A stretch of 64,000 bases of DNA from Hydrangea macrophylla (Eukaryota > Streptophyta > Magnoliopsida > Cornales > Hydrangeaceae): contig CM066984.1 in assembly GCA_033977485.1 (NCBI GenBank), forward strand, positions 33,151,501 to 33,215,500, read 5' to 3'. The notes under the pieces were generated by a model that was not told where the DNA came from, did not search any database, and saw only the letters and a list, made by a program, of their open reading frames with translations. How positions within the stretch are numbered: position 1 is the stretch's first letter; each line of letters begins with the position of its first letter. The position numbers and the translations under genes are program-made. Below are positions 1 through 64,000 of this stretch, in pieces.

Positions 1-1147
1 ATGGGTCTAGAATCACTAGCAAGATAAAAACATCAGTAAGAGGCTAGGAGATAACTCTGGCTTTACCTAGTTTTTTGCTACCTCTAGAGTCATTCACCGT
101 AATAGACATATCTGGTGATGTTGGGATCATGCAAATTACTCCTATCGAACCATCTAATGAAAGTCAGATGTACACGTAGGATCATTTTAAAGTTTAACCT
201 GACTGAAATTATTGAATGTACTAAAAATAAATTTAAAACAAAACTTATTTGGGTATCAAAAGATCCAGTCCTCTTTCTCAACCAAAATTTTCTTTTGTTT
301 TGATTTGAATTGTCTTTTGTAGCAATAGTAAACTTTAAAAGATGTGTCATTATGAGCAATTAAACCAGGACATTCTTCTCTATAACAATTCAAATACCAT
401 CCTAACCTTTTAGCTTTCCTTTTGATGGCATGAAGGCTAGTGCCAGCAAAGAGTTTTTTCTACTCAGAAACAAGTGAGCGACCCATTAACGTTAGGTCAT
501 CGACTATTGGATCCATTTTTTATACTCTCAACCAACAAGAGAGGCTAGACTCAACCATCCACTCCTTCTAACTATCAACTAAGATCTAATTAAAGAGAGC
601 TAAGAGGGGGTGGGTGGGAATTTTATTTAAAAACTAAAAATATTTATATTAAGAAATATATACATTCAGAGACTAAAAAGAATTTTTTTTTCTTTTTTAA
701 AATTCTAAGAACTACTTTATATATATATATATATAACAGAAAACTAGAAATTACATTTTCCTCTCTTTTTTTTTTATTAACAAAGTTTAAGACAATGCAT
801 TATTACAACAACAATAATAAGAACAATAATGGTATAAACTTCAAAATTTATAAGAGCTCTGACTTCTGAGTCATTCATTTTTTTTTCCTTTTTTTTTAAC
901 AGAAAACTAGGAAAATTAATTATAATTTTTTTTAACAAGGGCAACGCAGCACTAAAATAGCAAGAACTAGAATAATTATAAGGTAAAGTTCAAAATTGAT
1001 AAGACCGATAATTAGCGTGTCTTCCATTTTTTTTATTTTTTTATTTTTTAAAAGAAATGGAAAAATATTACCTATCTCTTGGAAATCTTAAGAACCTGGT
1101 AGGGCTGTGGATCGAGTGATATTTCCAAGCTTTTCTGGTGAGTGGGT
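1..1147. other. AT-rich stretch without recognisable gene
   Basis: No convincing coding frame is seen on either strand; the short open frames are AT-rich and lack recognisable motifs. The stretch contains T- and A-runs and a short (AT)n tract near 719-735. It ends where a copia-type LTR begins. It may be a decayed element or intergenic DNA; I cannot tell which. Confidence 0.5.
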
Positions 1148-2635
1148 TGTTGGGTTTGTGCCCTCAAACCATTTATATATGAGACATTGGCATTTTAATA
1201 TATGGATATCAGCTTTACATTTAGTTATGTATGTTTCTTTCATGAGATGATTGTTATCCTTAAGTATCATAGTAAGTAATTCGTGTATGTATGAGATACA
1301 TACAAGTGAGATACGAATTACTATTCTTTCTTACTTAGAATGTGTCACAGTGGATGATGAGACTGGATATCTCATCAGGTTTACACTGTAGCATGATTAA
1401 CTACCATTGGATGGAGTGATTAATCTCAATCACTAGAGTTTAACTCTTAGTTAACATGCTAATGCTTATAGTGCATTGACGGACCTGAGCTTTCCTATTG
1501 ACACTCAAGACTGTCAATCAATCGATAGGAACTCATAACTTGTATAAGGTACGTGTTCTTAATCTTGAGACGATTATGAACACAGAATGTGGATATGGTT
1601 GCTTTGACTTACCAATCAGTGAGGTCTATAGAAGATCAACACCTGGGTATCTTGGGTATGTCATATTCATAGGGTTGTGAACATATATTGTCAAGACAGA
1701 ATCTACCCTCTGTTTCAGAGTAAGCATTCCCTTGAGAATGTCACCAAGTCGATTACTGAGTACTGCAGTCTTGTTGATAAGAGTTATCAACATGTTTGGT
1801 AATCATGAGAGGTGAATGGGACTCAAGGAATACAAGAAGTAATCATGATTCAGGTTGACAGTAACAGTTATCCGACTACCTGAATATGATTACGAATGCT
1901 GAAGGTAGAGGGACATTAGTACAACATACAAGTCTAGTTATCGCTTCGGATATGTTCTTTTGCGTTGGAGTTCAGTTATCGTTTTATGGTGGAGTAAACG
2001 TTAACTGGCCAGTTAGTTAGTTTACTGATCAAAGAGTTTGGTCACGATAATTAACAAACTGGTCTGAGCCAACAATAAAGAGCCTAGGAGGTCCCACTCT
2101 TAGCTCCGCCAGGATACTTGGAAAGACACATGAGGAAGTTGTCAAGACAAGTTCGATCGATTGAAGTATGTTCGATCGATTGAAGTCTTGGTAGTCTCTA
2201 TCGATCGAGAATGGTTCGATCGATCGAAGATCTTCGATCGCTCGAAGTCTAGGTCGGTTCTGGAAATCTATAAATAGGGCAGCTGCGTTCTGGAAAAGGA
2301 GTTCGTCGTTTTAGAACGTCAGAAGCTGGAGAAACTATTTTTAGAGCCCCAAACTTTCTTTTTCCTCTCTATTAGAGATCCCACCATCTCTAGTCTCTCC
2401 GGCAAGCATCCGCAAGAGACATAAGGGTGAAGACAACCTAGTGGAGGCTGCTGCATCACCAAGGAAGAAGAAGAAAATCAGAATTGGGTTCAAGACACTA
2501 AGGTATAACTCTTGTCCCCTCTTGTGCGCATCTATGGAATTAACGAGTAGTAGATCCTGGGCTACCATTAAGTTTTTATAACTTGACTTTTCCGCTGCGC
2601 ATTTAAACTTTTAACTTAAACCGGTTTTTCCATCA
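1148..2635 (+). mobile_element. Copia-family LTR, plus strand
   Basis: A 1.49-kb LTR that starts TGTTGGGTTTGTGCCCTC and ends in CATCA, directly followed by a tRNA-iMet type primer-binding site, so it is a 5' LTR. It is clearly related to the LTRs of the minus-strand copia element at 36021-45609: the start, the conserved GAGACATTGACATTTTAAT-type block and the TATA region all match. A TATA box (TATAAATAG, near 2269) lies just downstream of a cluster of TTCGATCGATCGAA-type palindromes (about 2150-2255). No gag or pol of this copy is left in the window: its leader stops at about 3103, where a gypsy LTR relic begins. No target duplication could be assigned. Confidence 0.85.
2150..2255. repeat. Palindrome cluster (TCGATCGA type) upstream of TATA
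   Basis: About five imperfect copies of a self-complementary motif built on TTCGATCGATCGAA lie within about 110 bp, separated by short non-palindromic spacers. The cluster ends about 15 bp before the TATAAATAG box of the LTR, so it lies in the U3 promoter part. The same cluster is found at the equivalent place in both LTRs of the related element at 36021-45609. Confidence 0.8.
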
Positions 2636-3103
2636 ATTGGTATCAGAGCCACGCTCGTTTGGATCTATAGATGCGTTTTTGGAACACTATTTTGATTGGC
2701 ATGTTGATTTTAGAACTGTTTTCGAAACTGTATCGTCACAGATCTATTTCTGCAGTGTCATCGCAGCAGAGTACAAATCTGTGATTGCATAGGATGCAAG
2801 GCGGGTTCGATCGATCGAACATATTTTGATTGATCGAACATCCTCTGTACTCGAGCGATCGAACAGTCTTCGATCGATCGAAACCTTCTAGTGTTCGATC
2901 GATCGAATTAAGTTAGATCGATCGAGATAGATTCTTTGTCAGGCTCTCTGTTTCACAGTTTTAAGGAGTTTTGAAATTAAAAGCTTTATTTTTAAAGTAT
3001 TATGCAAATTTTTAAAATCATTCTGTGAACAGAAAGTTCAAGCGATTGAACAGAGTTCAATCGATCGAAGGTTCGAGCGATCGAACGGTCTTCGATCGAT
3101 TCT
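2636..3103 (+). mobile_element. Copia leader fragment with second palindrome cluster
   Basis: This sequence matches, in opposite orientation, the leader of the copia element at about 42750-43170, including the segment that begins with GATCTATAGATGC. It carries further TTCGATCGATCGAA-type palindromes (about 2807-2925 and 3040-3100). No coding sequence is left. It breaks off at about 3103, where the GC-rich cassette of a gypsy LTR begins without any recognisable terminus, so a deletion joint is likely. Confidence 0.75.
2638..2650 (+). other. Primer-binding site, tRNA-iMet type
   Basis: TGGTATCAGAGCC follows the LTR end after a 2-bp gap. This is the standard plant retrotransposon PBS complementary to the 3' end of initiator tRNA-Met. 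It fixes the orientation of the adjoining LTR (plus) and shows that 2651-3103 is element leader. Confidence 0.9.
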
Positions 3104-3250
3104 TTGTCGGGCCGCTCACGCGATGGGTCGCTCGCGCGGGTCGCTTGCGCGATCTGCCTATTTTTCATTTTCCATTATAAAAATTTCCAACTGCCTAAAA
3201 ATCACAGGGCTCGCGCGCGCGGGCCGCTCGCGCGATGGGTCGCTCGTGAG
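3104..3250. repeat. GC-rich TCGCGCGA-type cassette
   Basis: Two blocks (about 3108-3160 and 3207-3250) of repeated GCTCGCGCGA-like words with self-complementary CGCGCG cores, in otherwise AT-rich DNA. Open frames here encode only Ser-Arg-Ala-rich low-complexity peptides and are not genes. The same kind of cassette occurs at 5181, 21691, 29005, 31489 and 33405. Confidence 0.8.
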
Positions 3251-4550
3251 TTAATGCTAAGGCTTCTTCTTCCTCGTCTGATTGCTTTGTTTCAGATTTC
3301 AGGGGTCTTTTTGACCCATTTTCAGATCCAACAATTCATAGGACATGTAATATATGATTCTCTTTAGTTTTTCACAAGGATTATGAATATGAAATCAATT
3401 GAATATGAAATCAATTTAACATGAAACAAACTATAGCTCTCAAATTTTATGGAAAATTAAAAGTTGGCAAAACTTAATTTCTTATATACTTTTTCATGTG
3501 GATGAATTAGACTTCAATACTTGAACAGTAGCTTCTAGGAACTATAATCTTCCTAAATCATCTCTAAAAACTTGTTTTGATTAAGTTTGTAAAATCACTC
3601 TTTCTCTAATTTCAAGCTTTCATGAAAATCAACAATGGTGATTAATAGACACATACATACAACATGAAATTAAGTACGAATTACATTGGGATTGAGTTTA
3701 AAAATACTCACTGAGATCAAAAGCAAAGAGGTTGTTGAGAAAGAAATGAGATATAGAAATTTCCAGCACAAGTGTGACGCCCCGCCCCGCCACGGTTCCC
3801 GGCGACGGGGTGTCGACCCGGCGGAAGTACAACAATAACAATAATAACAGTGGGCTTTGACACCAATCGATAACTCCCCGAGTCCAAGACTCTGAGGGTT
3901 ACCTAAATTAAACGTTCATCATTGGAAAACATTTATAAATCAGAAATCTGGTTTTCATTTGAAATATTCTTTTCTTGAAACAAAATGTTTTCAATATAAG
4001 CAGCGGAAAATCAGTGTTAAGCTATCCTTTATTTAAAAACGGGTGGACTAACATTTGTCCAATTTAAACATAATAGGTTCCTTGAAACCAAATTGTATTA
4101 CATTAACTAAATGATAATCCCCACACACGGGGTCTTCAAACTATAGCGGAAGCATTGTCAAGTCTCGGGGCCTTGCCCTTATCTATATCACCTGAAAGAG
4201 AGGTTTAATAGTTCATAAGCCAAAAGGCTCGTATAGTCATATAACCGCACAATAACATCTGTTATATATCATGCATGAGTGTAATGAATGCCAATGTCAA
4301 TGCATGAAAACCATTTTCATGCCTTTTCAAACACTCACCCTCAATCGTCATTATCATTACCCGGACCATGGGCTTCCCGTCCACGTAGGCCTAGCCTCAA
4401 ACGTGCGGGACTTTGGGCCTTACGAATTACACGGAGGCCTAGCCTTTACCGTTACGAGGGTTTCTTGCAGCACATCTCGCAATTCGAGTTCCTAGTGGTA
4501 CCCATCTCACATGCCTACCCACAAATCCGGGATTTCTAACTTTTCAAAAC

Positions 4551-4664
4551 AAAATCCCTCCTAGAGGATTTTATGCATGGAAGCCTCTAAGGTCTTCCCT
4601 TTTTAAAACCTGGAAGCCTCTAAGGTCTTCCCTTTTTAAAATTTGAAAGCCTCTAAGGTCTTTC
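4551..4664 (-). repeat. Short hairpin array, 33-bp period
   Basis: Three 20-nt hairpins start at 4579, 4612 and 4645, exactly 33 bp apart. Each has a 5-bp stem around the constant loop CCTCTAAGGT. The stem is GGAAG/CTTCC in two copies and GAAAG/CTTTC in the third, so one pair changes on both sides. A fourth inverted repeat, AAAATCC...GGATTTT, lies just before them (4551-4572). Confidence 0.7.
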
Positions 4665-5180
4665 ACCCAAAAATCATTTTCGTGATTTTCGTGTTCATGT
4701 TCATGCTTATGAAATGATATGACATATGCGAGCTCTAAGCATTCAGACATATTCAATATTTCATATGACAGATTGTCAAGGCATGCTATCAATTCAAAGC
4801 AACACAATAGACATGCTGAAATTATCCAGGTAAACACATAAGGCATAGCAACTCAAGTAATCCACTTAAGGCATAGCAGCTCAAGTAAACATGTAAATAC
4901 ACTATTAACATGTTATACAACTTTATTGAGGGTCATACGGAACTACCGTTCACCGAGGATGGACTGAATAATTAATCAGAATAGAAACCGGAACTGCTCA
5001 ATCTGTTACAAATCTCAATATACAATAATGCGCGTATATTAGTGAGGTACAACACCTCAAAGCATGAGTACAACTACTATTAAAGTAAAGTACAACTCTT
5101 AAAGCATAGGGTACAAGGCCCCTTAGCTCATAACAGACTCAAGTATAACAAAATACAAGATTTTATTAAACTGCCTGAGG

Positions 5181-5236
5181 TCGCGCGCGCGGGCCGCTCC
5201 CGCGACCCCTCGCTCGCGCGGGTCGCGCGCGCGAGA
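5181..5236. repeat. GC-rich cassette of the solo LTR
   Basis: 56 bp made almost only of TCGCGCG/CGCTCG words with self-complementary cores. It is the counterpart of the cassette in the intact chromovirus LTR and lies in the same order relative to the hairpin array. Confidence 0.8.
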
Positions 5237-7029
5237 TGTCACAGTTTCGTCTTCTTCTTTCTTTTTCCCCTGTTTTGAAATCAAAGGTTGGTTTTTACCC
5301 ATTTCAAAAACTTAACCAAAACATGACTTCCAATATATAAAACTCTTCGTTTTTCCGCGTAGATTTCATATATGAAATCAGAATTTCATGAATCAAATCA
5401 CAGCTCTTGATTTTATTGAAAGACCGAACGGTAACAAAACTTTAAATTGACCGTTCGTCGCAACCGCTTTGAATTAGCTTTTGAAATTAAAAAGGGAGCC
5501 TCGTGGGATCGAGACCTTTCATTTGATATAAAGAAATCAAGATTCTGTGATTGTTTTTCTGATCGCTATTTTTGGACCCTTAACAATATACAAGAAATAT
5601 CTATATATATTTCTATACATATCTACTCTTAACAGTTTAACTAAACTGAAAATAACATTAGAAGAGGTACATAAGCTTACCAATTTTGAATCTGCAGAGA
5701 GAGAAAGAAATCAAGACAAAAGAGCCAAATTTGCTTGTTCAATTACTCACTGGAATGAGTAAGAATCATGTATGTATATAAGTAGTTGTATGTGTGTGTT
5801 AATATATGAAATAATATGTGTATGTGTGTTAAGTGTAGCCGAGAGAGAGAGAGACAGTGGAGAGATAGGGAGACTGTTGAGAGAGTTGTGCAAATAGAGG
5901 ACCTTAGGTGTGTATATAAAGACTTTCAAGTCTTGGTCCCCAAGAACAGTGATGTACAAGCTTCCTACACACATGAATTGTGTACACACGCACACACAGT
6001 GCACAAATTGTATTTCTTTGGGCCCAAGTTCACTAGAGGAACTCTTGTGTGTGTTGAGCTCACGAGCTTAACCACACACACAGATAAAAATTCTACTGAC
6101 AAAACTCCCAAAACTGGTATTATTCGATTAATAAAAATTAAGGGCCATTACAACAAGCTTTGGCTATGGTGATTGAGGAACTCTCTCTCTAACTCTCTGA
6201 AATTCTCTTTGTGAAACTAGTAGAAAATGTGCAGAATGTATGTGTCTATAGTGTATATATAGAAGAGTGAAAGATGTGAACTTGGGCTCCAAGTATTATC
6301 AAGATTACTCCACTAATTGAGTTTTGTTTCCAATTAACCATGTTTACCCATAAACACAGCAGATTACTCATACGTTTATACATGTTACACAGATCAAAAG
6401 AGTCCCAATCTTCTGCCAAAGGCCAAGGATAGGTGTGTAGGGGCCAACTAAGGTGTTTGGGAAATGCATATTAAGGTTCAACAAAGCACACACAAACATA
6501 AGCTTGGCCAAATAAGGCACACACAAGTTGCTGGGAATCTAAACATGTGTTTGGGTAAAATAGCTTATGGCATAACTCAACACACACAAACTGTACATTT
6601 CCAAACAAAGCCTAAGACAATCATTAGTTTGCCATAAATGGAAAGTAAAGTGTATGTCAAATCTAACTTTACACCACTTCCAAAATTTGTGGAAGTTTAG
6701 CACAGTGTGGACATTTTTGAACATAAACTGGTATTTTCGCGGCGCGGTGTTCACCACAAAAATTCAGAAAATTCATTTTAACGTAGGAAGTACTTTTGGT
6801 TTTATAAAAATACAGTTTGAGTCAAAAGAAATTATTTTCACCCTTTCGAAATACAGATTTGAAATCCAACACAGGTATTACTAATTTTGTAAAATTGCAG
6901 TTTGGCCCCAATAAGAATTTCAAATATGAAATAAACTCTACTCACAAGAATTGAAATTAAAATAAAAGTAGACAATGAATATTAAATATGACAATGCAAA
7001 TAAGTGAAAATACAGGTTATTACAATCAT

Positions 7030-9486
7030 TATAACAAATCAAGTCAAAATATTCTCGTGATAGATATTCAATAGCATAAACTTCTTCAATATTCTCATCT
7101 TCTTCTTGATGTTGTGGATTAGGAAAAACTTTATTATTTAAAGTCTTATTTCCAAATACTACAGTCATCATACCACTGCGGATTCGAAAAGTGGTATCAA
7201 TGGTAGCCAAGAAGGGCCTTTTAAAAATGACTGGTATTTGCACATTAGTATCTAATACTGGTTCTGTATAAAGGATGACAAAATCTACTAGAAAAATAAA
7301 TTTGTCAACTTTGACAAGAACATCTTCCAAAATTCCTCGTGGGTATTTTGAGACCTATCAGCAAGTTGTAATACCAAAGCGAGTAGGCTTTAGCTCACCT
7401 AATCCAAGCTGTTGATAAACAGAATAAGGAAACAAGTTTACACTAGCTCCTAAGTCAAGGAGTGCATGCTTAATTTTATGATTTCCAATAATACACGATA
7501 TTGTTGGTATACCTGGGTTTTAAATTTTGTTGGTAAATTATGTTATACGATGGAATTAATTTCTTCTACGAAGTCAGCGGAATACGCATCCTTTCTTACA
7601 TTTTGCTTACGTTTGATAGTATGTAAATCTTTTAAAAAGTTTGCATAAGCAGGTACTTGACTAATCGCATCTAAGAGAGGAATATGAATATGCATTTGTT
7701 TAAATAATTCTAAATATTCCTGATTCTTTGCATTTTGGTGCTTTCTTAAATGTTGTGGATAAGGAATTTGAGGAGAATATTCAAGAGTTTCCTCTGTTTC
7801 TTTTTCCACTGGTAAATCAGATGTTTTATTTTCTTGAGAAATTTGTTGTTTTTTAAATATTTCAATTTCAACTTCATTAGCACTTTTATCTTCATCTATT
7901 TCTTCCTCAATTTCTAGTATATTATCATCTTTATTTGTATGCTCAATTTCTTCTAAAGAAGGTGAAATTTCTTATCCAACAGCCTTACCACTTCTTAGTA
8001 CAGTTATAGCTTTTACTTGTTCATGTTGACTATTACTAGAAGTTGAGGGATTTCCTTGTGGTAGTCCCCTTGGATTGGGTTGTGGTTAGGCAGAAAACAT
8101 GCCCTTTCCTTTAGAATCGTGTTGATTATTAATCCTATCCACATATGTTTGTAGTTTTCCCATGATTTGTAGTAATTGTTGCATCATAGACTGTAAAGTT
8201 TCCTCTTGTACTTTCTTGTGCGGAGGCACATAAACATTAGAATTTTGCTATGTATTAAGATATGTATTTTGTGTTTGTTGAAATTGAGGTGAAGGAGGCA
8301 AATACGACTGATTGTTTTGAGGAGGATACTGTTGAGGTTGAAAGTATAAAATACCTACTTTGGTATACATATGATTTGGAGGATTCTTCCAATTAGGCTG
8401 GTATGAATTACCACAGGAGTTTTGGGGTCCCCTATAATTATTCACAGCATTTATCTCTACTGGAGCAATTTCTTAAAAAATTGAACTTTTAGGACATTCA
8501 TTCGTAGGATGTCCTAACGTATGACAATTGTCACAAAGGTCTCTTTTCTTCTTAGGTGGATTATTTTTTTCTACTGTTATAGCTTCCACTTTACGTGCTA
8601 ATTTTTCATATTTCAATGTTGGTTCATCTTCTGATTGTAATTGGTATAAACTTTTAGCTTTTTCCGTCCTACCAATTTCTTCTATTTCCCACTGGGAAGC
8701 ATTTTCTCCAAGCCAATCAAATTATGATTCAGCCTCGTCGGCAGTTTTACTCAAAAATTCTCCTTGACACATAGTTTCAACTAATTTCTTTGATTTTGGT
8801 TCAATCCTTCATAAAAGAAATTAATTAGACGCCATTTTTCAAATCCATGATGTGGAAAAGCTAGCAGGAGATATTTAAAACGTTCCCAAACTTCAGGAAA
8901 TGGTTCCTTTTCTTTTTGGGTAAAAAGTTTAATTTGACACATCATACTATTAGTTAAATTTTTAGGATAAATTTTTTTTAGAAAGCTTCATTCATATCAT
9001 GCCATGAAGTTATAGATCCAGGACGGAGAGATAAAAGCTATGCTTTAGCTTTATCTTTTAAAGAAAAAGGAAAAAGCTTAAGATTGATTATTTCAATAGG
9101 ACAGCTTTGACCAGAGAACGTACTACAGACGTATCCAAATTCACGAATATGTAAATAAGTACATTCTGACCCCATTCCATGGAAAGTTGGTAAGAGTGGA
9201 ATCATGATTGGTTTAAAGTGAAAATTTCCTGTATGTCTAGGTAGAGTGATGCAAGAAGGAGTGATGTTTTTTTCTGGGGTAAATAAATCACGTAAATAAC
9301 GTTGTTCACGTTTTGGTAACATAAATTGTGGTATATTTTCCCCATGTTCACTGTGAGCATCATCACTATTCTTTCTATGTCTTCAATTTCAGTCATGATT
9401 CTTGGAAACTGTGTACTAGATGAATCACTAGAAATATTAGAATTATGTGGTACTTGATATAAAGCTTCAGTAGTATCTAAGAACAT
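7030..9486 (-). pseudogene. Athila/Tat-like gag-protease pseudogene
   Basis: Read on the minus strand. The gag frame begins near 9486, but similarity runs through several frames. The segment 9322-9038 holds the capsid-type block with PSCITLPRHTGNFHFKP, LLPTFHGMG and LFPFSLKDKAKA; the next codon, normally Trp in the family, is a stop. A CCHC zinc knuckle (CDNCHTLGHPTNEC) lies at 8535-8494. At 7809-7543 is the linker typical of this group (IPYPQHLRKH, FKQMHIHIPLLDAISQVPAYANFLKDL, in separate parts). At 7330-7050 is a protease C-terminal part with EDVLVKVDKFIFLVDFV and PVIFKRPFLATIDT. Numerous stops and frameshifts show it is dead. Gag would form the particle core and the protease would mature it. 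Pol downstream is missing. Confidence 0.85.
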
Positions 9487-9519
9487 ATGAAGTAAAAGAA
9501 AAACTAAGTTTTAAATATA

Positions 9520-9830
9520 TTATTATTATTATTATTAGCTAAGTAAAAAAAACTCTTTTTTTATTTTTTATTTTTATTATATATATATATATATATATAT
9601 TAGAAGATAGGTTTATATAGATATATATATATGTGTCTTTTTTAGAAGGTAGACACGTAAATACTTATAAATATATTTATATATATATATATATATATTT
9701 CACAAGGAATAATTATATATATATATTTTTTATGTTATCATATATTTTTTCTTAAAAAAAAATTAGATTATTTAGAAGGTAGAATACGTATATATATAGA
9801 TATAGATATATTGGGAGAAATAGTTTTAAA
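9520..9830. repeat. AT-rich microsatellite-like leader
   Basis: Several (AT)n and (TA)n tracts plus ATT repeats lie between the gag start and the PBS of the Athila/Tat-like element. They are non-coding. Confidence 0.8.
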
Positions 9831-9864
9831 CCTAACTTTATTTATTTATATTTTTTTTAACCGT

Positions 9865-9882
9865 TCCCTGGCAACGGCGCCA
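9865..9882 (-). other. Primer-binding site, tRNA-Asp type
   Basis: The minus strand reads TGGCGCCGTTGCCAGGGA, the PBS characteristic of Athila and Tat group gypsy elements, complementary to the 3' end of plant tRNA-Asp. It lies 6 bp from the LTR border at 9889. Confidence 0.9.
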
Positions 9883-10511
9883 AAAACTTGACGACATCCT
9901 ATTGACGTGTTTTCTTATCAACACCCAAGTGTAGGTGATCGTACAAGTAATAAAGTTCTGGAAATCCAGGTCGAACCCATAGGGAGCGGAAAACAAAGAT
10001 AGGCAGTAACTATTTTGTCACTAAAAAGAAAATAAAAGATGATGGATTTTTGTGGGTTTTTACTAAACTACTAGTTTTTATATTTTTGCAATAAAACTAA
10101 TTAAAACCTATTTTTTTCTAAGTAGTTTACGGTAAAGATTTTAACACTTCAAAATAAATTAACTAAGATACTAGTAAGAAAAGGAAGAAAAAGAAATAAA
10201 AGCTAAATTTACATCAAGTGACTTTATGGATCTTATTATAGCGAAAGATGAAAATAATACAAATATTTAAGCAAAGCTATTATAAACAAGAAATATTAAT
10301 TAACTTGAGAGAAGTGATTTAAAGGAATTAGAAATATGCAAAACTAACACTAGATCCCACAACTTTTGTGCATTTGAAAAGGATTTGGCATTTAAGACCG
10401 CAAAGTCATTCTTTATTTAAAAATAAACTTTCACTAGTCAGGGTCATATCAAGTGTGTCAGGTTTGATATGAAATGATGTCGTTTAGTTTAAAGAAAAAT
10501 AAAAAGGCAAT

Positions 10512-10595
10512 TGGCAGTAGCCAGGTTCGAACCGTGACCTGCCGCGGACGTGAGTTATTCGGCGCCCAGTCCCCACCACTCTGCCACTACACAAT
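10512..10595 (-). mobile_element. tRNA-related SINE-like sequence
   Basis: On the minus strand an A-box-like TGGCAGAGTGG (10586-10576) is followed about 42 nt later by a perfect B box GGTTCGAACC (10533-10524). That is the internal Pol III promoter of tRNAs and plant SINEs. The sequence does not fold into a tRNA: the acceptor ends and the T stem do not pair well and there is no CCA-ready end. The flanking T-rich stretch may be its tail. The borders are uncertain. Confidence 0.45.
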
Positions 10596-11042
10596 TGTAT
10601 GTCCATTAGTGGATAGATATATATATATATATATATAAACACATATTTGAAATATAACCTTTGTCGTATGAATTGTTTGAGTATGCTAGGTGTTTTTTAT
10701 GACAAAAGGCATAGTTTGACAATCCACATAATTAGATTCTTATTTCAAATATGTAATCTCTTGAGCCCAATATAGCCATATTATATAAACATGTTAAATG
10801 TGTCACGACCCATCCCACTACGCGTGGAAATAGGACACGTGGCACGCCACCAAGGCTCATCCACCCATCATCTAATAATAATACGCAGCGGAAAGAACTA
10901 CTATAAACAACTCTGGGTATATTAAAACTTAGGAAACGTTCCCCTCTGTGTCGTAAAATACATTGAAAACAGAGTTATAAAAAGTTTTGGCCAAAGGAAA
11001 ACATTTCAAAAGAAAACAGTTTTGAAAAAAAAACAGAGGCTC

Positions 11043-11395
11043 AGTCGACTGCCCCGTCGACTGCACCAGGGTCCAGTCGACTGTGCCTGGCAGAAACTAA
11101 AACCCTAAATCTCAACAGAGGTCCAGTCGACTGCCCAGTCGACTGCACTAAGGTCCAGTCGACTGCTCCGTCGACTGTGTTAAGCAGAACCAAAAGTACA
11201 TCATACTGCAAAGAGGTCCAGTTGACTGATCTGGGAATCCAGTCGACTGCTTTTCAATCAAAGGAAGCAGTAGCTAAAGTCAACAGTGTTCAGTCGACTG
11301 CCCAAGGGGTCCAGTCGACTGCTTCTCTGATATTCACTTACAGTATCTCACATACACGAGATTCAGTCGACTGATCAGGGGGGTCCAGTCGACTG
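11043..11395. repeat. CAGTCGACTG palindrome cluster
   Basis: About ten perfect copies of CAGTCGACTG plus three close variants in 350 bp, most in the phrase GGTCCAGTCGACTGC. The spacers differ in length and sequence, so it is not a simple tandem array. The palindrome is kept while the spacers drift. Confidence 0.9.
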
Positions 11396-11810
11396 CTCCT
11401 CTGCTGGCAGCCCTGTGCTGGAAATTTACAAGTCCTACTACTACTCAATACCAATAACAATCACAACCACGACTGATTTTAACGCATTAAAACATAATTA
11501 CAGACGTTCAATTACAAGATTTCCATATTATAGAACTAATCTATGGTTCTATTACAACATATTACAATATTCAAATCCTTACACAACTCTAGGATTTAAA
11601 ACAAAAACATATACAAGTGATATCCCCGGCGTTCATCGGCCTCACTCATCGCGCTTCTTCTTATCCTTCTTCTTACCTGCAATGGAGTACATCTCCACTG
11701 CTCAGCTATATGCTGAGCGTACAAGTCTAACATGCACGATATATGATGAAACATGCTTTAATCTCATAAATCATACAATAGTCTCTAGGAAGAAAAATAC
11801 GCATTCATCC

Positions 11811-11918
11811 GGTAGCGGCAAGTCCAAGCCTTAAACCGCGATACCAATGGCAAGTCCAAGTCTATCAACCATTGTATCCACAAGTGCCATGGCAAGTCCA
11901 AGTCTATCAACCATGCAC
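11811..11918 (-). repeat. Hairpin array with constant loop
   Basis: Three hairpins lie side by side (11811-11845, 11841-11877, 11884-11918). The loop CAAGTCCAAG...TCAA is nearly constant, but the closing stems differ and stay paired: GCGG/CCGC, AATGG/CCATT and CATGG/CCATG, each extended outward past a small bulge. The element strand is minus, so the RNA would carry the complementary hairpins. Confidence 0.7.
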
Positions 11919-14014
11919 AGTAGCCGTCGCTACTAAATTCTCAAACATCGAGAAGCTTACTCCGGCATGAAATTGTATAAGACTCCCCTTTGACCCACAT
12001 AGACAACTTAACGTGCTCGCATAAATTTAGACATGCTTTTCACAATTTAGCGCGTGCATAATTAACGGGCCTACAATTAACACATGGATTTCGCCCGGAT
12101 CACAATTTCGTCGTCGAAATATAAAACATGTATTTCCTTATATTTCACAAGTTAGAACTTCATACCTCGTGCGATTTCCTCCAAACTTTGAAGGATCGAC
12201 TAGGAGGCTAAATAAACGTCGGATTTCGAATTTGGTACGATTCCTACAAGTTTATACCTGTTTTTCCCAAAAGTCCAAAATTAAGATTTTTACAAAACTT
12301 GGCCAAACACGGCCTAAGTGGTATCAAAACGTAGGTCTTACCTCCACGAGTTCAAATCTGAAATCTGGAGAAAATCTGACGGACGAACGGTCGTCGATCG
12401 GCGTCGCAAAGTCCGAAGAAAACAAATCTCCTTTCTCTCTCCTCTCTCTAGATATTTGTGTTTGGATTTGGATGAGAATGAATCTCATCCTCACTATATA
12501 TAGAAAAACTCTTTGGAGTTTACGTTTACCTCCCCACAAGTTTCTCAAACGTCTAATTACTTCTCGAAACTTCGCACGCGTCCATTTTATGCCTTTACGA
12601 GTGAAAACTATAAATTTCAAAAGTTTCCGACTAAGTTTCGTTTGGGTCCAAAATAACGTCCGAAAACTATATTCTGTGGAATCTCTACACAACCTACCTT
12701 TTTAATTAACGCATCTCTCACGTTCTCACCACAGTTCTCAAAATGATTCTATCATATCCAAATTTACCAGAATTATACTACACAGGTATAATTACTATTC
12801 AACAATTACCAGATAAAGTCAAATAACATTTAAATCACATAAATGTCATTTACTCATGATTATGCAATATAAACTTCCATGCTCCTGTGTCCTCACTGAC
12901 ACCTTACCGTTGACTCACAGTCAACCTCAATCCACCATTATCAATTAACATTGATAACCTCTCAATTTACAATTATGGATGATAAAACTATAAATTTTTG
13001 GAACGGGTGTGACAAAATGGTCATAAACTATAGATAAATAGATATTTTTGGCCATAAATGAAAAATAACCCATCTAGATAATTTTGCCCATTTAAGATTA
13101 GTGCACAGAAGTTGTGGTTTCTATGTTTTTATTGTATATGCCCAATTAAAGTTTTAGCCTACCATTTTGGAATTGAAACTGTCTTCCAAATAAAATTTAA
13201 AGATAAATTAAATAGATGCACACAATCATCGTCCAATTAAAATTAAAGTTATAAAACCAAGGTAATGGTGAAATATAAAATTAATATTTTTTTTTCTTCA
13301 CTTAACATGAGTGTGCTTGGGGCTTAGCACTTTAATTTTTTTTCTAATACTTTCTTCACTCTGCAAAATAACAAAGCTTAGTATAACTAGGCTAATACAA
13401 TATAAATAAATGGAAATACTGAATCAATAATAAAATACTAAACCTTTGACTTTGACTTCTTGTGAGGTTACAGTGGTTGAACTTCAAGAATACAAACAAG
13501 GTCAAACCAAATCCTAATCTAATTTGGGAGTGAGATATGGATAGAGTGTGCTTGGGGCTTTGGTAGGTGATTATAACAACTACGTGGCTAAGAAATCTGG
13601 CATTTACTTGCAAAATCGGTCTTCTAGTGAATGGAAATATTGCTATAAAAAGTGGAAATTTGGAGTTTCAAACTATTTTAGGGGACAACTACAACTACTA
13701 CTAGACTAAAAATATTAAATCTAATTTTTACTAGGAATATTTTACTACTACAAATTGACAAAGGTTGTACAAGAAAACAAATATTTTATTTTGAGAAATA
13801 GTACACAAAGTTTTGCTACATATTTTTGAACATGAAATCATCAATTACATAGAAGCAAATTTTTACAACTACTAGAACTAGAAAAGGAAAAGAAAAACTA
13901 AAGTTTCCTACTTCTAGAGATAATATGAAGTGCTCACATGATAACCTCCCTAAACTATTATCTCTCAGTGATTGTAAACTTGTTGTGATGCTTGTTATGA
14001 TTGTTGGTTCTCTT

Positions 14015-14029
14015 CTGCTCCCTTTTATA
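14015..14029 (-). promoter_or_regulatory. TATA box of the Athila/Tat-like LTR
   Basis: TATAAAAGGGAGCAG on the minus strand, in a sequence context typical of a plant Pol II core promoter. It would drive the minus-strand element. The short plus-strand open frame across it is not a gene. Confidence 0.6.
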
Positions 14030-14498
14030 GACGAAAGGAGAGGAAAAATTCATCACTGCATTCGTCAGCTGCCAATTTTCTTCGCATGTTTGTCAATTAT
14101 TCAAACTGTTGTCAGATGTTATTTGACGAATCCTGCAAAAAGAGATAGAGATATGAAAGGAAATAGAGAAAAAAAATTTATAAAAAATTATGTCAACATC
14201 CAAGCAAAATGGTTTTTTTCCCTACCAAACAGTATTGTTACTGTTTGTTTATTATTCACATATTTGACTAACATAATGTATTAGAAATACTATAGTGTGG
14301 TTGCTACTTCTTTTCTTCCATTTATTTTACTTCATTTTCACTTAAACATATAAAAAATGTAAAAGCACATAATTACACACATTTAAGTAACATCACCATC
14401 AAATTATATTAATTCAAATATGCATGTAAAACTAGGGATTAAATGAGCACTATATCTATTATACTGGCACATAAATGTGCAATATTCAGTGTTTATCA

Positions 14499-14959
14499 GT
14501 AGCACTCTGAAAATTTTCTCCATATTTGAAATTCAGATGTTACCTCGCATCTGATCGACTTTCCCTTAGAATATTGTTGTCTTTTGCTTATAGAATTGGG
14601 AGATAGGAACAACTTCCTCCCATGGATTTGGATTTGGTTGCAGTGGTCTTTCCTCAATCACGCACATCTTAGCCACTCGGACTAATCCTTTCATTTCTCT
14701 TTCCACACTTTCCATTCGGTTTGGGTCACCTTCAGACATTTTACGTGGAACCCACAATATAATACACACACACAAATACACATACACATACACACACGCA
14801 CGTTACTTTAAAGAACCACATGGCATGCTAATCATCATTAAAAGCATGCTAAGTAAACGTGTATGCATGATCATGTAACTACATGTCGTTGTGTGACACT
14901 ACGTGTCGTATACGTCACTTGTCAAAATGGCTCTAACATATTGCTCTGATACAAAAAAT
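14499..14959 (-). pseudogene. Gag start and leader of a minus-strand gypsy element
   Basis: Next to the LTR at 14960 the minus strand reads a PBS-like GTATCAGAGC (14952-14943), a leader, and then an open frame from ATG at 14739 (MSEGDPNRMESVEREMKGL...) of about 57 codons down to 14566. The frame is cut short where the Athila/Tat-like LTR is inserted at 14498. The protein is not recognisable beyond its position, which is that of a gag N-terminus; this call rests on context. Confidence 0.45.
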
Positions 14960-17210
14960 TGTCAAACCCCAACCCACCTCTAGCAGATTAGGACACGAGT
15001 GACAATGCCAAGACACCAAATCATCCTTTAATTACTAAGAAAAGCATGAATTAGACATCGTAAAAGAACTTTGTTGAGATAAAACAGACCTAAGGGCAAA
15101 GTGGTTATTTAGAAAATATAGTCAAAATATATATCAAAAGATATCTCTTTAAGTTCCAGTTCCAATACAAAAAAGGGCGCATGAATCCGAGTTTTCTAGA
15201 AAGAGTTATGTCCGTTTCCGTAAAGGTCGATGGCCAGAAAATACTTAGGGGATCGATCCGCGGTAAAAAGTCGGATCAATCCAATATTACAAAAACTGGC
15301 AAAATCTTTCCCAAAATGATCGAATCAATCTGCAGCAAAAGGCTGGATCAATCTGGGTTTTGCAGAATTGATTTTTTTTGCTAGAAATCCCTATTTTTGC
15401 AAGTTAAAACATCACCAAAATCCAACCAAACCTCACCGAAAACTTCCAAACTATTTTCAAACATACTCAATTGTCTCCAAACATTAACAAAACATCATAA
15501 CTACATGAAACACAATTACAACCCCACTTGAATCAAATTAAGTCATTAAAACTCATTGTCACCAAACCAATGTAGATTTAAGAAATTCATCAAAATACGA
15601 AACATGTCCAAAATGGTTACGACACATATCCAGACTTGCCAGAATGGCCCAACTCAAAGAACACACACTATCCAACTAATATCATAGAAATTTATATAAG
15701 GTTCTCCAATTTTAGCGCAAATCCACCTACTACACATGTGGTACTACATAAGTCTTGGGAATTCCAACTAGCATTAGTTCTATCTATTACAAGTTAAGAA
15801 CATATACATCAAAAAAAGTCCAAGCCTTGCCCCATCCCCAAGCTCTAATCACCTCTTTTTCGCGTCTTGTTCCGAACCTGTGATAGTTGTTATTTACCAC
15901 AATAGAAAAGGAAAGTGGTTTTCTTAAGCATTACGCTTAGTAAGTAATCTAAACATGATTGAATGCTTAACATGTGCAATGCTACAAGTAAATACATAAC
16001 TCATATCCTTGATTGCTGAACTACTAGTTCAATGATTCATTCAGACCTGAAGACCTTCCCTTTGCCCCGTGGTCATTTTTATTCCTTGGACATCCATTCT
16101 CAAATGGTTTTCTTCTCCTTCTCCTCCTTTATTACTCCCAACAATTAATCATTTCCCCAGGTATTCATTGATCACCACATAATCACATAAATACATAAGC
16201 ATGATAATTTTAGATATTGACATGTCATTCTCAATTCTGGCATAAACATGACTTCTAGACATGAATGTACCAATTCTATTTATATTTGAATTTAACAAGT
16301 GAAACCACAATCAATTTCAGTTAGAAAACTCACATTTTACGATTTCTACCCAAATAAGCTTAGAAAAGCTGAATTCTTTTACAATTCTTGTTTAATTCTC
16401 ACTCCAGAGTAAATCTTACATGTTTTCTGTAAATCCCGTGTCACCGATTAGAATGAGCCACCAAAATACAACTATTAAAAGGTAAAAAAAGGTTTAGAAA
16501 GAACAATCTCACCTCTACGAGCCCGAATACGGCTTCGGTTCACAAATTGAACGACGAAAGGCAACGAAACAGTAAGATTATGACGTCGGGAAATTGTGTT
16601 CTTCTTTCTCTCTCGACGCCTCACTCTCTTTTCCCAATTTCTGTCTAATTTTGAGAACTCTCACTCACACAAGACACCTATGCAAACACATGCATTGAGT
16701 TGTCACCATTTTTTGCTTCCTTTCATTTATACCCCCAATAATTTCTAACTTCTTATTATGAAATTCCCCAAACATTCCATTAACTACCCAATTACTTAAG
16801 TGGATGTTTGTTTAAGTCCCGTATGGGTCCCAAACATGGTCCTAAATATTTTATGAGGTTGCTATCGTACCTACTAATTATGAACCTTTTTCAATTATGC
16901 CCTTATATGGGTATCCAAACTGGTACTAGAAGCTAACACAGATAGCAATATAATATGAGAGCATCTTAAACATATACTCATTTAATCATATAAAATGCAT
17001 CTAACATATAACTACACATTTTATTATCTAGGCCCTTCATTGGGTCCCACTTCATTACATGTCCCACCCTACTGGAGACTTCCAACTATGTTCTTCATTG
17101 AACACTTTTCCATGGGCTAGTCCAAAACCTCTCCTTAATCTACCCTATACACTAATCATATGAATTATTGCATATTATCATGATTATTAATCTCTTTTTT
17201 CAGGAAATTG
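14960..17210 (-). mobile_element. Gypsy LTR, minus strand, right end uncertain
   Basis: It starts TGTCAAACCCCAACCC at 14960 and is preceded on the left by an imperfect iMet-type PBS, so it is the 5' LTR of a minus-strand element. It carries its own palindromic cluster (15240-15365). The right end is not sharp: similarity to LTR-like sequence fades near an (AT)n/(AG)n tract at about 17210-17276. No TSD was found. Open frames inside are short and not gene-like. Confidence 0.6.
15240..15365. repeat. GGATCGATCC / GGATCAATCC word cluster
   Basis: Repeated words such as GGATCGATCCGC, GGATCAATCC, GATCGAATCAATC and GGATCAATCTG lie close together. It is the counterpart of the palindrome clusters seen in the other LTRs, but with a different core. 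Confidence 0.65.
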
Positions 17211-17213
17211 TGT

Positions 17214-17268
<55 letters not shown>

Positions 17269-17319
17269 GAAGAGAGAAACCACCAATGCTGCTTCCATAA
17301 TCGTGTGAGGAGTGGAGTC
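17211..17319. repeat. (TA)n and (GA)n microsatellites
   Basis: A short (TA)n tract (about 17214-17228) runs into an interrupted (GA)n tract to about 17276, followed by about 40 bp of unique sequence that ends in GAGTC, the target site of the SIRE-like element. Confidence 0.85.
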
Positions 17320-17949
17320 TGTTAGCCTTGAATTTCTTTAAGGCATTATTTATATTTGTTTTGATAATGACAAATCTAGTGATAATTGTATGTTCTTAAT
17401 AGTTCTATTCCAATCAATTATCAAGTCATTTTCTTTCTGCTAATCTCTTGATTTATGCATCTAAATGTTCTAGCTTTGTTTGAGATTATGAGATAGCATA
17501 TGGTAAAGTCCAAGAGTGATGGAGCTCAGTAAGGATCAAGCTTGATGACTTGAAGACTTTTCATCCTTGGTAGAAGACTAGGACTTGCTTGTAAGCATTT
17601 TGATCAATCACTCATAAGGGCTTAAGTAACTTTAGTTGAACTTTAGTTGGACTTTAGGATCCTTACTCTTACACTTTAAAATACTTTAAAGGACCTAAAC
17701 ATACTTAGACCACTCAATTAAATTCATTTCACAAAAGTTTTCAAGTGGCTAAGTCAAAATCAAGTACCCTTTGCAAATGGGTCATCTTTAAAGGCAAACT
17801 TGATCCAATTGGTAATGAATTAGATGTTGAGTTTTATATGGTTGGAAAGGTATTTGAATCTAGTTTCTGAATCATCAAACAGATCACAAAAAAGAGTTTT
17901 GTAGAGGGAGTAATGGTTGTTTTAGTAAAGAGGTATCAGTCTGTAAAAA

Positions 17950-18130
17950 ATAGGAAAAATCAGTCAACTGATAAACTTTATGTCCATTCGACCGGAGGTT
18001 TTGTTTAGTCGATCGGAGGTACTCTTCAAGTTGACTAGATTCTAAAAAAGTCAACTACTTTATGTATTTCAAAGATAGCTACTGCTATAAAGTTTTCAGT
18101 CGACTAGGTCGATTTTTCAGTCGATTGGAT
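17950..18130. repeat. GTCGACTG-type cluster upstream of TATA
   Basis: Repeated words such as CAGTCAACTG, AGTCGATCGG, GTCGACTAG and CAGTCGATTGG. The 3' LTR copy (about 35590-35760) keeps the same words with different point changes. The TATA box follows within about 90 bp. Confidence 0.75.
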
Positions 18131-18213
18131 CAAGCAGAAACACATAATGACTAGTTTTCTAAACTTTTTGAAAATTGTTTTTACACCCCCATCGGTCATA
18201 TTTATTGAAAATC

Positions 18214-18222
18214 TATATATAG
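18214..18222 (+). promoter_or_regulatory. TATA box of the SIRE-like LTR
   Basis: TATATATAG in the middle of the LTR, after the palindromic cluster and before a GTAATTCTTGAGAG-type leader. Position and context fit a Pol II core promoter. Confidence 0.55.
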
Positions 18223-18798
18223 GAGTGATTTTAAGAGTTGGATAATGAAGAAAAATCATTCAAACAACTTAGTTAATCATCATTTCTATTTGAGCCCTAG
18301 TTTGAGTGAAAAATCAATTTGTTCTTGATTTCAATTGTAATTCTTGAGAGAGAAAATTGTAGTGAGCTTTCATTTGTATTATAAACTCACTAAGAAGTTG
18401 TTGTGTGAGCTTTCAATTGTATTATTCACTCTACAGAGAGAGTTATTATTTGTACCCCAAATCTTCTTTTGTAAAGAGTGAGGGTTAGTAACCCTTGTAT
18501 GCAAAGAAGATGTGTTCTTCTATGGGAAAGATTGAAGGCTCTTGTGACGGTTTGATCTACACCCGTAAGTAGGTTAGATTACAGGAATCCTCAAGAGGTG
18601 TTCTTGAGGGGTGGATGTAGGCCGCGGTGTACGAGTTGCCGAACCACTTGAAAACTCGGTTTGTAAGTTTCTCTTCCCTTCTCTCTTTACATAATTGTTT
18701 GTGATTGTGTTTAATTTTGCATTAAGTTTTTAAAAGGTTAATTTTTCGCTAAAACCTTATTCACCCTCCCCCTAAGGTTTCCATTTCGGGCCAACAAT

Positions 18799-18810
18799 TG
18801 GTATCAGAGC
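18799..18810 (+). other. Primer-binding site, tRNA-iMet type
   Basis: TGGTATCAGAGC starts 2 bp after the LTR end. Confidence 0.9.
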
Positions 18811-18858
18811 CTCGGCTCTTCTATTTTCAAAAGATTTTACAATCTAGAGTAAAGATCC

Positions 18859-19462
18859 ATGGAAACTACATTTTTTGAAAAAGGTTATTGCATTAACACT
18901 CCTCCATCGTTGAGTGATCATAAGAATGATCATTAGAAGAAGAGAATAGAAATTTATTTTCTTTCACTTGGCTACAATCTTTGGAGTATTGTCAAGAATG
19001 GTTTTTCTCCTAAACCAAAGATTGAATGGAATGATAGTGATTAAAATAAAGTTCGATTAAATCTTAGAGCAATGAAAATTCTATATGATGCTTTAGATAA
19101 TACCACATTTAATAGAATTCGTTCATGCTCTAATGCTAATGAAATTTCGTTATGTTTAGAAAATATTCATAATGCTACTAACCAAATCCTTAAGTTACAA
19201 CAAAGAGTTGATGATGTTATAGAAAATGTTGAAAACCTAACTCATTAACAAGAAGTACAAAAAGAGGATTTTGTGCAAGAGAAAGAAGAAAGTTTTGTAT
19301 GCCTATTTGCCAATGAAGAAGATGATGTAAATGAGAAAATGGCAAAAGGGGGCACTTGGAGCAATTCGAATAGTGATGCATCCGAAGATGAGTCAAACGA
19401 CCAAGAAGCCACATGATCTTGTCAAAATCAAGATGAAAAGTATGCTTTACTTTCTAAAGATT
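18859..19462 (+). pseudogene. Copia gag N-terminal part, SIRE-like, broken
   Basis: ATG at 18859 begins METTFFEKGYCINTPPSLSD. This fits the start of plant copia gag, where a short 'enter the substrate' segment is followed by a Trp-Lys pair; here a stop stands in place of the Trp. Family-like blocks follow: YFLSLGYNLWSIVKNGF, the NLRAMKILYDALD block, and an acidic segment with FANEEDDVNEK. Several stops interrupt the frame. Similarity ends near 19462, where an unrelated insertion begins. The remainder resumes at about 33676. Confidence 0.75.
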
Positions 19463-20213
19463 TGTAGTGTGGAAGTAAAGGTCGAACCGACAGAGACTGT
19501 TTACTTTTGTTCTCTAATTTAGAAAACCTAAATCTATTTAGTTATATAAAAATGGAATTTTGATTAATTGTTTTAAATCCTACTATTAATTAAACTATGA
19601 AATTAAACTACGAATTTATGGAAATAAGATATCAAGATTAAATCTAAATAAACTAATGCAGAATTTAAGATTGTTTAAGTATGAGTGGATGAGATCTAGG
19701 ATTGCAAATCCACCACTAACTATGCATCTGAGGTCTAGACTTTCTATTTTAAGTTCTATAATTGGATAGTCACGATCTATTGTAGCTACAAGCCTAATAG
19801 TATCAACAAGAGGATATTGCTAGTTTAATCTAAGCATAACGCATCTTCGGTTCACATGAATTATCTACCTATAACTAGGGTGTAGCATAACTCATCTTTC
19901 CTAGGCATGAATTATAAAAGATGTAAACATCACAATCACATAAACACTATCGTATGTAAATACTCCTATCAATCACAGAAATCAAGGACTATTGAGTTCA
20001 ACAAGAATAAGGAAAAATCTAAGACAAGAATAGATCCAAAATACTCTTGATTATTATCATTAAAAAATGATTATATATAAATGATCTACCAACATACAAT
20101 TACTATCCAATACATAAAATCCTAAAATAAGAAAGCATAGAATTCCCCTTTTACATAACTAGGGTTTCATTGAAACCCTATGATGGATGAAAACATAAAT
20201 ATTGAGTTGATGG
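19463..20213. mobile_element. Left arm of an unidentified insertion in gag
   Basis: Non-coding, AT-rich sequence separates the two gag halves. It contains GGTCGAACCGACAGAGAC, a phrase resembling those at LTR borders of gypsy elements (compare about 9970-9990). The right arm would be 33157 to about 33675. Near-repeats GAAGTAAAGGT and GAAAGTAAGGT lie at the two gag junctions and may reflect the original target site, but no clean TG...CA ends or perfect TSD were found. Confidence 0.45.
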
Positions 20214-20994
20214 TGTAATAACCTGTATTTTCATTTAATTGCATTTTATATTTAAGTTTAATTGTATTGTTTACTTCTATTTTAATTTCAATTCTCATGT
20301 GTTAAAATCTTGTAACATGCCTTATTTCGTAACTGAAATTCTTTTGGGGTCAAAATGTGATTTTATAAAATTTGATGATACCTGTGTTGAATTTCAAATC
20401 TGTATTTCAAAACGGTGAAAGTAAATTCTTTTGATTCAAACTGTATTTTTATGAAACCAGAAAACCATTCCTTTCGTTAAAATGAATTTTTCCGTATTTT
20501 TGTGGTGATCACCGCGCCCCGAAAATACCAGTTTACTTTCAAAAATGTCCGCGCTGTGCTAAACTTCCACAGATTTTGGAAGTGATGTAAAGTGTGATTG
20601 GACATACACTTTATTTCTATTTATGGCAACTCATCATTGGTTAAGGCCTTGTTTGGTTGTTACTGTAACACCCTGTATTTTATTTTCATTAATAAATACT
20701 GCATTTCATTTCCATGAGCATTTGATTTAATTTCTCTTTGTAATATTTATTCCGGGGTCAAACTGTAATTTCCAAAATATTTTCAATGGTTTCAAAATCA
20801 ATATCTATAATTTTGTTCAAACCGGGAATTTAATTCCTACACTAATATAATTTTCTGTATGTTTATTTTAAACCGAAAAATACCAGTTTTTGTTTTAAGC
20901 TGCGTCTATACCGCGACGTGGGTGAGGGAGCATGTGAGCTCAACCTCACCGGGGAATTTCTTGGCCTTGCTTGGAGGCCACAACATGATTTGTT

Positions 20995-21002
20995 TATATA
21001 TA
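20995..21002 (+). promoter_or_regulatory. TATA box in the 5' LTR
   Basis: TATATATA followed by a CT-rich stretch, a common plant arrangement around the start of transcription. If transcription starts about 30 bp downstream, the leader before the Gag-Pol start is about 2.4 kb and includes the GC cassette and hairpin array. Confidence 0.6.
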
Positions 21003-21690
21003 TGCTTACAAACTCTCACTGTGTCTCTCTCAATCTCCCTCAAACTCTCTCAATTCTCTCTATCACTCTCTTGCTCTCTCAAAGACACTAAACACACACA
21101 CAGTTTATATACATATTAATACATATAGATACATACATGGAGACACATACATAGTTATATATATATATATCAATATCAAGAACGGAGGAGCAATTTCTAA
21201 CGACGGATATTACGGCGGATTTCTCTCGGTCTCAATTCTCTGTGTGATTAACTTCTGTGAGTAATTTAAACTCACTCGCCATGTTTATATACGTGTATTT
21301 CAGTATATATAGGTGTGTATATGTGTATATATATGTATTTCACCATTGAAGCTTGAAATTGGAGTTTTACAAAACTCAACCAAAATCAATTCTGTAAATT
21401 GGGAATGGAAGATATTGATCCCGATAAGCTGTGGTTCGAATCCTACACAGTAATTTACTCGTATCGCGACGAACGGTCGATTTAAAGTTTTGACACCCTC
21501 CCTTTAATCGCGAATATTTAGATATATAATCCGTATTAGTTAAAATTGATCGCGTATTCGTAATCTACGCGGAAAACTGAAGAGAACCATATATCACATG
21601 TCCTGGTACGAACAGAATCTGAAACTGGGTAATTTCAGTCCAGAAATTGAAAACAGGGGAGAAGACGAAGAAGATGACATTCTGCAAGAA

Positions 21691-21862
21691 CTCGCGCGCG
21701 CGACCCGCTCGCGCGAGGTTCGCTCGCGCGGCCCGCTCGCGCGAAACTTTCCCCCCCCCCTCGCGCGCGCGATCCGCTCGCGCGACCTGTCCAGCCCCTC
21801 CGCGCGCGCGATCCGCTCGCGCGATCTGCCCTCCCCCTCGCTCGCGCGATCCGCTCGCGCGA
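21691..21862. repeat. GC-rich TCGCGCGA cassette, 5' LTR
   Basis: About 170 bp built from CGCTCGCGCGA words alternating with short C-rich spacers, in a 38-bp rhythm in the last part (GATCTGCCC...CGCTCGCGC). The cores are self-complementary. The 3' LTR has one more 38-bp unit, so the array changes in length even within a very young element. Confidence 0.9.
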
Positions 21863-22160
21863 GGTGGCAGTTTTGGCAGTTTGTGTGATTTTGGTAAGGG
21901 ACTGTTTGGAAAATGTTTTAAAAGTTTTTAAAGAACAGTTTGGCAAAAATATTGTTTTAAAGGCCTACGTTTTAATGATTGTACGAAACAAGAACAACTT
22001 AGGCCAAAATTTACGCTCGTACGATTATTCCGGCTTTGTGATTTATTAATAGTGTTATTTATGAAACATTGACATACATATTAGGGTCGAGGTTACGTCA
22101 ACATGCATGTGTATGAGAAAGTGTGAAAAGAGTAAAGAGTGGCGGTCTGGTGGTGTACGG

Positions 22161-22660
22161 CTTAGATATCGATCGGATAGTTTTCCTGGTATCTAAGGCG
22201 CTCGTTTCGGATATCGATGGATATTATTCCTGGTATCCGAAGCGATGGTATTGAGTACGACTTAGATATCGATCGGATAGTTTTCCTGGTATCTAAGGGG
22301 CTCGTTTCGGATATCGATGGATATTATTCCTGGTATCCGAAGCGATGGTATTGAGTACGACTTAGATATCGATCGGATAGTTTTCCTGGTATCTAAGGCG
22401 CTCGTTTCGGATATCGATGGATATTATTCCTGGTATCCGAAGCGATGGTATTGAGTACGACTTAGATATCGATCGGATAGTTTTCCTGGTATCTAAGGCG
22501 CTCGTTTCGGATATCGATGGATATTATTCCTGGTATCCGAAATGATGGTATTGAGTGTGGCTTAGATATCGATCGGATATTATTCCTGGTATCTGAAGCG
22601 ATAGTTTGGTGTGTTGTTTTGGATATCGATCGGATAGTATTCCTGGTATCTGAGATAATG
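22161..22660 (+). repeat. Hairpin array, 100-bp period, 5' LTR
   Basis: Four 100-bp units start at 22161, 22261, 22361 and 22461, followed by two diverged half-units. Each unit holds two hairpins sharing the core ATATCGAT and TTCCTGGTAT. In type A the stem is CTTAGATA/TATCTAAG; in type B it is TTCGGATA/TATCCGAA. Three of eight stem positions differ between the types and all three are compensated on the opposite side. The array lies inside the predicted transcript, before the AATAAA signal. Confidence 0.92.
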
Positions 22661-23030
22661 GTTTGGTTGTGTTGAGTTTTGTTGAGAGAAAAGAGTCAGA
22701 AAGATGAGATATTACTTTGCTCATGCATGGTCGCTTATTTATTGCTTTCTTTATTATTCCCCCGTGATTATGTTGGAATTGGAACCTTGAATATATTGCT
22801 TTTAAAAGTTAAATTGCACCGTTGTTTATATGCTTATATATACATTGCGAGCACTTGTTTATTTTGCTCACCAGCTTTCATAAGCTGACGGCGTTGATGC
22901 GTCCTGGACTGTATGTCCAGATTTTCAGGGTCAGGAGCAGCCAGGGTATTTTGACTATGCTACTTAGAGTCAGGAGACTTTCCAGGAGGCTGCTTTATAT
23001 TTTCCTATGTCTTTTAAATTTGGGTTTTGT

Positions 23031-23036
23031 AATAAA
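23031..23036 (+). promoter_or_regulatory. AATAAA polyadenylation signal (5' LTR copy)
   Basis: AATAAA in TTTTGTAATAAACTAG. The active copy for transcript ending would be the one in the 3' LTR (30383-30388). Confidence 0.5.
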
Positions 23037-23270
23037 CTAGTTTAGACTTTTGAATAAGGCGTTTTGTGCCTAAGACTATGACTGCTGTAATAGTTTAGTA
23101 AGTTTTTATTTCGGAGCTTATATTTTTATTAGTATCCTTTGCTCTAGAAATGTTGTTAAGTTATTTGTTGCAGGGACAATTGGTCATACTCACTTGTCAC
23201 GACCTACGAGTCCATAAAGGAAATTAAATGCTTTCCTGAATTATGCTACGTCGGGGCGTGACAGGCTTTT

Positions 23271-23283
23271 TGGTATCAGAGCC
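23271..23283 (+). other. Primer-binding site, tRNA-iMet type
   Basis: TGGTATCAGAGCC lies 7 bp after the 5' LTR end and is complementary to the 3' end of initiator tRNA-Met. Confidence 0.93.
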
Positions 23284-23432
23284 AGGTTATGGCTCGACCA
23301 ATTGTCCAGAACACCTAGGATCTCCCGTTAAGATAGAATTAAGATAAGATAGTTCGACTTCGTTCCGTGTTTAGTCGCTGTCTATCGTTTAGAATTTTCT
23401 TTCTTCTCGAGGGGTTGACCAAATTCTGTTGA

Positions 23433-26400
23433 TTGATGGATAGGTACCGTTCTCTCGATCAGATGGCTGGAAGAAATCTCAGGAATCGTCCCGCTATTGA
23501 AGATGCACCCCCGGTAATAGATCCAACCGGAATGTTTGAGGCCTTTGTTAGAAGATTGGAGAGGGTTAGTGATCAGAACGCAATGAACAATAATCAGAAT
23601 GGGAATTACAACGGGAATGGAAGGCAAGCCCACCAGACTGGAGACAAGCTTCTCAAAGAGTTTCGCGCCCTGCGACCTGAGTATTTTGCGGGGACTGATG
23701 AACCCTGGCAAACGGAACAGTGGCTACGTCAGATGGAGCGTATCTTTGAGACCATAGAGTGCACTGATCTGGAGAAGAAGCGTCTGGCTATCTTTCAGCT
23801 GTCTTATGCAGCGGCTGATTGGTGGGATGCAGAAAAGGCGACCATAGGGGAAGAAGCTGCAAGGAGAATGCCGTGGGTGGTGTTCAAGGAAAGGTTTCTT
23901 GAGAAGTATTTCCCCGAAGAAGAGAAGGACAAGAGAGAGAAAGAGTTTATGGAGTTGACTCAAGGGAATCTGACTGTCCGAGAGTACACTACCCGATTTG
24001 AGCGTCTGTCTCGCTTTGCTCCACATATGGTGGACACACCCCAGAGGAAAATCAAGAAGTATCACCGAGGTCTCAACCTGTCTCTCAGACATTTGACTAT
24101 GGGGCATCTGGGCCAGTCATTTGAAGCTCTGGTGAGATTGGCTACGAGGTTAGAGAATGATGGGTGTCAGAATTCGAAGCCGTTTGGAAATCGACCTCCG
24201 CAGAAGGGTTATCCCGGACAGAAACCAGGGTACCCTCAAGGACAGAAAAGGACCTGGGATGGAGGGAAGAAACCTCAACAGACACAAGCAGTTCAGCAGT
24301 ATCAGCCTCTAGCAATAGAAGGGGCCAAAAACAACAACTGCTTCAATTGTGGTAATCCCGGTCACCGAGCTAAGGATTGCAGACAGACTAGGCGTGCTGA
24401 TCGTCCAGGAATTGTGTGCTATAATTGTGGCATGCCAGGTCACATAAGTCCGGAGTGCAAGGCTCCTAGGAAAGGCAACTATGGTCAGCAAGGACAGGCC
24501 CGCCTGAATGCTGTTATTCCCGAGGCTGCTGGTTATGAAGAAACAGGGTATGGAGGAGATGCTTATGAGGAAGGATTGCCTGAGCAACGAGCAGTGGAAG
24601 GTACTCTAACTTTGTTTAACTCTCATGTTAAAGTTTTATTCGACACGGGTGCTACACATTCTTTTATATCTGTTAAGATCGTTCAGAAGTTGGGAATCGT
24701 ACCGCATCGTTTAGAGGAAGCTTTGAGTGCTGTCTCACCCTTAGGGACCACGGTCAAGTTATTACATGTGTGTAAGGATTGTCCTTTACGGTTAGGAGAC
24801 CGTGAACTTTTGGCGAGTTTGGTGGTTCTGTTGATGAAGGAGTTCGATATAATCCTGGGAATGGATTGGCTCGAGAAGAATGATGCGAAGTTGGATTGTG
24901 CAAGGAAGAGGATCACATTTGCGGACAAGGGGAATCGACTCTTCGATTTCCAATGTAACCCTTCGGGTGATATGTTCCTCACTAGATGCCTAGCAAACAT
25001 TGAGGTTGTCAGTGCAGAGGTGACCATATCATCTATACCGGTAATCAAAGAATTCGAGGAAGTATTCCGAGATATTTCAGGATTACCGCCGGAAAGGGAC
25101 ATAGAATTCTGTGTGGAATTGGTGCCAGGTACTCGACCTATAACCAAGGTTCCCTACAGGATGGCCCCTACAGAGTTGTTGGAGCTGAAGGAACAAGTTC
25201 AAGAACTTGAGAAGTTAGGTTTTGTTCGTCCAAGTACTTCACCCTGGGGAGCACCAGTGTTGTTCGTGAAGAAGAAGGATGGGTCAATGCGGCTGTGTAT
25301 TGACTACCGAGAACTGAATAAGGTTACTATCAAGAATAAGTATCCTTTACCTCGGATAGACGATCTGTTTGATCAGTTGCAAGGAGCCACGACCTTTTCT
25401 AAGATTGATCTACGGTCAGGGTATCACCAGTTGAGGGTGCGGAAGGAAGACATACCTAAGACCGCTTTCAGGACGAGATACGGACACTATGAGTTCTTAG
25501 TGATGCCGTTTGGGATGACGAATGCTCCGGCTGTGTTTATGGACTTGATGAACAGAGTATTCAAGCCATACTTAGATCAATTCGTTATTGTCTTTATTGA
25601 TGATATTTTGATCTATTCCAAGTCAGAGGAAGAGCATGAACAACACCTGAGGATCGCGTTGCAGACTCTCAAGGATCACCGCCTGTATGCTAAATTCAGC
25701 AAGTGTGAATTCTGGCTTCAGGAAGTTAAGTTTCTCGGGCATGTGATCTCTCAACAAGGAATCGCAGTTGACTCATCAAAGACCGATGCAGTGGCGAATT
25801 GGACTCGGCCGACCAATGCTACAGAAGTCAGAAGTTTTCTGGGACTAGCTGGTTACTATCGGAGATTTGTAGAAGGTTTCTCCAAGATAGCAGCCCCGTT
25901 AACTGGTTTGACTAAGAAAGATTTGAAGTTTGAATGGACTGATAAGCATGAACGCGCTTTTCTGAAACTGAAAGAGAGATTGACAACAGCGCCAGTGCTT
26001 GCGATACCAAGGGATGGTGAGAAGTTCACTATTTTTAGTGACGCCTCGTATCAAGGATTGGGATGTGTCCTTATGCAAGACGGAAAGGTTATCGCCTATG
26101 GTTCGCGACAGTTGAAGCCGAATGAATTGAACTACCCAACTCATGATTTAGAGCTAGCAGCAGTAGTGTTCGCGCTTAAGACCTGGAGACATTACCTCTA
26201 TGGGGAGAAGTTTGATTTGTTCTCAGACCACAAAAGCCTTAAGTATTTGTTTACTCAGAAGGAGTTGAACATGAGGCAACGTCGGTGGATGGAACTGATC
26301 AAGGACTATGACTTCACATTAGAGTACCACCCTGGTAAGGCTAACGTAGTCGCTGACGCCCTAAGCCGAAAACCTCAAGGAATGATTGCTTCATTGATGT

Positions 26401-27935
26401 TGAGGGAATGGAAAGCCTTGGAGACAATCGCAGAATTTGATATGCAGATTTCTGAAGGAAGTGACGGACATCACTTTGGATGCCTCGTAGTACAACCAAC
26501 CCTTGTGGGTCGAATTATCGAAGCCCAGAAGGGAGATGAAAAGTTTCAAGTATGGTTCGCAAAGATGTTAGAGAAGGACCCGACAGAATGGAAGGTTGGG
26601 GCCGATGGAGGGTACAGATGTCGAGACAGATTGTGTGTGCCAGATTCAGGAGGTTTGAGAAAAGATATTCTCGAAGAAGCACATAAATCGAGACTGACAG
26701 TACACCCAGGAGGAACAAAGATGTATAAGGATTTGAAGAGAAACTTCTGGTGGGAAGGGATGAAGCGAGAAGTAGCCGAGTTTGTGTCTAAATGTTTGAC
26801 TTGTCAACAAGTGAAGGCCGAACATCAGAGACCCTCGGGATTGTTGCAATCCTTACCTGTCCCAGGATGGAAGTGGGAACACATAACTATGGATTTCGTG
26901 GTTGGATTACCCCGGTCACAACAGAATCATGACGCGATTTGGGTAATTGTGGATCGTTTGACGAAGTCTGCACACTTTATCGCGTACAATATGACTTACC
27001 CAGTAGAACGGATGAGTCGAATGTATCTTCAACAAGTAGTGCGACTGCACGGTGCACCTGTGACAATTGTATCGGACCGAGATGCACGCTTTACCTCGGG
27101 ATTTTGGGAAAGTTTGCAGAAGGCTATGGGAACTTCGCTCAAGATGAGTACTGCATTCCATCCTCAGACCGATGGACAGACCGAGCGTGTTAACCAGATT
27201 ATGGAAGATATGCTTAGAGCTTGTGCAATCGACTTTGAAGAGTCTTGGGAGACGCATTTACCGTTGGTTGAATTTGCATATAACAACAGTTATCACTCGA
27301 GTATTGGAATGGCGCCGTTCGAAGCTTTGTACGGACGACCTTGTCGATCTCCGTTGTGTTGGGCTGAAGTGGGAGACACGGAACTTTTGGGACCAGATTT
27401 GGTGAGAGAGACCAATGAGAAGATTTCACTGGTCAAGGAAAGGATGACAACTGCACAGAGTAGACACAAGAGTTATGCGGATCGACGACGAAAGGACTTG
27501 GAGTTCAGTATCGGTGATCACGTACTCCTTAAGGTTTCACCTGTTCGGGGAGTAGTGCGTTTTGGTCAGAAAAGAGGAAAGTTGGCACCTCGTTTCATCG
27601 GACCGTTCGAGGTTTTGGAGCGTGTTGGAAAAGTGGCTTATCGACTCGCGTTGCCACCAAAGATGTCTGGTGTTCATAATGTATTCCATGTCAGTATGTT
27701 AAGGAAATACATACGGGATCCTTCACATGTGGTTAATTTTGATGATATTGAGACGAGTCAGAATGTTGTCTACAAGGATAGACCTGTGAGGATTCTTGAC
27801 CAGAGTATCAAGAGGCTGAGAAGAAGAGACGTTCCTTTGGTTAAGGTTCAGTGGAGGCATCATGACGAGGGAGAGGCGTCGTGGGAGTTAGAGTCGGACA
27901 TGAAGACTAGATACCCCGAGTTGTTTCAGGATTAG
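23433..27935 (+). CDS. Gag-Pol polyprotein of the chromovirus
   Basis: One open frame of 1500 codons from ATG 23433; an in-frame Met a few codons later ([10 protein letters not shown]) could also serve as start. Domains in order: Gag (about residues 70-230, with RPEYFAGT and WWDAEKA blocks); two CCHC knuckles ([14 protein letters not shown] from 303, [14 protein letters not shown] from 329); aspartic protease DTGATHSF at 404; reverse transcriptase (about 545-800) with FIDDIL at 721, Asp723/724 being the catalytic pair; RNase H with FSDAS (Asp870) and SDHKSL; integrase with an HHCC finger from His1084 and catalytic Asp1154, Asp1215 and Glu1251, giving the D,D-35-E spacing; a C-terminal chromodomain-like segment (about 1454-1496). 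No stop or frameshift and all catalytic residues present. The protein would package, reverse-transcribe and integrate the element. Length is normal for a chromovirus. Confidence 0.97.
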
Positions 27936-27966
27936 TTAGCTCAGATTTCGGGGCGAAATCTCTGTT

Positions 27967-27979
27967 AAGGTGGGTAGAG
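27967..27979 (+). other. Polypurine tract
   Basis: AAGGTGGGTAGAG directly precedes the 3' LTR start. It would prime plus-strand DNA synthesis. Confidence 0.85.
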
Positions 27980-29004
27980 TGTAACACCCTGTATTTTATT
28001 TTCATTAATAAATACTGCATTTCATTTCCATGAGCATTTGATTTAATTTCTCTTTGTAATATTTATTCCGGGGTCAAACTGTAATTTCCAAAATATTTTC
28101 AATGGTTTCAAAATCAATATCTATAATTTTGTTCAAACCGGGAATTTAATTCCTACACTAATATAATTTTCTGTATGTTTATTTTAAACCGAAAAATACC
28201 AGTTTTTGTTTTAAGCTGCGTCTATACCGCGACGTGGGTGAGGGAGCATGTGAGCTCAACCTCACCGGGGAATTTCTTGGCCTTGCTTGGAGGCCACAAC
28301 ATGATTTGTTTATATATATGCTTACAAACTCTCACTGTGTCTCTCTCAATCTCCCTCAAACTCTCTCAATTCTCTCTATCACTCTCTTGCTCTCTCAAAG
28401 ACACTAAACACACACACAGTTTATATACATATTAATACATATAGATACATACATGGAGACACATACATAGTTATATATATATATCAATATCAAGAACGGA
28501 GGAGCAATTTCTAACGACGGATATTACGGCGGATTTCTCTCGGTCTCAATTCTCTGTGTGATTAACTTCTGTGAGTAATTTAAACTCACTCGCCATGTTT
28601 ATATACGTGTATTTCAGTATATATAGGTGTGTATATGTGTATATATATGTATTTCACCATTGAAGCTTGAAATTGGAGTTTTACAAAACTCAACCAAAAT
28701 CAATTCTGTAAATTGGGAATGGAAGATATTGATCCCGATAAGCTGTGGTTCGAATCCTACACAGTAATTTACTCGTATCGCGACGAACGGTCGATTTAAA
28801 GTTTTGACACCCTCCCTTTAATCGCGAATATTTAGATATATAATCCGTATTAGTTAAAATTGATCGCGTATTCGTAATCTACGCGGAAAACTGAAGAGAA
28901 CCATATATCACATGTCCTGGTACGAACAGAATCTGAAACTGGGTAATTTCAGTCCAGAAATTGAAAACAGGGGAGAAGACGAAGAAGATGACATTCTGCA
29001 AGAA

Positions 29005-29214
29005 CTCGCGCGCGCGACCCGCTCGCGCGAGGTTCGCTCGCGCGGCCCGCTCGCGCGAAACTTTCCCCCCCCCCTCGCGCGCGCGATCCGCTCGCGCGAC
29101 CTGTCCAGCCCCTCCGCGCGCGCGATCCGCTCGCGCGATCTGCCCTCCCCCTCGCTCGCGCGATCCGCTCGCGCGATCTGCCCTCCCCCTCGCTCGCGCG
29201 ATCCGCTCGCGCGA
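29005..29214. repeat. GC-rich cassette, 3' LTR
   Basis: Same cassette as at 21691-21862 with one additional 38-bp unit near its end. The two LTRs are copied from one template at insertion, so the extra unit arose during reverse transcription or later by slippage or unequal exchange. Confidence 0.9.
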
Positions 29215-29512
29215 GGTGGCAGTTTTGGCAGTTTGTGTGATTTTGGTAAGGGACTGTTTGGAAAATGTTTTAAAAGTTTTTAAAGAACAGTTTGGCAAAA
29301 ATATTGTTTTAAAGGCCTACGTTTTAATGATTGTACGAAACAAGAACAACTTAGGCCAAAATTTACGCTCGTACGATTATTCCGGCTTTGTGATTTATTA
29401 ATAGTGTTATTTATGAAACATTGACATACATATTAGGGTCGAGGTTACGTCAACATGCATGTGTATGAGAAAGTGTGAAAAGAGTAAAGAGTGGCGGTCT
29501 GGTGGTGTACGG

Positions 29513-30012
29513 CTTAGATATCGATCGGATAGTTTTCCTGGTATCTAAGGCGCTCGTTTCGGATATCGATGGATATTATTCCTGGTATCCGAAGCGATGG
29601 TATTGAGTACGACTTAGATATCGATCGGATAGTTTTCCTGGTATCTAAGGGGCTCGTTTCGGATATCGATGGATATTATTCCTGGTATCCGAAGCGATGG
29701 TATTGAGTACGACTTAGATATCGATCGGATAGTTTTCCTGGTATCTAAGGCGCTCGTTTCGGATATCGATGGATATTATTCCTGGTATCCGAAGCGATGG
29801 TATTGAGTACGACTTAGATATCGATCGGATAGTTTTCCTGGTATCTAAGGCGCTCGTTTCGGATATCGATGGATATTATTCCTGGTATCCGAAATGATGG
29901 TATTGAGTGTGGCTTAGATATCGATCGGATATTATTCCTGGTATCTGAAGCGATAGTTTGGTGTGTTGTTTTGGATATCGATCGGATAGTATTCCTGGTA
30001 TCTGAGATAATG
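29513..30012 (+). repeat. Hairpin array, 3' LTR
   Basis: Identical by eye to the array at 22161-22660, including the single G variant (GGGGCTCG) in the second spacing. Confidence 0.92.
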
Positions 30013-31488
30013 GTTTGGTTGTGTTGAGTTTTGTTGAGAGAAAAGAGTCAGAAAGATGAGATATTACTTTGCTCATGCATGGTCGCTTATTTATTGCTTT
30101 CTTTATTATTCCCCCGTGATTATGTTGGAATTGGAACCTTGAATATATTGCTTTTAAAAGTTAAATTGCACCGTTGTTTATATGCTTATATATACATTGC
30201 GAGCACTTGTTTATTTTGCTCACCAGCTTTCATAAGCTGACGGCGTTGATGCGTCCTGGACTGTATGTCCAGATTTTCAGGGTCAGGAGCAGCCAGGGTA
30301 TTTTGACTATGCTACTTAGAGTCAGGAGACTTTCCAGGAGGCTGCTTTATATTTTCCTATGTCTTTTAAATTTGGGTTTTGTAATAAACTAGTTTAGACT
30401 TTTGAATAAGGCGTTTTGTGCCTAAGACTATGACTGCTGTAATAGTTTAGTAAGTTTTTATTTCGGAGCTTATATTTTTATTAGTATCCTTTGCTCTAGA
30501 AATGTGGTTAAGTTATTTGTTGCAGGGACAATTGGTCATACTCACTTGTCACGACCTACGAGTCCATAAAGGAAATTAAATGCTTTCCTGAATTATGCTA
30601 CGTCGGGGCGTGACAGTTACATATGTGAGTGTACATTGCTAGTGCCATAAGCTTGTTTTCCCAAACACTCCAATTTGCCCCCTATTAGTCTACCTGGCCC
30701 TTGGTGAATTGATTTAGTTGATATATCAGTATGTATAACTCTTAATCCTGCTGTGTTTTCCTTTGATTAGTTAGTGTAATCAACTTAGTGTAGAGTAAAG
30801 ATCACAACTCACAACTTGGAGCCCAAGTTGTGGAGTTCTATATAACCCATACACTCATACACACTTACACACTCTCTGCACATTGATATAGAGAGAAAAC
30901 ATAGAGAGTTTCAGAGAGATAAGAGAGAGCTTGAGAGTTTAAGTTTCTGGAGAGAGAAAGCTTAATCACCATTGCCAAGCTTGAAGTTGGGCCTCTTATT
31001 TTCTTATCTTTCTCAACACACACTTCAAATCTCTATCACAGTGAGTATTATTAACTCACTATGAATGTAATTACATGCTTAATTTCTGTGTGTATAGCTT
31101 AGTATGTAAACCTCCATGAAAATTTTTACGTTGATATCCATGGCTTGAAAAATCAAGACTTTTCCAACCTTAATCTAAATCCGTTTTCAGAGATGAATGT
31201 CAAAGTTTATGATATATAGAGTTTACGGTTTGAGTTTTGGAGCCCAATTGATTCATATGAAGAAGTATATAAGAAATCAAATTTTAACACTTTTTAATTT
31301 TTTATAAAATTTGTGAGCTACGGTTTGAATTATGTTAAATTGATCGTAGATTATTAATCCTCGTCGAAAACCGGAGAGATCCATATATTACTTGCCATAT
31401 TTAATTCGGAATTGCAAAATGGGTCAAAAAGACCCCATTAAACTGAAACAGAGCAGTTTCTACGAAGAAGACGGAGCCTCAGCAATTA

Positions 31489-31800
31489 ATCGCGCCACGA
31501 TCGCGCGAGCGAGGATCGCGCGAGCGGCCCACGCGAGCGACCCCTCGCGCGAGCGGCCCGCGCGCGCGAGGCATGCGTCTCTAGGCAGACAGAAAAGTTT
31601 ATATATATAAAATGAAATTTAGGCAGGTCGCGCGAGCGAGAGTCGCGCGAGAGACCTTTCGCGCGAACGATCTGCGCGTGCGACCTTGGCTTTTTCAGGC
31701 AGACAGAAAAGTTTATTTATTAAATGAAATTAGTCATATCGCGCGAGCGGACCGCGCGAGCGACCTTTCGCGCGAGCGGCCCGCGCGCGCGATCTGGCAG
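31489..31800. repeat. GC-rich cassette of the solo LTR
   Basis: Three blocks of TCGCGCGAGCG words (about 31490-31575, 31626-31685, 31738-31795) separated by a repeated spacer containing AGGCAGACAGAAAAGTTTAT. The core is in the opposite sense to that of the intact chromovirus (GCGCGAGCG against CGCTCGCGC), which matters little because the core is self-complementary. Confidence 0.85.
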
Positions 31801-32081
31801 ATTCTGGTTTTTGTCTGTTTTGTATTTAGGAACAGTTTGGTTTAACTTTTAAGTACTGTTAAGGTTCTGTTTGGGAATTTTATTAATACAGAATGCTATT
31901 AGTTATGTTTGAAATGATTAAGGTAATGAATTACAAGTTATCAATCCCCGTACGTACATTGTTCCCTTAATACAGCGTTTTGCTTTGTGTTTAAGTTCAT
32001 GACATTCATGTGGGGTCAGTGGTACATGCATGTGGGTGTTAGTCAGTGTGGAAAAGAGTTATGGTCAGTGTGAAAAGAGTA

Positions 32082-32177
32082 TGAGATTGAGATTGAGATT
32101 GCGGTTGTGGTTGTGGTTGAGATTGCGGTTGTGGTTGTGGTTGAGATTGCGGTTGTGGTTGTGGTTGAGATTGCGGT
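32082..32177 (+). repeat. 24-bp tandem repeat (GGTTGT-rich)
   Basis: Just over three copies of GAGATTGCGGTTGTGGTTGT plus GGTT, preceded by GAGATT repeats. The opposite strand encodes only Ser-Gln-Pro repeats. It lies between the GC cassette and the hairpin array of the solo LTR. Confidence 0.9.
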
Positions 32178-32210
32178 GAGGGTATCTTTGAAATGCGACG
32201 GTGGCAAATT

Positions 32211-32472
32211 TGGACACTCCCTGACGCCCATGGAAGCGTTAAAGTGTGTGAAGCCGAACTTGGACATTCCCTGGCACCCATGGTAGTGCTAAAGTGTGGC
32301 CTACGGACACTCCCTGATACCCGAGTCTGGATACTGCGTGAGGTTGCTCTGGTATTTGCATGGCGGTTTAGGTATTCAAAGTGTGAGGCAATGGACACTC
32401 CCTGGTACCCCGGACCAAAGTGTGAGGCAAACTGGACACTCCCTGGCGCCCCGTTGCTAAAGTGTGGCTATC
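32211..32472 (+). repeat. Hairpin array of the solo LTR with covarying stems
   Basis: Five copies of a module GGACACTCCCTG...AAAGTGTG. The outer CACT/AGTG pairing is nearly constant. The inner stems differ but stay paired: TGACGC/GCGTTA, TGGCAC/GTGCTA, TGATAC/GTATTCA (with a long loop), TGGT/ACCA and TGGC/GCTA. The sequence is unrelated to the array of the chromovirus LTR, but the position within the LTR is the same. Confidence 0.85.
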
Positions 32473-33156
32473 TTAGTGTTTCAAAGATACCAGGAGTAAG
32501 ATAGTGGGTTGTTGTGTGTGTCTAGAGAAAAGAGTCGGCAAGATGAGTGTGGTGCATTGTCTCATACACAATTATATGTTTCAGGAAAGATCGACTTTTA
32601 ATGTATTCCTTGTTGTTTTTATAAAATGAATTCTTTCTGTGGTCAAAAGATTATTTTTGCAAAATTGAAATGGAAAAAGGTAAATGAGTATGTTTTACAT
32701 TTAAAGTTATGTTTTTAATACTCACCAGCTTCTTGAAGCTGACAACGTTGATGCGTCCTGGACATTCGTGTTCAGGCTTTTCAGGTTATGATCAGGAAGG
32801 ACCTTATGACTACGCTAACTGAGAATGGCTGCCTTTGGAATGAGAAAACTGTTTATTGATTATATGCTTTAAGTTATATGTTTTAAGTTTCAAACTATTT
32901 GTTTTATAAGGATGACTGTAATAGACACTAAGTTATTGTTTTGTTTTTAAGGCGGTCTGTGCCTTTAGATGACCCCGTGTTGTAATATGTAATAAGTTAG
33001 AAAAATTTTATAAGCCTTGATTGCTCTGCTCTGATTATTATGTTTGTTGTTCGACGTTTGGGACGGAATCGATCCTTCAAACTGTCGCGACCTACGGGTC
33101 CATAAAGGAAATTAAACGCTTTCCTTATTTATGCTACGTCGGGGCATGACAGATGG

Positions 33157-33675
33157 TTGCCATTAGAGACCTTCAAGCTAGATCTTCTCCTTCCTCCTGC
33201 CTTCAAAGTTGATGTATGAATGAGTGTGTGTAACCCCTCAATTGATTTAGAATGAGACATATATAGTTGTAGAGAGATTAGGAAGGTTTTTGTAAACCTT
33301 ATCCCACTAAAACTGATGTAAATTGCTTTCTGGACGTAATTAGGCAATTTCGTCAACGTAAAGGTCTTCAGTACTTAAAAATACTCGTTTTAGGTTTTTG
33401 TACGGATCGCATGAGCGCGTAAATGGGAGGTCGCACGAGCGGGCCGCACGAGTGAATGGCTAGATTCTCGCGCGAGCAGGCCGCTCACTCGAAGTGACTT
33501 TTTCTGCTTTTTCTTCTTGCTTTTCCACTCCATTTAGCCTGGAATCCTTGATTTCTTCTAAAACCAGACAGAAAGTGGAAAACGAAGTAAAATTATACAA
33601 AAACAGGATAAAAATGGCTAGCAAATGTGAATTAAGGCGTATAATTAGGATTTGTTCTCTCCCGATTACCCCCCA
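33157..33675. mobile_element. Right arm of the unidentified insertion in gag
   Basis: Non-coding sequence between the solo LTR and the resuming gag. It includes another GC-rich block of TCGCACGAGCGGG/CTCGCGCGAG words (about 33405-33490). With 19463-20213 it would form a piece of about 1.27 kb, possibly a further solo LTR. The ends are not resolved. Confidence 0.45.
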
Positions 33676-34425
33676 TGAAAGTAAGGTAAAAGAAGTAAAC
33701 TCCAACTCATCTGCTAATTATAATGAACTTCATTGTGCATTCGAGGAGTTACATGAGTTGGAAAAATTGGGATCTAAATATATAACTCTTAAAAAGAATT
33801 TTTCCAAACTTTCAAATGAGTTAAATATTTTGAAATCCCAAAATGAATCTTTGAAGATTGAAAAAGTAAAACATGTTTCAAGAGCACAATCTTCAAAAGA
33901 GCTTGAAAAAGAAAATTTGGACTTGAGAAAAAAATTAGAAGATTTAAAAACTCAAAATGATATTTTGAAAAAAGAAAATTTTGTTTCAACCAATCAAGCT
34001 TCAAGTGAATATATAGAAAAAGAAAAGGTTAAATCGAGAAAGGAGGTGGATGATTGGAAAAAAACTTTGGCGAAATTCGCACTAGGTGAACAAAATTTGA
34101 ATATACTTTTGGGAAAGCAAAAATGTATTTTTGACAAAGCCGATTTGGGATTTAATCCCACATATAAGGAAAAGAAGTACAAAATCTTCTTTGTAAAGTC
34201 CACACCTTATACTTCAAATTCTCAAAATTCTCACAAGAATTTCTTTGTTAAGGAATCAATTTCAAATGAAACCCTCCCCTGTGTAACTTGTCATATTGCA
34301 TGAAAATGGAGCATGTTAATTACAAATGTCCACATAAAAGAAAAATTAACATGGTTTGGGTTGTGAAAGAATCTATCTCCTTAGCAAATGTTGCATCCAA
34401 GAGGCGTTAGGACAATGGTTAAATC
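33676..34425 (+). pseudogene. Copia gag C-terminal part, SIRE-like, frameshifted
   Basis: The continuing gag reads KVKEVNSNSSANYNELHC, then a Lys/Glu/Leu-rich coiled-coil segment (about 33730-34030), then the family block with FALGEQNLNILLGKQKCIFDK and GFNPTYKEKKYKIFFVK (in separate parts). It is open to a stop at 34303. A knuckle-like Cys/His spacing continues in the next frame (KMEHVNYKCPHKRK), so a small deletion near 34290-34300 broke the frame. After a stop near 34410 no protease or pol follows. The open frame upstream of 33676 is not gag but belongs to the insertion. Confidence 0.8.
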
Positions 34426-34974
34426 TCTCACCTTAAGCCTAGTAGGAGTAGGTTAGATTAATTTGATTTGATATTGCTCTTGATTTTGATAGCATGCTAA
34501 TCATGTTTGTATATCACATTAATTTGTTTTGATTGTGAAATCATGCTTGCTTTTCGAATGACACGTTGTTTTGATGTTCATAGCAATCTCATCCTCCTAA
34601 GGAGATAATGCATAATTTTGATCTTATAATTGGTTTTTATTCATAGATGCATATATTGAGGGAGAACATATTACTATGTTCACTTTAGTTGATTTAGTAT
34701 CTTATTGAGAGGGAACTTTTAGTTCAAACCCCCAATCTTTTTGTTTTTGTTAAAAGGTGGAAATTTATAGAGATATTCAAAAATAGGGATAATGATATGA
34801 TAGAGATTTTTAAAAAATGGGAAAATGATAATAGAGATTGTTAGAAAGTTATCATTCTTGGATTCATATTTTGTATATCTTATTACTTTGAATGATAACA
34901 TGAAAAAGACAATTATTGCGCTTAAATTGCTATATCTCTATTGAATGTTTTGACATCGTCAAAAAGGGGAAAAT
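34426..34974 (+). other. 3' non-coding part and PPT of the SIRE-like element
   Basis: AT-rich non-coding sequence with no pol remnants. It ends TGACATCGTCAAAAAGGGGA, a conserved stem-like phrase often seen before the 3' LTR of SIRE-like elements; the PPT AAAAAGGGGAAAAT abuts the LTR. Confidence 0.8.
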
Positions 34975-36020
34975 TGTTAGCCTTAAATTTCTTTAAGGCA
35001 TTATTTATATTTGTTTTGATGATGACAAATCTAGTGATAATTGTAGGTTCTTAATGGTTCTATTCCAATCAATTATCAAGTCATTTTCTTCATGCTGATC
35101 TCTTGATTTATGCATTTAAATGTTCTAACTTTGTTTTAGATCATGAGATAGTACATGGTGAAGTCCAAGAGTGATGGAGCTCAACAAGGATCAAGCTTGA
35201 AGACTTGAAGACTATTCATCCTTGGTTGAAGACTAGGATTTGCTTGTAAGCATTTTGATCAATCACTCATAGGAGCTCAAGTAACTTTAGTTGGACTTTA
35301 GGATCCTTACTCTTACACTTTAAAATACTTTCAAGGACCTAAACATACTTAGACCACTCAATTAAAATTATTTCACAAAAGTTTTCAAGTGGCTAAGTCA
35401 AAATCAAGTACCCTTTGCAGATGGATCATCTTTAAATTCAAACCTGATGCAATTGGTAATGAATTAGATGTTGAATTTTATATGGTTGGAAATCTAGTTT
35501 TCGAATCTTCAAACGAATTGCAAAAACGAGTTTTGTAGAGGGAGTTATGGCTGTTTTAGTAAAGATGTGTCAGTCTGCGAAAAACAGGAAAAACCAATCG
35601 ACTGATATGTCCAATCGACCAGAGGTTTTGTTCAGTCGACTGGAGGTACTGTTCAAGTCGACTGGATTGTAAATAAGTCGACTATTTTTTGTTTTTGAAA
35701 GGTAGCTACTGCTATAAAGTTTTCAGTCGACTGGGTTGATTTTTCAGTCGATTGGATCATGCAGAAACGCATAACGGTTAGTCTTCTAAACTTTCTGAAA
35801 ATTATTTTTACACCCCCTAAACACCCCCAACGGTCATATATGTTGAAAATCGATATATAGGGGTGATTTAAGGGTTGGGTAATGAAAGAAAATCATTCCA
35901 ACAACTTGGTTAATCATCATTTCTATTTGAGCCCTAATTTGAGTGAAAAATCAATTTGTTCTTGATATCAATTGTAATTCTTGAGAGATCAAATTGTAGT
36001 GAGCTTTCATTTATGTTATA

Positions 36021-37515
36021 TGAAGGAAAAAACATGTTTAAAAATTATTTTTAAACGCGCAGCGGAAAGATTAAGTTACAAAAACTTATTGGTAGCCCGG
36101 ATCTACTACTCATTAACTCTATAGATGCGTATAAGAAGGGGAAGAGAATTATACCTCACGGTCTTGAACCCAATTCTAAAATCTCTGACTTCTAGCAGCC
36201 TCCACTAGATGGTCTTCATTCTTATGACTCCTACAGATACTCCTGGAGAGACTAGGGTTGTTGGGAACCCTAATAGAGAGGATAGAGTAGGTTTGGGAAC
36301 GCTAAAATAGTTTCTGCAGCTTCTGGTATAATTAAATAATGAACTCTGATTTCTAGATGCAGCTACCCTATTTATAGATTCCCAGAACCAACCTTACGTT
36401 CAGTCGATCGAAGTGGCTTTGATCGATTGAACCTTTCATTGATTGAACCATGTTCGATCGATCAAAACTGCCAAGACTTCAATCGACCGAGACTCTTGGA
36501 TCGATCAAACTCGTCATGACAAAATCCTCTTGTGCCTTTCCAAGCATCATAGAGGAGCTAGAGTGGGACCTCCTAGGTTCTCAATTGTTGGATCAGACCA
36601 GTTGTTAATTCTCATGACCAAACTCTTTGATCAACAAACTAACCAGCTGGTCAGTTAACGTTTACTCCATTATAAAACGATAAGTGAACTCCAACGCAAA
36701 AGAACATATCCGAAGCAATAACTAGACTTGTATGGTGTACTAATGTCCCTCCACCATTAGCATTCGTAATCATATTCAGGTAGTTAAATAACTGTTACTA
36801 TCAACCTAAATCATGATTACTTCTTGTATTCCTTGAGTCTCATTCATCACTCATGATTACCAAACACGTTGATAACTACTTATCAACAAGACTATAGTTC
36901 TCAGTAATCAACTTGGTGACATTCTCAAGGGAATGTATACTCTTTAACAGAGGGTAGATTCTATCTTGACAATATATGTTCACAACCCTATGAACATGAT
37001 ATACCCAAGATACCCAGGTGTTGATCTTTAAGACCTCACTAATTGGTAAGTCAAAGCAGCCATATCCACAGTCTATGTTTATAATCGTCTCAATATTGAG
37101 AACACGTACCTTGTACAAGTTATGAGTCCCTATTGATCATTGACAACCTTAAGTGTCAATAAGAAAGCTCAAGTCCGTTAATGCACTATAAGCACTAGCA
37201 TATTAACGAAGAGTTAAACTCTAGTGATTGAGATTCATCACTCCATCCAGTGATAGTTAATCTTGCTATAGTGTAAACCTGATGAGATATCCAATTTAAT
37301 CATCCACTGCGTCAAATTCTAAGCATCAATGAATAGTAATTCGTATCTCGCTTGTTATGTATCTCATACACACATGAGTTACTTATAATGATACTTAAGG
37401 ATTAACAATTATCTCATGAAAGAAATATACACAATGAAATGTAAAGCTGATATCCATTTATTAAAATGTTAATGTCTCATACATAAAGTAATGGTTTGAG
37501 GGCAAAAACCCAAAA
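36021..37515 (-). mobile_element. 3' LTR of the minus-strand copia element
   Basis: Homologous to 43172-45609 without the hAT insert. The palindromic TCGATCGA cluster lies at about 36397-36520 and the TATA (TATAAATAG on the minus strand, about 36376-36368) next to it. The LTR end at 37515 has drifted (CCCAAAA instead of CCAACA). Confidence 0.9.
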
Positions 37516-37529
37516 AAACTCCCACTTAC

Positions 37530-40500
37530 ACTCATAATCATTCAGGACTACATCTGAGACCTAGACTATCTAGATGACGATCAAAGACCTTCTATGGCAA
37601 GGCCTTTGTAAACGGATCCGCAAGATTGTCAGAGGTGGCAATCTTTTTGACAGTCACACCTCCACATTGAACTATATCTCGGATTAGATGATATTTTCGC
37701 CCTACGTGCTTTCCCTTTCTGTGGTTCCTTGGCTCTTTGGACTGAGCCACTGCCCCACTATTATCTCAGTATAGCGTAATAGGTGACAGCGACGCTGATA
37801 CCACCTCGAGCTCCATACGGAACTTCTTGAGCCAAACAGCTTCCTTTGCGGCTTCACAAGCAGCCACATACTCAGCTTCTGTAGTTGAGTCTGCAATGCA
37901 TTTCTGCTTAATGCTCCTCAAACTAATATTACCACCTTCCAAGTAAAGAGATGCCCGGATGTCGACTTTCTCGAATCTTTATCTGACATAAAGTCCAAGT
38001 CAGTGTATCCCACTAGAATTAACTCATCGCCATCGTACATAAGCATGTAATCTTTAGTCCTTCTCAAGTACTTAAGAATGTGCTTAACGGTTGTCCAATG
38101 CTCTAGACTTGGATTCGATTGATACCTGCTAACCATGCCAATGACAAAGCAGATATCAGGTCTAGTGCATAACATCACATACATGAGACTTCCCACTGCT
38201 GAAGCATAGGGAACTCCTGCCATGCGATTCCTGTCCTCCTGTGTCTTGGGACACTGGTCCTTAGAGAACGCTAAACCATGCCTAAAAGGTAACAAACCTT
38301 TCTTCGAATTATCAATTGAAAACCTAGTTAACACTTATTGATATAACCAGCTCGAGATAATCCATTATCTTTCGCTTGCGATCATGAAAGAGCTTTATCC
38401 CAAGGATATAGCTCGCCTCTTCAAGATCCTTCATATCGAAAGTACTAGCTAGCCAAATCTTAATCGTTGACAATGTCGCTACATCATTCCCAATGAGTAG
38501 AACGTCGTAAATGTAGAGAACAAAAAAAACCACCACTTTTCCTTCACTCTTCTTGTATACACAAGGCTTATCCAGATTCTGTATGAAACCAAACAACTTG
38601 ACCGCTTGGTCAAAACGAATGTTCCAACTTTTGGATGCTTGCTTAAACCCATAAATGAACTTTTGCAACTTGCATACCAAGTTACCTTTCCCACCAGCTA
38701 TGAACACTTCTGGCTGCTACATATAGATGTCCTTCTCAAGATTTCCATTCAAGAATGTAGTCTTGACATCCATCTGCCAGATCTCATAATCTAGGCATGC
38801 ATCAATGGATAAGAGTATTCTGATGGACTTGAGCATGGCTACCGTCGAGAAGGTTTCCTCATAGTTAGTGCCCTCCCTCTGAGTATAACCTTTCACTACA
38901 AACCTAGCCTTAAAGGTCTCAACATTTCCATCAGATCCTCTTTTCCTCTTATAGACCCATTTACAACCAATGGGTTTAATATTGGTAGGAAGTTCTACAA
39001 GATTCCAGACCTGATTGGAATCCATAGATTCTAATTCTGTTTTCATAGCTTTAACCCAATGAGCTTTATCAACATCAGCCATTGCCTCTTCGTAAGTGGG
39101 AGGATCAGATTCAAATTCTATGGAGACAGCTTCAAAAACTTCTCCTAAGAACATGTATCTATCAGGCTGACTGATAATCCTCCCACTACGACGAGGTACT
39201 GGTACATAAATGGGTAAAGAAGTGGTGTTTTCTTGTCTTACATCGTTATCAACTGTGGGTAGGACTGAGGGCTCTTCTTCTATTTCTCTCAGATCTATCC
39301 TTGCCTTAGGTTTATGGTTCATGATATAATCATCCTCCATGAAAATAGCACTTATACTAACAAACACCTTATGTTCTCTTGGATCATAAAAATACCATCC
39401 ATAAGTACCCTTTAGATATCCTACAAAATAACATACTTCTGATCTAGAATCTAACTTGCTCATCTTTCCTTTCAGCATATGTGTCGGACACCCCCATATC
39501 CGGAGATGTTGCAAAGAAGGCTTGCGTCCAATCCACATCTCCCGTAGTGTCCTGGGAACAAATTTGCTTGGTACTAGATTTAGTATGTATGCAGTGGTTT
39601 CCAAGGCATAACCCCAAAGGAATAATGGCAACTCCAAATAACTCAACATTGACTTAGTCATGTCTAAAAGAGTCCGATTCCTTCTCTCCGCTACACCGTT
39701 TTGCCGAGGCATACCAGGTACAGTCAATTGTGACAGAATCTCAATCTGTACAAGGTGATCAATAAACTCATTAGAGAGGTACTCGCCACCTCGATAAGAT
39801 TGAATGGCCTTGATATGCGTGCCCAATTGCTTCTCCACTTCAGCCCTAAACTCTTTGAACTTTTCAAAGGCTTCAGACTTGTGCTGCATTAGGTACACAT
39901 ATCCAAACCTAGAGTGGTCATAATTAAATGTTATAAAATACTCATAACCACCCCTTGCTATAATATTTATTGGGCCACACACATCAGTATGAACTAATTC
40001 CAACAATGTATTAGTCATGTTGCCCTTTACAGGAAAGGGCTTTTTGGTCATCTTACCCTCTAAACAAGACTCGTAGACTTCCATTGGTTCGAGAACCAAA
40101 TCGCCTAAGACCCCTTCTTTGACTAGTCTGCCAATTCTATTTAGATTGATATGGCCAAGTCTCATATGCCAAAGCCTTGTTGGTTTAGTAGAAAGTTCCT
40201 TTCTTTTAGATGGTACAATTACCACTGAGTTATATATAAGAGTCTTTAGAAACATTAGGAGTAATCATATACAAACCATTTGATTTGACACCAAAACACA
40301 CAAAAGAACCATTTCTTTTTATCACAACTTCAGTTCCAAAATGAAAAGAATAACCTTTATTCGATAAATTAGAAATTGAAATTAAATTACGTCTCATTGA
40401 AGGGATGTAAAGTACATCTGATAAAATCAAAACTTTATTGTCTAAAAATTCCAAAGCTACTACTAATACGGCAACCATGGAAACGGTTGTGCTAGATCCC

Positions 40501-41512
40501 AAAGTCAGCATGATTTCCCCATCACTGTATTTCTTGGTTAATCTGAACCCCTGCATGAATTACAGATATGGTTAGTCACACCAGAATCAATGCACCAAGT
40601 GTTTAAAGTATCTGTTATAAAACTTACTTCAATCACATATGATTCAATCATACCTTGAACTCTTGTAGTTAAGAATTCTGGACAGTTCCTCTTCCAATGG
40701 CCTTTCTCGCTACATTGGAAACACTTTCCTTTGCATTGACCACCCACCTTCCCTTTACCCTTACCTTTTCCCTTAGATTTTGCAATCTTTGGGACCAGTT
40801 CAATACATGGACCACCAGTGCTAACTTTCTTCTTCCCTTTCTTACCTTTCAGTGTATATTGGGAAGAAGAAGAGCTTTTTTCAACGTTCAGAACATTACC
40901 CCCAGGTTTGATCACCCCTTTTGCTGCCAGTAAAGAACTCATTAATTCACTCATTGAGAAATTCATTTGATTCATATTATAGTTAAGTTTAAATTGAGAG
41001 AATGTCGGCGACAGCGAATTGAGGATCATATCAACTTGGGTCTGTACGTTGATGTTGGCTCCCAAGGTCTCCAGTTCGTTCAAATAACCAATTATTTTTA
41101 AAACATGTTCTTTGACTAGAGTTCCTTCGGACATCTTGGCACTCATTATCTTCTGCATGACAACCTGTCTGGCAAAGTCTGTCATGATCCCTAAACATCT
41201 CTTTTAGGGATTTGATAATGGCACTGGCAGAATCATTCGACTGGTATTGGTGTTGCAACACATTAGCCATAAAGGCCAATATGTAACAACGAGCCATCCC
41301 ATTCGACTTCTTTTATTTGTCGAACTCGCGTCTAGCTGCTTCCGTAGCATTTGCAGCGGGTTCTTCGGGGCATGGGGTGGTGAGGACATATATATGTGAT
41401 CCTCCATAGTTGAAACGATGTCAAGGTTGCATTTCCATTCAGTGTAATTATTCCCAGTTAACTTACTCTAAGTGAGTATAGTGGCAAGTGGACTAAATGC
41501 ATATCCAGACAT
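37530..41512 (-). pseudogene. Copia gag-pol pseudogene
   Basis: Minus strand, start near 41512 (MSGYAFSPLATILT, then a stop). Gag covers about 41500-40750 in two frames; the knuckle is CFQCSEKGHWKRNC; protease has WCIDSGVTNHICNS, then a frameshift; 40255-38717 carries the GAG-pre-integrase block (LWHMRLGHIN) and integrase. Integrase keeps HTDVCG and NGVAERRN, but the second catalytic Asp, normally SDRGGEY, reads SYRGGEY. Reverse transcriptase begins at VKTTFLNGNLEKDIYM, stops, and resumes at 38707; its catalytic YVDD box reads YIYD. RNase H follows (about 38330-37540) with the STTEAEYVAA block. The polyprotein would make particles, cDNA and the integrase; this copy is inactive. The 41204-41407 and 41031-41297 frames are parts of the same broken gag. 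Confidence 0.93.
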
Positions 41513-43157
41513 TATGATTACTGAAAATCAAAAGACAAAATAAATATGGATATCAGAATTTGACAGTTCAAAATAAAAGAATCCTTAAAACTCTTATTTT
41601 AAAACGAAGTCGTCGGAATATCAAAACGAAAGATTAAAGCCTCCTTGTGGTGGTCAATACTTGATCTTTTGATTAATCATGACTTGTCCGCTATGCAACT
41701 CTTGTAAAATAAGTTATGACTCCCGAACCTATTTGATCTCCAAGTTCTGGATAATGCCCCGCGTGGGATCCCTTATCCATAGCTTAGCTAGTGTATACCA
41801 TTAACTAGGATCCAATCATAACCGCCTCAAGTAGTGCCTCCGTGTGGTGGTCACCCTCTAACACGTCTGATTGATCCTATCCATAGGAAGTTCACATCTA
41901 GTAACCAATGAGTAGTATACCCTCTGTATGGAATGATCACCTCTGGCGAGATAACACCGAATGCACTACTCATTTTACAGTAAACCATTAATGGAAGATT
42001 GTGGGTGTTATTAATAAGACCCTCTCCCACTAGATTTAATAGTTAAGGATTTTGCTTTTGGAAAAAAATTTGTTTCTACACATTACCCACAAACATCCAA
42101 TGTTTACTAATGCATTGAAACAATTTTTAAAATTTTTATTTTAGAAAACTTGTTTTACGTGCATACAAGTAGTAATAATATAATTAAATGCCAATCACAA
42201 ACCAAGCACATAAAACAAAAAACTAAAATTAAAACAAAAGCATTCATGTACCTCTATCTCCCATGACTCTATATCCATAGAACCTCCTTCTTGGATTGGT
42301 CGCCCCCAGCTCCATCTTCATGGACAACGACTTATTCCTCCATCTTCATGGATTTTCTAATTCTATTACATTGGTCCTATGCTTCTTTCGAAGCTTACAA
42401 TTTATCTAGAAAAAGAAAACAACAATAACAAAAGGCTAGGAAAACCGATGCGACTTCAAGATTTTCCTATTCATAGGATTGAAGTCACAGCGCCCTTTAC
42501 ACATGCCTTAATACCATACCAATAATTAAAATACAATATACACCAATCTCAAACAATTAAATACAAAATTTAAAAAGTCTTGATGCCGTGGGAGATAGCG
42601 GACTAAACTTACTGCAAAAGGGTTAGTCGTACGCACATCCATGCATATATAACAAATATATGTACTATTGGAACCCCTAATTGATTCACATAGTACATAA
42701 ATTCTTTATATACTGATTTAGAATATAAAACAGCATCCCAGTTCTCTGTCACACTTCGATCAATCAACAAAGGTTTGATCGATTGAACTTATAGATTCAC
42801 AGATACAGAATAATTTAAAATTAAAGCATGTAATTTGTAAATCTTTAAAATTGTGAACAGATCACCTGGACAGAGAATCTGTCTCGATTGATCGAACACA
42901 GCTCAATCAATCAAACAAAATAGAGTTCGATCAATCGAAAGATGTTCGATCGCTTGAGAGTAGAGAGGTTCAATCGATCGAACATACTTTGAACGATCGA
43001 ACCCACCATGCAACCAATGCAATCACAGATTTGTATTCTGCTATGAGACTGATGTAGAAACAGATCTGTGATGATGCAGTTTCAAAGACAGTTCTAAAAT
43101 CAACCTGCAAATTAAAACTAGTGTTCCAAAATGCATTTATAGATCGAAACAAGCATG
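41513..43157 (-). other. Long leader of the copia element
   Basis: About 1.6 kb between PBS and gag without coding features. It holds a second TTCGATCGATCGAA-type cluster (about 42760-43005) matching the one at 2807-3100 in the related copy. Confidence 0.8.
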
Positions 43158-43170
43158 GCTCTGATACCAA
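43158..43170 (-). other. Primer-binding site, tRNA-iMet type
   Basis: The minus strand reads TGGTATCAGAGCC next to the LTR end at 43172, setting the orientation. Confidence 0.9.
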
Positions 43171-43171
43171 T

Positions 43172-45609
43172 TGAAGGAAAAAAAAAAACAGGTTTAAAAA
43201 TTATTTTTAAATGCGCAGCGAAAAGATTAAGTTACAAAAACTTATTGGTAGCCCAGATCTACCACTCGTTAATTCTATAGATGCATATAAGAAGGGGGAA
43301 AGAATTATACCTCACGGTCTTGAACCCAATTCTGAAATCTCTAACTTCCAGCAGCCTCCAATAGATGGTCTTCACTCTTATGACTCCTATGGATACTCCC
43401 GGAGAGACTAGCTAGGGTTGGTGGGAACCCTAATAGAGAGGATAGAGTAGGTTTGGGAACCCTAAAATAGTTTCTGTAGCTTCTGGTATAATAAAATGAT
43501 GAACTCTAATTTCTAGACGTAGCTGCCTTATTTATAGATTCCCAGAACCGACCTTACGTTCAATCGATTGAAGTGGCTTCGATCGATTGAACCTTCAATC
43601 GATGGAACCATGTTCGATCGATCGAAGCTGCCAAGACTTCAATCGATCGAGACTCTTCGATCGATCGAACTCGTCATGACAAAATCCTCTTGTGCCTTTC
43701 CAAGCATCGTAGCAGAGCTAAGAGTGGGACCTCCTAGTTTCTCAATTGTTGGATCCGATCAGTTGTTAATTCCCATGACCAAACTCTTTGATCAACAAAC
43801 TAACCAGCTAGTCAGTTAACATTTACTCTACTATAAAATGATAACTGAACTCCAACGCAAAAGAATATATTTGAAGTGATAACTAAACTTGTATGGTATA
43901 CTAATGTCCCTCTACCATTAGCATTTGTAATCATATTCAGGTAGTCGGATAACTGTTACTATCAACCTGAATCATGATTACTTCTTGTATTCCTTGAGTC
44001 CCATTCACCACTCATGATTACCAAACATGTTGATAACTACTTATCAACAAGACTATAGTTCTCAGTAATCAACTTGGTGGCATTCTCAAGGTAATGCTTA
44101 CTCTTTAACAGAGGGTAGATTCTATCTTGACAATATATGTTCACAATCCTGTGAACATGATATATCCAAGATACCCAGGTGTTGATTTTTAAGACCTTAC
44201 TGATTGGTAAGTCAAAGCAGCCATATCTAGGGATGATCAAAATAACCGAGCAACCGAATCGATCGGCCAAAACCGACCGATTTGGACTGTTTTGGTCAGT
44301 GTTGTTGAAATTTGGTCGGCGCTCGGTGTGGTATTGTTGAGAAACTGACTTCTCGGTTCGGCAGCAAATTTCAGTGCATAGCCGACCGAGACCGACCGAA
44401 TACTATATTTATTATACATATATTATTATAAAATCCATCAGTCTGTGTTTTCATTCTAGATATTTTGATTAGTATAATATATAATATATATTGTACATAT
44501 CTCTTTTTCCAAGAAACTTCTCTATCAAGACTAAGAGGTCCTGAATTATCAAAAATAAAAAAAGATGAAGAAAAAAAGTCTATACTTCAATCTGGGATTC
44601 TGGGTTTGGAAGATGTCTCTCTATCTCAAATCATCTTGAAGCAGTTTCTTTATTCTATGTGCATCGTCTCCACATCGTCGCTCCATCGATGCTCAGGCAA
44701 AACAACGGAAGTCAGGTACTTTGCTTCTCTCTTGATCTTTCTTTCTTTTTCTCCTCCCTCCCTGACTTTCAATATCACACTCTCTGTTTTTCAGTATATG
44801 TTTCTCTCTCTAAATCAAAACCCTATATACATGTTTCTCTCTCTCAATCAAAACCCCAACCTACCTTAATCAATTCATACAGAGTGCTAGCCTAAACATG
44901 TTTGTCTATTAAGCTGATTTGGGGAATTTAGGGTTTCTGAAACTTTGATTTTTTGGTATTGGAAGAACATTCAGCCTAAATGCCCAAACCGATCGGTTAA
45001 ACCGAAACCAATTGCCGACAATCTGGTCAGTTGCATACATGCTTGATTTTCATACGGTCGGCATCGGTGCTGGCTGAACATGCACCGAACAGTTCGGTTC
45101 GGTGGGGTAGAGGCGCAAAAAGCCGACCGTACCGACCGATTAACAGCCCTAGCTATATCCACAGTCTGTGTTCATAATCGTCTCAAGATTGAGAACACGT
45201 ACCTTGCACAAGTTATGAGTCCCTATTGACCGTTGATAGCCTTAAGTGTCAATAGGAAAGCTAAGGTTCGTCAATGCACTATAAGCACTAGCATATTAAA
45301 CTAAGAGTTAAACTCTAGTGATTGAGATTCATCACTCCATCCAGTGATAGTTAATCATGCTATAGTGTAAACCTGATGAGATATCCAGTTTCATCATCCA
45401 CTGCGGCAAATTCTAAGCATCAATGAATAGTAATTCGTAACTCGCTTGTTATGTATCTCATACACACATGAATTACTTATAATGATACTTAAGGATTAAC
45501 AATTATCTCATGAAAGAAATATACACAATGAAATGTAAAGCTGATATCCATATATTAAAATGTCAATGTCTCATACATAAAGTAATGGTTTGAGGGCACA
45601 AATCCAACA
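43172..45609 (-). mobile_element. 5' LTR of the minus-strand copia element
   Basis: On the minus strand it starts TGTTGGATTTGTGCCCTC at 45609 and ends CCTTCA at 43172. Palindromic cluster at about 43560-43670; TATAAATAG next to it (about 43535). It is interrupted by a hAT-like element at 44228-45151. Confidence 0.92.
44228..45151. mobile_element. Non-autonomous hAT-like transposon
   Basis: 924 bp inserted in the copia LTR. The ends are imperfect inverted repeats, TAGGGATGATCAA on the left and TAGGGCTGTTAAT (complement) on the right, with ACCGACCGA-rich subterminal sequence at both ends. The 8-bp flanks GCCATATC (44220-44227) and GCTATATC (45152-45159) differ by one transition, fitting the 8-bp TSD of the hAT superfamily. 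The other LTR lacks the insert and shows a single copy of the site. There is no transposase frame. The middle (about 44480-44900) is less repeat-like and includes a possible splice donor after CGGAAGTCAG. Confidence 0.85.
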
Positions 45610-46042
45610 TTATAAACTTACTAAAAAGTTGTTGTGTGAGCTTTTAATTATATTATTTACTTTAGAGAGAGAGTTATCTTTTGTACCCAAATCATTCATT
45701 TGTAAAGAGTGAGGGTTAGTAATCCTTGTATGCAAAGAAGATGTGTTCTTCTTTGGGAGAGATTGAAGGCTCTTGTAACGGTTTGATCTACACCCGTAAG
45801 TAGGTCGGATTAAAGGAATCCTCAAGAGGGTTCTTAAGGGGTGGACGTAGGCCGCGGTGTGCAGATTGCCGAACTACTTGAAAATGTGGTTTGCAAGTTT
45901 TTCTTCCCTTCTCTCTTTACATAATTGTTTGTGATTGTGTTTAATTTTGCATTAAGTTTTGAAAAGGTTAATTTTCCGCTAAAACCTTATTCACCCCCCC
46001 CCCCCCTCCCCTCTAAGGTTTCCATTTTGGGCCAACAGAGTC

Positions 46043-46380
46043 GAGTCGTGAATGGGAATAGGGAGATACAGGGACGAGCACGTTTTGAGAAAAAAAAATA
46101 TCTTACCTAAATGAGGTCGTTTCACTTTTCCTTCAATATAAAAATACTTCTCACTCTATGAGCTGAGGAAGTTACCCTTTAACCCAGTACTTATGAAACT
46201 GATAAACCAAAAATCAAATATTGCCAACTTATCAATTCTTATCAAATGGGGATGATTTATTACGTTCCAAAAATAAACAATTTTGGGGGCCAAATAGTTT
46301 TGTCTCTATTTATTGGCAATCAAAAAAAATTGGTGCCAAAAATAATTGAGGGAAAAAACACCAACAATTAATGTAATTAG
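46043..46380. other. Non-coding flank
   Basis: Sequence right of the SIRE-like element TSD. No gene or element end is recognised. It may be the interior of the CACTA relic whose right end is at 46819. Confidence 0.4.
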
Positions 46381-46819
46381 TTCTGAGACAAAATTTTGGA
46401 ACTGTTGACGCCAAAAATTTCAGTACAATATATTAGGAATAAATTTGGGGATAAAATGTTTTAGGTCTTACTTTGGGACAAAAAAGTTTTCTTCTCCTTT
46501 GTTGTTATTTTGAGACAAAATTTTTTTCCCCATTGTAGTAAATTTGAGACAAATTTTTGGGACAAAATTTTTTTTTCATCTCTTTTTTTACTATTTTGGG
46601 ACAAAATTATTTTTGTCTCTATTGTATGCTATTTTGGGACAAAATCAAGGGACAATATTTTTCGTCCCCTTTACGGTGTCTTTTGGGTCGAAACTTAAAT
46701 TTTTTTTAAAAAAATTTATCATTATTTTTAAATTTTTTTTATTTCCGAAAAATCAAGAATTCGGGATGAATTTTATTTTGTCTTAAAAGTTGTCCCTAAT
46801 ATGCATGTTTCTTGTAGTG
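46380..46819 (-). mobile_element. CACTA transposon, right end only
   Basis: The minus strand begins CACTACAAGAAACATGCA at 46819, the hallmark CACTA terminus. Inside it lie about ten copies of a subterminal word like GGGACAAAATTTTT in varying orientation and spacing (about 46380-46700), as expected for transposase-binding arrays. No matching CACTA end was found on the left, so this is a truncated copy or its partner has decayed. The open frames here come from the repeats. Confidence 0.7.
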
Positions 46820-46984
46820 CTTATAACAACTTTATACAAATGGTTTCATAGCGCAATGCATTGAGTCCATTATTCAAGCGTGTGTATTATTCAAATGCAG
46901 CATCTAACAGTCTTCATACAATATTTAATAAGTCAACAGCTCATCATGTATAAACTACCAGAACATTCAAAATTCTAAAGTATA

Positions 46985-47090
46985 CAATCGATTGGGCAAT
47001 AAGGGCAATCGATTGGCCAAACAACAAAAGCAATCAACTAGGTCAAAATGGCAATCCAATACCAAGCCTCACAATCGATTGGTACAAAAG
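46985..47090. repeat. CAATCGATTG palindrome cluster, left part
   Basis: Repeated CAATCGATTGG words. The cluster continues at 52125-52180 on the far side of the solo LTR, so the solo LTR landed inside it. The host is probably another LTR, but its ends were not found. Confidence 0.8.
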
Positions 47091-47413
47091 TGTCATGTCC
47101 CAGAACCACCAATATGGCTCTAGGACACATGGCACGCCACTAAAGCACTCACAATACTCTTAAAGGTCCAATAATAACTATAAAATACAAAGTTATAAAA
47201 GGTTTTCCTATTTAAAACACTAATAAAATATTTCATTTTGAAATAGAGAAAATCCAGTTGACTGATCGGGGACCCAGACAACTGTGTGTGCCAAAATCCG
47301 GTTGACTGGTACCTGTCCAAATAGGACTTTCTATAATAGTATGTCCAATCGATTGGACATACTATTACAGAAAGTCCTATTTTGAAAATAGATCTGATCG
47401 ACTGGAATAACAC

Positions 47414-47548
47414 TGTTAATAGTCTGTTAATGGTGTGTATTATTGTATTTCGGGTTGTTCCACATCGCTTAGTTAGTTTATTAGTAATTGGCCCTTGTAT
47501 TCTTCTTCTAATCATTCAAAACATTGTGATTATACACCCACATTTACA
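47414..47548 (+). mobile_element. 5' LTR of the short copia element
   Basis: 135 bp with the block GTATTTCGGGTTGT, ending CCACATTTACA, followed directly by the PBS. It lacks about 25 bp that the 3' LTR has (GGTGTTAGATGCC region) and has a short duplication near its start. Confidence 0.8.
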
Positions 47549-47887
47549 TGGTATCAGAGCACTCGTTCTTGGGTTTGCTCATCTTGTCGATCCTTGATTA
47601 GGATTCGAGAGTTCATCATCATTGTCGGACTTCCGTACGAAGTTTGAGAGTCTCTTTTTGTTTTTCTTTTTCAAGCGCAGCCCACACATCGAAACTCTAA
47701 CCACACTCAGTAGCAGCCAAAGCCAAAAGTATCCAAACCCTAACCAAAACATAGCAGCCGCAGCCCCCACACAGAAGCCATAGCACCATCCCTTCAGCCC
47801 CCCTCCGTGCGACCTTCGCCTGAGTCCGGCGACACCATCCCTTACACCATCCCATGATGATTTTCCCGAACTACGTGGTTTTATTTA

Positions 47888-50329
47888 ATGAAAAATTGTT
47901 CTGAGTTATTTACTATATTTTCTACATTCTGTAATGAAATTAAGACCCAGTTTAATGTTCCTATTCAAATTCTCCGTAGTAAAAATGCACAAGAATATTT
48001 TTCCCATCCCTTCACAACATATATGGCACAACATGGCATGCTTCATCGATCCTCGTGTGTTCATACCCCTCAACAAAATGGGGTTGCAGAAAGAAAAAAC
48101 CGTCACTTATTAGAAGTCACCCGTACATTGTTATTTGAGATGCGGGTCCCCAAGACCTTCTGGGGAGATGGAGATCTTACTGCTTGCCATTTGATTAACC
48201 GTATGCCATCTTCCATCCTAGATTTGGGCATACCCCATGCCACCTTGTTTCCCACTACTCCACATTTCCCTATTACTCCACATGTGTTCGGGTGTGTCTG
48301 TTTTGTGCATCAACTCACTCCAGGTACCGACAAGTTGGATCCCCGTGCTATCAAGTGTGTTTTCTTGGGGTACTCTAGAACATAGAAAGGTTATCGTTGT
48401 TATAGTCCTTCCTTGCATCGCTTCTTTGTTTCTGCTGATGTTACCTTTTTTGAATCCACCTTATATTACTCTGAGTCTCTCTATTATTGATCCTGACTTT
48501 ATGGTTCCCTTTTCCCTTCTCTTCTCCCTACCTCCTTAAGCTGGTTTGGACCATCCTGACCTCCAGACATACACTCTCCATCATCAAACTATTGAGACTA
48601 TTCAAGATTCAGCTACTACACCTGTAGCCTCTATATCTTTAGATCCGCCTCCATCAGACTCAGACCTTCCGATTGCTCTCCAAAAGGGTAAGCGTACTGG
48701 CTTCTCATCCTATTGCAAATTTTGTATCTTATGATCATTTGTCTCCTACTTTCTCTTCGTTTGTTGCCTCATTGTCTACTTTTTCTATTCCTAAGTCTAC
48801 TGCAGAGGCTTTTTCCCATTCAGGATGGAAACAAGCTATAGAGGAAGAGATGCTTGCTTTGAGAGAAATTGGTACTTGGGAATTAGTACCTCTTCCACCT
48901 GGGAAGTCTGTAGTTGGGTGTCGTTGGGTGTTTACTGTTAAAATGCTTCCTAATGGCACTCTTGATCGGTTGAAAGCACATCTTGTTGCCAAGGGCTATA
49001 CTCAGGTTTATGGTCTTGATTATTTTGAGACATTTTCTTCGGTTGCCAAGATTGCTTCTGTTCGTCTCTTTATCTCCCTTGCTGCTACTTATCACTGGCC
49101 GTTATATCAATTAGATGTCAAAAATGCCTTTATCAATAGCACTCTTTTGGAGGAGGTATATATGGAGCAACCACCTGGGTTTGCTGCTCAGGGGGAGTCT
49201 AGTATGGTTTGTCGGTTGAAGAAATCTCTATATGGTCTGAAACAGTCCCCTCGTGCTTGGTTTGGAAGATTTAGTGAAGTTGTTGCCAAATTTGGTCTCC
49301 AGCGGTGTGGTGTTGATCACTCTGTCTTTTATAAGCATTCTTCAGCAGGTAAAATCCTACTTGTTGTTTATATTGATGATATTGTTATAACTGGAGATAA
49401 TTCCAAGGGAATTCAAGAATTGAAGACCTTCTTGCAAAAGCAGTTCCAAACTAAAGACTTGGGACAGCTTAGATACTTTCTGGGCATTGAAGTGGCTAGA
49501 TCTAGTGAAGGGATTTGTCTCTCTCAAAGAAAGTATGTTCTTGATCTCCTCTCTGAAACAGGCCTTTTAGGGTCCAAGCCCTTGGATTCTCCTATGGATC
49601 CTAATAAAAAGTTGTTACCAAATCAGGGAGAGCTTATTGATGACCCAGGGCAGTACAAACGTTTGGTAGGGAAGCTGGATTACCTAACAGTAACTAGACC
49701 TGATATTGCATTCGTTGTAAGTGTGATTAGCTAATTTATGGATTGTCCTCGAACAACCCATTAGGATGCAGTTATACACATTTTGGGATATCTCAAAGGC
49801 GCTCCAGGACGTGGTTTATTGTATAAAGATCATGGCCACATATGGGTTGAAGGTTACACTGATGCAGATTGGGCAGGTTCTCCTGGTGATAGGAGATCCA
49901 CTACTGGCTATTGTGTTATCGTTGGAGGCAACCTTGTTTCATGGCAAAGCAAGAAACAAACTGTGGTAGCTCGATCTAGCGTAGAATCAGAGTACAGAGC
50001 CATGGCCCACACTACTTGTGAACTAGTATGGATGAAGCATTTATTAATTAGAGGAACTTGGGTTTACTTAAACTACTCCAATGAGTTTAGTTTGTGATAA
50101 TCAAGCTACAGTTCATATCGCCTCTAATCCCGTCTTTCATGAAAGGACAAAGCACATTGAAGTCGATTGCCACTTTGCTCGAGAGAAATTTTTGGAAAAT
50201 GTTATTCATACAGTGCATGTGAAGTCTGCAGATCAATTGGTTGACTTGTTCACTAAAGCATTAGGCGGGATTCGAGTGAAATATATTTGTAACAAGCTTG
50301 GTGTATATGACATTTATGCTCCATCTTGA
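47888..50329 (+). pseudogene. Copia pol pseudogene (integrase C-part, RT, RNase H)
   Basis: The frame 47888-48385 is mid-to-C-terminal integrase with QNGVAERKNRHLLEVTRTL and the FGCVCFVH block. The position of the second catalytic Asp reads LRSKNAQEY, with Lys in place of Asp. Stops and frameshifts follow. The frame 48673-49734 is reverse transcriptase with QLDVKNAFINSTLLEEVYM, KSLYGLKQSPRAW, an intact YIDD box (49369-49380) and YLTVTRPDIAFVVSV. RNase H continues in 49783-50097 (DADWAGSPGDRRSTTGYC, SSVESEYRAM) and, after a frameshift, 50081-50329 ([21 protein letters not shown] to the end near YDIYAPS). This is a dead copy. The first catalytic Asp of integrase is deleted. Confidence 0.9.
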
Positions 50330-50336
50330 GGGGGAG

Positions 50337-50480
50337 TGTTAATAGTGTGTTATTGTATTTCGGGTTGTCCCACATCGCTTAGTTAGTTTATTAGTCTAGG
50401 TGTTAGATGCCTATATAATAAGCCATTGTATTCTTCTTCTAATTCATTCAATACATTGTGATTATACACACGCATTTACA
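50337..50480 (+). mobile_element. 3' LTR of the short copia element
   Basis: 144 bp, TGTTAATAGTGTG...GCATTTACA, with the GTATTTCGGGTTGTCCCACA block shared with the 5' copy. Confidence 0.85.
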
Positions 50481-52124
50481 AGCACCTCCAGTCGACTGCA
50501 TTTAGGCAGCAGAGCCCATTCTGCAGTAGCTTTAATTTTAAACTTAAACTACCCAAACACACATAAAATCTGGTAAAAGCAATCAAACCCAACCTAACCA
50601 ACTTGTATAAACATACCCAAATGATAATATAACATCCACGAGTTATCTAGTTAAAGTTATTACAAGTTTTCAACTCGGATTAAGAACTGGTGCAACATAA
50701 AACAAGATTCACAAGTTTAGCACTAAACATGAAAACAACGTAATACTATTCTAAACGTTCCCCGTTATTCCCACGCCCATAAAAACATTTCTTCAGGTCC
50801 TCACTGGCATGATCACCCACAATGGTTATTCAATAACCACTACAATATATAAGCTACATGCTTGTGAATGATAGTAATTGAAAACATGGATTCATAACAA
50901 GTCATAATCCACCAAATTACATTAAACTATAGTCATAGGGAATACTTTGTTGTCACCCTCAAACCCAGCTCGCGATTCCACCACTGAATCTCCCATGCAA
51001 CCGGTAGGCACCCACGTCTTTTCTTTTAGAAGCGCAATACCCAATAGCCTCTAGAGGCTCGCTATCCAACACATTCGATGAACAACACAAGTATCCCATT
51101 GACCCAATTAGACAAGTTAACATGCCCAAATAAGTCCATTACACCATGCTATAAACATTCAATTGGGTCTTATTAATCACATGGATTTGCTCAACCTTTA
51201 ATAAACAAGCTAAATTACACAATTAGACATGCTTAGCATACAAATGAATCAAACCAGGGCATCAACCCATCGAATCCCCAATTAATATCACTTACCTCAT
51301 AGAATTCACTCCTAATTTTCATATTATTAACCCACTAATTGCCGGGTACAAATCTAATATCAAAATTACAAATTATAAGTAAAACCCCTTGAAAATAGGT
51401 CACAGAAAAAATATCACAAAAATTAACCAAATTGGAATCTACGCATTAGACTTACATCCAGGAGTCTGGATATGTAATCCGTATTGAAATTGAACGTCAA
51501 ACAGCGTGGCAATTGGCGTCGAACGGTTCGTCGAATTTTCCATCAAAACTCTCGAACTCTCTCTGTATCTCCTAGTCGAATTGAAGAAGAAGAACAAAGA
51601 GTTGATATGTGTCATCTAAGACACATATCACTCAACAAGTTAGTCTAACTTTCCCCAATTTGTATCTACACCCCCAAAGTTCTAATGTGTTATAATTACA
51701 CCCCTACAAGTTATGAAACCATATTAAAACTATCCCAAACCTAAATGGGTATGTGTCTATGTCTCGTATGTGTCCCATAAGTGGTCTCATATAATATTAT
51801 GAAGTTGCTAATTAACGTACTAATTATGTAGCATATCCAATTCGTACTCACAAAGGTACCATAAACTAACTAACATGCTATAAAACAATATAATAAGATA
51901 TTTCACATAAGCACATAAAGTGATTCCACATCATCGTCCCATCACACAGGGACTCTACAACCCATGTCCCAATCGGGGACTGCTACATCTAGGTTCCCAA
52001 ATAGATACCCAATCAACTTAGTGGGTCAAACCCCACATCACAAATGTGTTTCCAACATTATTTTATACTTAATAATGCATGCTAATATAATAATAATTAA
52101 TCACAGGAGTGGGTGTCACAAAAA

Positions 52125-52180
52125 GTGCAATCGATTGGGAATAAATACCAATCGATTGGGAGCAAATACCAATTGATTGG
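52125..52180. repeat. CAATCGATTG palindrome cluster, right part
   Basis: GCAATCGATTGGG, CCAATCGATTGGG and a drifted CCAATTGATTGG, the continuation of the cluster interrupted by the solo LTR. A CATATATACG stretch follows about 45 bp later and may be a TATA box. Confidence 0.75.
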
Positions 52181-52359
52181 ATTGTCGCCTTCTTCCCAGT
52201 AGTGGGCAGAGATGAACAGAACTACATATATACGTTCGGGGTCCTTTTTTCTTATCAAAATGCATAAATACAATGTAACTAAAGTTACTAATTGAGTCTG
52301 AACACTCTTGGAAGTTTGGGTGCTCGAAGTGCCGCTCGGGGTGGCTGCGACTGTGGTGT

Positions 52360-52362
<3 letters not shown>

Positions 52363-52393
<31 letters not shown>
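52363..52393. repeat. (CT)n microsatellite
   Basis: About 15 CT units, followed by further CT-rich and TTCTTC sequence. Confidence 0.95.
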
Positions 52394-52397
<4 letters not shown>

Positions 52398-52534
52398 GTC
52401 TCTCTCTCTTTGCCTTTTTCATTATCTTTTACTTCTTCTTCTGCTTCTTATTTTCAGTGTAAGTGTGTGAGGATGTATGTATGTGTGTGTATGTGTATAT
52501 ATGTATATCAGTGAATATATATGTATATAACTCT

Positions 52535-52690
52535 CTCTAGGGGTGTACACGAGTTGAGCCTCTCAACAAGGGCTCACAGCTCGGCTCGATAACAGCTCGG
52601 CTCGGCTCAAATCGTATAATAAATGAGCCAAGCTCGAGCTTGAATACATAGCTCATCTATTCAAAACTTATAAGCTTCCTCAAGGGGATA
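52535..52690. mobile_element. hAT-like end fragment
   Basis: TAGGGGTGTACACGAG followed by GCTCGGCTCG/GAGCCAAGCTCGAGC repeats, the usual look of hAT-type ends in plants. No opposite end was found within the next kilobase, so the fragment is incomplete or its partner has been replaced. Confidence 0.5.
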
Positions 52691-53301
52691 TCATCAATCC
52701 CAAAATTGAGACATGGATTCCATCATTAATTAATATCCACCATACAATTAATATTGTCATCCAATCTAATGAGATATTGACCCATTTAAGGATCTCACCC
52801 TTTTAGGGACCAAAATGTAAATATCAAATGCACGTGTCTATAAATTAACTTAGGATTTAGAGCATAAGAACTTATAATAGCCATGAGGTATTAATTATCT
52901 TATAAGTCAGCACAAAGATAATTACCCCAAGTCGGTCCCGTTTAATACACAAAGTGTACCAGCATGGTGAGTTGAAACTATACCGTTTTTCGTAGTCAAG
53001 ACAAAACTACTACATCACCATGTTGTAGTCCTACCGATGGTGTGTTCAATCGCATCTAAGACTATAAACCAAAATCTTAAATTCTACAAGATCCAACGGT
53101 CTGATCTTCCGTATGTAAGCCGAACTCTACACACCAAACCACATACTATGTAGAATAAGAGATACACATGCACAATATTAAATAAACAATATAATGTAAA
53201 CATTAGCCACACAGATTCTCATATAAATGGAATAACTAATTTTATTAAATGAATAATAAATTAACTATATAAAGCATGGTTTTTAGTATATATCCCTAAC
53301 A
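52691..53301 (-). mobile_element. Probable copia LTR fragment, minus strand
   Basis: The right end, read on the minus strand, is TGTTAGGGATATATACTAAA, a terminus common in copia LTRs. The remaining 600 bp is non-coding and LTR-like. The left end is not defined. The sequence right of it (53309-53352) repeats a block of the solo LTR at about 51911-51955 (CATCAC.GTCCCATCACACAG), so the host was another copy of that LTR family. Confidence 0.45.
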
Positions 53302-53352
53302 ATAAACACATATGCACATAAAATGATTCCACATCACCGTCCCATCACACAG

Positions 53353-53914
53353 GGACTCCACAGGGAAATTCCAGAGAGCAGATATGAACTTCAAGAAAAT
53401 AGAAAGCATGCTTTCGACGGATGGATCTTGATGATTTTTTAGTATGTTATGCCTCTGTGAGTCTTGTTTCTAACCCAAAAATAGAATCAAGGTTTGAACG
53501 GTTAGATCTCTGGGAAATGGGCAAAAACCAGACGTCACTCAGAGACTTACAACTCTCTGTCCAGAGATCTTGTATGATTTTCTAAAAATAGTAAAAAAAA
53601 TCATAAACACTTTGATATTTTTAGGGTATCTTCCTAACACATTAAACATCATAGAAACATTTATTTGAAGTTGAAAATACTTAGTTAGGACTCTGATTTA
53701 CAAGTTTCAAAAGGGTGTTGCTGTTCTGGAATTCTGGACAGATTATTGTTAACTCACAAAACTCATGACCAAACCATTCTAAACATGAAATCTAATAAAA
53801 ATAAAAATTACAATGGTAAAACTTTGTGTTATTAACACTCTCCAGTGGTTTCATTTAGTTTTAACGGTCTGATTTTGAACTAAAAATCCTTGATCAAAGG
53901 TGGTCATTGAATTC
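53353..53914. other. Non-coding, element type unknown
   Basis: AT-rich sequence without coding frames. It ends in the target site of the L1-like insert. It is probably internal or LTR sequence of the relic that ends at 60959. Confidence 0.4.
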
Positions 53915-54569
53915 TTTTTTTTTTTTTTTTTTTGCTAAAAACACCAATATATACCATTAACACAAACACAAGTACATGAAATTAAAAAGGACTATCCTAC
54001 CACACAGGGATAACCTTTGGCCAAACAACAACAGAAAAGCAAGGGAGGGACAAGATCCCCTCCTCATGCAGAAAAAAAAAGGAAAACACAGGAACACATC
54101 CACGTGCACCTAAGAGAGGCAACCAAGGAGTGTTTATACCCACATGCTTGTAAGCTATGGGAACCCCTATCCACCGGAATACCAGAGTACCACCCTGGAC
54201 GGGTAAGAGGTCGCGGTTGCCGCTTTCCTTGAGGAGAGAACTTAGATGTGTCAGAACTGGCTTGAGGACCCCAGCTCCGAACAGGACAACACCGGATCTG
54301 CAAGAAAAACATCTTCAAATCTGGGGAAAGCACACGAGAAACAAACTTCACAAAGGAAGGGGAAGATCTTCACAAAGGAAGAGGAGAAACCAAACAAGGC
54401 CTTATTAAAACTGAGGACAAAAGAGGAAAAGAGAAGGGAGAAGGAGGGCGCCGGCTAAGGAGGGGGAGGGTGGACTGTGGAGGGAGGGAAGGGGGACGGC
54501 GGCTGCTGCAAGGGATGGGGGAGAAAAGCAATCGCTGCTCTCTCTCTAGGAATCGCCTAGAGAGAGAGA
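53915..54569 (-). mobile_element. L1-like short non-LTR insert, minus strand
   Basis: A 13-bp target duplication GGTCATTGAATTC flanks it (53902-53914 and 54570-54582). The T-run at its left end is the poly(A) tail of a minus-strand insert. Its 5' end starts with CTCTCTCTCTAGG, as plant L1 5' UTRs often do, and the rest is more GC-rich than the surroundings. There is no endonuclease or reverse transcriptase, so it is a 5'/3' composite or non-autonomous copy mobilised by LINE machinery. Open frames on either strand are not recognisable. Confidence 0.85.
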
Positions 54570-54654
54570 GGTCATTGAATTCACTACACCACCATTTGTT
54601 CAAGTTCAACTTTCGCTTGTTAATCCCAACTATTAAACCAATGAGTTGGACTTA

Positions 54655-55160
54655 AAACCAAACCATTTCTTCTACCATTTGATGGTCATTGAAGACTAAA
54701 GACATTGATGTTTGGAGATTTCATTGAAGTATGAATGAACTTCATAAAATCTTAAGACAATGAACCTAAACCATAGGGATTAGTTTAGATTCAAACCACT
54801 TCTCCTACCATTTGATGGTCATTGGAGATTAAAGACATACACATATGAAGATTTTAATGAAGTATGAAGAACACCACAAAATCCCAAGATTATGAATTCA
54901 AACTTATAGACAAAAGCTTGGATTCATAGCACTTCACCTACCATTTGATGGTCGTTGGAGACTAAAGACATACACATATGAAGATTTTAATGAAGTACAA
55001 AGAACTCCACAAAATCCCAAGATTATGAATTCAAATTTATAGACAAAAGCTTGGATTCATATCATTGCTCCTACCATTTTGATGGTCATTGGAGACTAAA
55101 GACACACATACATGTAGGTTTTAATGAAATATAAGAGACTTCATAAAACCTCAAAGTAAT
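54655..55160. repeat. Tandem repeat, about 135-bp unit
   Basis: Four diverged copies begin with CTACCATTTGATGGTCATTG-like words near 54670, 54808, 54940 and 55070, each continuing with GACTAAAGACA and CATATGAAGATTTTAATGAA-type sequence. CCATTTGATGG is itself partly self-complementary (CCAT...ATGG). Confidence 0.85.
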
Positions 55161-55829
55161 GAGCTCAAACTATGGGTGAAGTTTGAACTCATTGACTCAA
55201 TGTACCAAAATCAACTTCAATCCCCTCATGAATCATGAGTTCATAAGGACATTGAAGGATTCTAAACACAAGGATCTAAGCAAGACATTGAAAGTCTCAC
55301 AAACCTAAGGAGTTAGGCATAATCAAAGAAAGGGGCCAAAGTTCACTTCAAGATTTAATTAAGCTTCAAACACTAAACTACTTTGATCCAAATTAATGAA
55401 ATGAAAGCTCAATCACAATATGTGGTGTATGATGAAATGAGGTGGGAAGAGAGGTTTTGAAAATGTATAAAAGATCCTAAGTATTTATATATTGTAATTG
55501 AGCTACTAAATATACTAATTAGTCTTAGAATCTTTACCTCTAAGTATCCTCAATTTCTTGATTTCTTCAAAGCCTTCCAAGTGATGATCAAACTTCTTCT
55601 TTTAGCTCTTTTTCTCAACCAAAATCTCTCTATTACTCTCTAATTTGGGAAATATTTAAGGAGAATCAACCTAGGGCTCCTAACATTCCATTTTTCCAAG
55701 TTTTTTTTAATAATGGGATATACACCTTCTATATATAGGCAATCTTTAGGGGTTATTTTAGGAAATTCCCAGCCAAAAACCCTAATTCCCGCCGCCATTT
55801 CAAGGTATAAACCGACCTACTTTAGGGCA

Positions 55830-55974
55830 GACTGTCACAAAAATGCGGCACTCGGGCAGATAGAAGGGGCACTCAGTAAATGCCGCTGCGGCATTCAGTG
55901 AATGTCGGCGCGGCTTTCACTGACTGCCGGAACGGCTTTCAATGAATGCCGCAGACAACTCCAGGGACTGCCGT
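55830..55974. repeat. TGCCGCGGCA-type word cluster
   Basis: Repeats such as ATGCCGCTGCGGCATTCAGT, ATGTCGGCGCGGC and ATGCCGCAGAC, resuming at about 60680-60790 after the CACTA insert. Most words are partly self-complementary. Confidence 0.75.
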
Positions 55975-55994
55975 CACTACAACAAAAAACCCTT

Positions 55995-56575
55995 ATTATG
56001 ACTTTAAAAAAGAGTCATAAATGTATTTATGACTCTTTTTTAAGCTTTTAAAATAAGTCATAACATTGCAGTCATAAATAAGTTCGAGTTTGTTAAAAAA
56101 AGTCATAAATAATTATTACTTTTACAACAGTTCTAAAAAAATAGTCATAAAAAATGAGTGCTTTCAAATTGTTTATGACTATTTTTTAATTGATACAGTC
56201 ATAAATAATCTTCAAAAAAGTCATAAATAGCCTTTTAAAAAAGTCATAAATAATCTTTAAAAAAGTCATAAATAGCCTTTTAAAAAAGTCATAAATAATC
56301 TTCAAAAAAGTCATAAATAACCCTTTAAAAAGTCGTAAATAATCTTCAAATTAGTCATAAATAACCATTTAAAAAGTCATAAACAATCTTCAAAAAAGTC
56401 ATAAATAACCTTTAAATAGTCATAAATAATATTTAAAATAGTCATAAGTAACCTTCAAAAAGTCATAAATAATCTTTTTATAGTCATAAATAATCTTCAA
56501 AACAGTCATAAATAACATTTTAAAAGTCATAAATAATGACACTATTTATGACTTTAGTAGAACTATTGCTAATTT
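55995..56575 (+). repeat. CACTA subterminal array, left
   Basis: More than 20 copies of AGTCATAAATAATCTT/ACC-like words, about 20-22 bp apart, with a TTTATGACT stem partner near the start. Such arrays are the transposase-binding regions of CACTA elements. Confidence 0.9.
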
Positions 56576-57097
56576 ATGATTATTTTTTATGAAACAGTCA
56601 TATATAATATAAAACACATTTAAAGAAAAAAAAAATATTTTGTTGATAATCCAACAATCAAGATTACACAATTCAAATACATCATCAAAACATGCATGTT
56701 ACAAATCAACTCAAGAACCATATTCAGATATTATCTTCCTTCCAACCAAAATTTTTCAATAATCAATCCAATAATTAGTTATGTACAAGAAAAATGTAAC
56801 AGTAACCACTAAGTATGTATTAAACCAACAAACCAATAATGTATATGTAACATTGTTAAAAAAAATAAAAATAAATAAATAAATAAATAAAAACAAGATT
56901 AGTATCTATTTAAACTCTTCAATCTCCGCTAGTACATCAACTTATTTGCAATATTTGTTCCATGTAGTCTAACTGTGTAACACTGAAACAAAAATGAATT
57001 CAATGTATTAGATTCTATATAACGAGTATATAATTTTCTTAAATTGTAAAAATATAGATTACCTGGAAAAAGGAAAAAATGTTAAAATTTTCAATAC

Positions 57098-57190
57098 TTA
57101 AATGTATTCTTGAATGAACTCAATGAACTCAAGTTGAAGTACATTTAGCTCGTGGCTTTCATATTTCACTTTTTGAGACAACTCTTTCAT
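57098..57190 (-). CDS. Ulp1-like (C48) protease relic, last exon
   Basis: On the minus strand an AG acceptor (CTTTTTCAG) at 57191-57192 precedes 30 codons (MKELSQKVKYESHELNVLQL... ending in EYI) and a TAA stop at 57098. This fits the usual C-terminal tail of plant C48 proteases, which ends in a Trp/Phe-Ile-type helix. It is in phase with the exon at 57363. Upstream exons were not resolved, so a working enzyme is not shown. Confidence 0.65.
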   Translation of the reverse strand: MKELSQKVKYESHELNVLQLEFIEFIQEYI

Positions 57191-57362
57191 CTGAAAAAGT
57201 TCAGAAAAGAATGAGATGTTAAGGATGTATTCCCTCCCCACAACAACACCACCACCACCTCCAACACATATGAAAAAAAAAATTCCACAATTTATAAATC
57301 AAAGTAAAATAAGAAGAAGAGAAAATTTGGCGACACATTTACAAATAACACTATGATAATAC

Positions 57363-57458
57363 CTTTATGTTGATAGATTTGGATGGATTCTCCATTATCA
57401 CTTTCATGAAAAGTAACATATAGTATCCACATTCATAATTTTCTGGTTGCTTTGGTCC
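57363..57458 (-). CDS. Ulp1-like (C48) protease relic, catalytic Cys exon
   Basis: A 96-nt minus-strand exon with an AG acceptor at 57459-57460 and a GT donor at 57361-57362, phase 0 at both ends. It encodes 32 residues, GPKQPENYECGYYMLLFM followed by KVIMENPSKSINIK. The Q....ECGYY motif is the oxyanion-hole Gln and catalytic Cys of Ulp1/SENP cysteine proteases, which remove SUMO or similar tags. Such domains are often found in plant CACTA and Mutator-like elements. The His and Asp exons should lie to the right; a possible piece at about 57755-57815 could not be joined in frame. Confidence 0.75.
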
Positions 57459-57829
57459 CTATGAATAAATGTATAACAAATATTAGACAAACAATAAATT
57501 ACTGCAATCACAAGTCGTGGTAAAACTAACTTATCTTGGAATGAATGTTGACCTAGAATTTCTAAAACTTTCGACAGAGTCTCCTCTATAAATAGAACCT
57601 CCCAAAAATTTCAAACAATGAAAACATACCCAACAACAATTGAATAACCGTAACATACATTATATCAATATTACATTAACCATAACATACTAAGTATAAT
57701 TTAAACAGCTACCATTATATATACCATGTTTTTATTCAGATTTAATTACCTTTACGAATTGCCAAATTGGTTTTAGCCTTCTTTTCCCTTTGAAATTTAA
57801 AGCCTTGAGTCCACTTCAAGACAATATTA

Positions 57830-59596
57830 AAAGTTAAAATTAGATAATAAAACGTCACTTCAAGACAATATTCTCACACACAACGATTACAACACGAAAA
57901 ATTATTAGAAAATTCGATGACTAAGCGTCCACAACTTTCTACGATGCAACCACAATAAGAGGTAATTAATTATAATTCAACTTCTAAACGCAAGAATAAA
58001 ACACCACAAAGTATTTTATTTTATTACACCTTATGTTCACCACATCGGCCACCCATCCATGGTCCAGCCTACACATATATCCCATGTGTCTCCTAACGTA
58101 ATACTAACTCCCACTCCGGCCCCAACTCCCATGGGGTATCACTGGGATTTGAGTATACACCGAAAGGCTAGTCCTTACGTTCTTGACGTCAATAAAACAA
58201 TGTCTAGATACACATGAAATAGACCAACAAGTCGGGCATAAGGCTTAAAATAATGAAGAGACGGGTCATCCACGTAGTCGCCGTCTAATCACACAAGGAC
58301 GGGTCATCCACGAAGTCGCCGCCTAAAATCATAAGGAGCAGTGGTGAACTCTAAGGATTTTCTATCGTTCATACATCCACGTTTTTCACAAAACTCTACT
58401 TCATAAGAGATTCATATATACCAACTCAAATTTCCGTTAAAATTATATTAACAGCTACATGTTCACACAGATTCATAACCTACACAAAATCACACAGTCA
58501 TAATTTCACAAAGCTCAACTATACATGAGAACTCATATCTTTCTATGTACAAATAAATTAATTTATATTAACGAACACGAAATCACACAAAAATATGATA
58601 TATCAAATACGCTTATTTTTACATTCATAAAATTGCTACTGTAATATGAATTTTCTGTCCAAACGGTGCAGAATTGGGAAAAATACCATTAGACGAAGGT
58701 TGTCCAGAATTGCGTTTCCTACAGGCTTATGCGAACAGAATCACGAAAACTGTAACGTGTGATTTATTAGGAATTATCTACTAAAATCTGATCCGTGAAA
58801 ATCTCAAATCCGAAAATTGAATAATTGCTCAAATGTATATCCAAGGCTCATCTATAAATCTCAAATCATAACTTCAATCATTGTAAATAAAAACCTAAAT
58901 CTCATAACCCATAACCATACTAATTTAATAATCTATCCATTTAAATTTCAATCAAACGAGATTGAAAGAAAATAACAAGTTAACTCACCGATTTAGGACT
59001 TTAATGTTGATGAAGATTCGCAAAACAATATTTGGGGTTACTCTTTTCTTCTCTTATTATCTTCTTCTTCTTCTTCTTCTCTCTCTCTCTCTCTTGACTG
59101 CTCTATTTTTCTCATGTCTCTCTTTTCTTTTCTTTTTGTTATCAAAACCCTAGGAGGTATATTATGTATGTATATATGATACACCTACATATATTATAAC
59201 ACAAAAGGCTAAAAATCCCATTTTTTGTCTAGGGGTCTCACAAAAAGGCTTTATATGGGCCCGAAATACATTCTAAAGTTCTAAAATGAGTGACCCAATG
59301 GGTGTACATAACCCGGGTACTTAATTTAAATGTTAAAAACACAAATTAACACATTCACGTGCCTATAATCACTACAAAAAAATAAACACATCAATTCTTC
59401 AATGACTTGTTCAACTTAAGTTTTTACAACTTAACTCCACCACTTAGCTCTATAAAATTTCACACAATAATTAATGAATAAAATAAATACACACATATAA
59501 ATAAATAACCATGGTTGTATACACAAAAATTTAGGTTGTCTCATTATTTTGTTTTTTTAAATGAATATTTGTATAAAGAAAATACGGGGTGTTACA
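57830..59596 (-). mobile_element. Gypsy LTR nested in the CACTA element
   Basis: On the minus strand it starts at 59596 with TGTAACACCCCGTATTTTC, nearly the same start as the intact chromovirus LTR. A repeated hairpin phrase lies at 58258-58326. The left end is somewhere in 57830-57890 and lacks a clear terminus or TSD (the right flank is TGTAT). The open frame at 58962 is CT-rich low complexity. Confidence 0.65.
58258..58326 (-). repeat. Two hairpin repeats in the nested LTR
   Basis: Two copies of a GGGTCATCCACG(T/A)AGTCG core, closed by AGACGG/CCGTCT in the first copy and AGG(A)CGG/CCGCCT, with one bulged base, in the second. Loops match and stems differ in a mostly paired way. Confidence 0.5.
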
Positions 59597-60645
59597 TGTA
59601 TACCAAGTGAAATTTTATTTAAAATTTTTATACAGCGCACATTTTCCTAATCAAGAATCTTAACTTTAAAAATCTTAAAATATTGTCTTTTTCACTATTT
59701 TTCTCAAAAAACAGTACTTTGATTCTAGAATTCAAAGAAAAAGAGTCATAAAAATAAAGAATATTTATGACTACCTAAAAATGAAGTCATAAAAGTCTTG
59801 TTATTTATGACACTTTTCTAAATACTTATTATATATGACACTTTTCACAAACATGTCATAAAAAATCTTATTTTTTATGATAATTTTTAAAAAACTGTCA
59901 TAAAAAATCTAATATGATTCTTAATAAAATCTAAATTTGTGACACTAAAAGTAACTATCAGGTGTTAATAGTCCAATTTCAAAAAGTAATTTCTTAAAAA
60001 CTAGTCTCTCAAAGGTCGATTTAAGTAAAATTTCACTTAATATTCATGTAAAGATTTAGTGAAATTTCACATAATATTCGTGTATACCAAGTAAAATTTC
60101 ACAAAATATTTTTGTACAGAGGACCTTTCCCTAATCAAGAATCTTAACTTTAAAAATCTTAGCATATTGTCTTTTTTTTCACTATTTTTCTCAAAACAGT
60201 ACTTACGTTTGATTCTAGAATTCAAAGAAAAAGAGTCATAAAAATAAAGAATATTTATGACTACCAAAAAATGAAGTCATAAAAGTCTTATTATTTATGA
60301 CCATTTTCAAAAAACTGTCATAAAAACTCTTATTATTTATGACCATTTTAAAAAAACTGTCATAAAAACTCTTATTATTTATGACCATCTTATTATTTAT
60401 GACCATTTTCAAAAAAACTGTCATAAAAAATCTTATTATTTATGACCATTTATAAAAACTGTCATAAACAATCTTATTATTTATGACTAATAAAAAAAAA
60501 TGGTCGTAAATAAAACACCACTTACCAATCTTATGACTATATTTGCAAAAAGAGTCATATATGTTAGAAAAAAGTATTTGTTATGACTCTTTTTTTAAAA
60601 TAGTCATTAGCCCAAAATAAAAAAAAGTCATAAAAGGGTTTTTTC
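59597..60645 (-). repeat. CACTA right subterminal region with internal duplication
   Basis: The segment at about 59597-59790 (TGTATACCAAGTGAAATTTTA, AATCAAGAATCTTAACTTT) is repeated at about 60083-60270. Both are followed by arrays of ACTGTCATAAA/TTATTTATGAC words, the complement of the left array. Confidence 0.8.
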
Positions 60646-60959
60646 TTGTAGTGCGTTTTTTTAGTAAAAATTCATTTCTTTGCGGCACTTAATGAAATTC
60701 ACGGCATTCACAGAATGCAGTCCGGCAGTACAGAGACTGCCGCAACGGCAACCCGTGACTGCTGCAAAAAGGCCCAAGTGCCGTTCTGCCTCTTTTTTCT
60801 TTTTCTTTCTTTTTTCCTTTTGTTGTTGAAGTGCAAGAGCTTTCGGAAGAGTTTGAATCATCTTTGGAAATCCTAGATTAGTCGGACGCTTGTCATCATC
60901 GGATCTTAGAGGTTGTACTCCTCTTAATTCGACGTTTGGTCAAAATTGGGGTGTCTACA

Positions 60960-61640
60960 CACATCTCTATAGATGGAGAATGATTAAGAAAATAAAGGTT
61001 TAGGGTTTAAACAAAGCACGTAAGAGAGACACAAAATCATTTCCTAACCTAACATATACTCTTCACAGCTATAAAGGCTAATTTAGGTATTACAAAAATA
61101 TAATATCAAAACTCTGGTAATATTTGAGTATACCACCACCAACCTAATCCATCTTATTTTCTACTTTTGGGTGGATTCTAAATCCACTAAGACCCACAAT
61201 TATATAAATAATCCATGAACCAATTAATGAGAAATATAAAAGATTAACGATAATCTTACACTATGTTTGAGAGTTCTAAAATCGAGAGAAAAGAAGAGAA
61301 AATGAGATAAAGTACACTCTCTCTAGCTTTATCTCATTTGGGAGTTTTAGTCGTGTGAGAAAAGGAGAGAAAATAATAGAAAATTACCCCCACTTTCTCT
61401 CAATATAGTTCTCTCCAAAGTGGCAAGTAAATGAGAGAAAAAAAAAAGTGGGGATAAATGAATCTTTCTTGTTACTCACAATTCCCTTTCTTTTCGTCTT
61501 ACCTAATTGGGAAATTTTGTGATAAACCCCTTAAAATTAGTGTATAGTTTGTAAAATCCAACAAAAGTTATTTTTTAATATAAACCCAAAGTGTTGATTT
61601 ATTTTAAAGTTAAACCCCTTATTTTTAATTTTTTTTGTTT
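60960..61640. other. No gene seen
   Basis: AT-rich sequence with GAGAGAAAA-type words; a self-similar patch at about 61260-61500 (TGAGAGTT...GAGAGAAAA, TCTCTC...) looks like a decayed MITE, but no terminal repeats could be matched. Confidence 0.4.
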
Positions 61641-61644
61641 TATG

Positions 61645-62060
61645 ACAAATCTACCCCCACCACTACCACAATCGTCATCTTCATCACCAACACGATCGCC
61701 ACAGTCGCTGCCACCATGCCATTCCATGGCCACCGCGCCACCACCACTGCCATCACAGCACCATTATCACCACCATCGCAGCACCACCATCACCACCATC
61801 GAAGCACTACCACCCTCGCCATAGTGTCCACTATGCAGCACCACCACCATCGCCACCATCATAGCACCACCACCCCACCGTGTCCACCAGTGCAGCACCA
61901 CCACCATCGCCACCACGTCTACCATCGTAGCACTAGCACTAGCACCAGAACATCATAACAGCACCACTACCATCGTCGTCACCATCACCATCATCATCAT
62001 CATCACCATCACCACCATTGTCACTGCCATCACCACCACCATTGTCACTGCATCACCACC
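61645..62060. repeat. CAC/CAT-rich simple sequence
   Basis: Irregular ACCACC/ATCACC repeats over about 400 bp. Open frames on both strands are His-, Pro-, Thr- or Val-rich low-complexity artefacts. Confidence 0.9.
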
Positions 62061-62925
62061 ACCACCACCACCACCACTACCACCACCACCTCTTCCCCCT
62101 TAACAACACAGTTCATAACCACAATCATCACAGCACTACCATGACCACCACCAGAGCACCACAATATTATCTGTTTTTGCAAACAGATAATATTATCTGT
62201 TTTCAAAAACTGAGAAATTTTCACAACAACCTCCACCATCGGAGCAGCTCCACCACTGCACCACCACCACCACCACCACCACTTCCCCCTTAACAACACA
62301 GTTCATAACCACATCCATCACAGCACCACCATGACCACCACTAGAGCACCACAATATTATCAGTTTTTGCAAACAGATAATATTATCTGTCTGTTTGCAG
62401 ACAGATAATATTATCTGTTTTCAAAAACTGAGAATTTTTCACAGCCTCCACCATTGCACCACACCCCCCCCCCCCCCCCCCCCCCCCTTAACAGCACAAT
62501 TCATAACCACATCCATCACAGCACCACCATGACCACCACTAGAGCACCACAATATTATCAGTTTTTGCAAACAGATAATATTATCTGTTTGCAAACAGAT
62601 AATATTATCTGTTTTAAAAAACTGAGAATTTTTCACAACCTCCACCACTGCACCACCACCACCACCACCACCTCCCCCTTAACAACACAGTTCATAACCA
62701 CATCCATCACAGCACCACCATGACCACCACTAGAGCACCACAAAACAGATATAATTATCTGTTTTGACAATATTATCTGTTTTCGAAAACATATAATTTT
62801 GCACAACCACCATTACCACCACCATACCCCTATAACAGCACAGTTCATAACCATTGCGATCACAGCACCACCACAACCACTACCAGCAGCACCACAATAT
62901 TATTTGTTTTTGTAAACAGATAATA
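62061..62925. repeat. About 190-bp tandem repeat with a perfect palindrome
   Basis: Units marked by CAGCACCACCATGACCACCA begin near 62131, 62321, 62519 and 62710, with a diverged one near 62866. Each holds one or two copies of the perfect 20-bp palindrome AACAGATAATATTATCTGTT or a near match (for example 62182-62201), a TTCAAAAACTGAGAA phrase and a (CCA)n tract. A C-run of about 26 bp lies at 62464-62487. Confidence 0.92.
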
Positions 62926-62928
62926 TTA

Positions 62929-63220
62929 CTCCCTCCGTCCCATAATAAGTGTCCACATTTCCTTTTTTAGATGTTCCACAATAAGTGTCCACTTTCCTAA
63001 ATTGGCATATAGATTTTACTTACTTTCCAAAACTACCCTTATAATAAAGACAAAGTTGCATTTATTTGTGGTCTCAAAACAAACAAAAAGTCAAACACCC
63101 ATCACATCTAAGGGTAAAATTGGAAAGATACCATTTAATGAACCAAAAAAACTAATATAATACAACTTTCTTAAACAATGTGCAAAATAGAAGTGGACAC
63201 TTATTATGGGACGGAGGGAG
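62929..63220. mobile_element. Stowaway-like MITE, TA target site
   Basis: 292 bp with perfect 28-bp terminal inverted repeats beginning CTCCCTCCGTCCCATAATAA, flanked by TA on both sides (62927-62928 and 63221-63222). The size, CTCCCTCCGT ends and TA duplication are those of Stowaway (Tc1/mariner-related) MITEs. There is no coding capacity. It sits within one of the ATAATATTAT palindromes of the tandem repeat. Confidence 0.95.
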
Positions 63221-63234
63221 TATCTGTTTTCTAC

Positions 63235-63665
63235 AACAGAATTTTGCAGCACCACCAGCACCACCACCATCAGAGCACCAACACCACCAGCACCACACCA
63301 CCACTACCACCACCACCACCACTACCGCACCGCGCCACCATCACCATTTGTATCATCGTTGTCATTGCCGTTGTCATCGTCGTCGCCGTCGACATCACCC
63401 CATCCTCACATCCATTACCATCGTCATCACCACCACCATCACAGCACCACCACTACCACCATTGAAGCACCACCATCGCACCACCACCACCACCACCACC
63501 ACCACCATCACCATCGTCACCTCCATCTATAATCGGAGCATCAGTACCATCATCGCAACACCACCATCGCACCACCACCATCGAAGCACCAACAAAATCA
63601 CAACACCACCATCGCACCACCACCACCACCACCACCATCCTCACCACCACTATCATCATCGTATT
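63235..63665. repeat. CAC-rich simple sequence
   Basis: Continuation of the CCA/CAC-rich region after the MITE. Overlapping open frames on both strands are low complexity and not genes. Confidence 0.9.
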
Positions 63666-64000
63666 CGTCACTTTTGCTGTGTAGGAGGAGATGACATTTT
63701 CGGTTTCTTAGCAAATTTGGTCATTTTGGTCATTTTGGTTGGAGAAGTGGTTATTGAGTTAAATATTTGGGTCTTGGGTTTTATGTAGCCTTGTATTAAT
63801 TTTAGGGTGCTATGGCTGAGTGCCCCTACCTAATTTTAATTCCAGTTAAGTCCTAGGGCTCCCATAATATACAACATACATGTATTTTATCTCCCAAAAA
63901 AAAAAAAAAACTAACCTTGCCTCACAAAAACGATCATCTCTGACCATGTTTTTGGCTCTCATCCCCATTAACAAGTCAATGTCTCTCCTCTCCATTATTT
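63666..64000. other. No gene seen
   Basis: Non-repetitive sequence with an A-run at about 63897-63911. No coding frame or element end is recognised. Confidence 0.4.

What the first reader, a model, noticed from the sequence alone, without database searches (positions are those of the whole stretch)
22161..22660. Covarying hairpin array in the leader of an intact chromovirus
Seen directly: eight regular hairpins (four 100-bp units, two per unit) plus two diverged half-units. Stem A is CTTAGATA/TATCTAAG and stem B is TTCGGATA/TATCCGAA. Positions 1, 3 and 4 of the stem differ and every change is matched on the other side, while the core (ATATCGAT, TTCCTGGTAT) stays the same. Inference: paired changes in tandem copies point to selection on RNA (or cruciform) structure. 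The array lies between TATA and AATAAA in the long leader. Possible roles are packaging, dimerisation, translation control or protein binding. I know of no named element of this kind.
Basis: partly seen in the sequence, partly recalled or inferred. Interest (0 to 1): 0.88.

Follow-up and report, generated by a model that had tools for sequence, protein, structure and literature searches.

The report
Conserved RNA hairpin array in retrotransposon
The end repeats of a jumping gene, likely from a plant, carry ten repeats predicted to form hairpins, and relatives in other families carry arrays with a similar predicted shape; in the element's RNA they likely make a row of docking sites for a protein, which would give a first handle on how such elements mark their RNA for packaging.

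Summary
Ten predicted hairpins (22161-22655) lie in both LTRs of an intact Ty3/gypsy chromovirus (20664-30615). Copies from the same 2.22-Gb genome share a sequence-variable stem, a bulge and a 3-bp cap, with 5-18 hairpins recognised per array. A second LTR in the window (family 2) and a third family carry composite hairpins whose tips are predicted to have the same bulge-and-cap shape with another cap (GGA/UCC versus GAG/CUC), so the arrays look like parts of one ancestral RNA element. In 20 of 20 family-2 copies chosen by downstream sequence the array is 96-99% identical, sequence upstream 58-87%. Stem changes private to one LTR give G-U and A-C equally (32:30); states shared by both LTRs favour G-U (102:41), as RNA-level selection predicts. 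Against: my tree-aware covariation test found 0 of 1081 pairs significant, and the family-2 array is not unusually stable overall. A TATA box kept in two families predicts that the array is in R, at both RNA ends. Most likely it is a multivalent protein-binding RNA, perhaps for Gag packaging; function is untested. No Rfam family matches; six literature searches listed no description.

The parts
20659..20663 (+). target-site duplication GTTAC, left copy (right copy 30616-30620)
   Evidence: sequence
20664..23263 (+). 5' LTR, 2600 bp, TG...CA
   Evidence: direct repeat of 27980-30615; one substitution and 40 gap columns between the LTRs
20995..21003 (+). TATA box of the LTR promoter (predicted), followed by a CT-rich stretch
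   Evidence: sequence; TATAWA in the aligned stretch of 16 of 19 family-1 loci (one of them, L025, in unrelated sequence) and 13 of 16 family-2 loci
22155..22674 (+). hairpin array of the 5' LTR, ten hairpins, order ABABABABCD
22161..22197 (+). hairpin A1 (repeated at +100, +200, +300)
22206..22241 (+). hairpin B1 (repeated at +100, +200, +300)
22560..22599 (+). hairpin C, stem closed with a bulged G on the 3' side
22617..22655 (+). hairpin D, stem kept through G-U pairs
22835..22842 (+). second TATA-like run, kept in families 1 and 3, absent from family 2
   Evidence: TATAWA in 29 of 30 family-1 loci, 0 of 29 family-2 loci in which the probe was found
22867..22920 (+). conserved downstream block with two small hairpins (CAGCTT/AAGCTG, CTGGAC/GTCCAG)
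   Evidence: 746 exact matches of a pattern on its first part in the own genome, reversed control 0
23031..23036 (+). AATAAA, predicted poly(A) signal
   Evidence: sequence; role recalled
23271..23283 (+). predicted primer binding site (TGGTATCAGAGCC, initiator-Met tRNA type, recalled motif)
   Evidence: sequence
23436..27935 (+). gag-pol ORF, open throughout: gag, CCHC knuckles, protease, RT, RNase H, integrase, weak chromodomain
   Evidence: searched in four pieces
27980..30615 (+). 3' LTR, 2636 bp, with the same array at 29507-30026
32180..32495 (+). family-2 array in a second, diverged LTR (3' end 33151; 5' end not fixed): five GGACAYTCCC...AGTGT hairpins at 32212-32247, 32262-32297, 32305-32384 (composite), 32393-32423, 32434-32465
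32180..32195 (+). 5' strand of the long-range closing stem of the family-2 array (partner 32476-32491)
   Evidence: both strands found (up to 3 edits) in 20 of 20 family-2 copies; altered but still pairing in 5 of 6 family-3 loci

Best explanation
The LTRs of this chromovirus carry a tandem array of repeats that is predicted to fold into hairpins in the element's sense RNA and likely works as a multivalent docking platform for an RNA-binding protein, most likely the element's own Gag, which would select the genomic RNA for packaging. Shown by sequence: the array, its place in both LTRs, related arrays at the same place in two other LTR families, and, for family 2, conservation above the LTR upstream of it. 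Predicted: the common fold. Inferred: transcription from the upstream TATA box, so that the array sits in R and stands at both ends of the RNA; RNA-level selection, from the excess of G-U over A-C among states shared by both LTRs. Untested: any protein partner. Each hairpin would present the conserved bulge, cap and loop on an exchangeable stem; tandem copies would raise avidity, so copy number can vary.
For: Same fold in 10 of 10 hairpins, z -9.4. 60 hairpins picked for diversity out of 144: 93.9% of 960 stem cells paired against 89.7% shuffled and at most 50.4% when slid; cells changed on both sides 57 against 23.6, covariation score 0 of 500 shuffles as high. 21 LTR pairs, 186 hairpin pairs: private one-sided changes G-U 32, A-C 30, other 9; shared non-Watson-Crick states G-U 102, A-C 41, other 15, Fisher p 0.009 (paired against not paired), and p 1e-5 after setting aside, post hoc, two A-C states of bulged-G classes. 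Family 2: array 96-99% identical, upstream 58-87%, in 20 of 20 copies not chosen by the array. Short hairpins of families 2 and 3: 41 distinct, 95.4% paired against 92.4% shuffled, covariation score 0 of 500. Composite units whose tip has the bulge-and-cap shape in 7 of 11 family-3 and 10 of 16 family-2 units. 47 of 50 LTR pieces picked by a downstream motif hold an array. CCHC knuckles in Gag. Plus-strand windows z -5.2 to -6.4, minus -2.7 to -3.6.
Against: A tree-aware covariation test of my own making found 0 of 1081 column pairs significant; the best pair of the structure had E 12.8. In the shuffle tests the number of pairs changed on both sides is not above chance (6 against 5.5; 3 against 2.8). 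On the tree, G-U versus A-C does not differ significantly between inner and tip branches (p 0.40), though keep:break leans the right way (70.6:53.2 inner, 88.8:118.5 tip). Counting each position and pair type once, the shared/private contrast is not significant (p 0.23, 8 LTR pairs). The family-2 array as a whole is no more stable than shuffles (z +0.79). Recombinant B/E hairpins with one mismatch persist in several elements. The plus strand also folds better in 26 of 28 control stretches, so strand preference is partly base composition. Nothing here tests Gag, and the conserved loop is not G-rich as many nucleocapsid sites are (recalled).
Confidence: 0.45

Rival explanations
1. The array is a structured RNA that acts on translation or RNA handling instead of packaging: it would guide ribosomes past a leader full of start codons, or serve nuclear export or stability of the unspliced RNA through a host protein.
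For: The predicted leader is 2.4 kb with 37 upstream ATGs, 10 of them in the array, so plain scanning to gag looks unlikely. Plant pararetroviruses shunt ribosomes over a structured leader that also carries the packaging signal (PMC5902531, passages).
Against: The predicted fold is a row of separate hairpins, not one large leader hairpin of the shunt type. The leader could be spliced, which was not tested.
Confidence: 0.3
2. DNA-level element: tandem protein-binding sites or cruciforms (enhancer repeats), with palindromic symmetry at the DNA level.
For: Tandem repeats in LTRs often are enhancers (recalled). The core holds palindromes (GATATC, ATCGAT, CGATCG; sequence). DNA folding also beats shuffles (z -4.8).
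Against: Stems differ between hairpins while pairing is kept; a DNA-binding site in the stem would keep its sequence. Shared states favour G-U over A-C. Bulge, cap and closing stem recur in families with altered sequence.
Confidence: 0.12
3. Mutational by-product: template switching in hairpins during reverse transcription or replication copies one arm onto the other, and unequal exchange spreads the result; no selection is needed.
For: Can make compensated changes in one step. Few independent events underlie classes A-E. Repeat number varies between copies.
Against: It predicts perfect Watson-Crick arms and symmetric leftovers; shared leftovers are mostly G-U. It does not explain 96-99% identity of the family-2 array in LTRs that have diverged upstream.
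Confidence: 0.08
4. The array lies in U3: transcription starts at the second TATA run (22835), so the array is present only in the 3' untranslated region of the RNA (compatible with any of the RNA roles above).
For: TATATATA at 22835 is kept in families 1 and 3 and would give a short R before AATAAA, as is common (recalled). The region 22800-22999 is well conserved in family 1 (0.94, array-selected loci).
Against: Family 2 lacks it (0 of 29) but has an array at the same place; the upstream TATA box is found in both families.
Confidence: 0.25

Closest known systems
Packaging and dimerisation signals of Ty1 and Ty3 RNA (PMC4974528, PMC11381356; passages read)
   Same: Cis-acting RNA at the ends of an LTR-retrotransposon genome, thought to be recognised by Gag.
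   Different: No tandem hairpin array appears in the passages read ('tandem' and 'hairpin' occur 0 times in PMC4974528); Ty3 untranslated regions are 193 and 214 nt. Packaging sequences there are not precisely defined.
Retroviral psi stem-loops (search listing with starts of abstracts only)
   Same: Structured RNA near the 5' end bound by Gag.
   Different: A few unique hairpins, not tandem copies of one, and mostly outside the LTR (recalled).
Plant pararetrovirus leader (CaMV, RTBV; PMC5902531, passages)
   Same: Long structured leader that combines translation control with a packaging signal.
   Different: One large stem-loop structure, not a tandem array; no LTRs (recalled).
Retrozymes and Cassandra elements (PMC4918200, PMC7215508, PMC10853983; search listing only)
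   Same: Plant LTRs that carry a structured RNA (hammerhead ribozyme, 5S-like RNA).
   Different: Non-autonomous elements; no ribozyme or 5S match in this LTR.
Tandem repeats of Retand elements (PMC11963269, passages)
   Same: Family-specific tandem arrays in plant Ty3/gypsy elements.
   Different: They lie between pol and the 3' LTR; 'hairpin', 'stem' and 'secondary structure' occur 0 times in its main text.

Membership tests
Ty3/gypsy chromovirus | gag-protease-RT-RNase H-integrase order with a chromodomain at the integrase end | tested here: met
   the chromodomain match is weak (20.5 bits, Pfam's cut-off 25.1)
Ty3/gypsy chromovirus | LTRs with TG...CA ends, 5-bp target duplication, tRNA primer site | tested here: met
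   primer site by recalled motif only
Tekay lineage of plant chromoviruses | place in an RT tree | not tested
   no protein tree was made
Known RNA family (Rfam 15) | score at or above a family's gathering score | tested here: not met
   window 20600-23500: five matches up to E 5, all far below gathering; 4 loci of families 1-3: 0 matches
Gag packaging signal | structured RNA in full-length genomic RNA | tested here: inconclusive
   structure supported with the negative results; transcript ends only predicted
Gag packaging signal | bound by Gag and needed for packaging | not testable with these tools
   needs an experiment
DNA enhancer repeats in U3 | sequence of the site kept, not just pairing | tested here: inconclusive
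   stem sequence varies while pairing is kept, but loop and core sequence are kept, so a DNA site there is not excluded
Structured coding sequence | open reading frame kept across copies | tested here: not met
   hairpin spacings 44, 45, 56, 57, 58, 62 shift the frame between copies

The most novel reading that the evidence does not exclude
A new kind of retroelement RNA module: an ancestral composite hairpin (outer ACACU/AGUGU stem, 3/1 internal loop, variable inner stem, tip with a one-sided bulge and exchangeable 3-bp cap) that different chromovirus families have broken up and multiplied into arrays of tips (family 1), mostly of outer hairpins (family 2) or of both (family 3), each giving a multivalent Gag-loading platform in R at both ends of the genomic RNA.
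Probability: 0.3. Interest if true: 0.88.

Novelty: new variant of a known kind. Interest (0 to 1): 0.72.

Why it matters
[quoted passage not shown] passage). A repeated, conserved, compact hairpin that can be made as a short RNA gives a direct binding test. It also shows that a tandem repeat in an LTR can be a conserved predicted RNA structure and not only an enhancer or satellite seed, and offers a comparative method (stem states shared by both LTRs versus private changes) to find others.

Tried and rejected
Rejected: named RNA family (Rfam); coding array (frame shifts between copies); cruciform or DNA site as main reading (see rivals). Exact-pattern scans of genome contigs and viral contigs gave 0 matches; a 300-aa RT piece found no relative in viral contigs. 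No tRNA in the window (bacterial code).

Negative or weak results kept: tree-aware covariation 0 of 1081 pairs; inner/tip G-U versus A-C p 0.40; pairs changed on both sides not above shuffles; family-2 whole-array fold z +0.79; own-arm pairing rank 2 of 120 for family 2 but only 10 of 720 for six typed family-1 classes; model R1 finds tips of family-3 units only weakly (best E 0.023, 0.066, 0.085 with filters off) and not in the default search. A first pairing table had the register off by one and was replaced. Identity profiles are biased, since those loci were found with the array itself; one search is the version for family 2 chosen by other sequence. Core identities are biased to good matches and are not used. 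Organism: genome size and number of contigs resemble Magnolia biondii (PMC7917104, passages), but the assembly figures differ; host left open.

Rows dropped: 359 of 365 hairpins kept (odd core lengths and a recurrent false match removed); stem positions 1 (invariant U-G) and 10 left out; L072, L073, L101, L102 left out of the trees; LTR pairs L091/L092 (unequal arrays), L101/L102 (family 3) and L109/L110 (15 kb apart) left out; 41 of 57 short units aligned (15 pieces of composite units and one truncated unit left out); one search aligned 19 of 30 family-1 and 16 of 30 family-2 loci.

Full report
WHAT IS THERE. The finding lies in an intact LTR retrotransposon at 20664-30615 with a GTTAC target duplication. 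Its LTRs (20664-23263 and 27980-30615) differ by one substitution and 40 gap columns, most of them one extra unit of a GC-rich repeat, so the insertion is likely young. One ORF of 1500 aa holds gag, zinc knuckles, protease, RT, RNase H, integrase and a weak chromodomain match. The array (22155-22674, copy at 29507-30026) has ten hairpins in the order ABABABABCD. All ten fold alone into the same shape: an 11- to 16-bp stem, a bulge of 2-3 nt on the 5' side only, a 3-bp cap GGA/UCC and a 6-nt loop. The 541-nt RNA folds at -222 kcal/mol, z -9.4; single-stranded DNA z -4.8.

COPIES IN THE SAME GENOME. The window belongs to a 2.22-Gb genome in 19 contigs. A search with the array gave 1860 candidates, of which 40 were scored and 30 loci fetched. 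They held 359 usable hairpins (of 365 matched) with 141 distinct stems. Stem positions 0-9, 11 and 12 pair in 89-100% of distinct stems, several of them through several pair types (position 6: AU 67, GC 39, GU 15, CG 10, UG 2, not paired 8, of 141). Arrays follow the order E-(AB)n-C-D or variants of it; the scripts recognised 8 to 18 hairpins per array in these loci and ten further pieces and as few as 5 in pieces picked later. A recombinant of B and E arms, with one mismatch, recurs in several elements; in three LTRs (L010, L025, L028) an extra T makes that recombinant fully paired.

COVARIATION, FOR AND AGAINST. On 60 hairpins picked for diversity out of 144, 93.9% of 960 cells pair, against 89.7% after shuffling and 36-50% after sliding; cells changed on both sides are 57 against 23.6, and the covariation score beats 500 of 500 shuffles; but the number of pairs changed on both sides (6) is not above shuffles (5.5), and further pair types (23) are reached by 28 of 500. 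The tool warns that relatedness alone can lift the score. A tree-aware test that I wrote in the manner of R-scape (361 distinct hairpins, 696 substitutions) found 0 of 1081 pairs significant: the classes are few, so the within-family covariation rests on few events. Counting changes on that tree, inner branches keep pairing more often than tips (70.6:53.2 versus 88.8:118.5) and repairs are 26.8 versus 4.5, but G-U versus A-C does not differ significantly (p 0.40).

SHARED VERSUS PRIVATE CHANGES. Differences between the two LTRs of one element arose after insertion and should be unselected. I took 21 pairs of LTRs on one strand, 6.1-12.8 kb apart and with matching arrays, as the two LTRs of one element; one pair (L065/L066) is the outer two of a tandem of three. 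In 186 matched hairpin pairs the private one-sided stem changes were 32 between Watson-Crick and G-U, 30 to or from A-C, and 9 others: symmetric, as double-stranded DNA mutation predicts. States shared by both LTRs were G-U 102, A-C 41, other 15 (distinct per element, position and pair); Fisher p 0.009 for paired against not paired, and 1e-5 if, post hoc, the A-C states at positions 8 and 9, which belong to classes that pair in another register with a bulged G, are set aside. Earlier, smaller versions gave p 0.0017 (11 pairs), and 0.004 or, counting each position and pair type once, 0.23 (8 pairs). G-U is a pair only in RNA of the sense strand; its complement is C-A. This points to sense RNA, not to a cruciform.

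A SECOND AND A THIRD FAMILY. A diverged LTR further on in the window (3' end 33151) has another array at the same place, between GTGTGAAAAGAGT and GAGAAAAGAGTC. Four of its five units share one fold..(((((...((((((........)))))).))))), with shorter inner stems in two; the outer stem ACACU/AGUGU encloses inner stems ACGC/GCGU, GCAC/GUGC, GU/AC, GC/GC. In 41 distinct short units of families 2 and 3, 95.4% of cells pair against 92.4% shuffled; three inner pairs change on both sides, no more than in shuffles (2.8), but 20 cells do against 7.8, and the score beats 500 of 500. The fifth unit (32305-32384) is longer. Family 3, met in pieces picked by a downstream motif, explains it: it has units in which the outer hairpin carries a tip CGGAUACUG-AUC-GAG-GUAAU-CUC-UGGUAU-G-CCG. 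That tip has the family-1 shape, with the 3-nt bulge, a cap GAG/CUC instead of GGA/UCC, and the shared UGGUAU. The lowest-energy fold shows this tip in 7 of 11 family-3 and 10 of 16 family-2 composite units; one more (L113) has a GGG/CCC cap and a 5-nt bulge. A long-range stem that closes the family-2 array is found in 20 of 20 copies, and in altered but pairing form in 5 of 6 family-3 loci. The family-1 model finds tips of family 3 only weakly (E 0.02-0.09 with filters off; none in the default search), so the homology rests on shape, place and the shared letters.

CONSERVATION. Twenty family-2 LTRs were chosen by the 592 bp downstream of the array (40 of 5168 candidates listed, 20 taken). In 20 of 20 the array is 95.6-98.8% identical to the window copy, and the 504 bp upstream 58-87%; the selecting stretch itself was 94-96%. 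Profiles made with array-selected loci show the same peak but are biased. Of 50 LTR pieces picked by a downstream motif (of 746 matches; the motif left out the loop letters of the window's own two families, and I picked for variety and as LTR pairs, not at random), 47 hold an array: 40 of family 1, 6 of family 3, 1 of family 2; the other 3 run into other sequence.

WHERE IN THE RNA. A TATA box at about 20995-21003, followed by a CT-rich stretch, is found at the aligned place in 16 of 19 family-1 loci (one in unrelated sequence) and 13 of 16 family-2 loci although the flanks have diverged. A second TATA run at 22835 is kept in families 1 and 3 but absent in 29 of 29 family-2 loci in which the probe was found. 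I therefore place the array in R, between cap and poly(A) site, at both RNA ends; this is a prediction. The leader would be 2.4 kb with 37 ATGs. If the second TATA were used, the array would be in the 3' UTR only and still be transcribed. The sense strand of the arrays folds more stably than the antisense strand in 28 of 28 family-1, 4 of 4 family-3 and 20 of 20 family-2 arrays, but so do 26 of 28 control stretches.

HOW IT MOST LIKELY WORKS. A conserved bulge, cap and loop on exchangeable stems, many times over, is what a protein-binding RNA repeat looks like. In an LTR element with a zinc-knuckle Gag the first candidate partner is Gag, and the first candidate process packaging; this is inference. 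Host factors for translation or export are the main rivals. For Ty1 and Ty3 the packaging sequences are not precisely defined (PMC4974528, passages; PMC11381356, passages).

NOVELTY. No Rfam family matches. Searches of the open-access library listed no paper that, by title and start of abstract, describes such an array; the lists are capped and subscription papers are not held. Structured RNA at retroelement ends is a known kind; a tandem array that shares modules between LTR families is, as far as these searches go, a new variant.

Noticed in passing
window 21693-21862 and 29007-29214; also 31490-31790: A GC-rich palindromic tandem repeat (CGCTCGCGCGA, period about 39) lies upstream of the hairpin array in both LTR families; the two LTRs of the intact element differ by about one unit of it.
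   Followed up: no
window 2200-2246, 2805-2925, 3032-3100, 36417, 43559-43676, 52128: AT-richer palindromes of the type TTCGATCGATCGAAC / TTCAATCGATTGAAC recur across the window, also in L075, and resemble a CpG-decayed version of the GC-rich repeat.
   Followed up: no
window 20970-20979 and 30815-30827: A short inverted repeat precedes the TATA box: CTTGGAGCCCAAG in the window's family-2 LTR, imperfect in its family-1 LTR, with variants such as CTTGGCCACCAAG in other copies.
   Followed up: partly
window 22867-22920: Two small hairpins before the predicted poly(A) signal are seen in both LTRs of the window and in the family-3 pieces; in the 746 matches the first stem is fixed by the pattern and the loop varies.
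   Followed up: partly
window 23194-23263 and 33083-33151: The last 70 bp of the LTRs are 91% alike between families 1 and 2 and begin with TGTCRCGACC and end with GGGGCRTGACA.
   Followed up: no
G000:C9:52399807-52413105 (L065-L067): Three family-1 arrays on one strand spaced 6.39 kb apart, with equal hairpin spacing: apparently a tandem LTR-element-LTR-element-LTR structure.
   Followed up: partly
G000:C1:105413705-105423121: Four matches of the LTR motif spaced 3.13 kb apart on one strand, a tandem array of something that includes this part of the LTR.
   Followed up: no
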